64,000 bases of DNA from Mesotoga infera (GTDB lineage Bacteria > Thermotogota > Thermotogae > Petrotogales > Kosmotogaceae). The position numbers were made by a program, and so were the translations under genes. The stretch covers positions 1,364,001 through 1,428,000 of the forward strand of contig NZ_LS974202.1 in NCBI RefSeq assembly GCF_900157305.1. The letters are read 5' to 3'. Of the stretch, positions 1 to 64,000 are shown piece after piece (position 1 is the stretch's first letter; every line of letters starts with the position of its first letter). The notes below the pieces were generated by a model. The model saw only the letters and a program-made list of their open reading frames with translations. It ran no database searches and had not been told where the DNA came from.

Positions 1-658
1 CGGAGTCGTCCACCACCAGATTGCCCGGCGAGGGCGGCTTTATGCGAAGAAGCTGCTCTTTTTGAGTCTGTGTGAAGAGTAACCTCTGGAGGATCATCCT
101 CAGCGTTACGTCGGGTTCGTTCGCCCCGAAGAAACTGACGAACTTTCCGTCCCTGTTGAAAACGACCAGTCCGTTCGTGACTCCCTGGCTGAGAACATAG
201 ACGTTCCCGCGCCTGTCCGCCGCCACCTTCAGCGGGATGAAGTCGTTGCTCTTGCCGTAAAGCGGCGAGTCGGGTCTGGTCAGCACGCCGGTTTGTACTC
301 CCCGTCCGTCGTATTTGTAAACCTTTCTGGCCCAGGAGTCTGCGATGTAGATCGTCCCGGACTCATCCACGTAGATCCCCTGCGGGTTCAGCACCTCCCA
401 TTCGGCCAGGTAGCTAACTTCTTTGCCGTCCAGCACGGCTATCCGGGAGTTGCCGGAATCGGCCACGTACAGCTTACCGTCCCTGACGAAGAGGTCCTCC
501 GGAGAGAGGAACTCCCCGTACAGCACTTCGGTCGGCTCGAAGGCCTCCTGAGATTTAACCAGGAACCGGCCGATCCCGACGGTGTACGTGTTATAGGAGA
601 CATTTCCGCAGAGCGCCGCCGCGGCCATAAGGAAGACGAGAGTGATCAGCCTCTTCAT
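1..658 (-). CDS. NHL-repeat (beta-propeller) secreted protein, C-terminus outside window
   Basis: The frame is open from an ATG at 658 to the window edge, so only the first 219 residues are seen. It begins MKRLITLVFLMAAAALCG, a signal peptide, followed by repeats of the type LYVADSGNSRIAVLDG and IYIADSWARKVYKYDG, which are NHL blades. NHL propellers bind proteins or ligands and have no fixed chemistry. The gene starts 8 bases after the MalG-type permease stop, so it is probably the last or a late gene of the sugar transport operon. The role in that operon is unknown. A sensor or binding scaffold outside the membrane is one possibility. Confidence 0.8.
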   Translation of the reverse strand, partial: MKRLITLVFLMAAAALCGNVSYNTYTVGIGRFLVKSQEAFEPTEVLYGEFLSPEDLFVRDGKLYVADSGNSRIAVLDGKEVSYLAEWEVLNPQGIYVDESGTIYIADSWARKVYKYDGRGVQTGVLTRPDSPLYGKSNDFIPLKVAADRRGNVYVLSQGVTNGLVVFNRDGKFVSFFGANEPDVTLRMILQRLLFTQTQKEQLLRIKPPSPGNLVVDDS

Positions 659-666
659 CGCGGGCC

Positions 667-1536
667 TCACTTTATACCGGAATGGGCCATGGTGTTCATC
701 ACCTTGCTCTGGGTGAATATGAAGATGACGAGGCTGGGCAGGAACATTATGAGACCGGCCGCCGCCGCTACTCCCTGTCCGGCCACCGCGCTGGTGGAGC
801 TGGTTAGCGTTGACATATAATAGGCGAAGTTCTTCAGGCTCTCCTGGTTTATGTAGAAATTGGAGGCCTCCACGGAGCTCCAGGCCGTCTGGAAGGAGAG
901 TATGGCGATCGTCGCGATCGCGGGTTTGGTGAGGGGCAGTATGATCTTGACGTATATGAACCAGTCGTTGGCGCCGTCGAGTTTCGCCGCCTCTATGAGC
1001 GAGTCGGGTATCTGATCTATGAACTGCTTCACCAGGAAGAGGCCGACGGGCATGGCGAGGTTGGGAAGTATGTGAACCAGAAAGTTGTCCACCAGCCCGG
1101 TCCTGGCTATTATTATGTAGCGCGGTATCATTACGGCGATCGGCACGAACATGAGCGCCAGCGTGTTGATTTCAAAAAGCAGTTTCTTGAGTCTGAACTG
1201 CTTCTTGGACAACACGTAACCGGCCGCCGTTCCCACCAGGATAGTCGCCAGGACCGTGAGGAGAGAGATCAGCAGACTGTTGAAGAGGTATCTGCTAACC
1301 GGTATGCCCGACTGGGTGACCGCGTTGAAAAGCGCCTTGAAGTTGTCCCAGGTGGGGTTCCTCACGAAGATTCTCGGCGGGAAGGCGAAGAGTTCGTTCG
1401 GCGGCTTGAAGGCGTTCATGAAGATGAAGATTATCGGCAGCGACATGAAGACGGCCAGGGGTATGAGGATCGCGTAAAACTTTATCTGGCTCCTGTGAAA
1501 CCTCTGCGGGTTTATCTTCGTACCCTGAAAGGCCAT
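667..1536 (-). CDS. Carbohydrate ABC transporter permease, MalG type
   Basis: This 289-residue integral membrane protein has about six hydrophobic segments. The cytoplasmic EAA loop reads [20 protein letters not shown], the docking site for the ATPase in CUT1 importers. It should form a heterodimer with the MalF-type permease encoded 4 bases upstream and move the sugar delivered by one or both binding proteins of the operon. A ribosome site GGGAG lies within the end of the preceding gene. No ATPase gene is present in the operon, so a shared MsmK-like ATPase encoded elsewhere is likely, as is common for CUT1 systems. The sugar is not shown by sequence; the neighbours suggest a beta-linked oligosaccharide. 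Confidence 0.93.
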
Positions 1537-1540
1537 CTTT

Positions 1541-2437
1541 TCACTCCCTTTCTCCGAAGATCGACCATACGAACTTCGAAGAGATCCATATCATGAGCAG
1601 AAGCATGACCGATATCGAGGCGGCGTAGCCCATCTCGTATCTTAAAAAGCCATAGTCTTCTATATGGTTTACTATGAGCTGACCGGCGTACTGGGGCGTC
1701 GGGTTGGAACCGGAAAGCAGAACGCCTATGTAACCGGCCTGGAAGGTCGAGACGACCGACATCACCGCCCCGAAAAGCATCTGGGGCTTCATGAGCGGTA
1801 CGGTTATGTAGAAGATCTCCTGCCAGCGTTTTGAGATTCCATCGACGTAACCGGCCTCGTAAAGCTCCGGGTCGGTGTTGAGCACGCCGGCGAGCATGGC
1901 GAGAAAGCCGACGCCCATACTGCTCCAGAGGGTCACTATTATCATCGTGATCATGAGGTACTGCGGCGACTGGAGCCACTGCACCGGCTGGTTTATGAGA
2001 CCGAGGTTCATCAGGAGGCTGTTCAGGTAACCGGACTTGTCGCCGCTGAAGATCGTCAGCCAGATCACCTGCATGGCCACTCCCACCGTCATCGAAGGCG
2101 AGTATATGATCAGCGCCAGAATCGTTCTGGGTGCCCTGGGGATCTGTGCCAGCATCCAGGCGAGGAAGAAGGAGAGGGCGTAACCCAGCGGTCCGACTAT
2201 GAGGGCGAACTTGATGGTGTTGGGAAGAACGTACTGCATGAAAACATCGTCGTACGTGAAGAGGGAGATATAGTTCTTCAGTCCCACGAAATCGGGAAAC
2301 TGGATCGTGTTGAAATTGGTGAAGGAGAGAAGCACCGCCATTATTATCGGTACGATTATGAATATGGTGAAGACCACCGCATACGGCCCCAGAAAGGCCA
2401 GTATCCACTTCCCATCGGCTCTTTTCAGCTCACTCAC
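1541..2437 (-). CDS. Carbohydrate ABC transporter permease, MalF type
   Basis: The 298-residue protein has six predicted membrane helices and an EAA loop reading [20 protein letters not shown]. It starts at a GTG that overlaps the stop of the preceding CBM-binding-protein fusion by eight bases, which implies translational coupling. It is the partner of the MalG-type permease immediately downstream. It lacks the long periplasmic P2 loop of E. coli MalF, which is usual for short CUT1 permeases outside enterobacteria. Confidence 0.93.
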
Positions 2438-5231
2438 TCCACCAGGCCAGTATTTTTTCGAGATCGGGGATCTCGTATTCTCTGACTTTCCTGCCGTTCA
2501 CGACGTAGCCGAACTCCTCCATCTTCCTGAGGATCTCTCTGTTGATCCTCTGCACGGCATCGTCAACGGCCACCCTTATCGGTCTTCCCTCGAGAACGAC
2601 CCTGTTCCAGATGTTGCTAATTTCGCGCTCCAGGATGTAGGTCGCCGGACTCCTGGGGACTTCCTGGAGCCACTCCCACTGTTCTCGTATCGCTTCTTTG
2701 TCCTCGTGGGGAAGCGGTACGTCCTCGAAGGCGAACCTGTTCGAGGGGAGGATCAGATACTCCAGTCCGTACGTGCTGAGAACCTGGAAGACGAAGCGAG
2801 ATTGGGTCTCCTTTGAGAGCCACCATTTGAGGAACTGCCAGGCCTCTTGCGGGTGAGCGGTGTCGCCGAAGATCGCCACGGCCTGGGCCGAGCCGGTCTG
2901 CCACCTCTCTATGTCCCCGTGAGCGACCCCGGGCGAGGGGGCCAGCCCCCAGAGGCCTTTCAGCTCGGGAGCGGCTATCATAAGCTGGACATAGGTCGCA
3001 AGATTGCTTATGCCGATCGGGATATCGGCCTTCCTGAAATGCTCGAAGAAACTGGATACCTGAAGCGGCATGCCGTATATGGCGAAGAGGTCGGTCATCT
3101 CCCGGATCGCCTCCAATCCTTCCTTCCTGTCTATCGCGGTGCTCAGCCCGTCTTCGCTGTACAGCCTCGCATGGTGCTGGAAGAAGAAGGGAGCCGTGGT
3201 CATGAAGGCCTTGGATGAGGCCGTCCCTCCGATCGGAATATAGTAGTTCAGGCCGTTTCTGTGCAGCTCCGGCAGTATGAGCTTTACCTCCTCCCAGGTC
3301 GAGGGCACCGGAATGTTGAGCATGCCGAGCACATCTTTTCTGTAAAAGGTGAGATAAAAATCCTGCGTCTCTGGCAGACCGTAAACTTTGCCCTCGTACA
3401 TGAAGGGAAGGAAGGTGCCGGGCATGAAGTTGCGGGCGAAGATCGTGAAGTCCTCGAAATCCGAGAGGGCCAGAGCCGCGCCCCTTATCCCCATCTCGAA
3501 GGGTATCCAGTTGCTTATCCCGAGGGCGATGTCCGGCGACTTGCCGGCCGCGTTGGCCAGGATCAGCTTCTGTTCATCCTTGATGATCGATAGATCAACC
3601 ACTATCCCCGTTCTGGGGGTGAAATCGTCGTCCACGAGCTGCTGGATTATGTCCGAGTACTGTCTGGCCCTGTTTATCCAAACTTCCAGAACCACCGAAC
3701 CATCGCTCCCCCCGGCTTTGTACCGGGCCGGCTTGAAGGAATCGACGAACCTCTTGATCCCCTCCCAGAGAGAGGCGAAGATGGAGGCCCTCTTGAAAGA
3801 GGGAGCCGTTTCGCCGGCGTAAATATATATGCGGTCGAGCGTGAGCGGCATATTCTGGAAGCCGTTCAGGGCGACTGAGAGTTCCGAGACGATCGATCCG
3901 ACGCTTCCAACCAGCAAATCGAGCTTTTTCGGTATCTCGTCGGGAGCTTTCATAAGCCTCTCCAGAAGCATTATGGCCGTTCTGAAAGAGGTCAATTCCT
4001 GTGAATCTTCGTTGCCGTTTATCCGGGATGCCTCCGAGTATTCCCGTGCTAGCTCCTCTCTCATGGCGGCCAGAGTTTCGTCTATCCCGGGGAAGTAGTC
4101 CTCGATCTCCCACTCCACATTTCTGTCGATATTGCCCCCGCCCGTGAGATATCTTATCTGCAGGGCGAAGTCGTTTATTTGAGATATCATAGTTTTCAAA
4201 GTCATCAGGACGCTTTCGTAAACGCTCACGTTGACGGTGATTCCAAGCGTGTGTCTGCCAGCGGTCAGGTAGAGCTCCAGGTTCTCTCCGTCGCTTTCGA
4301 GAGTTTCTATCTTCCAGACGGTCGAGGAATCGAAGGGATAACTTTCGAGCTCTTTATACGGCACTGCGCCGTCTATAGTTATCTTTCTGAAGACTCTCAT
4401 CTTCGATTTCGAGTCCTGAATGTATTTGAAGGCTATACAGTAATATCCGTCGGAGGGAACCTCGAATTCATAGAAGACGGCCTGTCCGCCGTTCTTCCAC
4501 GAGGCTCCGCCAAAGGTGTTTAGAAGCGATCGATAAGTGTCGAAGGGAACGACGTCGAGACTCCTGTTCGCGATCGCGTTGATGGTGGTGTCGCTCTTGT
4601 AAGAAGGGTGTTCGGCTTCCACTATCGTGATGAAATCGCCTTTCGGCCGATCCGCACCGGGTTTCGCGTAAGCGGGGATCTCCTCGAGCGACAGAACCTC
4701 CACCGAGTGCAGGGTTATCTCTCCGGAGAGGAGTGTCAGCTTCACCGTATTTTCGCCCTTTTCGAGAGAGAAGAGCAGCGGTTGCCTGAAAAGACTCGAG
4801 GAGTCTCGCAGCGTATAATCGAGCGGATTCGGGAGAATCGTCTGAGAGGGCAGTACTTCGTCCCCGTACCTGTTCAGCGGAAAGTCCAGCGTCTCGTATT
4901 TCCAGTACTGAACGAGCGTCACTCTCTGCGCCTCGAGGAACTGATAAACGCCGTTTATCTCGATGGAGACCTCCGGGGGGAGGATCGAAGAGCCGGTAAC
5001 CGTGTAGCCGAGCCTGATGGCATAGTGGCCGCCCTCGTTCAGATATATATTCAACTCGAGGCCGTCGTTTCTCCGGAGGTTTTCAGAAAGGGGCGGCGAG
5101 GCCCAGACGGTCCCGCCGCCGTAAGAAGGGGTAATATCCGGCAAGAGCGTGGAGTACGGAATCGCGAGATTCGCGCTCAGTGAAACGAGAGCCAGAAAAA
5201 GAAATGTCAGCAGCGCTCCGCCCTTGCTTAT
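2430..5231 (-). CDS. Carbohydrate-binding modules fused to an ABC solute-binding protein
   Basis: From an ATA codon at 5231 the protein would be 933 residues and begin with a good signal peptide ([20 protein letters not shown]). From the nearest usual start, TTG at 5144, it would be 904 residues with no signal. ATA sits five bases after a strong GGAGAGG ribosome site, so I prefer it. Residues about 45-185 look like a beta-sandwich. Residues about 200-340 resemble CBM6/35 modules ([13 protein letters not shown], then an aromatic-rich [20 protein letters not shown]). A helical linker follows, then a family 1 binding protein from about residue 510 ([34 protein letters not shown]). The next upstream gene encodes a conventional binding protein, so the operon has two. 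This one may capture polymer or surface glycan. The start codon is inferred. Confidence 0.85.
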
Positions 5232-5245
5232 GGTTCCCTCTCCTT

Positions 5246-6556
5246 TCAGTCTGTCATTATCGCGATCTTCTCGATGGCTTTCCTGTATTGCTCGTTGGCC
5301 AGCTTGTTGAGCTGACCGGCGTAGTCTGCTATGTTCACGTTACCCCTCATGCTGTTCCATATCACGTCGCCTATCGAGGCGTTGTCGTTGTCTCCGACCT
5401 TGATTCCGGTGGGCGCCGTCCAGCGGGACTGGATATAGCCGGGGACTATCTTCACGCCCTCGACGATGCCTTCGGAGATTCTGGCGAAGGCTTCATCGAT
5501 TCCCGGGAAGAGCTTCTTGACCTTGAAGTATTCATCGAGAACGTCCTGCTCCGTGGTCAGAGGCATAGAGGTCCACTGGTTGGCCGTGTCGATCTCCAGT
5601 CTTTTGAGAATACCCTCTTTGGCGAAGGTTATGTACTTGGCGAATTCGTAGGCCTGCTCCGGGTATTTAGTCGTCTTGGAGAGGACGAAGAAGTCTCCCA
5701 CAACGGTCACCTTGCCTTCGGGTACGCCGATGAAGCGGCTCGGGAAGGGCAGCGTGGCGAAAGAGGCCGTGTCCCATGTGCCCGACCATCTGATCGCTAT
5801 CTTGCCCTGGTTCCAGACGTCTCCGTACCAGCCGGCGTTGTACTGCTGTTTCTGCTCATCCGGAAGGCTGTCGAAGACGAACTTGCCGTCGAAGAACTGC
5901 TTGGCGATCTTGACGCCTTCTATGAAGGCCGGGTGATCGAGGTTGTACTTCTCGCCGTCCCAGGTGAAGTAGCCAAGCGCGGGGTCCTTGGTCGCCGGGA
6001 ACCATTCGGGGATCTGGACCTCTTCGGCTATGCCGAGGACGCCGTCCCTGGGGATGGTGAGCCTCCTGATCGCCGATAGCATCGTGTTCCAGTCGGGAGC
6101 GTAAGGCAGCTGCGGAACGTTGTAGTTGGTGAAGAGGTCTTCGTTGACGAAGTATCCGAGCATATAGAAGCCCGAAGGAATGGCGAAGACCTTTTCGTTA
6201 TAAACGGTGGCTCCCCTCAGCGGAGCGGGTATGTTTTCCCACTCGGTATCTTTCGCCGTCATAGCCGTTATGTCCAGCGCCCAGTCGTTCACCAGCGCCA
6301 TGGGGATGTTCGGAATCATTATGACGTCGGGCAGCTTCCCTGCAGCGGCCGCGGCAATCAGTGAGTCTTCGTACTTGCCGTAATCGAGATCGGCGAACTC
6401 CACCTTGATATCCGGGTGAGTCTTCATGAACTCCTCAACTATCTTCTTCTCGATGTCCAGACTGAGATTCCAGTTGGCATAGACGATCGTTACGGCCTGT
6501 GCCATGGCCGCCGTAACGAGCAGGATCACAAGACCTATCATCACTAGCTTTTTCAT
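5246..6556 (-). CDS. Extracellular solute-binding protein, family 1 (sugar ABC importer)
   Basis: The protein is 436 residues with an N-terminal signal MKKLVMIGLVILLVTAAMAQ and a periplasmic-binding-protein fold (VTIVYANWNLSLDIEKKIVE, DLDYGKYEDSLIAAAAAGKL, PDVIMIPNIP). It should bind the transported sugar outside the membrane and deliver it to the two permeases downstream. The stop is followed within 15 bases by the start of the CBM-fused binding protein. It lies 27 bases after the GH94 gene, so phosphorolysis and uptake are co-transcribed. No lipobox cysteine is evident, so it is probably a free periplasmic protein. Confidence 0.93.
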   Translation of the reverse strand: MKKLVMIGLVILLVTAAMAQAVTIVYANWNLSLDIEKKIVEEFMKTHPDIKVEFADLDYGKYEDSLIAAAAAGKLPDVIMIPNIPMALVNDWALDITAMTAKDTEWENIPAPLRGATVYNEKVFAIPSGFYMLGYFVNEDLFTNYNVPQLPYAPDWNTMLSAIRRLTIPRDGVLGIAEEVQIPEWFPATKDPALGYFTWDGEKYNLDHPAFIEGVKIAKQFFDGKFVFDSLPDEQKQQYNAGWYGDVWNQGKIAIRWSGTWDTASFATLPFPSRFIGVPEGKVTVVGDFFVLSKTTKYPEQAYEFAKYITFAKEGILKRLEIDTANQWTSMPLTTEQDVLDEYFKVKKLFPGIDEAFARISEGIVEGVKIVPGYIQSRWTAPTGIKVGDNDNASIGDVIWNSMRGNVNIADYAGQLNKLANEQYRKAIEKIAIMTD

Positions 6557-6583
6557 ACTTTCCCCTCCTTTTTCAGTGAGTCT

Positions 6584-8959
6584 TTACTTCTTCCCCAATA
6601 CAACCACTACTTTGTGAGTTTCACCGTCGTTTACGATCGGAACCTTCGGATCGCCTCCCTTCCCATCGACCGTTACGGTTGCGACTGAGTATGAGAGATT
6701 TTCGGGGTTTCTTACCTCTATTTCGTACACGGTCTCTTTGAATTTCCTCGTGTATTTGAAGCCTTTCCAGTGTGGCGGTATTACAGGATCTATCTCTATG
6801 AAACCGTCTTCCACCCTTATCCCGAGTATCCAGTTGACGGCCACCCGGTGGAGCCACTGGGCCGAACCGGTGTACCAGCTCCAGCCACCCCTTCCGTACA
6901 TCGGAGAAACCGGCCCGTCGGAATTGCCGCAGGTGACGTACGGTTCGGCCATGTATCTGTCTATATCCGCGCTCCTGTTGGGCGGGCAGATGCCTGAATA
7001 GGCTTTGTAGGCGCTGGCGGCGTCCTTCATGAGCGCGAAGGCCCAGACCGCCCAGGTGGCCGCGTGTGTATAGACACCGCCGTTCTCCCTCAGCCCGGGA
7101 GCGTATCTGGTTATATATCCTATATCCGGCGCCGGCTTCGTGAAGGCCGGATAGAGCAAGAGGGCGCCGAAGTCTTTGAGGAGAATCCTTCCCACCGAAT
7201 CCATGGCGACGGTCTTTCTTTCGGAATCTGTTATATCGCTTATCACGGCCCAGGTCTGGGCGTTGAGGAAGATCTGCCCCTCTTCGTTCTCCTTCGAGCC
7301 GATCTTGCCGCCGTCGTCTTTGGTCGCGCGGATGAACCACTCGCCGTCCCAGGCGTATTCGTTCACGGCGTCCTTCAGCGATTGCATCACGTCTCGGCAC
7401 TTTTCGGCGAAGGTCACGTCTCCCCGCTTCGTCGAAAGAGGCAGGAACCGCTCGAGCAAAAGGTACATGAATTGAGCCAGCCAGACGCTTTCTCCCTTCC
7501 AGTCGCTGCCCACTGCGTTCATGCCGTCGTTCCAGTCGTGATCTCCTATAAGAGGCAACCCGCGGGGTGAGAAGCGCTTGAAGGATTTCTCGATGGCCAG
7601 CCTGCAGTGTTCGTAAAGCGTCGCCGAACCGCCATCGACGAAGGATACAACTTCATCCAGTGCGCCGTAGTCCAGGGTTTCCCTCACATACTGCGATGTG
7701 ATGAAGGGGAGCCACAAAAGGTCGTCCGAACAGCCCGTCCTCGGACCGCCGCCCCCCATGGTGAACCACCAGTGAAAGACGTCCCCCTCTCTGAACTGGT
7801 GCTGCGCGTGGAGCAGGATCTGCTTCCTCATGAGGTCCGGATCGGCGGCGAGGAAGATCTGCGAGTCCTGCAATTGGTCCCTGAAGCCGTAACCGGCCGA
7901 TACCTGGTAATAACCGGACTTGCCCCACAATCTGCCCGAGATCGCCTGGTACTTCGACCAGTAATTGGTCATTATATTCAACGCAGGGTCGGGCGTTTCG
8001 ACCTTCTCGGCCTCCAGCAAACCGTCCCACATCTCTTTTACTTCCGAGAAGAGCCGTCTGGAAGCCTCGAGGGAGGTGTGGGATTTCAGAAGTTCTTCCG
8101 GGTCCTCCTCGCCGATTATCGCGGTGCCGGTGGTGAATACGACGCTCTTCGACTGTCCCGGAGCCAGAACCACCTCGACCCGCAGGGCGGCGCAGGGATC
8201 GCCGAACCTGTCGCACTTTCCCGGCAGTTCGTCCTCCAAGAGCGCGGCTGGCCTCTCCTGTGAGCCGTACATCCCTATGAAAGATTCCTTGTCGCAGGTG
8301 TAGGACTTCACCGGTTCGCTCACACCGTGAAAGGCGATCTGGTTCCAGTCGGTGTTGTTCCACCTCCCCTTTCCGTCGGGAAACTGCCCCAGGTACTTCC
8401 TTACATGAATTGCGTTATCTCTGAAGGCCGGTACGATGAAGAGCTTGTGAAACTCCCTGTGCTCGTCGGGGAAGTTGCCGAGAACCCACTCGAAGTAAGA
8501 TGTGATGTCGAGTCTCCGGGTGGTGACGCCCTCGTTCTTCAGGGTTATCTCGGCCAGTTCCACCGGTGTCTTTGCCGCCACGAAGACTTTCATCTCTGAG
8601 TAGATATCCTCCACGCGGTGGCGGTAGATGGTGTAGCCCATCCCGTGGACCGCTTCGTAAAGAGAGTATTGGGCCATCACCGGCTTCCAGCCTGCCGACC
8701 AGAACCTTCCGCTCTCCCTGTCGCGTATGTAATAGTACTTGCCCCAGTCGTCCCTGATCAGGTCCTGGTAAGATCTGGTAATCCTGTTCTGGCCGGCGTT
8801 GCCCCGCCATGAGTAACCGCTCCCCGTGTGGGAGGCGATCATGGAGTAATCTCCGTTGCTTATAACGTTCACCCAGGGGCGGGGAGTTCGCGGATCGACT
8901 ATCACGTATTCCCTACCGTCCGGGGTGAAATACCCGTACTTGCTCTCGAAAAGCCTCAC
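6584..8959 (-). CDS. GH94 glycoside phosphorylase (cellobiose/cellobionate phosphorylase family)
   Basis: The 791-residue cytoplasmic protein matches GH94 in length and landmarks. The N-terminal supersandwich contains REYVIVDPRTPRPWVNVISN and SGYSWRGNAGQNRITR. The barrel contains SAGYGFRDQLQDS and GDHDWNDGMN (residues 472-481), where the DWND aspartate is the expected general acid. GH94 enzymes split beta-linked disaccharides with phosphate to give a sugar 1-phosphate, saving ATP. The ITRSYQDLIRDDWGKYYYIR stretch is not typical of classic cellobiose phosphorylases, so specificity (cellobiose, laminaribiose, sophorose, cellobionate) is open. It is the first intact gene after the operator at 9337. 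No secretion signal is present, which fits intracellular use of imported disaccharide. Confidence 0.88.
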   Translation of the reverse strand: MRLFESKYGYFTPDGREYVIVDPRTPRPWVNVISNGDYSMIASHTGSGYSWRGNAGQNRITRSYQDLIRDDWGKYYYIRDRESGRFWSAGWKPVMAQYSLYEAVHGMGYTIYRHRVEDIYSEMKVFVAAKTPVELAEITLKNEGVTTRRLDITSYFEWVLGNFPDEHREFHKLFIVPAFRDNAIHVRKYLGQFPDGKGRWNNTDWNQIAFHGVSEPVKSYTCDKESFIGMYGSQERPAALLEDELPGKCDRFGDPCAALRVEVVLAPGQSKSVVFTTGTAIIGEEDPEELLKSHTSLEASRRLFSEVKEMWDGLLEAEKVETPDPALNIMTNYWSKYQAISGRLWGKSGYYQVSAGYGFRDQLQDSQIFLAADPDLMRKQILLHAQHQFREGDVFHWWFTMGGGGPRTGCSDDLLWLPFITSQYVRETLDYGALDEVVSFVDGGSATLYEHCRLAIEKSFKRFSPRGLPLIGDHDWNDGMNAVGSDWKGESVWLAQFMYLLLERFLPLSTKRGDVTFAEKCRDVMQSLKDAVNEYAWDGEWFIRATKDDGGKIGSKENEEGQIFLNAQTWAVISDITDSERKTVAMDSVGRILLKDFGALLLYPAFTKPAPDIGYITRYAPGLRENGGVYTHAATWAVWAFALMKDAASAYKAYSGICPPNRSADIDRYMAEPYVTCGNSDGPVSPMYGRGGWSWYTGSAQWLHRVAVNWILGIRVEDGFIEIDPVIPPHWKGFKYTRKFKETVYEIEVRNPENLSYSVATVTVDGKGGDPKVPIVNDGETHKVVVVLGKK

Positions 8960-9015
8960 TTTTCACACGCTCCTCAAAAGACGGCCTCGCCGGTTTCGCG
9001 CCTCTTCCGCTCCCG

Positions 9016-9313
9016 TTAACCCCTGTCGAGCCGGACGATCAGGCCCTTTATCCCCTCGACCGTCGCTTCGAATTCAAGATCTCCGGTCTTCACTGTGATT
9101 GTTTTGTCGTAGTTTTTGAGGAAGAGAAAATCCCTGCCATCGCCTTTCCCGGGCCAGACATCGACGGACTCTCCCTCTCACCGCATCTTTCGACTTTCAG
9201 GCGGCCGCGGATGCGCTCTTTGCCACGTCCGTCACGCTCCAAAGACACCGGGAGGAGAAACCTCTCCCGTCCGCCGATGACGAACCTCCATCTCCGCATT
9301 CAACGCGTTTCAC
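9016..9313 (-). pseudogene. Frameshifted, internally deleted remnant of an unidentified gene
   Basis: A strong ribosome site GGAGG (9320-9324) stands six bases before a GTG at 9313, but that frame stops after 38 codons. A second frame (ATG near 9299, reading WRFVIGGRERFLLPVSLERD) carries on, and a third frame gives a plausible C-terminus GDLEFEATVEGIKGLIVRL ending at the TAA at 9016-9018. The simplest reading is a gene that kept its start and end and lost its middle, with later frameshifts. I cannot name the family. Its position directly after the operator makes it the former first gene of the GH94 operon. Confidence 0.5.
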
Positions 9314-9336
9314 CACGCACCTCCTGCTGAAACTAA

Positions 9337-9350
9337 TTGAAACGTTTCAA
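9337..9350. promoter_or_regulatory. LacI-family operator, perfect 14-bp palindrome
   Basis: The sequence is TTGAAACGTTTCAA, a perfect inverted repeat with the central CG typical of LacI/GalR operators. The same 14 bases recur at the promoter of the lacI gene at 12538-12551. It lies about 15 bases downstream of a candidate -10 box for the leftward transport operon, where a bound repressor would block initiation or early elongation. Confidence 0.85.
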
Positions 9351-9365
9351 CGGCATTTCAAGCTT

Positions 9366-9371
9366 ATCATA
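9366..9371 (-). promoter_or_regulatory. Candidate -10 box for the GH94 transport operon
   Basis: On the minus strand the hexamer reads TATGAT, followed 15 bases later by the operator. No convincing -35 is seen at 16-18 bases, so activation or weak basal transcription is possible. The assignment rests on position and on the operator. Confidence 0.45.
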
Positions 9372-9462
9372 CCGGAGAGGACCGAAAAAAATCCCGTAAA
9401 CTTCGAAGAAGTGTGAATATTCTCACCCACGGTTGAATAAATGAAAAATCCTCTGTATCTCT

Positions 9463-11520
9463 TCAGATCAATTCGAAACAGCCCTTCAGGTGTTCGACGC
9501 TGTTGCGCCCGAGGAAGACCTCGAACCGCCCCTTTTCTAGGACGGGCCTAAAGTTTTCGTCGAGGAAAGTTAGCGTCTCCTCCGTTATTTCGAACTGTAC
9601 GGTCTTCGATTGGCCGGCCTTCAGGAAGAGCTTTTCGAAGCCTTTGAGCTCCATCACCGGTCTGGTGACGGAGGCCGTCACATCCCTCACGAAGAGCATA
9701 ACCGTCTCGGAGCCGTCGTAATCGCCGCGGTTGGTGACACGCGCGCTCACTCTCAGCTCCTCTCCCCCCTTGAGAGAATCGGTCGAGAGCGCGAGATCTT
9801 CGTAATCGAAATCCGTGTAGCTCAAGCCCCAGCCGAATGGGAAGAGCGGTTCGTCCTGGATATCTATATACTTCTTGAAAAGCGGGCGGCCCGTGTTTTT
9901 CCTGTTGTAGTAGATCGGTATCTGACCGACGGCGGTCGGGAACGTCATTGTCAATTTCCCCGAGGGATTGTGGATGCCGTAGAGGATTTCGGCAAGCGCG
10001 TTGCCCGCCTGATGGCCGGGCTGCCATAGCTGGAGGATCGCCGGCACGTTCGCCTCCTCCCAGCTCAAAACCAGAGGTCGGCCGCTCACCACGACCAGCA
10101 CGACGTTCTCGTTGACCTCCATGACCGATCTTAGAAGCCGCCTCTGGGCCGCGGGTATCGTTATGTCTGCCCTGGAGCGGTTCTCGCCGCTCATCGAGGA
10201 CGTCTCGCCCAGAACCATCAGCACTACCTGCGCCTTCGCCGCGATCTCGCGGGCCTTGCCGATGCCGCCCTCTATGTCGGAGTTTATTTCGCTACCCCTC
10301 TCGTAGAGGAACTCCTCTCCGAGGTTCTCCAGACCTTCGAGAACTGTCACGCTCTCCTGTGCCTCGACCTGTCCGGCCCAGCAGCCGAGCATGTCGGGCC
10401 TGTCGTCGGCCAGCTGGCCTATCACCGCCAGTTTCGTCCCCTTTCGCAAAGGCAGAAGATCCCGGTTCTTGAGCAGAACCATTGACTCGCGCGCCGCCTT
10501 CAAGGCCAGTTCTTTCGCCGCGGGATTTTCAAGGCTCAACCGGCGTGCCTCTTCTATCACGAATCTCTTTTTGCCGAAGAGCCCGAGTCTCTCCTTCAGC
10601 TTCAGGACTCTCCACGCCGCTTCGTCGATCTCCTCGATCGTGAGCTTGCCCTCCCGGACGAGCTCTTTAAGATATCTCTCATAGACTCCAGAGTTCATGT
10701 CTATATCCACCCCGGCTTTGAAGCCCAGCCGGGCCGCCTCCCTTCCGTCGGAGGCTATCGAGTGGTTCACCAGCTCTTCCACCGATTCCCAGTCGCTCAC
10801 CACAACTCCCTCGAAGCCGAGCTCGCCCCTGAGTATGCCCCGTATAGCTCGCTCGTTACCCGAAACGGGAATTCCGTTGAGATCGTTGAAAGAGGACATC
10901 ACCGACATCACGCCGGCCTTCACCGCCGCGTCGAATGGTGGCAGGTAGATCTCCCGGAGCGATCTCTCGGAGATGTCAGCCCCGTCGTAATCCCTCCCGC
11001 CCTGCGGAGCGCCGTAGGCCACGTAATGCTTGGCGCAGGCGGCAATTTTCGGCAGATCCTCCCAGTCGTTTCTCTGGTATCCCCTGACCCTCGCCCTCGC
11101 CACTTCGCTTCCCAGATAGGGGTCCTCCCCGGCCCCTTCGGCGACCCTGCCCCACCTCGGATCCCTCGAAATATCCACCATGGGGGCGAATATCATGTTG
11201 ATACCCTCCATGGCCGCCTCGCGCGCCGACAGGGCGCACGTCTCCTCTATGAGCCCCATATCGAAGGAACAGCTCAGTGCGAGGGGAATGGGAAAGATCG
11301 TCCTGAATCCGTGAATTACATCGTCGCCAATTATCAGGGGGATGCCCGTCGGCGAGTCGAGGGCTATATTTTGCCTCGACTGCGTTTCTTCACCCCTGTT
11401 GTTCAAAAAGGAACCGATTCTTCCCTCGGCCAGCGCTTTCTGTTGGGCTTCTCCGTACTTGCCGTACATCACCAGCTGGCCGATCTTTTCCTCGAGTGTC
11501 ATATCACTCAATCTCTTCAT
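9463..11520 (-). CDS. GH3 beta-glucosidase, cytoplasmic
   Basis: The protein is 685 residues with no signal peptide. It has the GH3 N-terminal barrel (IIGDDVIHGFRTIFPIPLAL, KHYVAYGAPQGGRDYDGADI) and the nucleophile motif VVSDWESV, with Asp243 as the catalytic residue. The second alpha/beta domain and a C-terminal fibronectin-III-like domain (GGEELRVSARVTNRGDYDGS) follow. It hydrolyses terminal beta-D-glucosyl units of imported oligosaccharides. The ATG at 11520 overlaps the lacI stop by 17 bases, so the two are one transcription unit and the enzyme is under the same repressor. Together with GH94 it gives hydrolytic and phosphorolytic routes. Confidence 0.95.
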   Translation of the reverse strand: MKRLSDMTLEEKIGQLVMYGKYGEAQQKALAEGRIGSFLNNRGEETQSRQNIALDSPTGIPLIIGDDVIHGFRTIFPIPLALSCSFDMGLIEETCALSAREAAMEGINMIFAPMVDISRDPRWGRVAEGAGEDPYLGSEVARARVRGYQRNDWEDLPKIAACAKHYVAYGAPQGGRDYDGADISERSLREIYLPPFDAAVKAGVMSVMSSFNDLNGIPVSGNERAIRGILRGELGFEGVVVSDWESVEELVNHSIASDGREAARLGFKAGVDIDMNSGVYERYLKELVREGKLTIEEIDEAAWRVLKLKERLGLFGKKRFVIEEARRLSLENPAAKELALKAARESMVLLKNRDLLPLRKGTKLAVIGQLADDRPDMLGCWAGQVEAQESVTVLEGLENLGEEFLYERGSEINSDIEGGIGKAREIAAKAQVVLMVLGETSSMSGENRSRADITIPAAQRRLLRSVMEVNENVVLVVVSGRPLVLSWEEANVPAILQLWQPGHQAGNALAEILYGIHNPSGKLTMTFPTAVGQIPIYYNRKNTGRPLFKKYIDIQDEPLFPFGWGLSYTDFDYEDLALSTDSLKGGEELRVSARVTNRGDYDGSETVMLFVRDVTASVTRPVMELKGFEKLFLKAGQSKTVQFEITEETLTFLDENFRPVLEKGRFEVFLGRNSVEHLKGCFELI

Positions 11521-12520
11521 GTGCCACCCTCCCGGTCGAATCTCTCACCACCAGAGTAACGTCGAGATTGATATTGCTCACCTCGTCGTACTTGCCAAAG
11601 ATCAGGCTTATAAGCATGTGCGCGGCGAGCGAACCGAGCTGGTACATCGGCCTCCTCACCGTGGTCAGCTTCGGGGTTATGTACGAGGAGAGTTCTATGT
11701 CATCGAAACCGACGAGAGATACATCCTCCGGCACTCTCAACCCGAACTCGTTTAACGCCTTGAGCGCGCCTATGGCCATCTCGTCGTTGGCGCAGTAGAA
11801 GGCCGTGGCGATCTTCCTGCCACGGTTCGCCTCCAGATAACCGCTCATCGAGCTGCGGCCGGACTCCTCGGTGAAATCGCCTTCCAGAACGTCACCGGCC
11901 ACAACGTTGAGCCCGAACTTCTTCATGGCCCCGGTGAAGCCCGAATACCGCTCCCTGGCGTCGAGCGTGTCCTTCGATCCCTTTATGAAACCTATCCGCC
12001 TGTGGCCCAGTTCCTGAAGGTGTCTGACGACTTCGTACGAGCCCCTTTCGTTGCCTATCCGAACGCTCCTCACTCTCTCGCTCCTCAGTACCCTGTCCAG
12101 CGTGACGACCGGGAAGTCCCGGGAGAAGCGTTCGACATCCTCGGACTTGACAGCCGGGGTCATTACGATGAGGCCATCGACGATATCGTTTTTGAGGAAC
12201 TTGGCGACATCCTGACGGCGGTTCTCCAGCGTGCAGTAGATCAACAGGTTGTAACCCATGTTGTGAAGAACATCCTGGATACCCTTCACCAGAGAGTCGT
12301 AGAAGGGGCCCTTTATTTCATGGACGATGAGCGAAATGAGATCGTACTTCTCCTTCTTGAGGCTCCTGGCGAAGGTGTTGGGAACGTAGTTCAATTCCTT
12401 CGCGGCCTTAAGCACTTTCTGCCTGGTCTCTTCGCCTATCCTGTTGCTGTTGTTCAGGACGTAGGAAACCGTGGAGATAGAAACCCCCGCGAGCCTCGCA
12501 ACGTCTTTTATAGTCGCCAA
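11504..12520 (-). CDS. LacI-family transcriptional repressor of the beta-glucoside locus
   Basis: The 338-residue protein has the N-terminal LacI helix-turn-helix and hinge (MATIKDVARLAGVSISTVSY, VLNNSNRIGEETRQKV) and a C-terminal periplasmic-binding-protein-like sensor (VRSVRIGNERGSYEVVRHL, SLVGFDDIELSSYITPKLTT). It starts at TTG (12520) after AGAAGGGAT. A 16-bp perfect palindrome lies between its promoter and start, so it probably represses itself. The same core lies before the GH94 transport operon. The inducer is probably an imported sugar or breakdown product. The gene is followed by, and overlaps, the GH3 gene. Confidence 0.95.
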   Translation of the reverse strand: MATIKDVARLAGVSISTVSYVLNNSNRIGEETRQKVLKAAKELNYVPNTFARSLKKEKYDLISLIVHEIKGPFYDSLVKGIQDVLHNMGYNLLIYCTLENRRQDVAKFLKNDIVDGLIVMTPAVKSEDVERFSRDFPVVTLDRVLRSERVRSVRIGNERGSYEVVRHLQELGHRRIGFIKGSKDTLDARERYSGFTGAMKKFGLNVVAGDVLEGDFTEESGRSSMSGYLEANRGRKIATAFYCANDEMAIGALKALNEFGLRVPEDVSLVGFDDIELSSYITPKLTTVRRPMYQLGSLAAHMLISLIFGKYDEVSNINLDVTLVVRDSTGRVAHEEIE

Positions 12521-12536
12521 GGTTATCCCTTCTTTC

Positions 12537-12552
12537 GTTGAAACGTTTCAAC
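12537..12552. promoter_or_regulatory. LacI operator, 16-bp palindrome in the lacI/GH35 divergent region
   Basis: The perfect inverted repeat GTTGAAACGTTTCAAC begins two bases downstream of the -10 box of the lacI promoter and extends the 14-bp core found at 9337. A bound repressor would cover the lacI transcription start. It is 55 bases from the -10 of the divergent GH35 gene and could act on it as well. Confidence 0.9.
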
Positions 12553-12554
12553 AA

Positions 12555-12582
12555 ATTATACTATTTTTCTAACCCCGTCCAA
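12555..12582 (-). promoter_or_regulatory. Promoter of lacI-GH3 unit
   Basis: On the minus strand the -35 is TTGGAC (12577-12582) and the -10 is TATAAT (12555-12560), with a 16-base spacer. The operator follows directly. Confidence 0.8.
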
Positions 12583-12606
12583 AATCCCGGCGGGGAATAA
12601 CCGGGC

Positions 12607-12612
12607 TATAAT
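12607..12612 (+). promoter_or_regulatory. Candidate -10 box for the GH35 gene
   Basis: A TATAAT lies 40 bases before the chosen GH35 start. The -35 position is not well matched, so this is a weak or activated promoter, or a partial call. Confidence 0.5.
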
Positions 12613-12651
12613 TGTCTGAGAGTTTCAATGGCCGTTGCGAAGGTGATAAAA

Positions 12652-14760
12652 ATGAAAGAAGAGAAGTGGTCGAAGATCTGTAAAACTCCCCGGGTGATCT
12701 CGGCCGAGATCCATTACTTCAGGCTCGAGGCGGGGGAGTGGAGAGACAGGATCGAAAAAGCGAAGGAGGCCGGCTGCGAAGCGATAGCCTCCTACATTCC
12801 CTGGCTCTGTCACGAGAGCGTCGAGGGCAGATTCGATTTCACCGGGAGGCTTGACCTGAGAGCCTTCGTGGAGCTTGTGAAAGAGCTGGGGCTTTACTTC
12901 ATAGCCAGGCCGGGCCCCTTCGTGATGGCCGAGCTGAAAAACGAAGGGATCCCTCACTGGCTTTACGATAAGTACCCCCATCTCAGACCCGTCAGCTGGG
13001 AGGGAAGAAAAGTCGAGAGCGCCATGGTTACATACAACCACCGGGATTTTCTCGCGGAGGTTGGAAAATGGTACGACAGGGTGGGAGAGATCCTCGGGCC
13101 GTTGCTGGTCGGCAGGGGAGGAAACGTTATCGCCGTCCAGCTGGACAACGAGATAGGCATGCTCCAGTGGATAAACAACACGCCCGATCTCTCGGACTTC
13201 ACACTCGCCAGGTTCATAGATTGGGTCACAAAGAAGCGCGGCAGCGAACCCTACGGCTTCCCGCTCGAAAAGAGCGATGGAACTTACAGGCTCCTCCGCA
13301 GCCCGGGGGAAGATTTCTCGCTGGAGTTCATACGCGACTTCGGCCAGTTCACACGCGAGGATTACAGAGAATACGTGCAGAACCTTAAACGGCTGGCCAT
13401 GAGGGCCGGTATCGAAGGCGTGCCCTATATAGTCAACATTCACGGTACGTCCGAAGGGAGGGGCTTCACCTTCCCGGTAGGTATCAGCCAGCTTTACAGG
13501 GCCTGCGACGACGAAGAGGTCTTCCCCGCGAGCGATATCTATCTGGGAGATCTCTCATTGAGAAACTTCCAGGACCTGTACACGATAAACGAAATGCTCG
13601 CGGCCTCCTTCGGGAATGTTTACGGTTCCATGGAATTCGAGTGCGGAGACGGCAATTACGGTGACAACTACGGGCAGAGGATCGACCCCTACACTCTTGA
13701 GCACAAGCTGAAGCTCTGCATTGCCCAGGGAAACAGGTTGATCAACTACTATCTCTTCACGGGAGGGAGAAACTACATCCTTGATCCCGAACCGCTCGAC
13801 GGCAACGGGAGGATAGCCTTCACCGGCGAGCACCACGGCTTTGCGGCCCCGATCTCTCCTGCGGGCACGGAAAACTACACCTATCGCTTCCTGAAGGAGG
13901 CGACACTCTCCCTCAAACCTCTGGCGAAAGGCACGGGCAATCTCTCGGTGATCCACGATCCTCTCACGGTAGCCTTCATTCCGGACTATTTCATGAGCGA
14001 GTACCATTACGGTGCGAGGTTGCGAGAGATGGTTTCCGATCTCCAGACTCACCGGGCGGGCAACTTCTGGGACAGCTTTCTCAAGGCGCTCCTGCTGCTG
14101 GGATACCGTTACGACGTGAAGAATATACAGGACGGAGAGATCGACCCCGAAGGGCTGCTGATCCTTCCATGCGCGAGGTATCTGGACTTTGCGATCCAGA
14201 GAAAGATCGCCGATCACATCGAACGCGGTGGAAGGCTGCTGATTTACGGGGAGCTGCCTCTCTTCGATATGACCGGTAGAGCCTGCAGGGAACTGGTCGA
14301 AGCTCTGGGTATAACTCCGGGGGAGGCTTACCGCTCCTCTCACAGGCATTTTCTCTCGGTGAAACCCTCGGGCCTGCCGGAACTGGCCACGCATTTCGCC
14401 CGGGCCTTCAAGATAGAGGGTGGCGAAGAACTCGCCGTAATAGCGCAGAAGGGTGAAACTTGCGCCGCCAAACTGGGAAAGACGACGGTCATAACGGCCC
14501 ATTTCAACTGCAACACCGGCTTCTTCGGCCGGATTCTCGAGGGCTACCGATTGAAGCCGAAGATCTCCATGACGGGCGATTCTTTCGGGGTCTTTCCAGT
14601 CGTGAGTGTCGGCGATCGTGGAGAGAGGCTGGTTTACGTCTTCAACGAAGATAATTTTGAAAGGCGCGTGGGGCTTCGCTTCGAAGAAGAGCCGCTTTTC
14701 GGTGGGAAGGAGCTACTTCTCAGGGCGAGGGAGGTGGCTGCGGAGATGAATTACCCCTGA
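12652..14760 (+). CDS. GH35 beta-galactosidase-type glycosidase
   Basis: I choose the ATG at 12652 because AAGGTGAT sits four bases before it; the frame also opens at 12628. The 702-residue protein has clear GH35 landmarks: RVISAEIHYFRLEAGEWRDR, GLYFIARPGPFVMAE, and NVIAVQLDNEIGM, where Glu167 is the expected acid/base. MEFECGDGNYGDNYG probably carries the nucleophile region. No signal peptide is seen, so it acts on imported sugar. It is divergent from lacI and shares the operator region, which places it in the same regulon. GH35 members cleave beta-galactosides or sometimes beta-glucosaminides; the exact bond is not shown here. Confidence 0.88.
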   Translation: MKEEKWSKICKTPRVISAEIHYFRLEAGEWRDRIEKAKEAGCEAIASYIPWLCHESVEGRFDFTGRLDLRAFVELVKELGLYFIARPGPFVMAELKNEGIPHWLYDKYPHLRPVSWEGRKVESAMVTYNHRDFLAEVGKWYDRVGEILGPLLVGRGGNVIAVQLDNEIGMLQWINNTPDLSDFTLARFIDWVTKKRGSEPYGFPLEKSDGTYRLLRSPGEDFSLEFIRDFGQFTREDYREYVQNLKRLAMRAGIEGVPYIVNIHGTSEGRGFTFPVGISQLYRACDDEEVFPASDIYLGDLSLRNFQDLYTINEMLAASFGNVYGSMEFECGDGNYGDNYGQRIDPYTLEHKLKLCIAQGNRLINYYLFTGGRNYILDPEPLDGNGRIAFTGEHHGFAAPISPAGTENYTYRFLKEATLSLKPLAKGTGNLSVIHDPLTVAFIPDYFMSEYHYGARLREMVSDLQTHRAGNFWDSFLKALLLLGYRYDVKNIQDGEIDPEGLLILPCARYLDFAIQRKIADHIERGGRLLIYGELPLFDMTGRACRELVEALGITPGEAYRSSHRHFLSVKPSGLPELATHFARAFKIEGGEELAVIAQKGETCAAKLGKTTVITAHFNCNTGFFGRILEGYRLKPKISMTGDSFGVFPVVSVGDRGERLVYVFNEDNFERRVGLRFEEEPLFGGKELLLRAREVAAEMNYP

Positions 14761-14811
14761 AGCTGTATTAATATATAGACATATGAACCTAATTTTGAAG
14801 GGGGAGTAGCG

Positions 14812-15609
14812 TTGAGGATACTAGTACTTCTTAAACAGGTGCCCGACACCGACGAAGTAAAACTCGACCCCGAGAACGGAACGATGATAAGGGAAGGAGT
14901 CGGGACGGTGATTAACCCACTCGATCTGCACGCGCTCGAGAGCGCCATAAGGATCAAAGAGAGTGGGGAGCACGAATTGACCGTCGTTTCCATGGGGCCT
15001 CCCGCCGCCGAGGAGGCGTTGCGCGAGGCGATAGCCATGGGTGCAGACAGGGCCGTGCTGCTGACGGACAGAAAGTTCGCGGGAGCCGATACATGGGCTA
15101 CCGCGAAGACCCTCTCCGCAATGATAGGGCTGGAAGGGCCGTACGACCTGATACTCGCCGGCGAAAAGGCCACCGACGGAGAGACTGGACAGGTTGGGCC
15201 GGAAACGGGAGCCATGCTCGGTGTACCCGTCATCACCTATGTTTCCAGGATAATCGAAGTCGGCGAAGACGGGATAGTGGTGGAGAGAGAAGTGGAAGAC
15301 GGCAGAGAAACCTGGAAAGTGCCTTATCCCGTGCTTCTCTCGGTGACCAAAAACGTCAACGAGCCGCGCCTCCCCACGCTGAAAGGAAAGAAGAAAGCCA
15401 GAAACGCGAATATAGAGAAAATGGGCAGCGAGGCTCTGGGGCTTGAGCCATCGACGATCGGCCTCATGGGTTCACCAACGAGGGTCGTCAAGATAAACAC
15501 GCCCAAGCTCTCGCGTCAGGCGAAGCTTTACGAAGGAAGCGAACTGATCGAGGGCATCGCCAGGCTCAAAGCTCTCCTGAAGCCGTACCTGGAGGTGAAC
15601 CATGAGTGA
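14812..15609 (+). CDS. etfB: Electron transfer flavoprotein beta subunit
   Basis: The protein is 265 residues and starts at TTG after AAGGGGGAG. It begins MRILVLLKQVPDTDEVKLDP, the standard EtfB opening, and contains DLILAGEKATDGETGQVGPE and the EtfB signature region VEREVEDGRETWKVPYP. EtfB binds AMP or a second FAD at the interface with EtfA. The eight-base overlap with etfA and the downstream FAD oxidoreductase repeat the order lctB-lctC-lctD known for electron-confurcating lactate dehydrogenase of acetogens. Whether this copy confurcates cannot be read from the sequence by eye. Confidence 0.95.
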   Translation: MRILVLLKQVPDTDEVKLDPENGTMIREGVGTVINPLDLHALESAIRIKESGEHELTVVSMGPPAAEEALREAIAMGADRAVLLTDRKFAGADTWATAKTLSAMIGLEGPYDLILAGEKATDGETGQVGPETGAMLGVPVITYVSRIIEVGEDGIVVEREVEDGRETWKVPYPVLLSVTKNVNEPRLPTLKGKKKARNANIEKMGSEALGLEPSTIGLMGSPTRVVKINTPKLSRQAKLYEGSELIEGIARLKALLKPYLEVNHE

Positions 15610-16600
15610 GATATGGGTGATCGCCGAGAAAAGGGGTACTCAGATACATTCCAGCACCTACGAACTCCTCGGAAAGGCCAGGGAGCTGGCGTGGAAGAGG
15701 GGTTCATCCGTCGCGCTCGCTCTTCTGATACAGGAAAGGCCGACGGAAGAGACCTTCAGGAACCTCTTCAGGGGAGGAGCCGACAGGGTGATGATCGCCG
15801 TCGATAAAAGCTTCGAGAGGTTCGACTTCGGGCCGTACATAAGGGTTTTGAAAGAGATGGTCTCGCAAAGACCGCCAGAAGTGATTCTGGCCCCGGCCAC
15901 CACTTCGGGCCGCACGTACATGCCCGGTCTGGCGGCGCTTCTCGGCACCGGCCTCACAGCCGACTGCACCGGGCTGGATATAGAAGAGGGAACCGGCAAC
16001 CTGCTCCAGACCAGACCGGCGATAGGCGGCAATATAATGGCGACCATAAAGACCCCAAAGCACAGGCCCCAGATGGCGACAGTGAGACCGAAGACCTTCT
16101 CCCCGCTCGGTGAGGTTTACAGGGAGCGGGGAGAGATCGTTGACTTTCCGGTGAGACCGGAACTCGTCGAAAGCCCGGCCAGACTACTGAAGTTCGACTC
16201 GATCGGAGAGGGCGAGAAGGGCGTCCAGGACGCCGAGATAATAATCGCCGGCGGAATGGGACTGAGAAGGATGGAAAACATGGCGCCCATATACAAACTG
16301 GCCAGAATGATAAACGGCACCGTAGGCGCTTCCAGAAAGATCGTGGATTCCAAATGGATAGGACACGAAGCCCAGGTAGGTTTGAGCGGCCACACGGTGA
16401 AGCCGAAGATATACATAGCGGCCGGTATCTCCGGGGCCGTGCAGCACATCGCCGGAATGCAGACCTCCGAGTTCATAGTGGCTATAAACAGGGATAGAAA
16501 CGCCGCGATCTTCAACTTCGCCGATATAGGACTCATAGGAGACGCCACCGAGATACTGACCCAGCTGGTCGAGGCCATGGAACTGGAGGTGCGCAAATGA
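15602..16600 (+). CDS. etfA: Electron transfer flavoprotein alpha subunit
   Basis: The protein is 332 residues with the C-terminal FAD-binding motif GLSGHTVKPKIYIAAGISGA followed by VQHIAGM, which is diagnostic for EtfA. It lacks the N-terminal ferredoxin-like extension carried by some bifurcating EtfA proteins. The start ATG follows GGAGGTGAACC, and the stop overlaps the next gene by four bases. It forms the heterodimer with EtfB and accepts electrons from the neighbouring FAD dehydrogenase in the cytoplasm. Confidence 0.95.
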   Translation: MSEIWVIAEKRGTQIHSSTYELLGKARELAWKRGSSVALALLIQERPTEETFRNLFRGGADRVMIAVDKSFERFDFGPYIRVLKEMVSQRPPEVILAPATTSGRTYMPGLAALLGTGLTADCTGLDIEEGTGNLLQTRPAIGGNIMATIKTPKHRPQMATVRPKTFSPLGEVYRERGEIVDFPVRPELVESPARLLKFDSIGEGEKGVQDAEIIIAGGMGLRRMENMAPIYKLARMINGTVGASRKIVDSKWIGHEAQVGLSGHTVKPKIYIAAGISGAVQHIAGMQTSEFIVAINRDRNAAIFNFADIGLIGDATEILTQLVEAMELEVRK

Positions 16601-18003
16601 AGTACAACTCTCTGAATCTCGAACTTTTGAAGGAGCTCCAATCCATGCTCGCGGTGCCGATCAAATACGATGAAGAGACGCTTGAAAGATATTCCAGGGA
16701 CGAGACGGCCGAATTGAAGGCCGTGAAGCCCGAAGTGGTCGTCTTCCCAGTGAGCACCGAAGAAGTCTCCGACGTGATGAGATTCGCCAACAGGCATTTG
16801 ATACCGGTAACCCCCAGGGGCGCCGGCACGGGGCTTTCCGGCGGGGCCGTCCCGGCCTTCCACGGCATAGTGATGAGCCTGGAGAAGATGAACAGGATAC
16901 TCGAGTTCGACGCAGCCAACATGATGATAACGGTCGAACCGGGCGTCATAACCGGCGAGATACAGAAACTGGCCGACAGACACGGGCTGGTGTACGGCGG
17001 AGATCCCTGCAGCAGCGAGAGCTCTTCGATCGGCGGAAACATCGCCGAAAACGCCGGCGGGAACAAGGTCATGAAGTACGGGCCGACCGGCTACCACGTT
17101 TACGGACTGGAGGTCGTCCTCCCGTCGGGCGAGGTGACCCGTCTGGGCGGAAAGATGATCAAAGACGTCAGCGGCCTCGACCTCATACACCTGATAGTCG
17201 GATCGGAGGGAACGCTCGGCATAGCGACCAGGATAACGCTGAGGCTCCTGCCCAAACCTAAATACTCCGTGGCCCTTTTGATACCTTTCCCGGACATAGA
17301 CACCGCGATCGCGGCCGTTCCGAAGCTCATGACCGGTTCGGGAGTGGTGCCGACCTCGCTGGAGTTCATGGACGCCTCCTCGATAAAGGCCGTCTGCAGC
17401 TTTCTCAACATGGAGTTCCCCTACGCCGACGCCGGAGCCCACCTGATAGTCGAGGTCGAAGGTAGTAGCAAAGACTCGGTCTTCGACGACTACGTCAAAC
17501 TCGGAGAGAGCGCCATAGAGGCCGGAGGACTCGAGGCCTTCGTCGCCGACAACAGAAACACGCGCGAAAAGCTCTGGAAGGCCCGCAAATCGATAGCCGA
17601 GGCGCTGGCCTCGATCAGCCCGGTTCATTGCATGGAGGACGTATCGGTCCCGATGGCGAGCATACCCGAGCTGATAAAGTTCTCCGAGGAGATCGCCCGC
17701 GAGAGGGGTCTGGAGATGATCGCCTTCGGCCATGCAGGCGACGGTAACGTCCACGTATCCTTCATAAAGGGCGACATGCCCGAGGAGAGATGGAACGAAG
17801 CCCTCCCGCTGGCGCTGGAGGAGCTTTACGCCAAAACCACCGGGCTCGGGGGCTGTATAAGCGGCGAACACGGGATAGGCCTGAAGAGGAAGAAATACCT
17901 GGCCTCTATAACAGACAGGGCCCAGCTCGACCTGATACGGGGTATAAAGAGAGCCTTCGATCCGTCGTACATACTCAATCCCGGCAAGATAGTCGATCTA
18001 TAA
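16597..18003 (+). CDS. FAD-linked 2-hydroxyacid dehydrogenase (GlcD/LctD family)
   Basis: The 468-residue protein has an N-terminal PCMH-type FAD domain (PRGAGTGLSGGAV, SSSIGGNIAENAGGNKVMKY, KDVSGLDLIHLIVGSEGTLG). The C-terminal oxidase domain carries GHAGDGNVHVSF and SGEHGIGLKRKKYL. Family members oxidise D-lactate, glycolate or related 2-hydroxyacids. The coupled start (ATGA overlap with etfA) suggests that it passes electrons to EtfAB. With a class II aldolase next, lactate or glycolate derived from lactaldehyde or glycolaldehyde is a reasonable substrate, but that is inference. No iron-sulfur subunit such as GlcF is nearby. Confidence 0.9.
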   Translation: MKYNSLNLELLKELQSMLAVPIKYDEETLERYSRDETAELKAVKPEVVVFPVSTEEVSDVMRFANRHLIPVTPRGAGTGLSGGAVPAFHGIVMSLEKMNRILEFDAANMMITVEPGVITGEIQKLADRHGLVYGGDPCSSESSSIGGNIAENAGGNKVMKYGPTGYHVYGLEVVLPSGEVTRLGGKMIKDVSGLDLIHLIVGSEGTLGIATRITLRLLPKPKYSVALLIPFPDIDTAIAAVPKLMTGSGVVPTSLEFMDASSIKAVCSFLNMEFPYADAGAHLIVEVEGSSKDSVFDDYVKLGESAIEAGGLEAFVADNRNTREKLWKARKSIAEALASISPVHCMEDVSVPMASIPELIKFSEEIARERGLEMIAFGHAGDGNVHVSFIKGDMPEERWNEALPLALEELYAKTTGLGGCISGEHGIGLKRKKYLASITDRAQLDLIRGIKRAFDPSYILNPGKIVDL

Positions 18004-18029
18004 AATACATATACGTTTGGAGGCAGACG

Positions 18030-18686
18030 ATGATAAGAGAGAAACTGGTCGAGTACGCTAAACTGGCCTGGGACAGAAAACTCACCGAAAGCACCGGCGG
18101 CAACATGAGCGTACGCCACGGAAGCGAGATCCTGATTACCCCCACGACGGTGATAAAGCACTTTCTGGTGCCAGAAGATATAGTCACGATGACTCTCGAA
18201 GGGAAACAGACCGGGGGCTGGCGGAAGGCCTCTTCGGAATACAGGATGCACCTGAGGATCTACGAAAAATGTCCCGACGTGGGGTCGGTCTTCCACGCCC
18301 ATCCCGCCCACGCCACGGCCATGGCCGTTATGCAACGTGCGATCCCGGTCAACACCCTGCCCGAGGCGGCCCTGACGCTGGCTCCCATAACCTACCTGCC
18401 CTACAAAATGCCGGGAACGGACGAATTCGCCGATGCCTTCAACGAAGGTCTGGAAATGGGTTCGCGTGTCTTTGTGCTTCAGAACCACGGTGTGACGGCG
18501 GCCGGAAAGGATATCGAGGAGGCTTACGCCAAGCTGGAAACGCTCGAGTTTCTCGCGCAGGTCGCCTTCCTTTCCGGGGCGAAACCGGGCTATCTCGAAA
18601 TACCGACCGAAGACATACTGCTCTTTCTGGAGCACGTGCTCGGCCGGAAGGTCACCGACTACAGGAGCGATTACTGGTTCAAATAA
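18030..18686 (+). CDS. Class II aldolase (fuculose-/ribulose-phosphate aldolase family)
   Basis: The 218-residue protein starts at ATG after TTTGGAGGCAGACG. It shows the zinc-binding class II aldolase/AraD layout: TGGNMSVRHG (substrate loop), a catalytic acidic residue in SSEYRMHLRIY, HAHPAHATAM (two zinc histidines) and LQNHGVTAAG (third histidine). It should cleave a ketose 1-phosphate to DHAP and an aldehyde such as L-lactaldehyde or glycolaldehyde. It lies 26 bases after the flavin dehydrogenase, so the aldehyde branch could feed the 2-hydroxyacid oxidised by the upstream proteins. Specificity is not fixed by the sequence. Confidence 0.9.
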   Translation: MIREKLVEYAKLAWDRKLTESTGGNMSVRHGSEILITPTTVIKHFLVPEDIVTMTLEGKQTGGWRKASSEYRMHLRIYEKCPDVGSVFHAHPAHATAMAVMQRAIPVNTLPEAALTLAPITYLPYKMPGTDEFADAFNEGLEMGSRVFVLQNHGVTAAGKDIEEAYAKLETLEFLAQVAFLSGAKPGYLEIPTEDILLFLEHVLGRKVTDYRSDYWFK

Positions 18687-18756
18687 TCGCGTCATGGAAC
18701 CCTCCTGAACTCTCCGGATCGGGAGGCTCGAGGAGGGCCGAACACGTACCGTTGGA

Positions 18757-19098
18757 TTGAAACCGTACAACCCCACCGGAATGCCTCCCGTCGCCTCATC
18801 GACGGAGATTACCGGAGATCTTGCGTCCCGGGCCGAATTAGATCTCCGGCTCGTCGTGGTCGCCCCTATAACGGCCGACTTCTACCGGGGCGAGAGCCAC
18901 GATCTGGAAATAGAACTGGTCGGACCGACTGCCTTCAAAGGATCCTTTGAAAATGTCGCTTCCGGGGATCTCGCAACCGCGACGATCGCCTCCCTGAAGG
19001 CAGGAACATACGAGATAAGGACGAAGTGGGGGGACGCGAGCAGAATCTGGACCATCGAGCTGAACGGCGGTGAATCGACCGTGAGATTCATGATGTGA
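18757..19098 (+). CDS. Small beta-sandwich-like hypothetical protein
   Basis: This 113-residue frame opens at a TTG with no close ribosome site, so the start is uncertain. The sequence is rich in alternating hydrophobic residues (HDLEIELVGPTAFKGSF, ATIASLKAGTYEIRTKWG, TIELNGGESTVRF), which suggests an Ig-like or carboxypeptidase-regulatory-like domain. It lies between the aldolase and a strong terminator and could be the last gene of the etf operon. I do not recognise the family. It could also be the remnant of a larger secreted protein. Confidence 0.45.
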   Translation: MKPYNPTGMPPVASSTEITGDLASRAELDLRLVVVAPITADFYRGESHDLEIELVGPTAFKGSFENVASGDLATATIASLKAGTYEIRTKWGDASRIWTIELNGGESTVRFMM

Positions 19099-19145
19099 GG
19101 GTGAACTCTTAACCTTTCGAAATTATCCCGGTAATCAGCCTAAAA

Positions 19146-19178
19146 ATCCCGTTCAAAATTCACGAACGGGATATTTTC
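19146..19178 (+). terminator. Rho-independent terminator after the etf operon
   Basis: ATCCCGTTC (19146-19154) pairs perfectly with GAACGGGAT (19164-19172) across a nine-base loop and is followed by ATTTTCC. AAAAA before the stem would give a U-tract for the opposite strand as well. Confidence 0.8.
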
Positions 19179-19195
19179 CGCCAGAGATGGACCCG

Positions 19196-19500
19196 CGATC
19201 ACGGTCTTTCCTCCTTCCCGTCATGCCGGACTCACTTGACGTCATTCTGAGCTTGACTCAGAATCGCGGTTTTCTAAGGAGTGGATCCCGGGTCGGAGCC
19301 CGGGATGACAGTTCCTTAGGGTCATCCTGACATGCTCCTAGTCAGGATCCCGGTCTTTGCAAAAAACGGGACAGACGTCAGGAACCCGTCGGTCCCTATT
19401 TTCGCGGTCTTTCCTCCCTTCCCGTCATGCCGGACCCCGATCCGGCATCCCCGTCCTTGGGAAGAGCGAGAAGAGCCGTCCAGCGTCCCGGAGCGTGGAC
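19196..19500. repeat. Hairpin-mosaic intergenic repeat block 1
   Basis: The block contains GTCATTCTGAG-cttga-CTCAGAAT (19241-19264), ATCCCGGG-tcggag-CCCGGGATGAC (about 19285-19309), GTCATCCTGAC-atgctccta-GTCAGGAT (19321-19348) and ATGCCGGA-ccccga-TCCGGCAT (about 19427-19448). It ends against the 3' end of the converging membrane-protein gene. Frames through it are spurious. Confidence 0.85.
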
Positions 19501-19503
19501 CGC

Positions 19504-20046
19504 TCAGACCCCCGCTTGAGGATTACTGTAAACGGCAAAATACAGTCTCTGTATAAGGCGCTTGTGGTACATGACATCGCGCCGTTCGAAGAAGATCTTT
19601 TCCACCGAAGTCCAGATGAAGACCCAACTGGTTATGACCAGTATCTGGTCGATCACGTACGAGGCCGTGAAGGTCATCGTCGCGAGAAAAGTGGAGACTC
19701 CCATGATGACGGCGCCGATCGCCAGCATTATGAGGCCGATTCTTGTGAGTCTCTTCATATCCCTGTCCAGATAATACAGCCGGGGAATCAGTTCTTTCTT
19801 TACGGACTCTCGAAAGGTATCCAGATCGCCCGTTCCCGCATCTTCACATTCTACGACGACTACAACTCCCCTGTGGAGAGGAAGATACCGGGTTCCATCT
19901 TCCAGGTTGTCGATGATTTCGCGAATTTCCTGCTCATCCGGGAGGAAGTTCGAGACCTTCAAATGAACGGTATCGTCTTCCGCCTCTTCGGAATAGGCCT
20001 TGACTCTTTCATCCAGCTCTTCTATCTTCTCCTTTATGTCTCTCAA
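19504..20046 (-). CDS. Hypothetical two-helix membrane protein
   Basis: The 180-residue protein starts at TTG (20046) with GAAAGG five bases before it. An in-frame ATA 24 bases upstream follows GGGGGAG and would add eight residues. Residues 1-95 are charged and soluble (KIEELDERVKAYSEEAEDD), and two hydrophobic segments follow (GLIMLAIGAVIMGVSTFLAT and VIDQILVITSWVFIWTSVE). The tail is basic. This resembles small inner-membrane proteins of unknown function found widely in anaerobes. The stop abuts repeat block 1. Confidence 0.65.
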   Translation of the reverse strand: MRDIKEKIEELDERVKAYSEEAEDDTVHLKVSNFLPDEQEIREIIDNLEDGTRYLPLHRGVVVVVECEDAGTGDLDTFRESVKKELIPRLYYLDRDMKRLTRIGLIMLAIGAVIMGVSTFLATMTFTASYVIDQILVITSWVFIWTSVEKIFFERRDVMYHKRLIQRLYFAVYSNPQAGV

Positions 20047-20216
20047 GGGTACCTTTCTGTTTATGTCACTCTCCCCCTTTTCACTGTTTTCATAGAGTAT
20101 ATCATTCGAGACGGATCAAAGGGCTTTTCTTTCACGGTGTACTCATTCAACCGGGTAAGAGAGATATCTGTGCTACCATTGATCATACCGGGTATTCGGC
20201 CCGCGCGGGGTGAATT

Positions 20217-20993
20217 ATGAAGGCGACTCTTCTACTGCTATTTCTGATAGCCTGCTCTCTTTGTCTGGGATGGAGTTTCTTCACCCACAGCAAGATAGCC
20301 GTCGCGGCTCTTGAAAGTATCGAGCCTTCGGTGCTCGAGACGATCAGCGGGGGTCTGCCCTTACCGCTTTTCAACGAATGGATAGGATTGCAAACATCTT
20401 TCGTCGATGTTGACAGGTACTTCGTGAGAGATCTAGTCCCCGGTCACGGCTTTCGTATTCATAATTATCCTGGAATAGAGGGGCTGACGATGTCGGAGAT
20501 TCTCGAGCTTCCGGGAATGCCAAGAAACGCCCTCGGCGCCCTCATAACGGCCTTTTTTGATGTCAGAAATCTCGCCCGATCGGGCGACTTCGCAGGAACT
20601 TCCTACTCCATCGCAAGGCTTTTCCACTTTGCCAGCGATCTCACAATGCCTCTCCACGTAGTGAACAACAGCGACGGTCAATTAACCGCTCAAGCGGGAC
20701 TCCATGTGAGGATCGAATCGATCCTGGGCAATTTCTTCTTCAGGAGTGAAATGTTCCTCAGGCAAGGGCCGCGCATCTTCAAAGACGGGGAGATCCCCGC
20801 GGTGCTTTTCGAAAGCATCCGCAAGTCGATGGAACAGTCTAAAGTGTTCGAGGCCGCCGACATGAAAAGAAAGAGCGACACCGCCTACAGGTTCGCCGCG
20901 CTCTGGCGGGACGTAAAGGAAGTATTCATCGAAGCCACGAGCAGGGCCGTATATCTATGCGCCAGCCTGCTCATGAGCGCGCTTTCTCTCTAG
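20217..20993 (+). CDS. Secreted zinc phospholipase C / S1-P1 nuclease-like protein
   Basis: The 258-residue protein has a signal peptide ending in SLCLG; the mature chain would begin with Trp19 (WSFFTHSK). In this superfamily the N-terminal Trp is itself a zinc ligand. The other ligands are visible: H137-x3-D141-x5-H147 in HFASDLTMPLHVV, then H163-x3-E167 in LHVRIE. This matches the order and close spacing of the trinuclear zinc site of Bacillus cereus phospholipase C. It should hydrolyse phosphodiesters (phospholipid or nucleic acid) outside the cell. A second member lies at 51525. Substrate is unknown. Confidence 0.75.
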   Translation: MKATLLLLFLIACSLCLGWSFFTHSKIAVAALESIEPSVLETISGGLPLPLFNEWIGLQTSFVDVDRYFVRDLVPGHGFRIHNYPGIEGLTMSEILELPGMPRNALGALITAFFDVRNLARSGDFAGTSYSIARLFHFASDLTMPLHVVNNSDGQLTAQAGLHVRIESILGNFFFRSEMFLRQGPRIFKDGEIPAVLFESIRKSMEQSKVFEAADMKRKSDTAYRFAALWRDVKEVFIEATSRAVYLCASLLMSALSL

Positions 20994-21079
20994 GCCAGGG
21001 TTCAAGTCCTCTCCGGTTCCTTACCCAAGACCGTTCTCAGATGCAAGTACGCTTTAGAGCAAGGTTAGAGGCGAGCGGC

Positions 21080-21985
21080 TCATGAGAGGCCGCACTCCTC
21101 CAGAAAGCTCCGGATTTGGACGGCGTATCGGGCAGGATCCGTCGCTATCGAGGAAGCGTGACCGGCTCCGGGTACAACGAGGAGTTTTTTCGGGCCGGTC
21201 TTTTTGGCTTCGTACATTTTTCGGCTCATGAAAGCCGGCACATACCAGTCGTCGGAGCCGTGAACGAACATCACCGGCGCCCTGACTCCCCCGACAGCCT
21301 TTATGGGGCTTATATCCGCGAAGCTCATGCCCGTTCTGACACGAGTGATGAGACCGGCAATATCCATGAAGGGAAAGGCCGGAAGATGGAAATCCTTTTC
21401 GACTCTTATCTTCAACAACTCTTTGAGATCGGAGAATCCACAATCGGCTATGCAGAACGATATTTTCTCATCAATCGCCAGATACTGGAGCGCGATCGCC
21501 GCGCCCATCGATTCGCCGTGCAGGCCGACGGTCGTTTCCTCTCCCGTTCTCTCCAGAACCCACTCCTTGACGGCTTTCAAGTCGTACTTCTCGTAGTGGC
21601 CGAAAGTGGTGTCTTTACCGCCGCTTTTGCCGTGGTTTCTGTGATCGTAAGCCATCACGTTGAACCCAAGATCGAGAAAGATCCTTGCGTATTTCATCGA
21701 TCCGAAGAGCGAGTAGGTTATTCCGTGGCAGATGATCACGGTCTTTTTCGAGGCGTCGCATGGAAGGTATATGGCGTGTAACTTATAGCCGTAGGGCGAG
21801 TCGATCCAGTGCTCCTCCTTCGCAAGTTTATCGTACCAGACAGGGTCGAACCTGCTTTTATCGATCTCCATTCTGTACGTCTCTTCGTATGGAACGCAGC
21901 GCGGCTTTATGACCTTGCTTGAAAAAACAAAACCGGCCAGAAGCAGAAAAGCGAAAACCGATAAAGCGATAACGGCAATAATCAT
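21080..21985 (-). CDS. Membrane-anchored alpha/beta hydrolase
   Basis: The 301-residue protein has one N-terminal hydrophobic helix (MIIAVIALSVFAFLLLAGFV) and a serine hydrolase domain. It shows CHGITYS (oxyanion region), YDHRNHGKS, the nucleophile elbow GLHGESMGAAIAL, a likely acid in FVHGSDDWYVP and the base in PGAGHASS. This layout is that of the YqkD/Bem46-like esterase group. The catalytic triad is complete. The substrate is not indicated by neighbours, and the gene appears to stand alone. Confidence 0.85.
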   Translation of the reverse strand: MIIAVIALSVFAFLLLAGFVFSSKVIKPRCVPYEETYRMEIDKSRFDPVWYDKLAKEEHWIDSPYGYKLHAIYLPCDASKKTVIICHGITYSLFGSMKYARIFLDLGFNVMAYDHRNHGKSGGKDTTFGHYEKYDLKAVKEWVLERTGEETTVGLHGESMGAAIALQYLAIDEKISFCIADCGFSDLKELLKIRVEKDFHLPAFPFMDIAGLITRVRTGMSFADISPIKAVGGVRAPVMFVHGSDDWYVPAFMSRKMYEAKKTGPKKLLVVPGAGHASSIATDPARYAVQIRSFLEECGLS

Positions 21986-22121
21986 ATCTCTCCCTCCATC
22001 GACTGAACCGCCGGTACGGTTCAGGGGTTAAAATATTACTGGAACGGTATAAAGCGAAAAAACATTTGCCCAAGAACAGATAGATCTTTTCTCAACCACC
22101 GCAAAAAGGGGGCGTAACTGA

Positions 22122-23729
22122 ATGAAAAGCGAGCACTGGAAAAACCGGCGTTTTCGGTTGCTGCTTTACGTATTTTTCGGTCTGGCATTTCTCGTTCCTT
22201 CTCTCATCATACTAAACAATACCCCATCGATCGTCAATTTGGAAAGCAATTTTGATACTTTGAGAGCGATCGTTGGCATTATTGTACTGATTCAGGGCGC
22301 TTTACTGGCAACGGTAGTGATTGTGACCGTGCTTTCGGCGATCATGATCGCCAGCACTTATTCGACCAGACTTCTGTACATGTTCGCCCGTTTCCCGGAT
22401 AGTTATTTCGTCGCTTGCCTGTTCGCCTTCAACGTGGTCTTTGGCACGCTCCTTCTTGCGAGCTTTCCACAGGCCGGATCGGTCTTGATCAAGGTCTTTA
22501 TTTCGAGCGGCCTTCTTGCCATATCCTTTTTTGTGCCGTATTTGATTCGGCTTCTGGGGATCATGCAACTGGAAAACGTACTTAGCACCCTGAAAGCGAA
22601 GGGAGTCAACACGACGAGGGCAAGCGAGACGGTGAGAATTCTCAAGATACTCGTGCATCTCACCGAAAGGGCCGTCAACGAGAACGATCGGGATGCTTTC
22701 TGCGCCATCGTGTCGGCCGCCAGTGAGGTGGCCTCGAGCGCCATTTACAGGGGTGCCGGATCTGAGAACGAGATCTCGAAATGGATAAGAAATCTGGTGG
22801 ATAACCTCAGGAACTTCACCCTTGAACTCCTGAGAAGGGGCCAGAGCGAGACCGTGATTTCGCTTCTGCAGGCCTACGAAGACCTTGGCGTGGCCCTGCA
22901 GGAAGTGAACGAAAACTGGGACTGCCTCGTGATGGAGCTCCTCAAGGATCTCCAGTATATAGATGAGATGTCGCTCGAGGTCGATTTGAGGAATCGAGTG
23001 AGCTTTCAAAAGAAGATACGGAAGGCTATAATCGCCATACTCAAGGCCGGTCCCGTCTCTTCAGCGGCCAGTGAAATATTTTCCAGTTCCTTCGTCTCCC
23101 TGAACAATCTCCTCAATTCCGGGTGCCTGAACCTGACCTCGAAGGACGAGCTCTCCTCGGTTCTTCAGACGATCAAAGATATGTCGGAGATCGAGGGCAG
23201 GTTTTTCAAGGCGAAGATTCTGCCCAACAGTCGCTGGGAACTGGTGCTGGCCGGACTGGCCGAGCAGAAAACCAACAGAGAGATCATGGAGGAGTTGAGA
23301 AAGGCCATCGAGAAATCTATAAAAGGTTACGTCAAGAACGGGCAGTGTATCCTCGCCTTCGAAAGGCTTCAGAAGATATACGAAAACTCGCGCGCTTTCA
23401 GGGGCTTTTTCGAAGGTTTTTTCGACGCCTCGCTGCTCAACGAGTTCATAGGGAACGCCTGCCCGGTGAAGATCACGGAGGCCGCTATCGGAACGATGCG
23501 GGATTTCATTCTTGACAATATTTCCATCGACAAGAGCTTCCTCACCGATACCGCGGTCCGCCTTTCGAATCTCGAATCGATGGGAATCAAGAAGACCGCT
23601 CTCGAGATCTTCAGAGATCTTCTATCGCGCCTGGATGCCATGAGCAAGACCTGTACCAACGACAAAAAGATAGACTCGAACAAGACCAGGGAAATAGTGG
23701 AGAAGGAAATCTTCGAGAGACTCGCATGA
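22122..23729 (+). CDS. Hypothetical membrane protein with large helical cytoplasmic domain
   Basis: The 535-residue protein has four hydrophobic segments in the first 150 residues (LLLYVFFGLAFLVPSLIIL, IVLIQGALLATVVIVTVLSA, YFVACLFAFNVVFGTLLLAS, ISSGLLAISFFVPYLIRLLG). About 380 residues of helical, leucine-rich sequence follow, without recognisable catalytic motifs. The arrangement recalls DUF2254-type membrane proteins, but that is only a resemblance in layout. A GNAT gene starts 16 bases after its stop, so they are likely co-transcribed. Function unknown. Confidence 0.8.
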   Translation: MKSEHWKNRRFRLLLYVFFGLAFLVPSLIILNNTPSIVNLESNFDTLRAIVGIIVLIQGALLATVVIVTVLSAIMIASTYSTRLLYMFARFPDSYFVACLFAFNVVFGTLLLASFPQAGSVLIKVFISSGLLAISFFVPYLIRLLGIMQLENVLSTLKAKGVNTTRASETVRILKILVHLTERAVNENDRDAFCAIVSAASEVASSAIYRGAGSENEISKWIRNLVDNLRNFTLELLRRGQSETVISLLQAYEDLGVALQEVNENWDCLVMELLKDLQYIDEMSLEVDLRNRVSFQKKIRKAIIAILKAGPVSSAASEIFSSSFVSLNNLLNSGCLNLTSKDELSSVLQTIKDMSEIEGRFFKAKILPNSRWELVLAGLAEQKTNREIMEELRKAIEKSIKGYVKNGQCILAFERLQKIYENSRAFRGFFEGFFDASLLNEFIGNACPVKITEAAIGTMRDFILDNISIDKSFLTDTAVRLSNLESMGIKKTALEIFRDLLSRLDAMSKTCTNDKKIDSNKTREIVEKEIFERLA

Positions 23730-23744
23730 ATTTTGGGGGATTCT

Positions 23745-24233
23745 ATGGTAAGACTGGAGAAAATGGCCGCAGAGGATTTCGACGCGTACATTGAAAAGCT
23801 CACGGCGAATTATGCGAAGGATAACGTTCGATCCGGCAGATGGACCAGAGAGGAGGCTCTGGAGAAATCGGTCAGCCAGATAAACTCTCTACTGCCGGAG
23901 GGGATCGAAACACAGAACCATGTTTTTTTCAGCATAGTCGATGAAGGGACCGGCGACGCGGTGGGATACATCTGGCTCCATGTCGCGCCCGGAGAAGGCC
24001 ATAAGAAGGCCTTCATATACGATCTAATAATTTTTGAAAAGTTCAGGAAAAGGGGCTACGGCCGCTCCGCCCTCGTTGCCCTGGAAGAGTACGCGAAAGA
24101 AAAGGGAATAGCCAGCATCTCTCTCCACGTATTCGCCCACAACGCGGCTGCCTTTTCGCTTTACAGGAAAATGGGCTACGAAGTTACCAGCATGAATATG
24201 ATAAAGAATATACCGGATACGCAAATGGAGTGA
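23745..24233 (+). CDS. GNAT family N-acetyltransferase
   Basis: I start at the ATG at 23745, preceded by GGGGGATTCT, rather than the in-frame TTG at 23733. The 162-residue protein has the acetyl-CoA loop FEKFRKRGYGRSAL and the C-terminal strand HNAAAFSLYRKMGYEVTS of single-domain GNAT enzymes. The acceptor is unknown. It lies between a membrane protein and a VOC-fold gene in the same direction. Confidence 0.88.
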   Translation: MVRLEKMAAEDFDAYIEKLTANYAKDNVRSGRWTREEALEKSVSQINSLLPEGIETQNHVFFSIVDEGTGDAVGYIWLHVAPGEGHKKAFIYDLIIFEKFRKRGYGRSALVALEEYAKEKGIASISLHVFAHNAAAFSLYRKMGYEVTSMNMIKNIPDTQME

Positions 24234-24240
24234 TGAGAAA

Positions 24241-24615
24241 GTGGAGAAGAGAAATAACCCCATAGTTTACTGGGAAATCAACGCAAAAGACGGACCGGCC
24301 CTGGCTGAGTTTTACCGGGATGTCTTTGGATGGGAGAGTGCCGTGGACGATACCGGCTTTCACTCGTTCAAGAGTGGGAACGCCGGAGGCATAGACGGCG
24401 GAATCTTCACCGGCAAAGGGCTTCTCCCGCCCCACAGGGCTTTGTACATAGAAGTCGAAGATATAAGGGAAGTTCTCGAGAAAGTCTCAAAGCGCGGGAT
24501 CGAGATTCTGCAGGGTCCCTTTGAATCGGGTAACGCGATTCTCGCCTTTTTCAGGGACCCCGAAGGCCATATGCTGGGTCTGATCGAAAGAAAACCTATC
24601 CAGAGCGAGAAATGA
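24241..24615 (+). CDS. VOC-family (glyoxalase fold) protein
   Basis: The 124-residue protein starts at GTG seven bases after the preceding stop. It shows the pattern of single VOC modules: PIVYWEINAKDGPALAEFYR, the following DVFGWESAVDD, and the C-terminal FRDPEGHMLGLIE with the metal-ligand glutamate. These proteins act as isomerases, dioxygenases or antibiotic-binding proteins. No specific role can be assigned. Confidence 0.88.
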   Translation: MEKRNNPIVYWEINAKDGPALAEFYRDVFGWESAVDDTGFHSFKSGNAGGIDGGIFTGKGLLPPHRALYIEVEDIREVLEKVSKRGIEILQGPFESGNAILAFFRDPEGHMLGLIERKPIQSEK

Positions 24616-24651
24616 AACCCGGCGAATATTGAGCCTCCCGATCCAGCAGGA

Positions 24652-25521
24652 TCATGGATCCAGATCCATTCCGTAGCAGATCCTGGTGCCTACCCTCGTG
24701 AATCCCTCCTTGAGGTACAGAGAAAGGGCCTTTTCGTTTTCGGCGTTCACCGAGAGTACACTGTCCAATCCTAATCGCTGAGACAGTTGAACAGCCCTGC
24801 GCAGCAGCGCCCTGCCCAATCCCCTTCCCTGGTACTCGGGCAGTACGGCTATCGGCCCAATCTCGAGCATTCCGTCTTCGGTTATTTCACTGAAAAAGAG
24901 TCCCACTGGAGTGCCTTCAAAATAAAGCAATTGAATGCCCTCCGCCGGAATGTTATACTTTTCGATCATCGCCGAGACCCGGTCGGGTTTTATGTCGATA
25001 TGGCCGGCGATCTTCTTGAAAGCGCTGTTGACTATATGGCAGTAAAGCTCTCCGTCTTCTCTCTCGTCGAAGGTCACGAAATCGACCCCCTCTTGAACGG
25101 GGACCTGAATATTCGTCATTTTTCTCTTCATGACAAATGAATAGCGCTCGATCTCAAAGCCCAGTCCTTCGAGCACGCGCTGGATTTTTGGCCCGGGCGG
25201 AACGAAGAGATAGACGTTAATCACCACCCCCGTGGCTTCTGCAAGGACGGCCTCGAGCAGGCTCCTGTAACCGGCCGGTTCCGATTGAATGGAGTGAAAA
25301 ATCATGAACCTTCCCTTTCCGGCTCTCCTGTATTGCTCTTCCAGCATGAGCGAGGCGGCGCCGCAGACCCTCAGATCTTCATCGTAGAGCAGAAAGGAGG
25401 GGTGATCGTCGTCGATAGTGAAATCATCACCGGGGAGATACGAATCGTCGTGTTCTCCCCCGTATTTGTGGCAGTAAGAAAGAAAATCCTTCAAATTGCC
25501 TTCGCATACACGTTCTACCAA
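24652..25521 (-). CDS. GNAT acetyltransferase with tandem domains
   Basis: In this 289-residue protein the C-terminal half is a canonical GNAT domain (VLPEYQGRGLGRALLRRAVQ, then NAENEKALSLYLKEGFTRVG). The N-terminal half (SFLLYDEDLRVCGAASLMLE) appears to be a degenerate second GNAT repeat without the Q/R-x-x-G-x-A loop. Such tandem architectures include mycothiol synthase-like enzymes. The gene converges on the VOC gene. Repeat block 2 begins about 80 bases upstream of its start. Confidence 0.85.
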   Translation of the reverse strand: MVERVCEGNLKDFLSYCHKYGGEHDDSYLPGDDFTIDDDHPSFLLYDEDLRVCGAASLMLEEQYRRAGKGRFMIFHSIQSEPAGYRSLLEAVLAEATGVVINVYLFVPPGPKIQRVLEGLGFEIERYSFVMKRKMTNIQVPVQEGVDFVTFDEREDGELYCHIVNSAFKKIAGHIDIKPDRVSAMIEKYNIPAEGIQLLYFEGTPVGLFFSEITEDGMLEIGPIAVLPEYQGRGLGRALLRRAVQLSQRLGLDSVLSVNAENEKALSLYLKEGFTRVGTRICYGMDLDP

Positions 25522-25599
25522 ATTCGCCGCCTCCCTCTAAGAACGGTCGCTGGTTGTGAGTTGTGCATGGTGCGTTGTGAATTGTGGGTGGTGTGAAAG

Positions 25600-25955
25600 A
25601 GCGAGATGCCGGATCCACTCCTTAGAAAACCGTGATTCTGAGTCAAGCTCAGAATGACGGGAAGGGAGGAAAGACCGCGAAAATGGGGACTGACGGGCTC
25701 CTGACGTCTGTCCCGTTTTTCGCGAAGACCGGGATCCTGACCAGGAGTATGTCAGGATGACGGGAAGGGACTGTCATTCCGTAATGCCGCCACACTGTCA
25801 TCCCGTAATGCTCCTATACGGGATCTCGCTCTTTTGCTCTTTCGAAGGACGGGTCCACGCTCCGGGACGCCGGACGATGGACGGTTCTTCTCGCTCTTCT
25901 CGCTCTCTCCAATGACGGCTCTTCTCTCCTCAGTCTCGCTCTCTTTAGCAAGGAG
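25600..25955. repeat. Hairpin-mosaic intergenic repeat block 2
   Basis: The block carries ATTCTGAG-tcaag-CTCAGAATGAC, the long arm around GACGTCTGTCCCGTTTTTCG, ATCCTGAC-caggagtat-GTCAGGATGAC and CCCGTA-atgctccta-TACGGGAT. It is preceded by a G/T-rich stretch at 25551-25595 (repeats of GTTGTGA/TTGTG). No credible gene is seen between 25522 and 26033. Confidence 0.85.
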
Positions 25956-25979
25956 GTTTAATCCACATAATTCTCATAA

Positions 25980-26002
25980 TTTATGGATTATTAATCCATA
26001 AA
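25980..26002. promoter_or_regulatory. 23-base palindrome before the DUF4143 ATPase gene
   Basis: TTTATGGATTA is followed by one T and then TAATCCATAAA, a perfect 11-base inverted repeat. A further half-site TTTAATCCACATAA begins at about 25957. The position 32 bases before the gene suggests an operator, but no adjacent regulator gene is present. Confidence 0.5.
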
Positions 26003-26033
26003 AAGCAAAGAAGATAGTATTATTTACTTGGTG

Positions 26034-27404
26034 ATGAAGATGGATTTTTCGACAGTAGCATTCTACAATCCATGGTGGGATGAAAAAAGCAAAAGCACAG
26101 ACTACGCTTTTCATCTGGTTGACAAGTACGAGAGTAGCTCATTCAAAAGAGACTACAACGGGTTGTTTGATCTGTCTGGAAATAACCTGTATATCGTCAG
26201 GGGTCCACGTCAGATTGGAAAGTCTACTCTACTGAAATTCACCATAGCAAACCTCCTGAAATCGGGAGAGAGGCGCTCAGTACTCTATCTCCCGCTGGAT
26301 ACAATATCCAGAGCCGATGAGCTCAGAAGCCTTTTGATTCAATATCTTCAATTCTCCAGAAACGAAAAGAAGCGATATATATTCATCGATGAAATCACGA
26401 TGGTCGATCAGTGGCAACGCGCAGTCAAAGAGGTCCGAGACAATACGGAGATGGCCGGTGACTTCTTTGCTCTGTCCGGCTCCTCTGCAAGCGACTTAAA
26501 GCGATCATCTGAAAGGCTTCCGGGTAGAAAAGGGCAAAGTGGCGCAGATATTCTCCTTCTTCCGTTGACTTTCAGAGAGTACCTGAGCTGCAAGAAAGTT
26601 GACGGACTTCCGAAATGTCAACCCGAGGACATTCTTAAAATGGTTCCGGCAGACTCTTTTGAGCTGCTCATTAAGAACGAAATTCTTAAGACTGAATTCT
26701 TCAACTACATAGCTTCTGGAGGATTTCCGTCGGCAGTTGAAGCTTATGCAAAAGGCGAAAGTCGCGAGACTCTGGTAAGAACTTTCTGGGAGATCTTGAT
26801 AGGAAACATAGAAAGGTATGGCCTTTCAAGGGCAAAACTCATCCAGATACTTACATATGTCTCTACCAGACTCTCATCAAGGTTCTCCTGGAACAGCGCG
26901 GCAAGCGAGACGGAAATAGACACAAAGACATTTCAAAAATACGTTGAAGTGCTTGGAATCGACTACTTACTCCTTACCCTCAAGCACATGGATCAAAAAA
27001 CACATCTCACTTCAGAAAAGAAACAGAAGAAGATATATTACTGCGACAGACTAATCAGCGACGTAGTCTCGCAAAAGCTTGGTCTTCAGCTCGACAGGAG
27101 CGCGATACTGGAGAACATCATGACGACCAACTGCGTATTCGCCTTTGGAAAGAACCTTGACAACGGACTTGATTCGATTACTGAAGTCGGTTACTGGTAC
27201 TCAAAAGAAGGGAAGGAAATCGACCTGCTGGTGAAAAACGTTCCGATAGAGCTAAAGTACCAGAACAGCATAATCCCGCAAGATCTCTCGACCATAAAAA
27301 GACACTTCAAGAAGGGGATAATCCTTTCGAAGCATACTCTTGACCTCTCAGGAGATATAAAAATACTGCCTCTTCACATCTTCCTCGCGATTACTGGAGA
27401 GTAA
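26034..27404 (+). CDS. AAA-14/DUF4143 family ATPase
   Basis: The frame opens at TTG 26028, and ATG 26034 or 26040 is equally possible; no strong ribosome site is seen. The 456-residue protein has Walker A RGPRQIGKSTLL, Walker B YIFIDEITMVDQW, and the C-terminal DUF4143 region ending in a nuclease-like GKEIDLLVKNVPIELKYQN. Such ATPases are numerous and mobile in anaerobic and thermophilic prokaryotes, and their cellular job is unclear. Base composition is visibly lower in GC than the flanking genes, and repeat blocks lie on both sides, so recent acquisition is likely. Confidence 0.88.
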   Translation: MKMDFSTVAFYNPWWDEKSKSTDYAFHLVDKYESSSFKRDYNGLFDLSGNNLYIVRGPRQIGKSTLLKFTIANLLKSGERRSVLYLPLDTISRADELRSLLIQYLQFSRNEKKRYIFIDEITMVDQWQRAVKEVRDNTEMAGDFFALSGSSASDLKRSSERLPGRKGQSGADILLLPLTFREYLSCKKVDGLPKCQPEDILKMVPADSFELLIKNEILKTEFFNYIASGGFPSAVEAYAKGESRETLVRTFWEILIGNIERYGLSRAKLIQILTYVSTRLSSRFSWNSAASETEIDTKTFQKYVEVLGIDYLLLTLKHMDQKTHLTSEKKQKKIYYCDRLISDVVSQKLGLQLDRSAILENIMTTNCVFAFGKNLDNGLDSITEVGYWYSKEGKEIDLLVKNVPIELKYQNSIIPQDLSTIKRHFKKGIILSKHTLDLSGDIKILPLHIFLAITGE

Positions 27405-27440
27405 AACCTTCCTGGATTACCCGGGCAAAGTGACTTAACG

Positions 27441-27725
27441 CCGTCATTCCGTGATGTCCCCGCGGAGCCTGCCCTGAAGAGCCTGCCCTGAAATGATCCT
27501 ATTCAGGGTCATCCCGTGCACCCATCCTGTCATCCCGTAATGATCCTATACGGGATCTCGTTCTTCTCTCTCTTCTCACTCTTTCGAAGGACAGGGATGC
27601 CGGATCGGGGTCCGGCATGACGGGAAGGACTGTCATCCCGGGCTCCGACCCGGGATCCACTCCTTAGAAAACCGTGATTCTGAGTCAAGCTCAGAATGAC
27701 ATTAAGTGGGTCCGGCATGACGGGA
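27441..27725. repeat. Hairpin-mosaic intergenic repeat block 3
   Basis: Contains CCCGTA-atgatccta-TACGGGAT, ATGCCGGA-tcgggg-TCCGGCATGAC, GTCATCCCGGG-ctccga-CCCGGGAT and ATTCTGAG-tcaag-CTCAGAATGAC. Its right end supplies the last codons and stop of the leftward pepT gene. Confidence 0.85.
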
Positions 27726-28935
27726 AGAGCTTGCAGATCTCCACTATCACCTCGACGGCCTTCACCATGGACTCGATCGGCACGTATTCGAAACGGCCGT
27801 GGTAATTCATCCCTCCGGTGAAGATGTTTGGCGTGGGCAATCCCATGAAGGAAAGCCTCGCCCCATCGGTGCCTCCCCTGACCGGCTCTATAACAGGTTC
27901 GATTCCCACGTTTCTCATAGCGCGGGCCGCGATGTCCACGATGAACATGACCGGTTCGATCATCTCCCGCATGTTTCTGTAAGAATCCTTGACGGTCACG
28001 CTGACAGTGCCTTCCCCGTATTTGGCGTTGAGGAAAGCCGCCGCGTACTGCATCAATCGCTTTCGGTTTTCGAACCTCTCGCGCGAGTGATCGCGTATTA
28101 TATAGTTGAGGTTCGTCTCCTCGACCGTGCCGGCCATGCTGGTCAGGTGGAAGAAGCCCTCCCTGCCCTGCGTGGCCGCGGGCGTCTCGGCAGCCGGAAG
28201 CAGGCTTATGAACTCCGAGGCGATCAGCATCGAATTCTTCATCCTGTCCTTGGCCGAGCCCGGGTGTATGTTCAGACCCGTTATCTTCACCTTCGCGCCG
28301 GCCGCGTTGAAGGTCTCGTACTGGAGCTGGCCCAGCGCGCCCCCATCGACGGTGTAAGCGTAATCGGCGCCGAATTTCTCCACGTCGAAGTGATCGGTCC
28401 CCTTGCCGACCTCCTCGTCCGGAGTGAAGCAGACCCTGATCTTGCCGTGTTTTATCTGCGGATGCTCCATGAGGTACTCTAGCGCCGTGACGATCTCGGC
28501 GATCCCGGCCTTGTCGTCGGCGCCCAGAAGTGTCGTCCCGTCGGTTACTATCAGTTCCTGGCCCCTGTAATCCAGCAGCTCGGGGTAGGTAGAAGGATCT
28601 AGCACTATCCCCTTCTCGGGATTGAGCGTTATCTCTCCGCCTTCGTACCTGACTATTCTTGCCTTGACATCCTTCCCGCTAGCGTCCGGGCTGGTGTCCA
28701 TGTGAGCCACAAAGCCGATCACCGGCACCCTTGCATCGGTGTTGGCTCCAAGCGTGGCCATTACGTAGCCGTGCCCGTCCAGCGATACCTCTTCCAGACC
28801 GAGCCCCTCCAGTTCGTCTCTCAACAGTGCCGCGAGTTTAAGCTGACCTTCGGTCGTCGGGCTCGAGTCGGAATCGTGGCTCGAAGTCGTTTCGACCGAG
28901 ACGTACCTCATGAAGCGGTCAATCATCCTTTTCAT
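27691..28935 (-). CDS. pepT: Peptidase T (tripeptide aminopeptidase)
   Basis: I start at ATG 28935 (MKRMIDRFMRYVSVETTS), eight bases after GGAG and aligned with the usual PepT start. The 414-residue M20 metallopeptidase shows GFVAHMDTSPDASG (first zinc ligand and catalytic Asp), LLGADDKAGIAEI (bridging Asp) and FTPDEEVGKGTDHF (catalytic Glu). Further landmarks are TVDGGALGQLQYETFNAAGA and the C-terminal histidine in TGGMNYHGRFEY. It removes N-terminal residues from tripeptides in the cytoplasm. The last residues FPSCRTHLMSF are read from the adjoining repeat, so the native C-terminus has been replaced. The gene overlaps the end of an MFS gene. Confidence 0.95.
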   Translation of the reverse strand: MKRMIDRFMRYVSVETTSSHDSDSSPTTEGQLKLAALLRDELEGLGLEEVSLDGHGYVMATLGANTDARVPVIGFVAHMDTSPDASGKDVKARIVRYEGGEITLNPEKGIVLDPSTYPELLDYRGQELIVTDGTTLLGADDKAGIAEIVTALEYLMEHPQIKHGKIRVCFTPDEEVGKGTDHFDVEKFGADYAYTVDGGALGQLQYETFNAAGAKVKITGLNIHPGSAKDRMKNSMLIASEFISLLPAAETPAATQGREGFFHLTSMAGTVEETNLNYIIRDHSRERFENRKRLMQYAAAFLNAKYGEGTVSVTVKDSYRNMREMIEPVMFIVDIAARAMRNVGIEPVIEPVRGGTDGARLSFMGLPTPNIFTGGMNYHGRFEYVPIESMVKAVEVIVEICKLFPSCRTHLMSF

Positions 28936-30292
28936 CCACATCACTCCTTCCCTTTTTCCTCTTTCTATTCAACTGTACCAGTATATCCACCATTTCGCGC
29001 GGCCTCGCCGCCAGCCTGTTTGCTATGACTGAGGCCGAATTGAATATCATACCGGCCACTGACCGCTCCTTTCTGGTCTTCACTCTCCTCAGCAGAAAGA
29101 GCGAGAGCCCCCTTAGCACGAAGGTGACGAAGAAGAGGATTTGAATGCCGTAAAACCTCATCCCCAGAATCTCCCAGCCGAATTTGTTCAAATAGGAGGC
29201 CAGAAACCCTCCGGCGAGAGAGCCGACCAGAGCCGCCCCGCCGTTGGCGAAGGAGAGCAGCGCGTAGTACGACTCGGTATTCACCCCGTCGAGGAGATCG
29301 AGCATCGTCGTGAAGAGACAGAGGTTTATGGCGCTCCAGGAGATCGTGCCGATCAGAGTGTCGATATAGAGAAGATAGACCGTCTGCTCGTTCATGAAGA
29401 CCCAGAGGATAATCTTTATGAACGCGCCGAACACGCCGAACTCGAGCACAGCCTGGCTCCCTATTCTGTCGGCTATCTTGCCCCAAATGAAATAGAAGAC
29501 CATCGTGAGGAGCGAGCTGAAAACATTGAGAATGCTCAAGAACGAATAACCCAGCTTCATATTTACCAGCTCGTGATACGAGAAAAACGGCGAGGTGATC
29601 GCTATCGAAAAGCTCCAGAAGGCGTAAAATACCAGATAAGGCATGAACTTCCTGTCCTTCGTGACGGCCCTGAAGAGTCCCCTGCCGTAGGTGATCTCCC
29701 GCGGTGGATCGTAATGGAAACCCAGCAGCACAAGGCTCACCAGTGCGCTGATCGTCCCCAGCACGGTGATGATAAGAAAGCCGCGCGTGCCGGGAACGGC
29801 GTCCAGCAAGAAGGAATAGAAGAGAGTTATGAGCATGTTCGTGATCGTGAAGATAATGTTCCTCGAGCTGAAAAACTTCGCGGCCCTCTCCCTCGGGGCG
29901 ACGTCCTTCATGAGGGAGACCCAGAAATTGCCCGTAAGGCTCGCCGCCATAGAGAAAAGGGCCATGATTATCAGCAGGATCGACTGCCGGTTCATCCCAA
30001 CGGCCAGGGTCACGGGAATGAAGGCCGTCGAAAGCCTGCTCACCGTGGCGAAAATCATCATCGCCCTCTTCCTGTTTCCTATGAGTCGCATCATGGCCGG
30101 AGCCAGAAGCTGGACGAACTGCGAAATCGTCGGGAGCACTCCCAGAAGCGCTATCACGGGCTCGGAAGCGCCGAATTCAAGAGCGAGGCCGGTGCCCAAA
30201 AAACCCTGGGTTATCAGAAAGAACCCGTTGTATATCGAGCCTTCGAATATAGAGAGTATCTGTGTGCGTTTAATTTTGTCCAATTGAGACAT
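28919..30292 (-). CDS. MFS transporter
   Basis: The frame opens at 30352, but a TATAAT box at 30320-30325 would place transcription start inside it, so I start at ATG 30292 (MSQLDKIKRTQILSIFEG). A TTG at 30283 with better ribosome-site spacing is an alternative. The roughly 457-residue protein has about twelve hydrophobic helices and the loop signatures FSSRNIIFTITNMLITL and GNRKRAMMIFATVSRLSTAF. The substrate is unknown. It overlaps pepT by about 17 bases, suggesting that a peptide or amino-acid carrier is co-expressed with peptidase T, but this is only context. Confidence 0.85.
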   Translation of the reverse strand: MSQLDKIKRTQILSIFEGSIYNGFFLITQGFLGTGLALEFGASEPVIALLGVLPTISQFVQLLAPAMMRLIGNRKRAMMIFATVSRLSTAFIPVTLAVGMNRQSILLIIMALFSMAASLTGNFWVSLMKDVAPRERAAKFFSSRNIIFTITNMLITLFYSFLLDAVPGTRGFLIITVLGTISALVSLVLLGFHYDPPREITYGRGLFRAVTKDRKFMPYLVFYAFWSFSIAITSPFFSYHELVNMKLGYSFLSILNVFSSLLTMVFYFIWGKIADRIGSQAVLEFGVFGAFIKIILWVFMNEQTVYLLYIDTLIGTISWSAINLCLFTTMLDLLDGVNTESYYALLSFANGGAALVGSLAGGFLASYLNKFGWEILGMRFYGIQILFFVTFVLRGLSLFLLRRVKTRKERSVAGMIFNSASVIANRLAARPREMVDILVQLNRKRKKGRSDVDEKDD

Positions 30293-30319
30293 CTCCGGCG
30301 CTGCTTGTGAAGTATTACC

Positions 30320-30325
30320 ATTATA
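30320..30325 (-). promoter_or_regulatory. -10 box of the MFS-pepT unit
   Basis: TATAAT on the minus strand lies 28 bases before the chosen start. The -35 at 17 bases is TGGATT, a moderate match. Confidence 0.55.
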
Positions 30326-30438
30326 GATCAAAGGGCCTGCCGAATCCAGCAAACTAAACTAATGCGCTTTGAATTAAACCGTGGAAAAGCGAAAGATGCG
30401 TCCTTCGTTGCTGTTCCAGAGCCTGGACAGCTCCCCCC

Positions 30439-32280
30439 TCATTCTATTTTCAACGTAATCCTGTAAGTATCTATCGATTGATCCGGCGATGCGGAACTTC
30501 CATAAGACAGCTCCAGAACGCCCTCCCCTCTCTCCACGGTTCTAAAATAGAAAACCGAATATCTGACTTCTTCAAAGTATTCGATGAAGGGATCGGAGAG
30601 TAGCTTCAACTGTTCTGGAAGTTCCTCGCGTAAATACCAGGTTTCATCGCTCGACGAACCGTTCTTCAATTTCAAAATCAACATCTGGTCGAGTTTTAGA
30701 GCTATATGGCGATCGTTGTCGCTGTCCCTGGCAATGTAAATGTCATGAACGGGTTCGGCCACCGTTATCGTCGCCCCGAAGGTCCTCTCTGGAGGTGTTT
30801 CCTCCCAGGGTCTTCCATAGGAGAATTCTATATAGGCGGTTCCGTAGTTGATACCCTCGAAATAGTAACGCTGCTGGATGGTCCCGCCCACGGACGGGGT
30901 GTTTTCAGGTATCAGATACTCGTTTTCCTTCGTCTGACGGAGGATAGAAGAGGTGGTGGAGGTTATTCTCCATGACATACCAGTTCCCGTGGTCACGTTC
31001 AATGAAACCTCTAGAGGTATGGCTAGATCTACCGAGAAACTCTTCCCGTTATCGGATTCGTCGATAGATAGAACCTCCCTTTCCAGAAGCGGCACAGAGA
31101 TCCCGACCCTGTAGGTCCCTATCGGTTCATCGTTCCAGCAAGAGCAATAAGAGAGAGAAATGTCGGTCTCTCCGGGGCCTATCACCCTGAACTGAAAGAC
31201 CTGGTAGCCGCCGCCCGTCGTTCCCGGTTCTTCGTAGAATGGTTCGGAGAGAAGCCTCAAGACGCTTCCGTCGAACTCTTCGAGCCTCCAGGAGTAACCT
31301 GTCCCCGGACTCGAAGGGAGTGAAATGGTGAAGTCGCGGCCAATTTCAAGATCCATATCGACCCCGTTGTCTTTCTCGCCGAGCGAAACAATTCCAGACA
31401 AAATATCAACGGCTCTTCCAGATAAATCGTGTTCGGGGCTGCTTTCTTGTTCCGCTTCAACCCTCCGGAGAAAATCTCCGATTATCATATTGAAACCCTC
31501 ACTCTCTTCAAGCATGGGAAAGTGCGCGCTGTTTATGAATGTGACGAACTCGCTCTTTGGGGAGAGTTTCTGGTAATCGATGACTTTATCGACTCCTGGA
31601 AAATTGTACAATCCCGTGCAGATAAGCACCGGCATTCTGAGATCGGATAGGCCCGAGGAGATATCCAGCCCCCTCAACTCACCGGTTACTCCCGGGCCGT
31701 CACCCCAGAACTGATCGTAAATGTCGCGGTTTATGTCCTCTACGGTCGTCTTGAGTTTTGATTCTATATCTCCCCTGTAATTCAGGAAAAGCAGCTTCAG
31801 CTTATCGGGTACGGTGTCGTTTTGGAGCGTATATTCTTCGATCAGCAGGTCTAATTGAGGAATCGAGAGTATCGGATTCACAAGTACCAGGCTCGACAGT
31901 TCCGCCGGCCTCGCAAGAGCGTAATAAACGGCTATCAGGCTCCCGAAGCCGTGTCCCATTAAATGGAATCTCTCAAGTTCCAGCTCGTGAACGATCGCCG
32001 ACAACTCGGAGATGTAATATTCCAAGCTCAAATCCAAGGAGCCGACGTCGCTGGATTTTCCGCTTCCGGCCGAATCGTAGAGAACAGTTTTTCTTCCCGG
32101 GAGTATATCTTCGAGATAGCTGCCACTTATTCCCGGGCCGTCACCTATCACTACTACGGGAAGACCTTCGGCTTCGCCGATTCTGAAGAATATCTCATTA
32201 CCGTAAAGCTCTATACTTCCGGTAGTGGCAACCGTTGCGGCCGCGATGAAAAGAAAGAGAATTAAAGATGGTTTATACAA
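30439..32280 (-). CDS. Secreted degenerate alpha/beta hydrolase fused to chagasin-like (I42) domains
   Basis: The 613-residue protein starts at TTG and has a signal peptide (ILFLFIAAATVATTGS). Residues 26-270 are an alpha/beta hydrolase of the proline iminopeptidase type. The nucleophile elbow reads LMGHGFGSL, with Gly111 in place of Ser, and the acid strand reads ICTGLYNFPG, with Asn where Asp is usual. His remains in INSAHFPM. Three beta domains follow (about 295-395, 400-505, 510-613). They carry chagasin motifs: SPGTGYSWRLEE and TTGTGMSWRI (NPTTGY-like BC loop) and YGRPWEE (RPW loop). Chagasins inhibit papain-type proteases. The protein may be an extracellular inhibitor or binder rather than an enzyme. 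Confidence 0.8.
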   Translation of the reverse strand: MYKPSLILFLFIAAATVATTGSIELYGNEIFFRIGEAEGLPVVVIGDGPGISGSYLEDILPGRKTVLYDSAGSGKSSDVGSLDLSLEYYISELSAIVHELELERFHLMGHGFGSLIAVYYALARPAELSSLVLVNPILSIPQLDLLIEEYTLQNDTVPDKLKLLFLNYRGDIESKLKTTVEDINRDIYDQFWGDGPGVTGELRGLDISSGLSDLRMPVLICTGLYNFPGVDKVIDYQKLSPKSEFVTFINSAHFPMLEESEGFNMIIGDFLRRVEAEQESSPEHDLSGRAVDILSGIVSLGEKDNGVDMDLEIGRDFTISLPSSPGTGYSWRLEEFDGSVLRLLSEPFYEEPGTTGGGYQVFQFRVIGPGETDISLSYCSCWNDEPIGTYRVGISVPLLEREVLSIDESDNGKSFSVDLAIPLEVSLNVTTGTGMSWRITSTTSSILRQTKENEYLIPENTPSVGGTIQQRYYFEGINYGTAYIEFSYGRPWEETPPERTFGATITVAEPVHDIYIARDSDNDRHIALKLDQMLILKLKNGSSSDETWYLREELPEQLKLLSDPFIEYFEEVRYSVFYFRTVERGEGVLELSYGSSASPDQSIDTYRITLKIE

Positions 32281-32459
32281 TTGAACCTAACCTCCCCAGA
32301 TGAACTGACGAACGAACATCGATACAGTAAAATTATATAACGCGCTGAGGTCGGGTTCCCTTCCGAGGGAGATATGTCCGGTCAAATTCAACCGGTTGCC
32401 TGATTTACTTGAAAATGATGCAGCGATAATATACCCTATTCTCATGTGGCGAATGACAG

Positions 32460-33251
32460 ATGTTGGGCGTGATAAGGATGAGAAGGATCCCCGGTAACGA
32501 ATGGAAGATGTTGATTCCCTTTCTGTCTGCGGAGAGGGAGTTCAACGTTTTTATGATCGGCGACATAGAGAATACCCCGCCAGAAGCCGAACACATGGAA
32601 ATCTTCGTCGAAGGCGAACTCGAGAATCCCGCAGGCGTTCTTCTGAGATATTACAGGTTTTTTATCGTCTATTCCAGTGAAAGAATGGATCATGCCGGAG
32701 CGGCGAAGATCATAAAGGATTTTGAAAAGGCTATCGTATTGAGCGGAAAGGCCGATTGCATAGATGCGATAGCTCCACATTTGAGGGAAATAACGAAAGA
32801 AGAGGCCACGATGCATCTAGCGCTTCTCAAAGAGCCAAACCTTGAGGAGAACGACCTGCCAATCAGGAGGGCGACTATGAGCGATGCGGGAGAGCTTCTT
32901 GCCCTCTTAAATTCGATAGAAGAGTTTCGAGCGACCGAAGAGGAGTCCTTTCTCTCATCGCTAGAGAGTGGAACATCCAGAAGATATATAGTCGAAATGG
33001 ACGGCAGAATAGTTTCTACGGCCGCCAGTACCGCGGAGAGTTCCGATATGGCTATGATCATCGGAGTTGCGACTCACAAAGATTACAGGAAACGAGGACT
33101 GGCCTCCAAAGTCGTGTCGAAGCTCTGTTCGGATCTACTGAATTGGGGAAGGACTCCCTGCCTGTTCTACGATAACCCCGAGGCCGGAAAGATTTACAAC
33201 AGGCTGGGCTTTCGCGAAATCGGGAAATGGAAGATACTGTATTTCAGGTAA
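32460..33251 (+). CDS. GNAT family N-acetyltransferase
   Basis: The 263-residue protein has an N-terminal domain of about 130 residues of the kind that precedes GNAT in several two-domain acetyltransferases (EREFNVFMIGDIENTPPEAE). The C-terminal GNAT domain carries VATHKDYRKRGLASKVVSKL and NPEAGKIYNRLGFREIGKW. The start could also be ATG 32478. The acceptor is unknown. It is a single gene on the plus strand between the chagasin fusion and an NTF2-like gene. Confidence 0.85.
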   Translation: MLGVIRMRRIPGNEWKMLIPFLSAEREFNVFMIGDIENTPPEAEHMEIFVEGELENPAGVLLRYYRFFIVYSSERMDHAGAAKIIKDFEKAIVLSGKADCIDAIAPHLREITKEEATMHLALLKEPNLEENDLPIRRATMSDAGELLALLNSIEEFRATEEESFLSSLESGTSRRYIVEMDGRIVSTAASTAESSDMAMIIGVATHKDYRKRGLASKVVSKLCSDLLNWGRTPCLFYDNPEAGKIYNRLGFREIGKWKILYFR

Positions 33252-33365
33252 GTTTGATCTTTGACGGTATTCGACGGTCTGGATCGCGTGAATTCAGACA
33301 AATCCTCGTAGGTCGTCCCCCTTTGATGTTAAAATCGGAATGAAGAGATCAAGCGAGGTGCATTG

Positions 33366-33776
33366 ATGGAAAGAAAAGATATGTCGGCTATGGAAGTTCT
33401 TGAAGCTTATTTCGAAGCTTACAGAAACAGAGACCTTGAAACCATCGCGACACTTTGCGACGGTGATATCATTTATTTGAGCCCGGAGGGACTAGTCGCG
33501 GAAGGTTTCGAAGCCTTCTCAAGGCTAATCCAGGGTGAGTTCAACTCTTTCGGAGTTCTTTACGAACCTTTCCTCTGGCAGAGCAGTATCGAAAAGTCCG
33601 GCGAATGTCTTCTGTTGTGGAAACGTGGAGTTAAGTTAGCCAGAAACGCCGCTTTCAGGAGAGTCGAGATTCAGGGCTCCACGCTCCTAATTCGATCAAA
33701 GGGGATATGGAAGATCGCCTGTATTCAGTATTTTGTGCCTGTCTCTTTCAAAAGCCTGTTAAGCAGGAAGAAGTAG
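33366..33776 (+). CDS. NTF2-like (SnoaL fold) protein
   Basis: I choose ATG 33366 because GAGGTG lies five bases before it; the TTG at 33363 is in frame. The 136-residue protein begins with the helix-helix pattern typical of the fold (MSAMEVLEAYFEAYRNRDLE, TIATLCDGDIIYLSPEG). The family includes enzymes and ligand-binding proteins. No catalytic residues can be assigned. Confidence 0.75.
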   Translation: MERKDMSAMEVLEAYFEAYRNRDLETIATLCDGDIIYLSPEGLVAEGFEAFSRLIQGEFNSFGVLYEPFLWQSSIEKSGECLLLWKRGVKLARNAAFRRVEIQGSTLLIRSKGIWKIACIQYFVPVSFKSLLSRKK

Positions 33777-33890
33777 TCCTTACTTTTCAAAACTATCGTG
33801 TCATAGTAAAAAACGGGGTAAGTTGTGCTACGAACCAATGAAACGGATCTGCCCGATGTGCATTTATTTTTTAAGGAGGACAAATCTGTC

Positions 33891-35099
33891 GTGAACGATC
33901 TAAAAAAAGCTTGGCTCGTAGTTTACAGTGGGTTGGGAGTTAACTTGACCCTTGGAGTGCTTTACTCCTGGAGCATCATCTCCGCAGCTTTAATGGACAA
34001 TTATGGTTGGAGCGCAACACAGACGCAGATCCCCTATATGTTGGCTTCCGCGGTTTTCGCGCTCACGATGGTCCCGGGAGGAAAGTTGCAGGACAGGCTC
34101 GGACCAAAACCGGTGCTCTTAATATCTTCGGTGCTGGCCGGTCTGGGATTCATTCTCTCCGGACTCAATCTCACGGTTGTGGGGCTCGCTTTGTTCTTCG
34201 GCGTGGTCTTCGGTCTGGCCATGGGTTTCGGTTACGCTTCGCCCACGCCCGCCGCCGTGAAATGGTTTCACCCCGAGCACAGGGGCTTGATTTCGGGCAT
34301 AGTTGTAAGCGGTTTCGGCCTCGCGCCCGTTTATATCGCCCCTTTGACCAGTTCTCTTATAGGAGTGATGGGACTCCCGGCAACTTTGATCACCCTTGGG
34401 ATAATCTTCTTCTTGGTCGTGTTCTCGCTCTCTTTCGCCATTTCAAATCCGCCGCCCGGTTTCCAGAGAATCGAACTGAAGAAGAGACCGGCGAAGGTCC
34501 ATCAGATAACGGCAAAGGATTACAAAGTTGGCGAGATGGTCAAGACGGTTCAATTCTACCTTCTCTGGACCATGTTTTTCTTCGGGACTTTCGCGGGCCT
34601 GCTCATAATCGGCCAGATGTCGAAGATCGGGCTCGAACAGGCTTCGATCAGCAACGGATTCCTGCTGGTCGTCGTTTACGCCATCTTCAACTTCATCGGA
34701 CGGGTTACTTGGGGAACCGTATCGGATTATCTCGGAAGAACGGTCACGCTTTTGACCATGTTCCTAATACAGGCGATCGTCTATTTCTCGTTCGCCGCTC
34801 TCACAAACCCGGTCGCTCTGTTGATAGGCAAGAGTCTCGTCGGTTTTACCTTCGGCGGAATGCTGGCCATATTCCCGGTGATCACCGCCGATTTCTACGG
34901 GATGAAGAACCTGGGAGTGAATTACGGGGTGATGATAACGGCATGGGGTGTCGGAGGCATACTGGGTCCCCTTCTCGGAGGCATCGCGCGCGACATCACG
35001 GGCGGTTACGAGATCAGTTATCTGGTATCTGCCGTACTCAGCGTCGCTGGCGCGGCGATCAGTTTGCTAGTGAGGCATCCCGATAGAAAATCGCGCTAA
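33891..35099 (+). CDS. OFA-family MFS carrier (oxalate/formate antiporter-like)
   Basis: AAGGAGG at 33873-33879 supports a GTG start at 33891 (MNDLKKAWLVVYSGLGVNLT), giving 402 residues; the frame is open from 33825. About twelve helices are visible. The opening GVNLTLGVLYSWSIISAALM and the segment GFGYASPTPAAVKWFHPEHR are hallmarks of the OxlT/OFA family. Members exchange small carboxylates such as oxalate, formate, pyruvate or lactate. No metabolic partner is adjacent. The distant etf-dehydrogenase operon could use a carboxylate carrier. Confidence 0.88.
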   Translation: MNDLKKAWLVVYSGLGVNLTLGVLYSWSIISAALMDNYGWSATQTQIPYMLASAVFALTMVPGGKLQDRLGPKPVLLISSVLAGLGFILSGLNLTVVGLALFFGVVFGLAMGFGYASPTPAAVKWFHPEHRGLISGIVVSGFGLAPVYIAPLTSSLIGVMGLPATLITLGIIFFLVVFSLSFAISNPPPGFQRIELKKRPAKVHQITAKDYKVGEMVKTVQFYLLWTMFFFGTFAGLLIIGQMSKIGLEQASISNGFLLVVVYAIFNFIGRVTWGTVSDYLGRTVTLLTMFLIQAIVYFSFAALTNPVALLIGKSLVGFTFGGMLAIFPVITADFYGMKNLGVNYGVMITAWGVGGILGPLLGGIARDITGGYEISYLVSAVLSVAGAAISLLVRHPDRKSR

Positions 35100-35148
35100 T
35101 TAAAACCCGAAGAGACTCCGTTTTTTGAATCACTGATGGAGGTTGAAT

Positions 35149-35487
35149 ATGCCAGGTAAAGTCGAAAGATTGGAATCGATACGCAGAACACTGGCGATTT
35201 TGCTGGACGACGTGCAGTGGAAACTGGACGATGTCGTCCTGACCATAGGGGACCTTATAGACGAGGAGAAGAAGCTCTCGCTGGATGCTCTGAAAAACCT
35301 CGGAATGTTGAAGAGAGAGAGACGGGAAATGCTTTCTATCTATCTGAAAGCCGTAGAAGACAGAAACGAGATAGTGAAGAGAATGGTGGAGGATCTCTGG
35401 GACGTTCCGGAAAATAATCTCAAAGAAGCTCTCGAAAAGCTTAACGAACTTCTGAAGGAAGAGCGAGAACCTCCGGGACCGGCCTAG
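35149..35487 (+). CDS. Small helical hypothetical protein
   Basis: ATG 35149 follows GGAGGTTGAAT. The 112-residue protein is highly charged and predicted helical throughout (RLESIRRTLAILLDDVQWKL, KLSLDALKNLGMLKRERREM, NNLKEALEKLNELLKEERE), with no cysteine or membrane segment. It converges with csoR, overlapping it by four bases. I do not recognise it. A coiled-coil scaffold or DNA/RNA-associated protein is possible. Confidence 0.7.
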   Translation: MPGKVERLESIRRTLAILLDDVQWKLDDVVLTIGDLIDEEKKLSLDALKNLGMLKRERREMLSIYLKAVEDRNEIVKRMVEDLWDVPENNLKEALEKLNELLKEEREPPGPA

Positions 35488-35765
35488 AGGCTCTTCTCTA
35501 TGTACTTCATAAGCGTTTCAAGTTCTTTTATCTTCTCATCTACCTCGCCGGTTTTCGCCGCCTCTCTCACACAGGTTTCTATGTGCCTGTTTACAACAGA
35601 GGTATTGGCCTTTTTAAGGAGCGAAATCACCGCCAGTAGTTGTGTGGATATGTCTATGCAGTATCTCCCGTCCTCTATCATTCTTATTATCCCGTCTATC
35701 TGGCCCCTCGCTGTCTTTAGTATTTTGAGCGCCTCATCGTGTTTATGATGGGAATGATTCTCCAT
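35484..35765 (-). CDS. csoR: CsoR/RcnR-family metal-sensing repressor
   Basis: The 93-residue four-helix protein has a His-rich N-terminus (MENHSHHKHDEALK) and the family core TARGQIDGIIRMIEDGRYCI. The Cu(I)-binding triad is Cys in RYCIDIS and His plus Cys in NRHIETC. The holo-form releases DNA. It is the last gene of copA-copZ-csoR, one base after copZ, so the sensor is part of the operon it controls. The candidate operator is the G/C-rich dyad at 38443-38456. Confidence 0.93.
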   Translation of the reverse strand: MENHSHHKHDEALKILKTARGQIDGIIRMIEDGRYCIDISTQLLAVISLLKKANTSVVNRHIETCVREAAKTGEVDEKIKELETLMKYIEKSL

Positions 35766-35766
35766 A

Positions 35767-35973
35767 TCAATCTTCGATTCCCTTCAGGACATATCCGGCT
35801 TCGTCTATAACTTCTCTCAGAAATTCTCTATCCAGCTCCACGGAGCTTTCCACAACGGCCGATCCATCGTCCAGATCGACACTGGCTTTTTTGACACCCT
35901 CGATAGAACTCAAGGCCTTTTCCACTCGCATCTTGCAATGGTTACAGCTCATACCTTCGATTATCAGTTTCAT
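35767..35973 (-). CDS. copZ: Copper chaperone, heavy-metal-associated domain
   Basis: The 68-residue protein is a single HMA domain with the metal-binding motif GMSCNHCKMRVEKAL. It carries Cu(I) to the ATPase CopA in the cytoplasm. It lies 13 bases after copA and one base before csoR. Confidence 0.93.
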   Translation of the reverse strand: MKLIIEGMSCNHCKMRVEKALSSIEGVKKASVDLDDGSAVVESSVELDREFLREVIDEAGYVLKGIED

Positions 35974-35986
35974 CCTGTCTCCTCCT

Positions 35987-38407
35987 TTATATTTTAATCC
36001 TCTTCAGCCTGAGCGCATTCATCACGACACTGACACTGGAGAAGGCCATGGCCGCACCGGCTATCATGGGATTCAATCTTAGACCTAACGCTGTATAGAA
36101 AAGCCCGGCCGCAACGGGAATACCTATCGTGTTGTAGAAAAAGGCCCAGAACAGGTTCTGCTTGATATTCCTTATCGTCGCCTTTGAAAGGTTTATTGAG
36201 TTCACCACGTCGTTGAGATCGTCTTTCATGAGAACGACATCGGCGGCCTCTATCGCGATGTCTGTACCCGAACCGATGGCGATTCCCACGTCGGCCGCCG
36301 CAAGAGCCGGAGAATCGTTTATCCCGTCTCCCACCATGGCGACCGTGAAGCCTTTCTCTTTCAACTGTCCGACTTTCTCCGCTTTGTGCTGAGGCATAAC
36401 TTCCGCGATCACCCTGTCAACCCCAACCTGTGCCGCTATTGCCCTGGCCGTTCTTTCGTTGTCTCCGGTCATCATATAAGTCTCTACGCCCGATCTTTTA
36501 AGTTTTTCTATGGCTCTGACCGACGAATCCTTTATTACGTCGGCGATCCCCAGGACGGCCATCGCTTTCTCGTCGTAAGAGGCGACGACCGGCGTCTTTC
36601 CGAGTTCGGAAAGGGAACGAACGAGTTCATCGACCTCCTTTCCCGTGGTCCCTATAAAACCGGGGTTCCCCAGCTTCACCTTCCCGCCGTTTATTGTGGC
36701 GCTTATCCCGCCTCCGGCAACGGCCTGAAAATCCGATACTTGCAGCAGATCGCCTTCGTAACCGTCTAGTATCGCCCTGTCCAATGGATGGGAACTTCTG
36801 CTGGCTATGCTCGCGACCAGTCTGGCCGCTTCCTTTTCGGTGAAGCCGTTCAATACCTTGAAATCGACCAGCTGCGGCTTTCCTCTGGTGATCGTGCCGG
36901 TCTTGTCGAAAATGACGGCATCGACTTTATGGGTCGTCTCAAGAGCCTCGCCGTTTTTGAAGAGAATTCCCATTCCGGCTCCGCGTCCCGTCGCGACCAT
37001 GATCGCCGTCGGTGTGGCCAGTCCAAGGGCACAGGGGCAGGCTATGACCAGCACCGCGATCGTCATCGACATGGAAAAGGTGAAGCCGTAGCCCAGGGCT
37101 ATCCAGCTCACGAAAGTGACAAGGGCGACCACCAGAACGAATGGAACGAAGTAGCCGCTAACCGTGTCCGCAAGGCGTGCGATCGGGGCTTTCGAGGCCT
37201 GGGCCTCTTCGACCATTTTTATGATCTTCGACAGAACGGTGTCGCTTCCCACGCGAGAGGCCCTTATCTCTATTGCGCCGTTTATGTTCACCGTGCCGCC
37301 GGTCACTTTCGAGCCTTCTCCGACATCTACGGGGATAGATTCTCCCGTAAGCATCGATTGATCGACCGAAGCGGTCCCGTCGATAACCGTTCCGTCAACG
37401 GGAATCGACATACCCGCCTTGACCAGCAATACATCCCCCGCTTCGACTTCTTCGAGAGGAATTTCGACGAACCTCTCTTCACGTTTCACCAGTGCCTTCT
37501 TCGGTGCCAGGTTCATCAACTTTCTTATAGCCTCCGAAGTCTTTCCTCTCGACAGGTTCTCGAAGTACTTCCCCAGAGAGATCAGCGCGATTATAACTCC
37601 GGCCGATTCGAAGTAAAGATCGCCGGCGTAATTGTGGTACCCTGAAGCGATCTGCACGGTCGCAAAAACACCGTAGATAAAGGCTGCACCGGTTCCGAGG
37701 CCTACCAGAGTATCCATATTTGGGTGGCCCCTGAAGAGATTTGGAATTCCCTTGAGGTAGAAATCTCTCCCGGCGATTATTATAGGGAGCGTTAGAAATA
37801 GCTGGACAAGCGCGAAGTTCAAGGGATTCATGTGAGGATCGATGAAAGAAGGCAGTTTCAATCCCGTCATATGACCCATTGCGATAATCAGGAGAGGAAT
37901 GGCGAAGACAATAGAAACGAGGAATTTCTGTTTATAGCTCTTGATCGCGGCTTCCTTTTTAAGTCTGGATTGCTCGGAATCGGAGTTTGTAAAGGCGCTC
38001 GCCCGGTATCCGGCCTTTTCGATTGCCTCCTTTATCGAAGATATCCTCAGCTTATCGGGATCGTACTTGACGGTTGCCCTTTCCGTCGCCAGATTGACGG
38101 AGACCTCGCTTACGCCTTCGAGCTTTGCGACAGCCTTTTTCACCGCCGAAACACAGGCCGCGCAGGTCATGCCGTCTATCTCGAGCGTGACTATTCTCTC
38201 TTTGCTCACTTCTTCGAGCTCATATCCGGCCTTCTTCACAAGATTGAAGAGCTTCTCCTCGTCGAAGTCGCCCGAGAGTTCGAATGTCAACTTTTCGGTG
38301 GAGAGGTTGACCACCGGACTGGACACACCCTCAACCTTCGATGCCGCCTTTTCGACTGCCCTTACACAGGCGGCGCAGGTCATACCTTTGACAACATATT
38401 CTTTCAT
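35987..38407 (-). CDS. copA: Cu(I)-exporting P1B-type ATPase
   Basis: ATG 38407 is preceded by GGAGGTCGCC, giving 806 residues; seven extra upstream codons are in frame. Two N-terminal HMA domains each carry GMTCAAC. Membrane helices, the actuator motif MLTGESIPVDVGEGS, the channel motif VIACPCALGLATPTA, the phosphorylation site FDKTGTITRGKP and the hinge MVGDGINDSPALAAADVG follow in the usual order. The CPC motif and C-terminal NxxxxS/MxxSS-like residues fit the P1B-1 copper class. It pumps Cu(I) out using ATP, with CopZ and CsoR encoded downstream. Confidence 0.96.
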   Translation of the reverse strand: MKEYVVKGMTCAACVRAVEKAASKVEGVSSPVVNLSTEKLTFELSGDFDEEKLFNLVKKAGYELEEVSKERIVTLEIDGMTCAACVSAVKKAVAKLEGVSEVSVNLATERATVKYDPDKLRISSIKEAIEKAGYRASAFTNSDSEQSRLKKEAAIKSYKQKFLVSIVFAIPLLIIAMGHMTGLKLPSFIDPHMNPLNFALVQLFLTLPIIIAGRDFYLKGIPNLFRGHPNMDTLVGLGTGAAFIYGVFATVQIASGYHNYAGDLYFESAGVIIALISLGKYFENLSRGKTSEAIRKLMNLAPKKALVKREERFVEIPLEEVEAGDVLLVKAGMSIPVDGTVIDGTASVDQSMLTGESIPVDVGEGSKVTGGTVNINGAIEIRASRVGSDTVLSKIIKMVEEAQASKAPIARLADTVSGYFVPFVLVVALVTFVSWIALGYGFTFSMSMTIAVLVIACPCALGLATPTAIMVATGRGAGMGILFKNGEALETTHKVDAVIFDKTGTITRGKPQLVDFKVLNGFTEKEAARLVASIASRSSHPLDRAILDGYEGDLLQVSDFQAVAGGGISATINGGKVKLGNPGFIGTTGKEVDELVRSLSELGKTPVVASYDEKAMAVLGIADVIKDSSVRAIEKLKRSGVETYMMTGDNERTARAIAAQVGVDRVIAEVMPQHKAEKVGQLKEKGFTVAMVGDGINDSPALAAADVGIAIGSGTDIAIEAADVVLMKDDLNDVVNSINLSKATIRNIKQNLFWAFFYNTIGIPVAAGLFYTALGLRLNPMIAGAAMAFSSVSVVMNALRLKRIKI

Positions 38408-38442
38408 GGCGACCTCCAATCTGGACACGATCTATCAACCCA

Positions 38443-38456
38443 CTCCCCGGGGGGAG
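38443..38456. promoter_or_regulatory. Candidate CsoR operator
   Basis: CTCCCC-GG-GGGGAG is an inverted repeat of six with a two-base centre. It lies 11 bases downstream of the copA -10 box, and the G/C-rich character matches known CsoR sites flanked by A/T. Confidence 0.65.
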
Positions 38457-38467
38457 GGGATAATATA

Positions 38468-38496
38468 ATAATACAACATTTTTTATCAGATTTCAA
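38468..38496 (-). promoter_or_regulatory. Promoter of the copA operon
   Basis: On the minus strand TTGAAA (38491-38496) and TATTAT (38468-38473) are separated by 17 bases, and the palindromic operator candidate follows. Confidence 0.75.
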
Positions 38497-38589
38497 CGGG
38501 CCGGTATATTTAGCGGAGAAAACTGGTTGTGAAGAGCGGTTCTTAGTAATTAAGGAGCGCGAGAGGAGTAGAGAGGAAGAGAGAGAGGA

Positions 38590-38985
38590 GAGAAAACCCG
38601 TCCTTTCCTCCCTTCCCGTCATGCCGAACCTGATCCGGCATCCTGGTCCTTCGTAAGGGTAAAAGAGCGAGATCCCGTATAGGAGCACTACGGGATGACG
38701 GGATTGGATACGGGATGGCAACCCTTCGGGTCATCCTGGCGTACTCCTAGCCAGGATCCCGGTCTTCGCGAGGCGAGGAGAACGGGATTTTGATCTTCTT
38801 ACCTCTGACCTCATACCTCTTACCTCTGTTTAGAGACGAACGAGAAGAGCGAGATCCCGTATAGGAGCACTACGGGATGACACGGGATGACAGCCCCTTC
38901 ACGTCATGCCGGACACCGATCCGGCATCTCCGTCCTTCTCGTGAGCTGAGCGAACTCTCGACGCTCTTTCTCGCGTTTTGCGAAC
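38590..38985. repeat. Hairpin-mosaic intergenic repeat block 4
   Basis: Contains two copies of ATCCCGTA-taggagcac-TACGGGATGAC, GTCATCCTGGC-gtactccta-GCCAGGAT (a stem variant of the CCTGAC/GTCAGG hairpin elsewhere) and ATGCCGGA-caccga-TCCGGCAT. A T/C-rich stretch at 38798-38829 (repeats of TTACCTCTGACCTCATACC) lies inside. No gene is seen between copA and comM. Confidence 0.85.
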
Positions 38986-38991
38986 AATCTA

Positions 38992-40503
38992 TCACGTCTT
39001 CTTCCTGTACTGTATCGCCTCGGCGATGTGCCGGGCGAGAACCTTGCTTTCTTCGAGGTCGGCTATGGTAAGGGCGACTTTCAGGACCCTGTCTATAGCC
39101 CGGGCCGTCAATTTCATCTTGTCCACCGCGCCCGATAGCAAAGACCTGGACGTCGTATCCAGATTAACGTATTCCTTCAGCAGGGAGTGCCCAAGCTGGC
39201 TGTTAGAGAAGAGGTTCATTCCTCTGTATCTCTCCAGTTGCCTGCTGCGTGCCCTGACGACCCGCTCCCTCACACTGGCGGAGCTTTCAGCGGTAGAGGT
39301 TTCCATATACTTGTCGAAGTCCAGACGGGGCATATCGACGAATATATCTATCCTGTCCTCCATGGGGCCGGAAATCTTTCTGTTGTATCTCTGTATTTCA
39401 TACCAGGAGCATGTACACTCTCTGGTCTTGTCTCCGTACCAGCCGCAGGGGCAGGGGTTCTGCGCCGCCACCATCATGAATCTGGCCGGATAAGTCACTG
39501 TGAGCTTGGCCCGCGCCACGGTTATGACTCCATCTTCCAGAGGTTGCCTGAGAGCCTCTATAACATCTCGCCTGAATTCCGGGAACTCGTCCATGAAGAG
39601 AACGCCGTTGTGAGAGAGGCTTATCTCACCGGGTCTCGCGTCGTTTCCGCCACCGACTATGGAAGTCGTGGAAGCGGTGTGGTGGGGCGACCTGAAGGGT
39701 CGCTCCTTTATCAACCCTCTATCACCCAGGAGACCGGAAACGCTGTAAATCATGGTCGTTTCTATTGCCTCGTCCATCGTCAACGGCGGGAGGATCGAGG
39801 GGATTCTTCGGGCGAGCATCGTCTTTCCACATCCGGGTGAGCCTCTCAACAGAAGATTGTGACCTCCGGCGGCAGCAACCTCCGCGGCTCTCTTGGCGAA
39901 CTCCTGGCCTTTTATCTCCGACATGTCGGGAGTGTCAAGGTTTCTAAGCTCCGGCTTTTCGTATTTGATCGGCTCCTTGCGGATCTGGCCGTTCAGAAAG
40001 CCGATGAGTTCGTTGAGATTATCGATGGTATAAATGGTCAACTTGTCCACTATCGAAGCCTCGGTCTTATTTGGAGCCGGGAGAACTACCTTGGTACCGT
40101 TTGCCTTTCTGGACAGAGAGAGAAGTATGGGCAACACGCCCCTGACCTTTCTTAAACTTCCGTCGAGCCCAAGTTCCCCGAAGAAGATGAAGTCCGAAAG
40201 GTCGGTTTTGATCTGCGCGGTGGCCTTCAATAATCCCACCGCGATCGGAAGGTCAAGGTAAGAACCCTCCTTTTTAACATCGCTCGGAGCGAGGTTGACC
40301 GTGATCCTTCCATTCGGGAGTTCGATCCCTGAGTTCTTCACGGCGCTTTTTACCCTCTTCTTACTCTCTTTGACCACCGTGTCGCCCAGTCCCACTATAT
40401 CCATGTCCTGGACCAGAGACCTGCTATCTATATCGAGTTCGACAAGCACATCCATCACTTTGAGGCCCATGGTCGTGATTGTTCTAACCCTTGAATAGCG
40501 CAT
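38992..40503 (-). CDS. comM: ComM/YifB-family AAA+ ATPase (Mg-chelatase-like)
   Basis: The ATG at 40503 follows GGAGGTAATAAA and gives 503 residues, the family size; the open frame extends 35 codons further upstream. The N-terminal Lon-protease-like fold (VRTITTMGLKVMDVLVELDI, VNLAPSDVKKEGSYLDLPIA) precedes the AAA core: Walker A LLRGSPGCGKTMLARR, Walker B NGVLFMDEFPEF, and sensor region AQNPCPCGWYGDKTRECTCS with conserved cysteines. ComM is a hexameric helicase that promotes branch migration of incoming DNA during natural transformation. The gene is divergent from a NUDIX gene. Confidence 0.94.
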   Translation of the reverse strand: MRYSRVRTITTMGLKVMDVLVELDIDSRSLVQDMDIVGLGDTVVKESKKRVKSAVKNSGIELPNGRITVNLAPSDVKKEGSYLDLPIAVGLLKATAQIKTDLSDFIFFGELGLDGSLRKVRGVLPILLSLSRKANGTKVVLPAPNKTEASIVDKLTIYTIDNLNELIGFLNGQIRKEPIKYEKPELRNLDTPDMSEIKGQEFAKRAAEVAAAGGHNLLLRGSPGCGKTMLARRIPSILPPLTMDEAIETTMIYSVSGLLGDRGLIKERPFRSPHHTASTTSIVGGGNDARPGEISLSHNGVLFMDEFPEFRRDVIEALRQPLEDGVITVARAKLTVTYPARFMMVAAQNPCPCGWYGDKTRECTCSWYEIQRYNRKISGPMEDRIDIFVDMPRLDFDKYMETSTAESSASVRERVVRARSRQLERYRGMNLFSNSQLGHSLLKEYVNLDTTSRSLLSGAVDKMKLTARAIDRVLKVALTIADLEESKVLARHIAEAIQYRKKT

Positions 40504-40593
40504 TTTATTACCTCCAATCCTACCTATGATTCTATCATCAATCATGTGGGCATAAATGATATACTTATTTTGAGGGATGATTGAGGTGCGACC

Positions 40594-41076
40594 ATGAAGA
40601 GTACACATCGTGTAAGCGTGAGAGCCTTAGTTTTGAAAGACAACTCAGTTCTTCTTGTTCGTCATGCTCATCAAGACAGACCTCCTTTCTGGTGTTTCCC
40701 CGGCGGATTAGTTGAAGAAAACGAAGATCTTCTATTTGCGGTTCGAAGAGAGCTTGTCGAAGAGACCGGTATCTCGGTAGAACCTCTATCCGTGGTTGCA
40801 CTGCAGGAGTTCAGAAAGGAGAAGCTGCTGGAGGTGATATTCCTCTGTAATTACACGGGTGGTACCGTCTCACTTGGGAGCGATCCGGACAATTCCGGCC
40901 CGCCGGTACTGGTAGATGCCAGGTGGGTGCCCATCGAGACTCTAGGTTCGTTCCAGGTGCATCCGGCGGAGTTGATTCCCCATTTGATCGAGTATGGAGG
41001 CAAAATCGGAGCGGGCCGTTTCTTCTCCGTTTCCAGTAAATACTCGATGATTCAAAACCTTGCCGGTGAGGTGTAG
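40594..41076 (+). CDS. NUDIX hydrolase
   Basis: The 160-residue protein has a recognisable Nudix box at about residues 37-60 (GGLVEENEDLLF followed by AVRRELVEETGISVE), including REL-EETG. The fold starts RVSVRALVLKDNSVLLVRHA. It hydrolyses a nucleoside diphosphate linked to another moiety. Substrate is undetermined. ATG follows GAGGTGCGACC. It precedes hpf in the same direction with a 77-base gap. Confidence 0.9.
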   Translation: MKSTHRVSVRALVLKDNSVLLVRHAHQDRPPFWCFPGGLVEENEDLLFAVRRELVEETGISVEPLSVVALQEFRKEKLLEVIFLCNYTGGTVSLGSDPDNSGPPVLVDARWVPIETLGSFQVHPAELIPHLIEYGGKIGAGRFFSVSSKYSMIQNLAGEV

Positions 41077-41153
41077 CAGGTATCACCGCGTACGATTCTT
41101 TGGTGCAAGTGGCAACAAAACTTCAGTCACATCACTGCGAGAGGAGGGTTATC

Positions 41154-41690
41154 ATGGATTACAACATCTACTCAAAGGACGTAACAATAACAGATTCCAT
41201 GAAAGACTACATCGACAAAAGGTTCTCAAAAGTGTCAAAAGTTGTGAACGAAGAAAAAGTGATCTCTATGGATCTCCGGTTGTCGAAGGTGAGAGCCTTT
41301 TACAATGTCGAGGCTACCGCCCATCTTCCAGGGGTAGTTCTCAGGGTCGAGGAGAAGGGAAGCGATTTCTACACGGTGGTCGATGCGGCATCCGACGCTT
41401 TCGAGAGAAGGCTGAAGAGATTCAAAGAGAGAACTAGATTCAAACACAAGAATGGCATTAAGGAAAACCTTGAATCTGTTCCCTCCCAGTTCGAAGAAGA
41501 AGAACAGTTTACTACGATAACCAGGAGAAAGAGATTCACGATCAAGCCTATGACCGAAGAAGAGGCTCTACTACAGATGGAGATGCTGGGACACACCTTC
41601 TTCGTTTTCAGAAACATCGTCACCGATGAAGTGAATGTCATCTATACCAGAAAAAACGGAAGTCTTGGAATAATAGAGATGAACGAATGA
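41154..41690 (+). CDS. hpf: Ribosome hibernation promoting factor, long form
   Basis: ATG 41154 follows GAGGAGGG with a five-base spacer. The 178-residue protein has the N-terminal HPF/RaiA domain (YSKDVTITDSMKDYIDKRFS, DFYTVVDAASDAFERRLKRF). The C-terminal dimerisation domain (KRFTIKPMTEEEALLQMEML, VFRNIVTDEVNVIYTRKNGS) makes it the long form that dimerises 70S ribosomes into 100S particles in non-growing cells. A strong terminator follows directly. Confidence 0.95.
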   Translation: MDYNIYSKDVTITDSMKDYIDKRFSKVSKVVNEEKVISMDLRLSKVRAFYNVEATAHLPGVVLRVEEKGSDFYTVVDAASDAFERRLKRFKERTRFKHKNGIKENLESVPSQFEEEEQFTTITRRKRFTIKPMTEEEALLQMEMLGHTFFVFRNIVTDEVNVIYTRKNGSLGIIEMNE

Positions 41691-41694
41691 CGAC

Positions 41695-41725
41695 ACGGCC
41701 ACCATATGGTGGCCGTCTTTTTTTT
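41695..41725 (+). terminator. Terminator after hpf
   Basis: A perfect 22-base palindrome (ACGGCCACCAT/ATGGTGGCCGT, 41695-41716) is followed by CTTTTTTTT. Confidence 0.93.
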
Positions 41726-41737
41726 GGCGGGCTCGGT

Positions 41738-41743
41738 TATAAT
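41738..41743 (+). promoter_or_regulatory. -10 box before the RNase G gene
   Basis: TATAAT lies 16 bases before the chosen ATG at 41760. It makes the upstream part of the open frame untranslated. The -35 is not clear. Confidence 0.5.
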
Positions 41744-41759
41744 ATACAGAAGATCTGCA

Positions 41760-43265
41760 ATGTTCAGAAGCAATGAAAGGGCGGTGGCAACAATCAAGAA
41801 CAGAACTCAGACTATCATCTTCAGCAGGGTTGAGGATGAAGTCAGGATCGCCTCGGTGGATTCCGATCAACTCGAAGAGATATTTTTCGAGGACATGGAT
41901 AGCGAGAGCGTTACAGGAAATATCTACCTTGGAAAAGTCGAAAACGTCGTTCCCAGTCTCGAAGCGGCCTTTGTGAATATAGGTATCGGAAGAAACGCCT
42001 TTCTGAGATTTAAGGATGCCTCCGGCCAGCAGAAACTCGAGAAGAACCAAAAAGTACTCGTACAGGTTAGCAAAGACCCGATAGGTTCGAAAGGGCCTCA
42101 GATAACTTTGAAGGTCAGCATACCGGGCAGGAGCCTCGTTTATACACCCTTTTCTAAACACATAGGCATTTCGAAGAAGATCTCCGATTCCCAGGAAAGG
42201 CACAGGTTGACAGCTGTGGCGAAATCGCTTCTCGAGAGCAAAGAGGGTGTGATCTTCAGGACGGCTTCCTACGGGCTCGGTGAGGAGACCATAAAAGACG
42301 AGCTGGAAGGGCTCAGAGAAAACTGGAAAAAGATAAATGAAACCTTCAAGCGCGGGCGAAAACCCAAGATTCTCTACGAAGAACCTTCGTTCGTAGAGTA
42401 CATCCTCCGCGAAAGGCTCACCGAGAGCACAAAAGAAATCGTCGTCGATTCGGAAGAACTATGGCACGAGGTGGTGGCCGGGATAAGCAAATTCAAGGCC
42501 GGCTTCAAACCGGTAGTCAGATACGTCGAAGGAGATGCCTTCGCAACCGAGGACATCTACGAGAAGCTCAAGATTCTCTATACTAGAACGGTCGCTCTCC
42601 CCGGCGGCGGAAATATCTATATCGACAGAACCGAGGCCATGACGGTCATAGACGTCAACTCGGCCGGCAACCTCTCTGGAAGCGATGTCTCGGAGACCTC
42701 CCTGAACACAAACCTGGAAGCGGCTTCGGAAATCGCGAGGCAGCTCCGGCTGAGGAACATCGGCGGTATCGTCGTGATCGACTTTATAGATATGAAGACC
42801 GATGAAGACAGGCAAAAGATCATATCCAGTCTGAGCAACGAATTCAAGAAAGACAAGGCGCGGACCATGATCATGGGTTTCACCAGACTCGGTCTTCTCG
42901 AGATGACCAGAAAGAGATCTACTGCCGCGATAGGTTCCAAACTTTACTCTTCCTGCCCCGTCTGCAAGGGAACGGGAAGGATAGAATCGCCGCGGGCCGT
43001 TTATCAGAGGTTGCTCAAAGACCTGACGCGCGGTTTCCAGGATCAGACGATAAATGGAGCTTCGGTGCAGGTTTATCAGAATATGTCGGGGATACTCACG
43101 CCGGAGACCCAGAAAAACCTCCTGAAGACTCTCAAAAAAGAAGTGTCGGTAAGTTTCACATGGCCGGTTCCCACGACTTACGACATCAAGTTTATCAAAA
43201 AGCAGGAACAGCCAAAAAAAACCAAGAAGCAGGAGAAGAAAAAAGAAAAGAAGGAGTCGGCCTGA
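41760..43265 (+). CDS. rng: Ribonuclease G/E family endoribonuclease
   Basis: The ATG at 41760 gives 501 residues; the ribosome site is weak and a GTG at 41784 is possible. The S1-type domain (GNIYLGKVENVVPSLEAAFV, NIGIGRNAFLRF), the region KDPIGSKGPQITLKVSIPGR, the catalytic DVNSAGNLSGSDVSETSLNT and the zinc-link CPVCKGTGRIESP are all present. The C-terminus is a lysine-rich tail rather than a degradosome scaffold, as in RNase G. It cuts single-stranded AU-rich RNA and matures 5S/16S precursors. Confidence 0.94.
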   Translation: MFRSNERAVATIKNRTQTIIFSRVEDEVRIASVDSDQLEEIFFEDMDSESVTGNIYLGKVENVVPSLEAAFVNIGIGRNAFLRFKDASGQQKLEKNQKVLVQVSKDPIGSKGPQITLKVSIPGRSLVYTPFSKHIGISKKISDSQERHRLTAVAKSLLESKEGVIFRTASYGLGEETIKDELEGLRENWKKINETFKRGRKPKILYEEPSFVEYILRERLTESTKEIVVDSEELWHEVVAGISKFKAGFKPVVRYVEGDAFATEDIYEKLKILYTRTVALPGGGNIYIDRTEAMTVIDVNSAGNLSGSDVSETSLNTNLEAASEIARQLRLRNIGGIVVIDFIDMKTDEDRQKIISSLSNEFKKDKARTMIMGFTRLGLLEMTRKRSTAAIGSKLYSSCPVCKGTGRIESPRAVYQRLLKDLTRGFQDQTINGASVQVYQNMSGILTPETQKNLLKTLKKEVSVSFTWPVPTTYDIKFIKKQEQPKKTKKQEKKKEKKESA

Positions 43266-43277
43266 CTCCTTCCTCGT

Positions 43278-43352
43278 TGGTGGATGCGACAGGGATCGAA
43301 CCTGTGGCCTCTTCCGTGTGAAGGAAGCGCTCTTCCGCTGAGCTACGCATCC
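43278..43352 (-). tRNA. tRNA-Val(CAC)
   Basis: The minus strand folds as a full cloverleaf. The acceptor is GGATGCG/CGCATCC with encoded CCA, and the D arm is GCTCAGCGGAAGAGC. The anticodon stem CTTCC/GGAAG has loop TTCACAC (anticodon CAC). The T arm is ACAGG-TTCGATC-CCTGT. The length is 75 bases including CCA. It reads GUG codons. Confidence 0.97.
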
Positions 43353-43361
43353 GTACAGTAG

Positions 43362-43390
43362 ATTCTATCACCGGTCGGGCCGACTGTCAA
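43362..43390 (-). promoter_or_regulatory. Promoter of tRNA-Val
   Basis: TTGACA (43385-43390) and TAGAAT (43362-43367) on the minus strand are spaced by 17 bases, with the tRNA 5' end 10 bases after the -10. Confidence 0.9.
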
Positions 43391-43499
43391 GTTTTCGACA
43401 GTGAAGAGAGTTGCCGTCGATGGGCCTCTATCCGGATACGGATACCATAGCGGGCGAAGAGCGATGAAATGACTCTGGAGCAAGGATATAAGCCCGTCT

Positions 43500-44330
43500 C
43501 TATCCGCTTCTTTTAAGGACGCCTTTCCGTTTGGCCCAGCCCTCCATCTTCCTGAAAAAGAGCAGACCCGATGGAAGGAGTAGCCCTCCCAGAAGTATCA
43601 AAGGCCATATATCTCCCCACATTTCGATCATGCCCTTGCCTTCGAGTATCGACGATCTCATTCCTCTCAAGGCATATGTCGCGGGAGACAACCTCCCTAC
43701 CTGCTGCATCCACTGCGGCAGTACATCGACTTCGTAATAGACCCCCGAGAACATCAGAAGGAGCGCCTGAAATATGTGGACTACCTGGGCTCCCTTCTCG
43801 GGCGATATCAGAGGCAACACGGCCGCGACTATTCCCAGACCGACGAAAGAGAAACTGGATACCGCAAGGATGCCGACCGCGGAAAGCAGATTGGCCTTCT
43901 CCAGATTCAGATCGAAGAAGATCGATACCGCCAGCAGAATCAAACCGCTCCTTAGAATCCCGTAAAGTATTGCGTAACCGCAGGTACTCAACAGGTGCGT
44001 CGCTCTTCTCACGGGTGCCATGAAAGTGTACTCTATAGTCTCTTCCCAGCGCTCCCAGGCAACGGTCTCGGCAACTATCTCGAAGAGTATGGAAAGATAA
44101 CCCCAAAGAATCGATCCCAATAGCATGTACAGTATAAGGTAACTCGTATCCAGTTTAGTGCCGGAGAAGGCTTCTATGCCTTTGCCTATGAAACCCATGG
44201 TGACGGAGTTGGCTATCGTGTACACAAAAAAGACCAGTTCCCATTTCCAGTATCTTTTGGTGAAATTGAAGTTTCTCTCTATAAAGGCCCAAGAGGCCCT
44301 AAGCTCTCTTGCAAGCGCCTGCGAACTCAT
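43500..44330 (-). CDS. ABC-2 type transporter permease
   Basis: The 276-residue protein has six hydrophobic helices and the ABC-2 signature region near the C-terminus (LLLMFSGVYYEVDVLPQWMQ, SPATYALRGMRSSILEGKGM). ABC-2 systems are mostly exporters of drugs, lipids, polysaccharide or peptides. The start overlaps the ATPase stop by four bases, so the two form one exporter. Three small ORFs precede the ATPase gene in the same direction, which makes peptide export or self-protection a specific hypothesis here. Confidence 0.92.
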   Translation of the reverse strand: MSSQALARELRASWAFIERNFNFTKRYWKWELVFFVYTIANSVTMGFIGKGIEAFSGTKLDTSYLILYMLLGSILWGYLSILFEIVAETVAWERWEETIEYTFMAPVRRATHLLSTCGYAILYGILRSGLILLAVSIFFDLNLEKANLLSAVGILAVSSFSFVGLGIVAAVLPLISPEKGAQVVHIFQALLLMFSGVYYEVDVLPQWMQQVGRLSPATYALRGMRSSILEGKGMIEMWGDIWPLILLGGLLLPSGLLFFRKMEGWAKRKGVLKRSG

Positions 44331-45121
44331 GCCGTTTCTACCTCCTGGTACTGCGCATCCTCAAGGGACATTCCCGTGTGCTCCATGAAGACATCCTCGA
44401 AGGTCGGGTTGTCCACCTTTCCTCTGAGCTGGTTCTTCAGCTCCTGCGGCCTCCCTTCTGCGACGATCTTACCCAGGTGAATTATTCCCACATAATCACA
44501 GAGCTTTTCGGCTTCTTCCATGTCGTGGGTGGTCAGGAGCATGGTCGTGTTCATATTTAATTTCACGTCTCTTATGAGTGACTGAACATCTCTCTTGGCT
44601 CTCGGATCGAGCCCCGTGGTCGGTTCGTCCAGAAGAAGCATCCTCGGTTCGGTCATGAAAGCCCTGACGATGGCGACTTTCTGTTGCATACCTCTCGAAA
44701 AGTCTTCCAGCGGATCTTTCAATCTCTTTTCGTCCAGACCGAAACGTTCGGAAAGATAGTAGATCTTCTTTATGGCTTCTCTCTTGGAAATGCCATAGAG
44801 ACCGGCCGAGAAGGCCAGATTCTCTATGGCGGACAGTTTCCTGAAAAAACTCGCCTCGACGGAGACCCTGTTGATGAGCTTCTGAACGACTCCCGCCTCT
44901 TTTTCCACATCGTGCCCGAAGACGGACACGCTGCCCCTGTCGGGTATCAAAAGAGTCGAAGCGATCCTGATGAACGTCGATTTGCCCGAGCCGTTCGGCC
45001 CCAATAGTCCGTAGATCTCTCCCTCTTTTATCCTCAAGCTTACTCCCTTGAGCGCCTTGATCTCTTTCTTGTTTTTCTTGAAAAGTTTAACCACGTTATT
45101 CGCGAAAAGCGCGTCGGCCAT
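44327..45121 (-). CDS. ABC exporter ATP-binding protein
   Basis: The 264-residue protein has Walker A GLLGPNGSGKSTFI, the signature LEDFSRGMQQKVAIVRAFMT (in place of LSGGQ), Walker B MLLLDEPTTGLDP and the switch LLTTHDMEEAEKL. It is of the DRA/CcmA type that pairs with ABC-2 permeases. ATG 45121 follows GGAGGTGCGTA, with the stop of the third small peptide ORF just ahead (45134-45136). It drives export by the downstream permease. Confidence 0.95.
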   Translation of the reverse strand: MADALFANNVVKLFKKNKKEIKALKGVSLRIKEGEIYGLLGPNGSGKSTFIRIASTLLIPDRGSVSVFGHDVEKEAGVVQKLINRVSVEASFFRKLSAIENLAFSAGLYGISKREAIKKIYYLSERFGLDEKRLKDPLEDFSRGMQQKVAIVRAFMTEPRMLLLDEPTTGLDPRAKRDVQSLIRDVKLNMNTTMLLTTHDMEEAEKLCDYVGIIHLGKIVAEGRPQELKNQLRGKVDNPTFEDVFMEHTGMSLEDAQYQEVETA

Positions 45122-45133
45122 TACGCACCTCCA

Positions 45134-45238
45134 TCAAAGATAATGGGGCCTGCTGAACTTGCTTTCGATCTCGACTTTCTGTCTTTCAACTATTCCATCT
45201 ATGAAAATCTCTCTCGAACCTCTATAAATCTTTTTCAT
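45134..45238 (-). CDS. Small peptide ORF C (34 residues) before the ABC exporter
   Basis: It starts at ATG 45238, seven bases after GGAGG, and its A is the last base of the preceding ORF stop (TGATG overlap). The stop is 12 bases before the ATPase start. The peptide opens MKKIYRGSREIFIDG, contains RQKVEIESK and ends FSRPHYL. It shares KVEIE and an aromatic/Pro-containing C-terminus ending in Leu with ORF A. Coupled translation with both neighbours argues that it is real. No homologue is recognised. Candidate exported signal, RiPP precursor or small membrane-independent regulator. Confidence 0.6.
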   Translation of the reverse strand: MKKIYRGSREIFIDGIVERQKVEIESKFSRPHYL

Positions 45239-45366
45239 CACGCCACCTCCTGGCGACTATCCTGGGGAAACTCCATGATACTATCCGGTCTATCTATGAA
45301 GGGTGGAAGTACAACACTACAACCAATACGGTCCTTTCTGATCTCTCCGCTTAACGCTATTTTCAT
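45238..45366 (-). CDS. Small peptide ORF B (42 residues) before the ABC exporter
   Basis: ATG 45366 follows GGGGGTGAAACA. The peptide opens MKIALSGEIRKDRIGCSVVL, contains PPFIDRPDS and ends RQEVA; it has a single Cys16. The stop overlaps the start of ORF C. The sequence differs from ORFs A and C, so it may be a different component (immunity, scaffold or second peptide). It is not recognised. Confidence 0.55.
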   Translation of the reverse strand: MKIALSGEIRKDRIGCSVVLPPFIDRPDSIMEFPQDSRQEVA

Positions 45367-45418
45367 TGTTTCACCCCCTGCGCTTTCGAACCGGGTTTCA
45401 TGGTCCCCGTTTCATCCC

Positions 45419-45526
45419 TCAAAGCCAGAAACAGTAAGGACCAAAAACCTCGTTCTCTCTCTGCTTTTTCTGAATCTTCTTCTGTTCCACTTTCTCGATT
45501 CTTTCGATCTCTACCTTAACCGACAT
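45419..45526 (-). CDS. Small peptide ORF A (35 residues) before the ABC exporter
   Basis: ATG 45526 follows AGGAGGTGGAGTT (GGAGG seven bases away), among the best ribosome sites in the window. The peptide has a charged N-terminal half (MSVKVEIERIEKVEQKKIQ) and an abrupt aromatic end FGPYCFWL. A charged leader followed by a short aromatic, Cys- and Pro-containing tail is the layout of many exported or modified peptides. ORF B begins 52 bases further on. No promoter is seen between it and the terminator at 45555-45590. Confidence 0.6.
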   Translation of the reverse strand: MSVKVEIERIEKVEQKKIQKKQRENEVFGPYCFWL

Positions 45527-45554
45527 AACTCCACCTCCTGGAGAAATGGTTGAC

Positions 45555-45590
45555 AAAAAAAAGGACCGTGGCTGTTACTCGCCACGGTCC
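45555..45590 (-). terminator. Terminator between the 35-aa leader ORF and the peptide-exporter genes
   Basis: On the minus strand GGACCGTGGC and GCCACGGTCC form a perfect ten-base stem with an eight-base loop, followed by TTTTTTTT. It lies 18 bases after the stop of the upstream 35-residue ORF and 28 bases before ORF A. It may work as an attenuator. Confidence 0.93.
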
Positions 45591-45608
45591 TTCAAACATC
45601 GTCTATGG

Positions 45609-45716
45609 TTATACGTCTTTATACCTCACACGACGGATGAAGGCGTGGCAGAATGCGGCATCACCGGAGACCCTGTTAAGGGTGGTGGAAAATCCGGTCT
45701 TAAGTCTCATCATCAT
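45609..45716 (-). CDS. 35-residue leader ORF with its own promoter and terminator
   Basis: ATG 45716 (one of three consecutive ATG codons) follows GGAGG by nine bases. The peptide opens MMMRLKTGFSTTLNRVSGD and ends FCHAFIRRVRYKDV, so it is basic with one Cys. An extended -10 promoter lies just upstream and a strong terminator just downstream, so it is transcribed on its own or as the leader of the exporter operon. An even closer ATG at 45721 gives only a two-codon ORF. It is not recognised. Confidence 0.55.
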   Translation of the reverse strand: MMMRLKTGFSTTLNRVSGDAAFCHAFIRRVRYKDV

Positions 45717-45759
45717 TCCATTACGCCTCCTTTCGAATAGTTTCTCTTTCGCTTGACTG

Positions 45760-45787
45760 ATTATAGCATAAACTATGGAGAAATCAA
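45760..45787 (-). promoter_or_regulatory. Promoter of the leader ORF / peptide-exporter region
   Basis: On the minus strand TTGATT (45782-45787) and TATAAT (45760-45765) have a 16-base spacer, and TGC directly before the -10 makes it an extended -10 element. The 250 bases between here and the divergent binding-protein gene are AT-rich and hold nothing else that I can identify. Confidence 0.8.
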
Positions 45788-46009
45788 AAGTCAATTCCTA
45801 AATATTATTGAATCCGGATTTACTTTTTGACACTTATTTAGTACTGCAATAAATAACTTTGCCTTTGTCGTTGAAATATCTTTTATCATCGCTCCGAAAG
45901 AATCAAAAGACTGAACTATCCTCGAAAGATATCAGTCAATTTCTATAATCCGCTCCTACCAGTATCCCGATACTCAAAACGTTCTTTTCCATAGAGCGGG
46001 TAATTTCGA

Positions 46010-46015
46010 TATAAT
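46010..46015 (+). promoter_or_regulatory. -10 box of the peptide-type binding-protein gene
   Basis: TATAAT lies 29 bases before the GTG start at 46045. The -35 match is poor. Confidence 0.55.
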
Positions 46016-46044
46016 TGAGCTGATGAAAGTTCTGGAGGTTGCCC

Positions 46045-47673
46045 GTGCATAAAATTTCGACTGTTGTTTTACTCGCGCTGCTCGCCGCCACGTTACTATC
46101 GAGGGATTTGACGGTTCGATCTAACAACTCATGTTTCGACCTCGAAGAAATTTCCGGTGGATCCATCTCTCTCCCGATAGATACTACCGGCCACTTCCTA
46201 CCGGGCCTTGAGCTGGTCCGGGGGGATCTCTGGGTAACGGCCGCCACTCAGGACCCGCTTTTTTTGAAGCTTAGCGGTGATAGAATCGAGCCTTCGCTCG
46301 TAGAAGAATGGGAGTGGAGGGACGGGAATAAAGAGCTGTATATAAGGCTTAGAGATGACATCCGCTGGTTCGACGGAACTCCGATTACTACGAGCGATCT
46401 GGAATATTCGTTGGCGATCTGGAAAGCTAGCGAAGACTCGCGACTCTACAAGATTCTGAACAATCCCGCTTACGTGAAGATGAAAACTTTGGATAGCAAG
46501 AGCGCCGTTTTCTATTTCAATCGGCCATTTCCCGAGTTCACCGGTTATCTAAGGACGGGATTGCTGGCCAGACACATCTACGAAGGGAAGCTTGGATTGA
46601 AACCTGGAGAGGTGTCTGCCAGCCAGTATTCGGGCAAACCTCCCCTGGAGGCCACCTCAGGACCTTTTTATCTGGCGGAGGGGAGCAAGAAGGGAAATAT
46701 AATACTCAAGAGAAATCCCCAATGGCACGGTGGAAAAGGCTCGGAACACTACCCGCTATACTTCACCGAGTGGCCCGAACATGCCCTTCTTGACGAAATA
46801 AGACTGATAGAAGAGGCCGATCAGGAAGAGAGAATAAAGATGTTCCTGAACGGTGAGCTAAGCATGCTCTTCAACGAAGAAAACGCCGCGACGGAGCTCA
46901 TAAACGGCGCAAAGAATGGAAATTACAGATACGAATTCACTCCCGACGGTTCTTATTACGCTTTGATTCTCAATCACAGGAACGAATTCCTCTCTAAGAG
47001 CTCTGTGAGAAAGGCCCTGAGAATGGCTCTGGACGTCGAGAAACTGTCGGGAACGATCGGGATCGGCTCTACCGGGGCCCTTCTGCCCATAGATGCCCGA
47101 ACAGCTCTTCTTCAAGAGCTCTTGACGCAGATCGGAGAGTTTCCCTACGATGCGGGAAGAGCAAAAGAGCTCCTCGCGGGTGCCGGGTACGGGAAGGGAT
47201 ACACCCTTACGATCAAGGTTCACCAGGGAGTAGATAAGAAGTTCACGGACATGCTGGCGAAGATGTGGAAGGAGATCGGAGTGGATCTGAAGGTGGAGAG
47301 ACTCGACTGGGGAAGTCTGCTAGGCGACGTGTATTCGGCCGACTACGATCTGGCCTTTTTCAGGGTTGAAGCATTCGATTATCCGGAGATCGCTCCCTGG
47401 GCGGTTGAGAACGCCGACGACTTAAAAACCGGCTGGGAAGTGGGATATGTGAATCCACAATTGTTCAGAATAGAGAGAAAAGCTATTACCGAGGGGCTAT
47501 GGAAGAACAGGATCCCGTACTACCTGGGAGCCATGAAGTTATGGCTCGAAGATATGCCGATCATAGTGATATCCTATAGTCAGAAGGTCACGTTCTGGAG
47601 GCGAGAATTGAATGGACCGGTACCGGGGAGTGGAGAACTGTTCGACAACCTGGCCGAATGGTTCGTGCGCTGA
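46045..47673 (+). CDS. Orphan oligopeptide-type ABC substrate-binding protein (family 5)
   Basis: GTG 46045 lies six bases after GGAGG; two residues more are possible from a TTG. The 542-residue protein has a signal-like hydrophobic start (ISTVVLLALLAATLLS). It shows the SBP_bac_5 signature region (EPSLVEEWEWRDGNKELYIR followed by RDDIRWFDGTPITTSDLEYS) and a repeat of the fold (SVRKALRMALDVEKL). Such proteins bind peptides, nickel or some oligosaccharides. No Opp/Dpp permease or ATPase is adjacent, so it is an orphan. It is divergent from four small peptide ORFs and an exporter. The alpha-alpha-toroid gene follows 31 bases later. Confidence 0.9.
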   Translation: MHKISTVVLLALLAATLLSRDLTVRSNNSCFDLEEISGGSISLPIDTTGHFLPGLELVRGDLWVTAATQDPLFLKLSGDRIEPSLVEEWEWRDGNKELYIRLRDDIRWFDGTPITTSDLEYSLAIWKASEDSRLYKILNNPAYVKMKTLDSKSAVFYFNRPFPEFTGYLRTGLLARHIYEGKLGLKPGEVSASQYSGKPPLEATSGPFYLAEGSKKGNIILKRNPQWHGGKGSEHYPLYFTEWPEHALLDEIRLIEEADQEERIKMFLNGELSMLFNEENAATELINGAKNGNYRYEFTPDGSYYALILNHRNEFLSKSSVRKALRMALDVEKLSGTIGIGSTGALLPIDARTALLQELLTQIGEFPYDAGRAKELLAGAGYGKGYTLTIKVHQGVDKKFTDMLAKMWKEIGVDLKVERLDWGSLLGDVYSADYDLAFFRVEAFDYPEIAPWAVENADDLKTGWEVGYVNPQLFRIERKAITEGLWKNRIPYYLGAMKLWLEDMPIIVISYSQKVTFWRRELNGPVPGSGELFDNLAEWFVR

Positions 47674-47704
47674 ACGGTTTCCGGAAATCGAAGGAGGGCG
47701 AAAT

Positions 47705-48628
47705 TTGCTTGTATTGAGAAAAGAAGATCTCTGGAAGATCAAGTATTTCATGCAGGATTATGGCAGAGATCTTGAAAGAAAGCTGTTCTCCTATCTATAC
47801 GAAGAAGATCTGTGCGATAAGGTTATCGAGGAGCTATCCAGATACCAGAACGAAGACGGTGGCTTTGGAAACGCGCTAGAACCTGATTTTAGACTTCCGC
47901 ACTCTTCACCGATGGCAACATCGGTGGCCTTTCAGATTATCGTGAAACTCGATTGCGACAGCGCCCCCAAGCGGGAGATGATTTCCAGGGCCATGGCATA
48001 TCTGGAGAAGACCTTCATACCTGAAAGAATGGGCTGGTTATCGGTGCCGGAGAGTGTCAACGATTTTCCGCACGCGCCCTGGTGGCATTTCGACAGCGAG
48101 AGGGGCATGTCTCCGATAGACATAAACTGGGGCAACCCGACGGCCGAAATCATAGGTTACCTTCATCGTTACAGGGAGTACACTTCCCTGGATGTGGACG
48201 CGCTGATCGAGAACGCCATCGAGTACCTGAACGGAATGAAGGAATTCGTTTCCTTCCATGAAATCTTCTGTTTCGAGAGGCTTCACAGTCAGCTCGACAC
48301 GGAGAGGGCCGAAAGACTCGAGAATAAAATCGTTCAGGCGGTGAGCAATCTCACCTGTTGTGACGAGGATGAGTGGAAAAGCGAGTACACCGCCCGACCG
48401 CTCGATTTCGCCACCGGTCCGGACAGAACTTTCGGCATCGACGGCGCGCTGATAGAGAAGAACCTCGACTTCTACGTACAGGCTCTTCAGAGCAACGGCA
48501 GAATCAAACCCGCATGGTCGAAGAACATTTACAACGGAGACCTCGCCCCGGCGTGGGATGAATGGTCAGCGATCCTCACTCTCAGGGCGCTCGAGACTTT
48601 GAGGAACTTTGGAAGAGTTGTTCTATAA
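47705..48628 (+). CDS. Alpha/alpha-toroid (prenyltransferase/terpenoid-cyclase-like) protein
   Basis: TTG 47705 follows GGAGG by seven bases, giving 307 residues; upstream in-frame codons lie inside the preceding gene. The sequence contains QNEDGGFGNALEPDFRLPHS and further helix-turn repeats like those of squalene-hopene cyclases and prenyltransferases (the QW-like GGFG turn). The length is only half that of a cyclase, and no DxDD or metal site is seen. Function unknown. It is probably co-transcribed with the downstream eda gene (19-base gap). Confidence 0.7.
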   Translation: MLVLRKEDLWKIKYFMQDYGRDLERKLFSYLYEEDLCDKVIEELSRYQNEDGGFGNALEPDFRLPHSSPMATSVAFQIIVKLDCDSAPKREMISRAMAYLEKTFIPERMGWLSVPESVNDFPHAPWWHFDSERGMSPIDINWGNPTAEIIGYLHRYREYTSLDVDALIENAIEYLNGMKEFVSFHEIFCFERLHSQLDTERAERLENKIVQAVSNLTCCDEDEWKSEYTARPLDFATGPDRTFGIDGALIEKNLDFYVQALQSNGRIKPAWSKNIYNGDLAPAWDEWSAILTLRALETLRNFGRVVL

Positions 48629-48647
48629 AGTGAAAGGAGGAGAGCGC

Positions 48648-49256
48648 ATGAAAGAGATAATCCAATCGGAAAAGATAATGGCCGTGATCAGAAGCGATTC
48701 GGTGGACCGCTGCTTAGAGATAGCCAGGAGTTGCTACCGCGGAGGGATAAAAATACTCGAAATAACCTTCACTGTGCCCGACGCGGCAAAAGCTATTTCG
48801 ATAATCTCCCGGGAGCTTCCGGAGGCTTACGTCGGCGCAGGGACGGTTCTGACTGATGAACAATTCGATCTTGCCGTCCGCAGCGGAGCGAGATACGTTG
48901 TCAGCCCCCATCTCTCCGAAGAGCTCGCGATACACTCCAGAACGACCGAGGCTCTTTATCTTCCTGGAATAATGACTCCCACGGAGTATGTGAAGGCAAC
49001 CGGCCTCGGGCTCTCGATGGTGAAGGTCTTCCCGGGAGATGTTCTCACGCCGGCGTTCGTGAAGTCTCTCAGAGGTCCCTTCCCGGAAGCCAGATGTGTG
49101 GTCTCCGGTGGCGTCAGTCTGGAAAATATAAATCTATGGTTCAAAGCCGGCGCTGCAGCCGTCGGAATCGGCTCCGATCTCACGAAGGGAACGCCCGCGC
49201 AGATAGAGGAAAGGGCAAGACAGTATTCTCAAAAAATCAAGGATCTCCGGTCATGA
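48648..49256 (+). CDS. eda: KDPG/KHG aldolase
   Basis: ATG 48648 follows AAAGGAGGAGAGCGC, giving 202 residues. The TIM-barrel class I aldolase shows GGIKILEITFTVPDAAK (catalytic Glu), GAGTVLTDEQ, LPGIMTPTEYVKA, and MVKVFPGDVL, where Lys forms the Schiff base with pyruvate. It cleaves 2-keto-3-deoxy-6-phosphogluconate to pyruvate and glyceraldehyde 3-phosphate (Entner-Doudoroff or uronate breakdown). No kdgK gene is next to it. Confidence 0.94.
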   Translation: MKEIIQSEKIMAVIRSDSVDRCLEIARSCYRGGIKILEITFTVPDAAKAISIISRELPEAYVGAGTVLTDEQFDLAVRSGARYVVSPHLSEELAIHSRTTEALYLPGIMTPTEYVKATGLGLSMVKVFPGDVLTPAFVKSLRGPFPEARCVVSGGVSLENINLWFKAGAAAVGIGSDLTKGTPAQIEERARQYSQKIKDLRS

Positions 49257-49341
49257 CCCTCGCTTTGACCGTTAAATAACCTTCGATAGTATCGTTTAAT
49301 GATTAACGACGCTAGTCGAGCGATATTATGCCGTATTCTGC

Positions 49342-49361
49342 CTCCCTCCTTTAGGAGGGAG
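49342..49361. other. Hairpin without U-tract between eda and the racemase gene
   Basis: CTCCCTCC-ttta-GGAGGGAG is a strong stem, but no T-run follows on either strand. It may stabilise the 3' ends of the two converging transcripts or terminate weakly. Confidence 0.45.
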
Positions 49362-49369
49362 ATGCGAAT

Positions 49370-50065
49370 TCAACCGTCCGCGAGCGCGAACTGCGCGGCC
49401 GCGGCCGCGTGAATCGCCGTGGTGTCGAAAACGGGAATCTCAACGTCTGACTGCTTTATAAGAAGGGGGATCTCGGTACAACCGAGCACCACTCCTTCGG
49501 CTCCTTCACTCTGGAGTTTCGAGATTATCGATTTATATATCTCTCTTGATTCTTTCGTGAAGACTCCCCTGCAAAGCTCCTGAAAGATTATCCCGTCCAC
49601 GCTCTCCCTGTCACGCTCTTGGGGCACGATCACTTCTATCCCGCGTCTGCCGAAAGCGTCGCGATAATAACCCCTCTCCATCGTGAAGCGTGTCCCGAGA
49701 AGCCCGACGGTCTTGAGGCCGGCCGCGTTTATTCTCTCCGCGACGGCTTCCCCGATTTGAAGGACTTTCAATCCCGACGCTTCTTCGATCTCCCTGACCA
49801 GCAGGTGCATAGTATTTGTACATATCACCAGGAAGTCGGCCCCCGCCCTCTTCAAATCTCTCGATACACCTTCAAGAACGCGGGAGATCCCTTTCCAGTC
49901 GTTGAGCTTCATCATGTCGGCCACCGGCTGGAAGTTTATAGAAACCATCACGCAATCGGCCGAGTGGAGACCGCCGAGTCTCTCTTTGACGGCTTCATTG
50001 AGCAACCGGTAGTACTCCAGCGAAGATTCCCAGCTCATGCCTCCCAGCAATCCGATCCTCTTCAC
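49370..50065 (-). CDS. Aspartate/glutamate racemase family protein
   Basis: The 231-residue protein starts MKRIGLLGGMSWESSLEYYR. It carries the two catalytic cysteine motifs of cofactor-independent amino-acid racemases (VICTNTMHLL and VVLGCTEIPLLI). The GGMSWESS opening is that of the YgeA/aspartate racemase branch. It interconverts D and L forms of an acidic or broad-range amino acid. It overlaps the upstream hydrolase by four bases. Confidence 0.92.
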   Translation of the reverse strand: MKRIGLLGGMSWESSLEYYRLLNEAVKERLGGLHSADCVMVSINFQPVADMMKLNDWKGISRVLEGVSRDLKRAGADFLVICTNTMHLLVREIEEASGLKVLQIGEAVAERINAAGLKTVGLLGTRFTMERGYYRDAFGRRGIEVIVPQERDRESVDGIIFQELCRGVFTKESREIYKSIISKLQSEGAEGVVLGCTEIPLLIKQSDVEIPVFDTTAIHAAAAAQFALADG

Positions 50066-51318
50066 GATCTGACACCGAAGACTTCATCCAGCCAGTCGAG
50101 AAGGACGGCGTTTGAGAGGGGGAGATTGCTGAGCTGGCAGTGTGAGTCGGCCCCTTCGGCCTGCGTGAAGACTCTCAGGCTCGAAGGCCCAGAAACGCCT
50201 TTGACGGCTTCTTCTGCCTGTTCCATCGCACCGGGTCCCTCGCCCTGGCTCACCATTCCCAGGAAGGGCGAGCGGATGTTCTTTATCGCCTCGCCAACGG
50301 TGAATTCCTTCATCCTCTCGAAGGCCGCGAACATTGACCTCTCTCCGTAACGCAGGATGATGTTGAGAATCTGGAGTTTCTTACCCTTGCCCAGATACTC
50401 CTCCGGGATTTCATCGATGTAGTCGAGCCCTATGTCCTGCGGCGAGTTGATGGCTTCTTCACCGGCCACGCCGATCATGTATTTGTAGATGTCCGTTATG
50501 GGCGAATTTGAGATCAAAGCCCTGATTCGGGGCTCGTGAGCGGCCGCCCGCAACGAAAAATATCCGCCGAGGCTTATACCATAAAGGGCTATCTTCGAGG
50601 GATCAACGTCGCCACGCGAGAGCAGATAATCTACCACTTTTGCCACGGCCACTTCGAAATCCGGCCTGAAGGGCGTTTCGGTAGAGAATCTCCTCATGCC
50701 CACCTGACCCGGCCCGTCGAAGAGCAAAACAGCGTAGCCCCTGTTCAGCGCCGCCGCCCCGCTCTGGAAATACATCTCTTCTGAGGTTCCGTCGAAGCCG
50801 CTCATCATAATGATAACTCTCTTTTTTGTCTGGGAGTTTTGTGGAAGCGGCGAGATCCAGTACGCGGGAATGAAATCGTCTCCGTAAGGTATTCTAACGG
50901 CTTCGAACTCGAGATTTGCCGTTCTGAAGGCGTATATGAAGCAATCTCTGCTCTCCATGCCTATGTACCTTGTTTTTGAGTCCCTCGGGTCTCCGTAATA
51001 TTCGGCGGCCCTGAAATAGCTCGAAGCCCTCAAGAAAGCTTCATGTGCGCTCTTCATTCTACCCTTCTGCATCAGATCCAGACCCAGCTTTTTTGACCTG
51101 ATGGCCAGCTCTTTGAACTGCGCCACCCAGGTTTCGGGCTCTTCGGGCCTTATAGCCGGCACGATCGATAATATCTCGCCGACCGTTCCTCCGCCATAAG
51201 AAACCACTCCAAGCGACCTCAAGAGTTGAAAGTTGAACTCAATATCTTCGAATCCCCGGATATCAAATGAACCCCGAAAAACCCTCGCTATTTCTCCTTT
51301 CCCTTCATTCGAAGACAT
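50062..51318 (-). CDS. Alpha/beta hydrolase (FrsA / dipeptidyl-peptidase-like esterase)
   Basis: ATG 51318 follows GGGAGGTGGTCGGA; the GTG at 51327 is in frame. The 418-residue protein has a helical N-terminal domain (LRASSYFRAAEYYGDPRDSK) and a serine hydrolase domain: MMSGFDGTSEEMYFQ, FDGPGQVGMRR, nucleophile elbow ALYGISLGGYFSLRA. A C-terminal His may lie in EGADSHCQLS. This is the layout of 2,6-dihydropseudooxynicotine hydrolase-like enzymes. It is coupled to the racemase gene. Substrate unknown. Confidence 0.85.
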   Translation of the reverse strand: MSSNEGKGEIARVFRGSFDIRGFEDIEFNFQLLRSLGVVSYGGGTVGEILSIVPAIRPEEPETWVAQFKELAIRSKKLGLDLMQKGRMKSAHEAFLRASSYFRAAEYYGDPRDSKTRYIGMESRDCFIYAFRTANLEFEAVRIPYGDDFIPAYWISPLPQNSQTKKRVIIMMSGFDGTSEEMYFQSGAAALNRGYAVLLFDGPGQVGMRRFSTETPFRPDFEVAVAKVVDYLLSRGDVDPSKIALYGISLGGYFSLRAAAHEPRIRALISNSPITDIYKYMIGVAGEEAINSPQDIGLDYIDEIPEEYLGKGKKLQILNIILRYGERSMFAAFERMKEFTVGEAIKNIRSPFLGMVSQGEGPGAMEQAEEAVKGVSGPSSLRVFTQAEGADSHCQLSNLPLSNAVLLDWLDEVFGVRS

Positions 51319-51371
51319 TCCGACCACCTCCCTTGAAAGATTCTATCTGAATACTAGCAGATACAACCCTT

Positions 51372-51400
51372 ATTGTACCGTGCAAAAACAAACGGGACAA
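51372..51400 (-). promoter_or_regulatory. Promoter of the hydrolase-racemase unit
   Basis: TTGTCC (51395-51400) and TACAAT (51372-51377) on the minus strand are separated by 17 bases. Confidence 0.65.
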
Positions 51401-51524
51401 TCAATTATATAAACTCGCGAAAGCGCGCCCCACTCTCCGTTCAAACTGACTATTCGTAATGAACCCGGAGTTTTAAGCAAAAAAAGCCAATCCTTCTGTT
51501 ATTATGAATCCGGAGGTGTTGATT

Positions 51525-52538
51525 ATGAAAAAGACGGTTCTATTTTTGTTTATCATGTTAGCCGTTCTGGGATTTGCCTGGTCCGGGCACGACGCACTGA
51601 CCTATATGATTGTCTCGAAACTCTCCTTGCCTTTGGAGGAATATGTGCAAATAACCCCATATACATACGCTGATGTGGAGGATACCCATCCCTACAATCC
51701 CGCGATAACCGGGTTCTACGATTATCTCGGCAAGAACTATCTGCCAGAGGAAGACAACGATCTCTTCACACCGGTCTTTTCCAATCCCGAACCGGTGAAC
51801 GGTGCGGCCCCCCTGTGGCAGATACTTTCCGTTTATGCTTATGAACCGGACTTGGGTATGGACAAAGAATTGCCGATGGAGGGGGTCGAGAAACTCCTGG
51901 GAGACAGCCAGGGCATCCGCCATATGGAATACAGGCTTCTGTGTTTCATCAGGGTGGGGGAGGTCACCGACATGGTGCAGTACTTCAGCGACCTTTCCGA
52001 GCTGGCCTACGGCAGGGGAGATCACTACTGGGCTTACAGGTTCATGGCCAGGGCGATTCATTACCTTGAAGATGTGGGGCAGCCCTTTCATACCTTTCCC
52101 GCTCCCTTCTTCGAACTGCTGAGGCTGCCGTTCAACATGGACAAGTGGCTGACCGTCTTTGCCAAATATCACTTCGCTTACGATTTCTACGGCGGCTACC
52201 TGCTCTGGGAACAGTACGGACCGCTGGTGAAGGCCATTGACGAAGTGCCGGCCAAGACCATAAAGAGCCCGAGACAGGCGGCCAGCGATCTCAGAGGCTT
52301 CTCGAGGGGAAAGTTGAATCCCGTCTATTATGAACTGAAGCATCTCATGAAGGACGAACTCGAGACTGAAGAAGTGGTCTGGCTGGGAAAGAGTTATTTT
52401 GACGAACTCGCTCGGGCAGGCAAGACGGAAAAACTGGATAAAATGACCGTGGAGATTCTCAGAGAGACGGCCTCTTATGTGAAGGGCTACGTTAATTATA
52501 TGTTCGACAGGTTCGAAGCGATAGATTCGAATATGTGA
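51525..52538 (+). CDS. Secreted zinc phospholipase C / S1-P1 nuclease-like protein, larger paralogue
   Basis: ATG 51525 follows GGAGG by eight bases. The 337-residue protein has a signal peptide ending GFA, leaving Trp19 (WSGHDALTYMIV) as the mature N-terminus. Zinc ligands follow the family order: H179-x3-D183-x5-H189 in IHYLEDVGQPFHTF and H216-x3-D220 in KYHFAYD. It should be an exported zinc phosphodiesterase. It is longer than the copy at 20217, with an insertion between the last ligand pair. A VanX-like peptidase gene follows on the same strand. Confidence 0.78.
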   Translation: MKKTVLFLFIMLAVLGFAWSGHDALTYMIVSKLSLPLEEYVQITPYTYADVEDTHPYNPAITGFYDYLGKNYLPEEDNDLFTPVFSNPEPVNGAAPLWQILSVYAYEPDLGMDKELPMEGVEKLLGDSQGIRHMEYRLLCFIRVGEVTDMVQYFSDLSELAYGRGDHYWAYRFMARAIHYLEDVGQPFHTFPAPFFELLRLPFNMDKWLTVFAKYHFAYDFYGGYLLWEQYGPLVKAIDEVPAKTIKSPRQAASDLRGFSRGKLNPVYYELKHLMKDELETEEVVWLGKSYFDELARAGKTEKLDKMTVEILRETASYVKGYVNYMFDRFEAIDSNM

Positions 52539-52610
52539 AGTTCGCTTTATACAAACCCTCCGATAAGCCCTATCCCGTATAGATAGATCATTTGACCTGG
52601 AGGTGGAAAG

Positions 52611-53654
52611 ATGAAACGACTGGTTCTTTTCTTTGCGCTCTTGCTGACAGTTTCGCTGTTCGCCGTTTCCGCGGCGGTGGAGGACGTCGCCTCTTCGCTC
52701 TTTGGAAGGTACGAAGGGGCCGAGACGCACTTCTTTTTCAGAGAGATTGACTCCTCGCTCCAGTTGCTTGTGAAAAGCAGCGATGGAGAACTCATCTTCA
52801 ACGGGTCGAGATATCTGCCGGTCGAATGCGCGGAGTTATGCGAGGACAATTATCTCTGCGAACCCAATCCGTTCAAATTCACGATCATAACCTTCGGCAG
52901 GGACGAAGCCGACATGGGAGTGAGCTGCGTCGCCGGAGGAGAGGTTTTCAGAAGAAAATTCTACGGACCGGAGGGAGGAGATGTCTTCAAGATAACACCC
53001 GTCGAATCAATAGATAAACTGCTTCCGATAGCTCTGGAAGCGACTCCGCCGGTCGAGGCCGGTACTTTTCTGCCGCACGACCTCGTGGAAGTGACCTTGC
53101 TCGATCCCTCGATAAAGCTGGATATACGATATGCCAGACACGACAACTTCATGGGAGTTCCCCTCTATTCACAAGAGAGAGCCTTTCTCCAGCGACCGGC
53201 CGCACAAGCCCTTGTGAAGGCGAGCGAGCTCTTGAGGTCGATGGGTTACGGACTGGTGATCCACGATGCTTACAGACCCTGGTATGTCACAAAGATGTTC
53301 TGGGACGCGACTCCTGACGACCTCAAAGAGTTCGTCGCCGACCCTCAGAAAGGTTCCCGACACAACAGGGGCTGCGCGGTCGATGTCTCTCTATACATAC
53401 TGAGTACTGGAGAGTTTATCGATTTTGGCGGCGGTTACGACGAATTCTCTGAGAGGTCGTACATAGATTATCCCGGCGGCACGGGCCTGCAGAGATGGTA
53501 CAGGGAGCTTCTCAGGGAGACCATGGTCTCCGTCGGCTTCGAACCTTTGCAGGAGGAGTGGTGGCACTTCGATTATCGCGACTGGAAGAGCTACACTATC
53601 GCAAACCTGACCTTTGAAGAGCTGGTCTCTCTCCAGGAGAGTTCGGGCTTTTAG
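52611..53654 (+). CDS. Secreted D-Ala-D-Ala dipeptidase (VanX/M15D family) with N-terminal extension
   Basis: ATG follows TGGAGGTGGAAAG. The 347-residue protein has a signal peptide (MKRLVLFFALLLTVSLFAVS), about 130 residues of extra N-terminal sequence and a C-terminal M15D domain. VIHDAYRPWYV holds Arg222. SRHNRGCAVDVSLY holds zinc ligands His251 and Asp258. EEWWHFDYRD holds catalytic Glu316 and ligand His319. M15D enzymes hydrolyse D-Ala-D-Ala. With a secretion signal and no van regulators it is more likely involved in murein peptide recycling than in glycopeptide resistance. Confidence 0.9.
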   Translation: MKRLVLFFALLLTVSLFAVSAAVEDVASSLFGRYEGAETHFFFREIDSSLQLLVKSSDGELIFNGSRYLPVECAELCEDNYLCEPNPFKFTIITFGRDEADMGVSCVAGGEVFRRKFYGPEGGDVFKITPVESIDKLLPIALEATPPVEAGTFLPHDLVEVTLLDPSIKLDIRYARHDNFMGVPLYSQERAFLQRPAAQALVKASELLRSMGYGLVIHDAYRPWYVTKMFWDATPDDLKEFVADPQKGSRHNRGCAVDVSLYILSTGEFIDFGGGYDEFSERSYIDYPGGTGLQRWYRELLRETMVSVGFEPLQEEWWHFDYRDWKSYTIANLTFEELVSLQESSGF

Positions 53655-53686
53655 ATAGACCGGTTTTCAGTTCGGGAGGTATTATC

Positions 53687-54745
53687 TTGCATCAACGACC
53701 GGATTTTTCGACCATGCTGGACGCGCTCGGGCGCGCGAAAGAGCCCAGGCGCGTGCCTTTTTTCGAGCTCTTCGCCGACGGAGAGATAATCGAAGAGGTG
53801 ATGGGTTTCAAACTGGCCGATCCCGCCGGGGAAAGCGGGAAGTACTTCGATCAGCTGGTGAGTTTCTATTATGAGCTGGGGTACGATTATGTGCCTTTCT
53901 ATCTCACGCCCCGCTTCCCGCTCGCCTACCAGATAGAGAGCGAGGACACAGCCCTTTACAGGCGTTCCAGAAGAAAATGGGTGAACGAAAAGGACGGTCC
54001 GATCCGGTCTCTCAAAGACCTGAAAGAGGCTCACTGGCCAGAGCCGGAAGAGGCCTTAGATTTCGAACTCTTCAGAGAACTCGGGGAACATCTCCCTTCG
54101 GGCATGAAAATCATAGGCGGGGCCGCGGGAGGACCCTTCGAGCATGCGAGCATGCTCCTCGGTCTGGAGAGGTTCTCGCTGGCGATTTACGAAGAACCGG
54201 AGCTGGTCGATGAGCTCGTCGGAAGAATCGGGAGGGTACTGGTGGGCGCGGCGAGAATCATCTCCTCTTTTGACTGCGTGGGGGCGTACTGCTTCGGCGA
54301 CGATCTTGGCTACAAGACGGCCACGATCTTCTCGCCCAAGCATCTCAGAAGACTGGTCTTCCCATGGTACAGCGAAATCGCCCGGATCGTGCACACGGCG
54401 GGCAAGCCTTTCATACTTCACAGCTGCGGCAATCTGACCGCCGTGATGGACGACATAATTGCCACCGGAATAGATGCCAAGCATTCATTCGAGGATATCA
54501 TCACACCGGTCTCTCTGGCAAAAAAGCTATGGGGCTGGCGGATCGCCGTTCTCGGGGGCGTCGATGTCGATTTTCTCTGTAAGGCCGACCCGGAAAGCGT
54601 AAGAAAACACACCCTGAAACTGCTGGAAGAGTGCGCGCCGGGTGGAGGCTACGCCCTGGGAACGGGTAACACGGTCGCCAATTACATACCTGTGAAAAAC
54701 TATCTGGCCATGCTTGCGGCCGGTAACGAATTCAATGGCCGCTGA
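53687..54745 (+). CDS. Uroporphyrinogen decarboxylase (URO-D) superfamily protein
   Basis: TTG 53687 follows GGGAGGTATTATC. The 352-residue TIM barrel has the URO-D/MtaA family features KIIGGAAGGPFEHASMLLGL, YCFGDDLGYKTATIFSPKHL and the metal-site region LHSCGNLTAVMDDII. True HemE enzymes are shorter in this region and sit with heme genes; none is here. A corrinoid- or thiol-dependent methyltransferase or an uncharacterised decarboxylase is more likely. Function not determined. Confidence 0.85.
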   Translation: MHQRPDFSTMLDALGRAKEPRRVPFFELFADGEIIEEVMGFKLADPAGESGKYFDQLVSFYYELGYDYVPFYLTPRFPLAYQIESEDTALYRRSRRKWVNEKDGPIRSLKDLKEAHWPEPEEALDFELFRELGEHLPSGMKIIGGAAGGPFEHASMLLGLERFSLAIYEEPELVDELVGRIGRVLVGAARIISSFDCVGAYCFGDDLGYKTATIFSPKHLRRLVFPWYSEIARIVHTAGKPFILHSCGNLTAVMDDIIATGIDAKHSFEDIITPVSLAKKLWGWRIAVLGGVDVDFLCKADPESVRKHTLKLLEECAPGGGYALGTGNTVANYIPVKNYLAMLAAGNEFNGR

Positions 54746-55053
54746 ACCGGAACCTTCTTCACCGGTGAATCGGATTTCCGCTTCCCTGAAAGTTTTTAAG
54801 TCGTATTTGAGTATTATGCACTTCTTGTTATTTATCTGTGTTTTTTCGGAGCACGCTGACTGAAGGTTTTTTTCAGGAAATATGCCAAACATGACCGACA
54901 ATGAGAACTGTGAAACTCTAATTGAATTTGGAAAAAAGAGCTGAAAATTATAAAAATTGTCCATAATATAAAAATTATTTATATATGACTTGATTTATTG
55001 ATATATATTATGATATTATCGGATCATCTAAGAAATATATCTGAGGTGATCGT
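54746..55053. other. AT-rich intergenic region before the MFS gene
   Basis: About 308 bases without a gene. There is a palindrome TTCACCGGTGAA near 54772, then long A/T runs (TATATATTATGATATTAT near 55003-55020) likely to contain the promoter of the following MFS gene; I cannot fix one -35/-10 pair. No small ORF with a good ribosome site was seen. Confidence 0.4.
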
Positions 55054-56367
55054 ATGAAAGATCTCGGGAGAAACTTCTGGCTTTACGCGATTGGTAGATT
55101 GGTGTCTTTGATAGGGAGTGGCGTTCAATCTCTGGCGATCCCGCTTTATATACTCGATCTTACCGGTTCGGGAACGATCATGGGGACTTTCATGGTGATA
55201 ACCATGCTTCCAAGGATTCTCTTCGGCCCTATCGCGGGAGTTCTGGGAGACCGGTTCAATCGAAAAATGATAATGATATACATGGACTTCGCGCGCGGGG
55301 CGGCGATTCTTGCGATGGCCGCACTGGCGGGCGCTAATAGTTTGACCATAACGGTTCTTTTCATCTTCCAGCTTTTGATATCCACTTTCGATATCTCCTT
55401 CGACCCCGCCACCGCGGCGATGTTGCCCGACATCATAGATAGCGACAAACTGCTCAGGGGCAACTCGATACTTGGCGCGATAAACTCCCTATCATACATA
55501 ATCGGCCCGGTGCTGGGCGGGATACTTTACGGAATGTTTGGAATAGAGGCGGTTCTCATCCTCAACGGCGCCTCGTACATCGCGTCGGCCATCAGCGAGA
55601 TCTTCATAAGGTATCAACAAACCACAGAGAAGGGCAAAATATCCTTGAAGAGCGTATTCAAGGATATTGTAGAAGGTGTTGGCTACATGCGAAAGATCAA
55701 CGGTCTCATCCTAGTTATGGTTTTCGCTATGCTTTCGAACTTCCTTCTATCCCCCTTCTTTTCGGTGGTCTTTCCGTTTTTCGCCAGAACGATCGTGGGG
55801 TTCACCAGTGAACAGTACGGTTTTCTTCAATCGGGCTGGGTAGTGGGAGTACTAATCGGAAACGTGATACTCGGAACGCTTCTGTCGAAGAAGAGACAGG
55901 GCAACCTCTTCGCGATGGGTCTTACGGCCGAAACCCTGATACTCTTTCTTCTGACCGTGTTCTTTTTCCCGTACTTCATCGACCTGTTCGGCTGGGCCAG
56001 CTGGCGGTACTTCGCCGCTCTTGGACTTCCCATACTCGTCACTGGCATTTTCAACGCTTTCGTCAACACGCCCTTGAACACGTTGTTCCAAAAAATCGTT
56101 CCCACCAATTACAGGTCGCGAATCTTTTCGGTAATATCCATCCTCACTCAGATAGCTACTCCTCTGGGTGCGGCGATCTACGGTTTTGCCGTTGACCGCG
56201 TGCCGGTACACTATTTGATACTTGTATCGTCCATATGCAACGCCTTGCTCACGCTGGTATTCCTCTTGAAGGGCATGACGAAGCTCTTCGATGGGAAGAC
56301 CCCCGACAGCGAGAGGGGTCTTGTCGAGAAATCCGTAGAAGCGGTGAAAGAAGGGGCTAGCCTTTAG
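55054..56367 (+). CDS. MFS transporter, EntS/multidrug-efflux type
   Basis: ATG 55054 follows TGAGGTGATCGT. The 437-residue protein has twelve hydrophobic segments and the family 3 opening NFWLYAIGRLVSLIGSGVQS, LGDRFNRKMIMIYMDFARGA and the loop NSILGAINSLSYIIGPVLGG. This group exports drugs, siderophores or lipids. It stands alone and converges on the next MFS gene. Confidence 0.9.
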   Translation: MKDLGRNFWLYAIGRLVSLIGSGVQSLAIPLYILDLTGSGTIMGTFMVITMLPRILFGPIAGVLGDRFNRKMIMIYMDFARGAAILAMAALAGANSLTITVLFIFQLLISTFDISFDPATAAMLPDIIDSDKLLRGNSILGAINSLSYIIGPVLGGILYGMFGIEAVLILNGASYIASAISEIFIRYQQTTEKGKISLKSVFKDIVEGVGYMRKINGLILVMVFAMLSNFLLSPFFSVVFPFFARTIVGFTSEQYGFLQSGWVVGVLIGNVILGTLLSKKRQGNLFAMGLTAETLILFLLTVFFFPYFIDLFGWASWRYFAALGLPILVTGIFNAFVNTPLNTLFQKIVPTNYRSRIFSVISILTQIATPLGAAIYGFAVDRVPVHYLILVSSICNALLTLVFLLKGMTKLFDGKTPDSERGLVEKSVEAVKEGASL

Positions 56368-56416
56368 CGGCAACGCTTTTCGCGAGAAGTTAATCAACGT
56401 TCCACGCCATCAAAAG

Positions 56417-56442
56417 CCGGAGTGTTTCAGCCTCCGGTTTTC
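56417..56442. terminator. Bidirectional terminator between two convergent MFS genes
   Basis: CCGGAG (56417-56422) pairs with CTCCGG (56432-56437). TTTTCTCTTT follows on the plus strand and AAAA precedes, so it can act both ways. The stem overlaps the stop codon of the leftward gene. Confidence 0.7.
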
Positions 56443-57593
56443 TCTTTGTATTTCACTCTTGAATCGATCCTCTTCAACAGACCGATGAAGAATACGATAC
56501 CGGCCGCCGCCATCCCGGCTACCCCGAAGTATCTGAAGGCGATGGTCACCGAAAGCCTTTCGATCAGAAAACCCCCTCCAATCGAACCGGCGATGAAGGT
56601 CAAACCGGATCTCACCACCCAGAAGACGCTCTGGGCAGAAGTCAGATGCTCTTCGGGCAGCCTGAAGTGGATGTAATCGAAAAGCGAATAGTACATGAGG
56701 ATATACGTGAGTCCATGAAGCGTCTCGGCGAGATACAGGGATACCACGCTCGTGGTGAAGGATATTAGTATCATTCTGACGCCTATCACACCCATGCCGA
56801 TCTCAAGAACGGCCAGATTCCCGATTCTGGATATCAATCTATCGGCATAAAGAAGAAAAGGTATCTCCGATATAGCGGTTATCGCGAAAATAACTCCCAC
56901 GGTAGAGACATCCATACCCCTCTCTCTGGTCAGAAGAGGTATGAAGGAATTGTGGAACGAGTTGAGAGTTATGCCCAGGAACATGCCGGCGGTCATTACC
57001 GAGTACTCAAAAAGCGTTCCATCGGCCTTTTTCTTCTTCGACGGTCCGCGCGAAGGACCGGCACCGTCACCTTTCAGGCCGATTATCATGGCCGAGAGAG
57101 AGACCACCAGAGAAGTTGCCACGAAAAGCCATACGAAAGAACTGCCCAGAACCACGCTCAGGCAGAAGGAAGTGACGGCGAAACCGACCGTTCCGCACAA
57201 CCTTATTCTATCGAATCGACCGCCTGTCAGTTTGATTCTGGACATGATCAAAGAATCTCCGATCGGAACGATCCCCGAAAAGAAAAAGGAGAAAACAAGC
57301 ATGAACAGAAGGTTTGTCGTGAAATCTCCGGCCAGGAAGACCGGCCAGATGAGGAAGGCAGTGGCGATCGAAACAACGTAATAGATACGCCTCTCGCCTA
57401 TCTTTGAACCCAGTTTGAACCAGAAAGGGCTTGACACGAGCGACACGATGGGAAGCACGGCCATAAGAAAACCGACCTGGACCGAAGAGTAACCTGCCAG
57501 ATCGAAGTACTGGCTCAACATGTTCTTGGTCGCCAGGCAGGCGTATATCAACGCTTCAAATAAAATAATCCCGGGCATTGTACTGTCCTTCAC
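56427..57593 (-). CDS. MFS transporter, sugar/nucleoside-proton symporter-like
   Basis: The 388-residue protein has about twelve helices. It opens MPGIILFEALIYACLATKNM, followed by AGYSSVQVGFLMAVLPIVSL, and contains FFSGIVPIGDSLIMSRIKLT, a layout of the MFS_1-like/LacY-type group. The substrate is not known, and no metabolic genes adjoin it. Confidence 0.87.
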   Translation of the reverse strand: MKDSTMPGIILFEALIYACLATKNMLSQYFDLAGYSSVQVGFLMAVLPIVSLVSSPFWFKLGSKIGERRIYYVVSIATAFLIWPVFLAGDFTTNLLFMLVFSFFFSGIVPIGDSLIMSRIKLTGGRFDRIRLCGTVGFAVTSFCLSVVLGSSFVWLFVATSLVVSLSAMIIGLKGDGAGPSRGPSKKKKADGTLFEYSVMTAGMFLGITLNSFHNSFIPLLTRERGMDVSTVGVIFAITAISEIPFLLYADRLISRIGNLAVLEIGMGVIGVRMILISFTTSVVSLYLAETLHGLTYILMYYSLFDYIHFRLPEEHLTSAQSVFWVVRSGLTFIAGSIGGGFLIERLSVTIAFRYFGVAGMAAAGIVFFIGLLKRIDSRVKYKEKTGG

Positions 57594-57700
57594 ATTCGAT
57601 AAGGCAATTATATTACCGGCGGCGGGAGTTTATATGAAGGAGAGACTTTAACTGGCAAAGGAATAAAAATAGCGTTGTACCCTGCGGAGAAGCGAGCTCC

Positions 57701-58330
57701 TCATTCCTTGCCGAAAGACCTTACGAAAAGAAAGGAGAAGGGTATCACAAAAAGCGCATAAACCATGACCATAGTCACCCTGTCGAAATTGTTCCAGTAA
57801 ACGAGTGTGGCCACAGCTATGAAGGCTAAAAAGCTCAGTCCGAAATACTTGCAGCGTTTCGAAAGCTCCGTGGCGGCCAGGATGGCTACGCCGGGAATGA
57901 TCTCAATCGCGGTCGTCACGCTAGAACCGTGAGAGAGGACGGCGAACCCGATAAATATCAGTCCCACCGTCCTGCCTATGATCGAGATCGACTGTTTCCG
58001 CGAAAGCGAAAGGCCGGCCGAAAAAATGGCTTTTGCGGCGAAGGGAATGAGAATGAAAGATATGAAACAGTCGGTACCTATCTCGTACCTCATGCCCGTG
58101 TAGAACATCGCGAGGAGAAAAACGATGGCAAGTGCGATGTTCGAAGAAAGATTGTCTATGGCTTTTTCTCTTTCATCCAGATCTTCAATCAGACCTGACA
58201 TTCTCAAAATCGGAAAGAGGAAAAGTCCGGTCAAGAGAAAGGAAAACCATGGGCTGACAGTCTGGATAAGTGTAAGTGCGACTGAGACGAGTATCACGTC
58301 GAAAACCAGAATGAACGTCTTTAGAAGCAT
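57701..58330 (-). CDS. Multi-helix membrane protein paired with an Xre regulator
   Basis: ATG 58330 follows AGAAGGTGATTGAT and begins one base after the regulator stop; the open frame continues upstream through the regulator gene in another phase. The 209-residue protein has six hydrophobic helices with no catalytic motif (FDVILVSVALTLIQTVSPWF, LAIVFLLAMFYTGMRYEIGT). Pairs of a roughly 70-residue Xre protein and a small membrane protein are widespread in Firmicutes and relatives. The regulator probably controls the membrane protein, whose role is unknown. Confidence 0.82.
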   Translation of the reverse strand: MLLKTFILVFDVILVSVALTLIQTVSPWFSFLLTGLFLFPILRMSGLIEDLDEREKAIDNLSSNIALAIVFLLAMFYTGMRYEIGTDCFISFILIPFAAKAIFSAGLSLSRKQSISIIGRTVGLIFIGFAVLSHGSSVTTAIEIIPGVAILAATELSKRCKYFGLSFLAFIAVATLVYWNNFDRVTMVMVYALFVIPFSFLFVRSFGKE

Positions 58331-58331
58331 A

Positions 58332-58544
58332 TCAATCACCTTCTTCGATAATGAACAAGTCTTCCACTGTGCAACGCAACGCATGCGAGATCTTGAGAGC
58401 AAGTTTGACAGAAGGATTGAACCGTCCCTTCTCAATCGCGATGATCGTCTGTCTGCTAACCCCGACAAGCTCCGCAAGAGATTCCTGAGTTATCTCGTCG
58501 TTCTTGAACCTGAATTCGCGCAGTTTGTTTTTCACATACTTCAC
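58332..58544 (-). CDS. Short Xre-family helix-turn-helix regulator
   Basis: The 70-residue protein is almost entirely an HTH_3 domain (ITQESLAELVGVSRQTIIAI, EKGRFNPSVKLALKISHALR) with a short acidic tail VEDLFIIEEGD. This YozG-like type acts as a dimer. A 39-base palindrome overlaps its own promoter, so autorepression is likely. It is coupled to the membrane protein gene. Confidence 0.92.
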   Translation of the reverse strand: MKYVKNKLREFRFKNDEITQESLAELVGVSRQTIIAIEKGRFNPSVKLALKISHALRCTVEDLFIIEEGD

Positions 58545-58552
58545 CTGAGACT

Positions 58553-58593
58553 ATTGTACATAATACTTTACATTATGTAAAGTATTATGTACA
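58553..58593 (-). promoter_or_regulatory. Promoter embedded in a 39-base palindrome (Xre operator)
   Basis: The arms at 58555-58573 and 58575-58593 are perfect 19-base inverted repeats around one T. They contain TGTACATAATAC and ACTTTACAT as nested units. On the minus strand TTTACA (58576-58581) and TACAAT (58553-58558) are spaced by 17 bases, so the operator covers the promoter. The plus strand has a mirror-image TTTACA/TACATA pair. Confidence 0.85.
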
Positions 58594-58639
58594 TAAGAAC
58601 GAGAAAACAAATTACGGTACAACATTACAGGAAGGTAGA

Positions 58640-59440
58640 AAAAGGAGCCGTGGTGAGCGAAAGGAGAGTTCGCTCCGCTCACGAGAAGGACCGGGATGCC
58701 AAATCATGTCCGGCATGACGGGAAGGGAGGAAGAACGTGATTCTGAGTCAAGCTCAGAATGACGTCAAGTGGGTCCGGCATGACAGGAAGGAGGAAAGAC
58801 CGCGAAAATGGGGACTGACGGGCTCCTGACGTCTGTCCCGTTTTTCGCGAAGACCGGGATCCTGACCAGAAGCATGTCAGGATGACCCAAAGGGGCTGTC
58901 ATCCTGTGGTGTCCCCGTACTGTCATCCCGTAATGCTCCTATACGTGATCTCGTTCTTCTCGCTCTTGCGAAGGACCGGGATCCACTCCTTAGAAAACCG
59001 TGATTCTGAGTCAAGCTCAGAATGACGTCAAGTGGGTCCGGCATGACAGGAAGGAGGAAAGACCTCGAAAATGGGGACTGACGGGCTCCTGACGTCTGTC
59101 CCGTTTTTCGCGAAGACCGGGATCCTGACCAGGAGCATGTCAGGATGACCCATAGGGGCTGTCATCCTGTGGTGTCCCCGTACTGTCATCCCGTAATGCT
59201 CCTATACGGGATCTCGCTCTTCTCGTTCTTTCGAAGGAGCGGGATCCACTCCTTAGAAAACCGTGATTCTGAGTCAAGCTCAGAATGACGGATTGATGTA
59301 CTCCGCGCGTGCTCTAGGCTCTTTCCAAGGACGGGTTCACGCTCTGGGACGAATGACCAAGGACGTTTTTCGCTCTTCCCGTTCTCTCCTCTCTCTTCCT
59401 CTCTCCTCTTCTCGAGTCTTTAACCGAGAACCTGGACGCG
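58640..59440. repeat. Hairpin-mosaic intergenic repeat block 5
   Basis: The longest block, filling the space between the Xre gene and the RpiR gene. It contains three ATTCTGAG-tcaag-CTCAGAATGAC hairpins, two CCTGAC/GTCAGG hairpins, two GTCATCCCGTA hairpins and two GACGTCTGTCCCGTTTTTCG segments. No credible gene is seen from 58594 to 59450. Confidence 0.88.
58736..59261. repeat. 263-bp direct tandem duplication
   Basis: Copy 1 is 58736-58998 and copy 2 is 58999-59261. Both begin CGTGATTCTGAGTCAAGCTC, and a third partial copy of the first module starts at 59262, so the period is exactly 263. The copies differ at a few bases (for example CAGAAGCAT versus CAGGAGCAT in one hairpin loop). Confidence 0.9.
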
Positions 59441-59450
59441 CGAATCGAGA

Positions 59451-60272
59451 TCACAGATATCTCTTCTTGTCCAGTGTCCTATCGACTTTTTCAAGAGTTT
59501 TCAGCGTGTCGTCCCTCATTTTGATAACTTTTTCCAGCAACAACTGAATTACGACCAGCTGGCAGACTCTTGGTTGCAGCTGGGGTATGCCTGTCTCGTG
59601 ACCGCCCTGGGCGACGTAGATGGTCTCTTTCGCCGCGTTCACTATCCTCGAGCCGACTCCCCCGGTTATCGCTATGGTGTAGGCGCCAGAATCGGTGGCG
59701 ACCTCGATGGATTTCACCGTGTCCCGTATATTGCCGCTGGCCGAGATGCCGAAGACTATATCTCTCTCGTTCAGCGAAACGGCCGTCATGATCTGGAGGT
59801 GCGGATCGGTGTAGTAAGCCGTCGAGAAACCGGCCCTCATGAAGAGCGTGGCTCCGAACTCGGCGACGATTCCGCTCGAGGCAACCCCGAAGAATATCAG
59901 TCTGTTCGCTTTTACGATTCGCCTGGATATTCCGTCGAGCTGTCTATCGTCCAGCAACTGGTTCTGCTGGTTGAGCGCGCCGATCAATTCCGAGATCAAC
60001 TCGTTCTTGTCGGCGTACACGACAGGAGTGGAGAGAGAAAGCTCTCTGGCGAGCTGTATCTTGAGGGACTGGTAACCGTCGAAGCCCAGTTTTTTCGAAA
60101 GCCTGAAGATCGTGGTCTCACTTGTTCCGGCCAGAACGGACAGCTCGCTGATGGAGTGGTGAATCACGTCGTCCGGGAAGTCAATGATATATCTGGCGGC
60201 CTTCTGTTCGGCCGGATTAAGACCTTTGAGCATAGCTTTCAATTTTCCGTTTATCGCGTATTCTTCTCCCAT
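59451..60272 (-). CDS. RpiR/MurR-family transcriptional regulator with SIS domain
   Basis: The 273-residue protein has an N-terminal HTH_6 domain (IIDFPDDVIHHSISELSVLA, GTSETTIFRLSKKLGFDGYQ) and a SIS sugar-phosphate-binding domain (ANRLIFFGVASSGIVAEFGA, DIVFGISASGNIRDTVKSIE). It should sense a phosphosugar. It overlaps the glycosyltransferase gene by 22 bases and ends the sugar ABC operon, so it is the likely regulator of that operon. Confidence 0.94.
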   Translation of the reverse strand: MGEEYAINGKLKAMLKGLNPAEQKAARYIIDFPDDVIHHSISELSVLAGTSETTIFRLSKKLGFDGYQSLKIQLARELSLSTPVVYADKNELISELIGALNQQNQLLDDRQLDGISRRIVKANRLIFFGVASSGIVAEFGATLFMRAGFSTAYYTDPHLQIMTAVSLNERDIVFGISASGNIRDTVKSIEVATDSGAYTIAITGGVGSRIVNAAKETIYVAQGGHETGIPQLQPRVCQLVVIQLLLEKVIKMRDDTLKTLEKVDRTLDKKRYL

Positions 60273-61450
60273 ATCTTCCTCAACTCTTCCTTGGTGTTGA
60301 CGAATCTCTCGAGCAGTCTCTCGGTTTCGCGTTCGGCCTCTTCCTGGTCCATCTCAAGCGTTCTGGTGACGAAATCGGCCACTCTTGCGAAGTACACGGG
60401 CACCAGAAGCTCTATCAGTTTATTCCTGAGTTCTCTCCTCCTGTAAGCCGATGAGATTCTGTACACGACCTCGACCCACAGATCATCGGTTACCATCGCG
60501 TTCTCCTTAGAGAAGGTCGAGAGTTTCCGGGTGATTTCGCCTCCAAGGACGCTCTCGCTGAAGTCCAGCCTTGTCCGGACGCCATCGTAACATTTTCCCA
60601 TCATGTTGGCCAAATCCACCTGTAAAGGTTCGGCCTCTCCCCCAACCACATCTCCGTAAACGGGCGCCGTTTCGTATCCTGAAACCGCTTCCCACTTCCG
60701 GTGGTATTTTTCCATCAGATCGAACAGAGTGCCGACGACTTCCTTGAACATGTTTCCCAGCTGTTTGCCCGGGTCTTTTACGTCGTGGATCTTGCTCCCG
60801 AGAGCGGCCTGGTATATCTTTCCACTGGCCTCGTTTATCGCGGAAGTCGTCATCCAGATATCGATACCGAACCTCGATATATCGGAGTTCCATGTCTCTT
60901 CCGGTACCGACATATAATAGTCTATCATCTCTCTGCCAACGCCGAAGTCGCCGCCGATAGGCTGGCGCACTTTTCTTCCGTAAAGCGATGTGGTTAAAGG
61001 ATAACAGATGCTGTTGGTGATGGTTCCGTCGTATTTATGCCGGATATAATAAGGAGCCACGTACGAAGCGTCCAGATCGATAATCGGACCGGCCAGTCTC
61101 TCTATCCAGAAGGGCTCGACGCTCCTTAGGTCGGAATCGAGAAAGACCACGGCCCTGGCGTCCAGACGGCTCGCGAGTCGCAGTATAGATCTCATCGCGC
61201 TTCCCTTGCCGGATATTCCCGTGTACTTGAACGAAAGGAGATCCAGGCCCATAGAGTTGGCCGAATAAAAGGATCCCTCCGTTCCGTCACTGGAGCCCCC
61301 GTCGGAGTTCACTATGCAGCTTCTCATTTTAGGGAAATACTCCTTTAGACCCTTGGAAGCGATTTCGACGACGTGCTTTATCGTGGATCGGTTGTTGAAA
61401 CTGGGTATGCCCACCACAATATCGTATGAATCGTTCTTCAAACCGGACAA
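60251..61450 (-). CDS. GT81-like glycosyltransferase (glucosyl-3-phosphoglycerate/glucosylglycerate synthase family)
   Basis: TTG 61450 follows GGGAGG by seven bases; the ATG at 61465 is itself part of the ribosome-site region. The 399-residue GT-A fold protein has VVGIPSFNNRSTIKHVV, VNSDGGSSDGT, the segment ISGKGSAMRSIL, the metal motif FLDSDLRSVEPFW and RQPIGGDFGVGREM. This resembles glucosyl-3-phosphoglycerate synthase and glucosylglycerate synthase, which make compatible solutes. It lies between sugar permeases and an RpiR regulator. The identity of donor and acceptor is inferred from family resemblance only. Confidence 0.75.
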   Translation of the reverse strand: MSGLKNDSYDIVVGIPSFNNRSTIKHVVEIASKGLKEYFPKMRSCIVNSDGGSSDGTEGSFYSANSMGLDLLSFKYTGISGKGSAMRSILRLASRLDARAVVFLDSDLRSVEPFWIERLAGPIIDLDASYVAPYYIRHKYDGTITNSICYPLTTSLYGRKVRQPIGGDFGVGREMIDYYMSVPEETWNSDISRFGIDIWMTTSAINEASGKIYQAALGSKIHDVKDPGKQLGNMFKEVVGTLFDLMEKYHRKWEAVSGYETAPVYGDVVGGEAEPLQVDLANMMGKCYDGVRTRLDFSESVLGGEITRKLSTFSKENAMVTDDLWVEVVYRISSAYRRRELRNKLIELLVPVYFARVADFVTRTLEMDQEEAERETERLLERFVNTKEELRKIWEKNTR

Positions 61451-61471
61451 AATAGAACCTCCCATTCCGTT

Positions 61472-62767
61472 TTATTCTTTGACTCCTCCAGCGGTGAAAC
61501 CGGATGTGAGATACTTCTGCATAAGGCTGAATATAATTATTATGGGGATCGCCGAGACCACAGAGGCCGCCATCAGCCTTCCCCACACCGCGTGCGCCGA
61601 ACCGGAGAAAATGCTAAGACCAATAGGCAATGTGAAAAGATCTTTGTAAGACTTCAAACCTAGAAAGGCCGAAGCGAATAAGTATTCGTTCCAGCCTATC
61701 ATGAATGCGTATATATAAACTGTGGCGATCGCGGGCAGTGAAAGGGGTATAACTATCCTGAAAATCGCCTGAACGCGCGAACAGCCGTCGATAATAGCCG
61801 CTTCCTCAATCGAATAGGGTATGGTCCTGAAGTAATTACCCAGCATGTACAAAGAGACCGGTAGAGTCTGGATAACGTAAACCATAATCAGATAGACACT
61901 CGTACCCAAAGGCGAGGAGAGAATTCCTAGCTTGACTGCCATCTGGTAAAGCGGGACCATTATCACGGTACCTCCGAACAGATACACGAACAGCACCGAC
62001 CTCTGCACCATGCCTCTGCCTTTGAAACGGAGCCTTGAAAAGGCATAGGCTCCCAGAATGGCTACAAAAAGGCTTATCATGGCCGACACGCCGGCGAACA
62101 TGAGGGAATTTACCAGATACTTCAAGAATGGAAACTCGCTGGCCTTCTCCTGGATTATCTTGTTTTTCTGCGCCTGATAGGCCGTGAGTTGCGATTTGGC
62201 CCTTTCCAGCCCCGCGGTTATCGACTCGTCTGTCAGCGCCTTCTCGATTTCGTTCCTGAGGTCTTTGAATTTCTTCACATCGTTGGCGCCAAAGATCGCT
62301 TTCATGTTCTCTTCCAGCAAGACCGCCTCTTCGGTGCCGCTCTTCATGGCTCTCTGAGTGAAGATTTCGCGGTCTTCTACCTTCATTCCGCTGAAGTCTA
62401 TGACCAGATCGACTATATCCCTCAGTTCTCTCTCCTTCTCTTTGAGCTGCACGTCGTGCACGTATTCGATGTACGCTTCTCTGGATGAGGTGATCTCCTC
62501 CAGCTCGGCGATCTTCTTCAACACTGGCTCGAGGTTGGCCCGCGTTATTTCGTCGCCGAAAAACTCCGTCTCGCTGCTTTGAATCAATCCGAAGATCTCC
62601 TTGTAATTTCTGGTGGTGAAATCGGAAAAGCTCATCTTGTTTGGATCGTAGTCGGCTTTCAGAGATACGTGTATCATGAAATAGAAGGGCACCAGAATGA
62701 AGAAGCATATCAAAAATATACCGGTGAAAAACAGCGCTTTCTTGAATGGCGAGGCTCTCTTCACCAT
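61472..62767 (-). CDS. Carbohydrate ABC permease, MalG type, with large extracytoplasmic insertion
   Basis: At 431 residues it is about 150 longer than a usual MalG. After the first helix (FFTGIFLICFFILVPFYFMI) there is a charged, helical insertion at about residues 60-215 (LEPVLKKIAELEEITSSREA, KERELRDIVDLVIDFSGM, TAGLERAKSQLTAYQAQKNK). The normal core follows, with the EAA loop EEAAIIDGCSRVQAIFRIVI. The insertion would lie outside the membrane and may contact the binding protein or cell wall. The partner permease gene overlaps by seven bases. Confidence 0.92.
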   Translation of the reverse strand: MVKRASPFKKALFFTGIFLICFFILVPFYFMIHVSLKADYDPNKMSFSDFTTRNYKEIFGLIQSSETEFFGDEITRANLEPVLKKIAELEEITSSREAYIEYVHDVQLKEKERELRDIVDLVIDFSGMKVEDREIFTQRAMKSGTEEAVLLEENMKAIFGANDVKKFKDLRNEIEKALTDESITAGLERAKSQLTAYQAQKNKIIQEKASEFPFLKYLVNSLMFAGVSAMISLFVAILGAYAFSRLRFKGRGMVQRSVLFVYLFGGTVIMVPLYQMAVKLGILSSPLGTSVYLIMVYVIQTLPVSLYMLGNYFRTIPYSIEEAAIIDGCSRVQAIFRIVIPLSLPAIATVYIYAFMIGWNEYLFASAFLGLKSYKDLFTLPIGLSIFSGSAHAVWGRLMAASVVSAIPIIIIFSLMQKYLTSGFTAGGVKE

Positions 62768-63633
62768 TTCAGCACCTTCTTCACATACATAGTGATCAGG
62801 CCGAGCATTATAACCATCAGAACGGTCGCGATGGCCGCGGCCACACCGAACTCGGGCGATGTTGTCCCTATGACCCTCTCGTATATGAAGATCGGCAACG
62901 TTCCGGCCTTCTTGCTTATCAGATACACCTCATCGAACTTGTAGAAATTCCAGATACCCCTCATCAAGGCCACTGCGCCCATAACGAAGTAGAGCTCGGG
63001 CAATGTGATATTGGTGAATTTTTTCCATGGCGTCGCCCCGTCCATTTCGGCGGCCTCGTAGTATTCGTCGGGAATCGATTGCAATCTTGAGAGGATCATG
63101 AGATAGACGAAGGGAAAATTGCGCCAGATATTGAAAACAGAGGCCACGATGAAGGCGTTGTTCGAGTTGTTCAGCAGATCAAGCTGTGGCGATATCCATC
63201 CGAGCTGCCTGCCGAATATCTCGACGAAGGGGCCGAGACTCGGGTCGAAGATGTATTGCCACGAGAAGACTATCGAAATCAATGGCGTTATATATGGTAA
63301 AAGAACTATTGTTCTCACGATCGATCTACCTTTGAACTCCTTGTTAAGCATCAATGCGACTCCAAGACCCAGCAGAAGACTTCCGCCGACCGTCATGAGC
63401 GTAAAGCCGATGGTTATGAAGAAAGACTTCCAGAAGGCCCCGTCTTTGAGGACCCGCAAATAGTTATCTATCCCCACGAAAGTCGATCTCGTTATTCCGT
63501 AATCGAAAAAGGATATATAAATGTTATAGACGACCGGGTAGAGGATCAGCACCATAAGAAGAACGACCGTAGGCGACACAAGTCTCCAACCGAGCCTGTT
63601 TTCATTTTTCAACATAGTGGAAACACTTTGCAT
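62761..63633 (-). CDS. Carbohydrate ABC permease, MalF type
   Basis: ATG 63633 follows GGAGG by nine bases; twelve further in-frame codons upstream lie within the terminator stem. The 290-residue protein has six helices and the EAA loop YEAAEMDGATPWKKFTNITL. It pairs with the enlarged MalG-type permease. It is preceded by a strong terminator, so its expression should be below that of the binding protein. Confidence 0.93.
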   Translation of the reverse strand: MQSVSTMLKNENRLGWRLVSPTVVLLMVLILYPVVYNIYISFFDYGITRSTFVGIDNYLRVLKDGAFWKSFFITIGFTLMTVGGSLLLGLGVALMLNKEFKGRSIVRTIVLLPYITPLISIVFSWQYIFDPSLGPFVEIFGRQLGWISPQLDLLNNSNNAFIVASVFNIWRNFPFVYLMILSRLQSIPDEYYEAAEMDGATPWKKFTNITLPELYFVMGAVALMRGIWNFYKFDEVYLISKKAGTLPIFIYERVIGTTSPEFGVAAAIATVLMVIMLGLITMYVKKVLKW

Positions 63634-63647
63634 GGGAAACGACCTCC

Positions 63648-63681
63648 AAAAAAGGAAGGCCCCGATCAACCGGGGCCTTCC
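63648..63681 (-). terminator. Terminator/attenuator between binding-protein and permease genes
   Basis: GGAAGGCCCCG and CGGGGCCTTCC form a perfect 11-base stem with a six-base loop, followed by TTTTTT on the minus strand, 10 bases after the binding-protein stop. Partial read-through would give the usual excess of binding protein over permease. Confidence 0.93.
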
Positions 63682-63690
63682 CGGAAGACA

Positions 63691-64000
63691 CTACCTTCCA
63701 ATCAATTTTCTAATATCATCTCTCCAGAAGGTGAGGACCTCGTCGGGCGTTGCGTTGTTGTCGAACATCATTACTATTCCGTTGCCTATCGTGAAGGCTC
63801 CGGATATCTTTCCCATTTCAGGGAAGACTCTGCCTTCAACGTATCCGAACTTCTCGATATTCTCCAGCCCATAGATTATCGATTTTATCTTTTCGGCCCC
63901 ATAGCTCTTGTAAATTCCCTTCGGGTCGTTCATGAAGGCTTCGCTCTCGGCGATCGAGGATCTGGTAGGAAGCATGCCGCCCGGGGCCATGTGTATGTAC
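63691..64000 (-). CDS. Sugar ABC solute-binding protein, C-terminal part
   Basis: Only the last 102 residues are in the window; the frame runs off the right edge. MLPTRSSIAESEAFMNDPKG, GYVEGRVFPEMGKISGAF and MMFDNNATPDEVLTFWRDDI followed by RKLIGR fit the C-terminus of a family 1 binding protein (the hinge helix and the final 'amphipathic helix'). It belongs to the operon with the two permeases, glycosyltransferase and RpiR regulator. Confidence 0.85.
   Translation of the reverse strand, partial: YIHMAPGGMLPTRSSIAESEAFMNDPKGIYKSYGAEKIKSIIYGLENIEKFGYVEGRVFPEMGKISGAFTIGNGIVMMFDNNATPDEVLTFWRDDIRKLIGR

Follow-up and report, generated by a model that had tools for sequence, protein, structure and literature searches.

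An operon of Mesotoga infera encoding an ABC-2 exporter is preceded by an RNA leader that has, in its sequence, the anatomy of a three-state transcription attenuator, and three small ORFs (A, B and C), of which B and C show the substitution pattern of peptides under codon-level selection, are inserted between the two. We consider it very probable that this is a drug-exporter operon inducible by ribosome stress, and we somewhat favour the fuller explanation in which the attenuator switches the exporter operon and A–C have a regulatory or accessory role. New here are the attenuator, its spread and the selection on two of the three peptides; attenuators of this type are known, but they appear to be undescribed in Thermotogota, for which a search of part of the literature returned no account of ribosome-mediated attenuation. 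These results would provide an RNA switch for pump genes that occurs in Caldisericota as well as in several Thermotogota families and offers one exact pairing for mutation, and they isolate a clean question, namely why one family put two or three small ORFs, some clearly selected, between the switch and the pump.

Organization of the exporter locus

All coordinates refer to the window, the whole 64,000-nt stretch of DNA that was analysed, and every feature of the locus lies on its minus strand. The initial annotation had described three small ORFs of 35, 42 and 34 aa ahead of an exporter ATPase gene, each with a strong ribosome site, and we confirmed their position, strand and order: ORF A (45419–45526, SD AGGAGG), ORF B (45238–45366, SD GGGGG) and ORF C (45134–45238, SD AGGAGG), the last overlapping ORF B as TGATG, as had been reported, and ending 12 nt ahead of the ATPase start. 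The ATPase gene of a DrrA-like ABC exporter (44327–45121) is followed by a permease gene (43500–44330; ABC-2, PF01061) and, downstream of the latter, by a tRNA gene (43281–43352). The features listed previously for 45121–45787 were incomplete, as they omitted a 35-codon leader uORF (MMMRLKTGFSTTLNRVSGDAAFCHAFIRRVRYKDV, 45609–45716) and an intrinsic terminator (45593–45560). With the leader as the fourth, the 666-nt stretch ahead of the ATPase holds four ORFs of at least 25 codons with an SD and an ATG; when this interval was resampled 2000 times under a first-order Markov model, no resample had three or more (mean 0.096). The string KVEIE, common to A and C, had been pointed out earlier; it was not significant in a shuffle test (p=0.40), and homology of A and C on this basis was rejected.

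Alternative pairings predicted for the leader RNA

The leader is preceded by a putative sigma-70-like promoter with an extended −10 element (TTGATT-16-TATAAT, with TG before the −10; 45760–45787), and a TGCTATAA(T/C) box was found ahead of the leader in every Mesotoga locus displayed. The uORF has its own SD, AGGAGG (45726–45731), and the terminator is a hairpin of 13 bp with a U tract (45560–45593); the uORF and the terminator are the most conserved part of the interval. Two predicted pairings share one segment of the uORF, the switch segment GCCACGCCTTC (45639–45649), which spans codons C-H-A-F (CHAF). It may pair with the leader SD (OFF), forming the anti-antiterminator helix, one arm of which is GGAGGCGT (45723–45730) as judged from helix covariation, or with the 5′ arm of the terminator (ON), forming the antiterminator.

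When full leaders were folded, the minimum free energy (MFE) structure contained the SD–CHAF helix and the terminator in 12/12 Kosmotogaceae leaders, while folding without the 3′ arm of the terminator resulted in the antiterminator in 11 of the 12. Since the SD helix of f8 and f11 leaders is very strong, the truncated-leader MFE was unfair to them and was replaced by folds in which the SD was blocked. With the SD region held open, the antiterminator was predicted in all 12 Kosmotogaceae leaders (11–14 pairs), where it shared 6–10 nt with the SD partner. Across families, the SD was paired within the leader in 25/25 leaders, and the antiterminator shared nucleotides with the SD partner in 22 of them, the exceptions being L189, L150 and L157. 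The short SD-bearing uORF sits where it would in an attenuator, upstream of a terminator; according to the folds, ribosome occupancy of the uORF would break up the anti-antiterminator, and the antiterminator is predicted to exclude both the anti-antiterminator and the terminator.

RNAalifold recovered the SD helix unprompted. In this helix 97.6% of cells were paired and three pairs showed double changes. None of 500 shuffles reached its covariation score, and every slid register was far worse. All 12 terminator pairs were intact in all 10 sequences (100% of cells), and the antiterminator was likewise paired in 100% of cells, being nearly invariant and so without a covariation signal of its own. 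Single-sequence shuffle tests of the leader folds were individually modest.

The amino-acid sequence of the leader is well conserved, as expected if the uORF had no regulatory role and encoded one more bioactive peptide, the fourth. We consider this highly improbable, since synonymous changes are equally suppressed (dS 0.12–0.16, as compared with 1.76–2.24 in the neighbouring ATPase, pairwise NG86), the three codon positions have nearly equal shares of the substitutions, with little codon periodicity, and conservation follows the pairing segments; the deficit of amino-acid changes as compared with random placement was only weak. The low dS and the flat codon profile indicate that the leader is conserved chiefly for its RNA.

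Proposed mechanism and comparison with known attenuators

In the mechanism that we infer from these pairings, RNA polymerase would start at the promoter (45760–45787) and make the leader with its 35-codon uORF. If the uORF start is empty, or if a fast ribosome is already past it, the SD would pair with CHAF, the terminator would form and transcription would stop. A ribosome stalled or slowed early in the uORF would instead cover the SD and free CHAF, which would then base-pair with the terminator's 5′ arm, so that transcription would read through into A–C and the two exporter genes. An antibiotic that inhibits translation is the probable signal, and a drug pump the probable identity of the exporter; the main argument for such a signal is indirect, and is that several pumps carry one kind of leader. 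The leader might also sense something besides ribosome inhibition, such as amino-acid shortage, a ligand or a protein, and several leaders are Arg-rich (5–6 of 32–34 codons). However, the leaders contain no single-codon run, the ground on which an amino-acid attenuator was rejected, and an Rfam search of positions 42000–47000 (E≤1) returned only a tRNA and no known cis-regulator family. As leaders of the same layout precede several efflux pumps and the conserved feature is the helix partner of the SD, we regard a different signal as quite improbable.

The same logic operates in Bacillus subtilis at vmlR, where a ribosome stalled on a uORF leads to readthrough (PMC9226507). Both leaders have a uORF and mutually exclusive anti-antiterminator, antiterminator and terminator, but the vmlR target is an ABCF ribosome-protection factor and its uORF encodes a tripeptide, while the Mesotoga type has a DrrA/ABC-2 exporter, a uORF of ~25–36 codons, its own SD sequestered, and small ORFs between the terminator and the target. 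Ribosome-mediated attenuation is also described for B. subtilis bmrCD, in which a leader ORF (bmrB), alternative stem–loops and an intrinsic terminator precede a multidrug ABC exporter, as in Mesotoga; in contrast, the terminator lies inside bmrB, the exporter belongs to another family and, in the accessible portion of that report, extra small ORFs are not described (PMC4191407). In Listeria, a ribosome on a short ORF relieves premature termination at rli80-hflXr and lmo0919 (PMC6310831). There the target and the leader sequence are unrelated to those of Mesotoga, and the Listeria stall motif RLR has only a loose counterpart, RVRYK, in the Mesotoga leader.

Distribution of the leader and its exporters

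The best model matches for the ATPase and the permease were drrA and drrB, of DrrAB-type ABC-2 drug exporters, although both scored below the curated cut-offs (246 vs 312 and 44 vs 223, respectively), and for this reason the exporter was not assigned to the DrrAB subfamily. Of the 10 Mesotoga genomes searched, 8 have the leader, which was also detected in Kosmotoga; the near-complete Mesotoga genome G010 has neither the leader nor a close match to the exporter ATPase. Orthologues of the ATPase with 58–61% identity are present in other Thermotogota families, and 7 of the 10 loci inspected there (the seven in f7, f8, f9 and f11) had an SD-bearing leader ORF and a strong terminator directly upstream, while none of these seven had small ORFs after the terminator. 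The UBA12178 leader (L021/L188) retains the string TGAGGTATAAAGA. A leader, a terminator and short ORFs were also found upstream of the exporter at two Caldisericota loci. In the genome G011, the ATPase orthologue (C17:941-1552) has an internal stop or a frameshift, either real or an assembly error.

An RNA model built from Kosmotogaceae leaders alone matched directly upstream of the exporter in two genomes of other families (G101 and G033; families f7 and f11), and also upstream of an MFS pump gene in Mesotoga (L156), the G007 copy of which matched TetA(P) best among NCBIfam models, and of an MsbA-like ABC exporter gene pair in G045. At the MFS locus (L156:625-1987; G000:C1:934400-939500) a uORF, MLDIIQAHRRAILGGIADSVGECYLVRLGTGA, has an SD complementary to a later segment of the leader, and is followed by a terminator and the pump gene; the latter is seemingly frameshifted (open from 795 to 1739, then in another frame to ~1987), and is longer and open in G007, G008 and G009. 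At the G045 locus (L159:1350-5591), a leader ORF and two tandem terminators are followed by MsbA-like genes of 576 and 594 aa. One further match, in G037, was rejected as an efflux leader, as it stands upstream of metQ. At this locus (L158:890-1875), metQ, an ABC ATPase gene and a permease gene are preceded by a terminator and by a leader ORF, MKNNKIIQKININLFNMMMPWCNRFFSHGCFVM, that includes Met-Met-Met, suggesting a possible methionine attenuator.

Selection on the small peptides

The order leader–terminator–A–B–C–ATPase is constant in eight Mesotoga genomes, and ORF C was found in the same eight as the leader, while ORF A, as such, was found in only three. Of the two C-terminal tails pointed out in the initial annotation, both are present as stated; FGPYCFWL of A is limited to three genomes, while FSRPHYL of C is invariant (8/8), with synonymous variation in four of its codons. 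The stop codon of C varies (TGA, TAG or TAA), and its distance to the ATPase start is a constant 12–13 nt.

Where computable, dN/dS of ORF C between clades was 0.06–0.11, with synonymous sites near saturation, and that of ORF B, which has an LPPFI core, was about 0.3–0.4 (NG86). We also placed the observed changes at random in each ORF and counted the amino-acid changes. In ORF C these were too few in every between-clade pair (p from <0.0002 to 0.03), one pair having 5 amino-acid differences among 19 substitutions when 12.4 were expected (p<0.0002), and ORF B showed the same deficit in all between-clade pairs (p 0.0002–0.05). This codon-level constraint indicates that both peptides are under selection, strong for C and weaker for B. 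ORF A evolves fast: its dN/dS (NG86) was low within subclades, but it is hardly alignable between them. Its first-ATG frame in G006 and G012 was rejected, with nine amino-acid-changing differences and one synonymous difference, and ORF A was re-read there in an overlapping TTG frame, since this fits coding better; the stop of this frame is lost in G012. The conservation and codon periodicity proposed earlier as a test of the small ORFs are thus seen in B and C, and in A only partly, as a weak signal.

The four peptides (leader and A–C) had zero family matches in Pfam and NCBIfam, and no relatives of ORF C were found in viral contigs or plasmids. Apidaecin-like RF trapping by FSRPHYL, although an appealing idea, was rejected: the critical C-terminal residues of apidaecin, a type II proline-rich peptide, are P11, R12, R17 and L18 (PMC11347161), while the tail lacks the penultimate Arg, and RP, H and the final L alone recur.

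The cassette in other genera and its possible role

Three small ORFs of different sequence occupy the same slot in two Kosmotoga genomes (G004 and G003), where they show SD overlaps and 4-nt ATGA overlaps, and G016 has two small ORFs there. In G002, which represents another Kosmotogaceae genus, the leader, the terminator and the ATPase are present, with an 8-codon remnant or chance ORF instead of the cassette. In contrast, genus g2 (G001, L178:1024-1470) has three paralogous ORFs of 40–45 aa directly before the exporter ATPase, and no attenuator or terminator was found in the 750 nt read upstream of the ATPase. The g2 trio has a common C-terminal motif, SDF..Y..Q (pairwise shuffle p 0.0000–0.001), while links between Mesotoga ORF C, the third Kosmotoga ORF and the first g2 ORF (p=0.0005) were borderline after 105 comparisons. 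The attenuator and the cassette are separable, as some loci carry one and some the other. The cassette lies outside the old core: its sequence turns over fast, and neither the G002 genus nor any other Thermotogota family inspected has it.

The initial annotation had proposed that the peptides feed the exporter. Its observation was right and its interpretation half right, i.e. partly supported: B and C are selected and the exporter is adjacent, while the feeding itself is a candidate reading. Under that reading the attenuator would act as described, and A–C would be cargo, an unmodified secreted pheromone or bacteriocin made under ribosome stress. The selection on B and C, the paralogous g2 trio beside an exporter with no attenuator in the stretch read, and the fast divergence combined with an invariant C-terminus of ORF C, which is usual for secreted peptides, are consistent with cargo. 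However, cassette and exporter do not consistently co-occur, since orthologues of the exporter in G002 and at L188–L194, as in families f7, f8, f9 and f11, stand without it. In addition, a profile search found no peptidase domain in the exporter ATPase, and no maturation, peptidase or immunity gene was annotated among the 10 flanking proteins; the earlier claim that peptide-modifying enzymes are absent had covered the whole window, and held for these 10. A–C and their counterparts (29–45 aa) are hydrophilic (negative GRAVY) and mostly basic, and none has a hydrophobic signal segment. The conserved core, for its part, belongs to a type of attenuator that governs drug-efflux genes. We therefore regard cargo as rather unlikely.

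We also weighed a role in trans, with A–C as small proteins that are induced together with the pump and serve as subunits of the exporter or as factors binding the ribosome. The operon layout predicts co-transcription, and the codon constraint extends over the whole of ORF C, but A–C are replaced rapidly between genera, are missing from most orthologous loci and match no known family, and we consider this reading unlikely.

The explanation that we favour is that A–C are translated ORFs inserted in Kosmotogaceae between the terminator and the pump, and that they most likely serve exporter expression in a regulatory or accessory capacity; with modest confidence, we rank such roles above cargo. 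A role in cis is suggested by their position, the SD overlaps, the ATGA overlaps in Kosmotoga, the constant spacing and the invariant C-terminus of C, while a role of the product is suggested by the constraint, which runs the full length of C, and by the g2 duplication. A functional product accounts for these last two observations at least as well as an ORF that acts purely in cis. It is possible, if doubtful, that A–C and their counterparts form a new, fast-evolving peptide family of Kosmotogaceae, made only under ribosome inhibition and acting with, or exported by, the pump; if so, they would constitute a stress-inducible peptide system and not mere leader ORFs.
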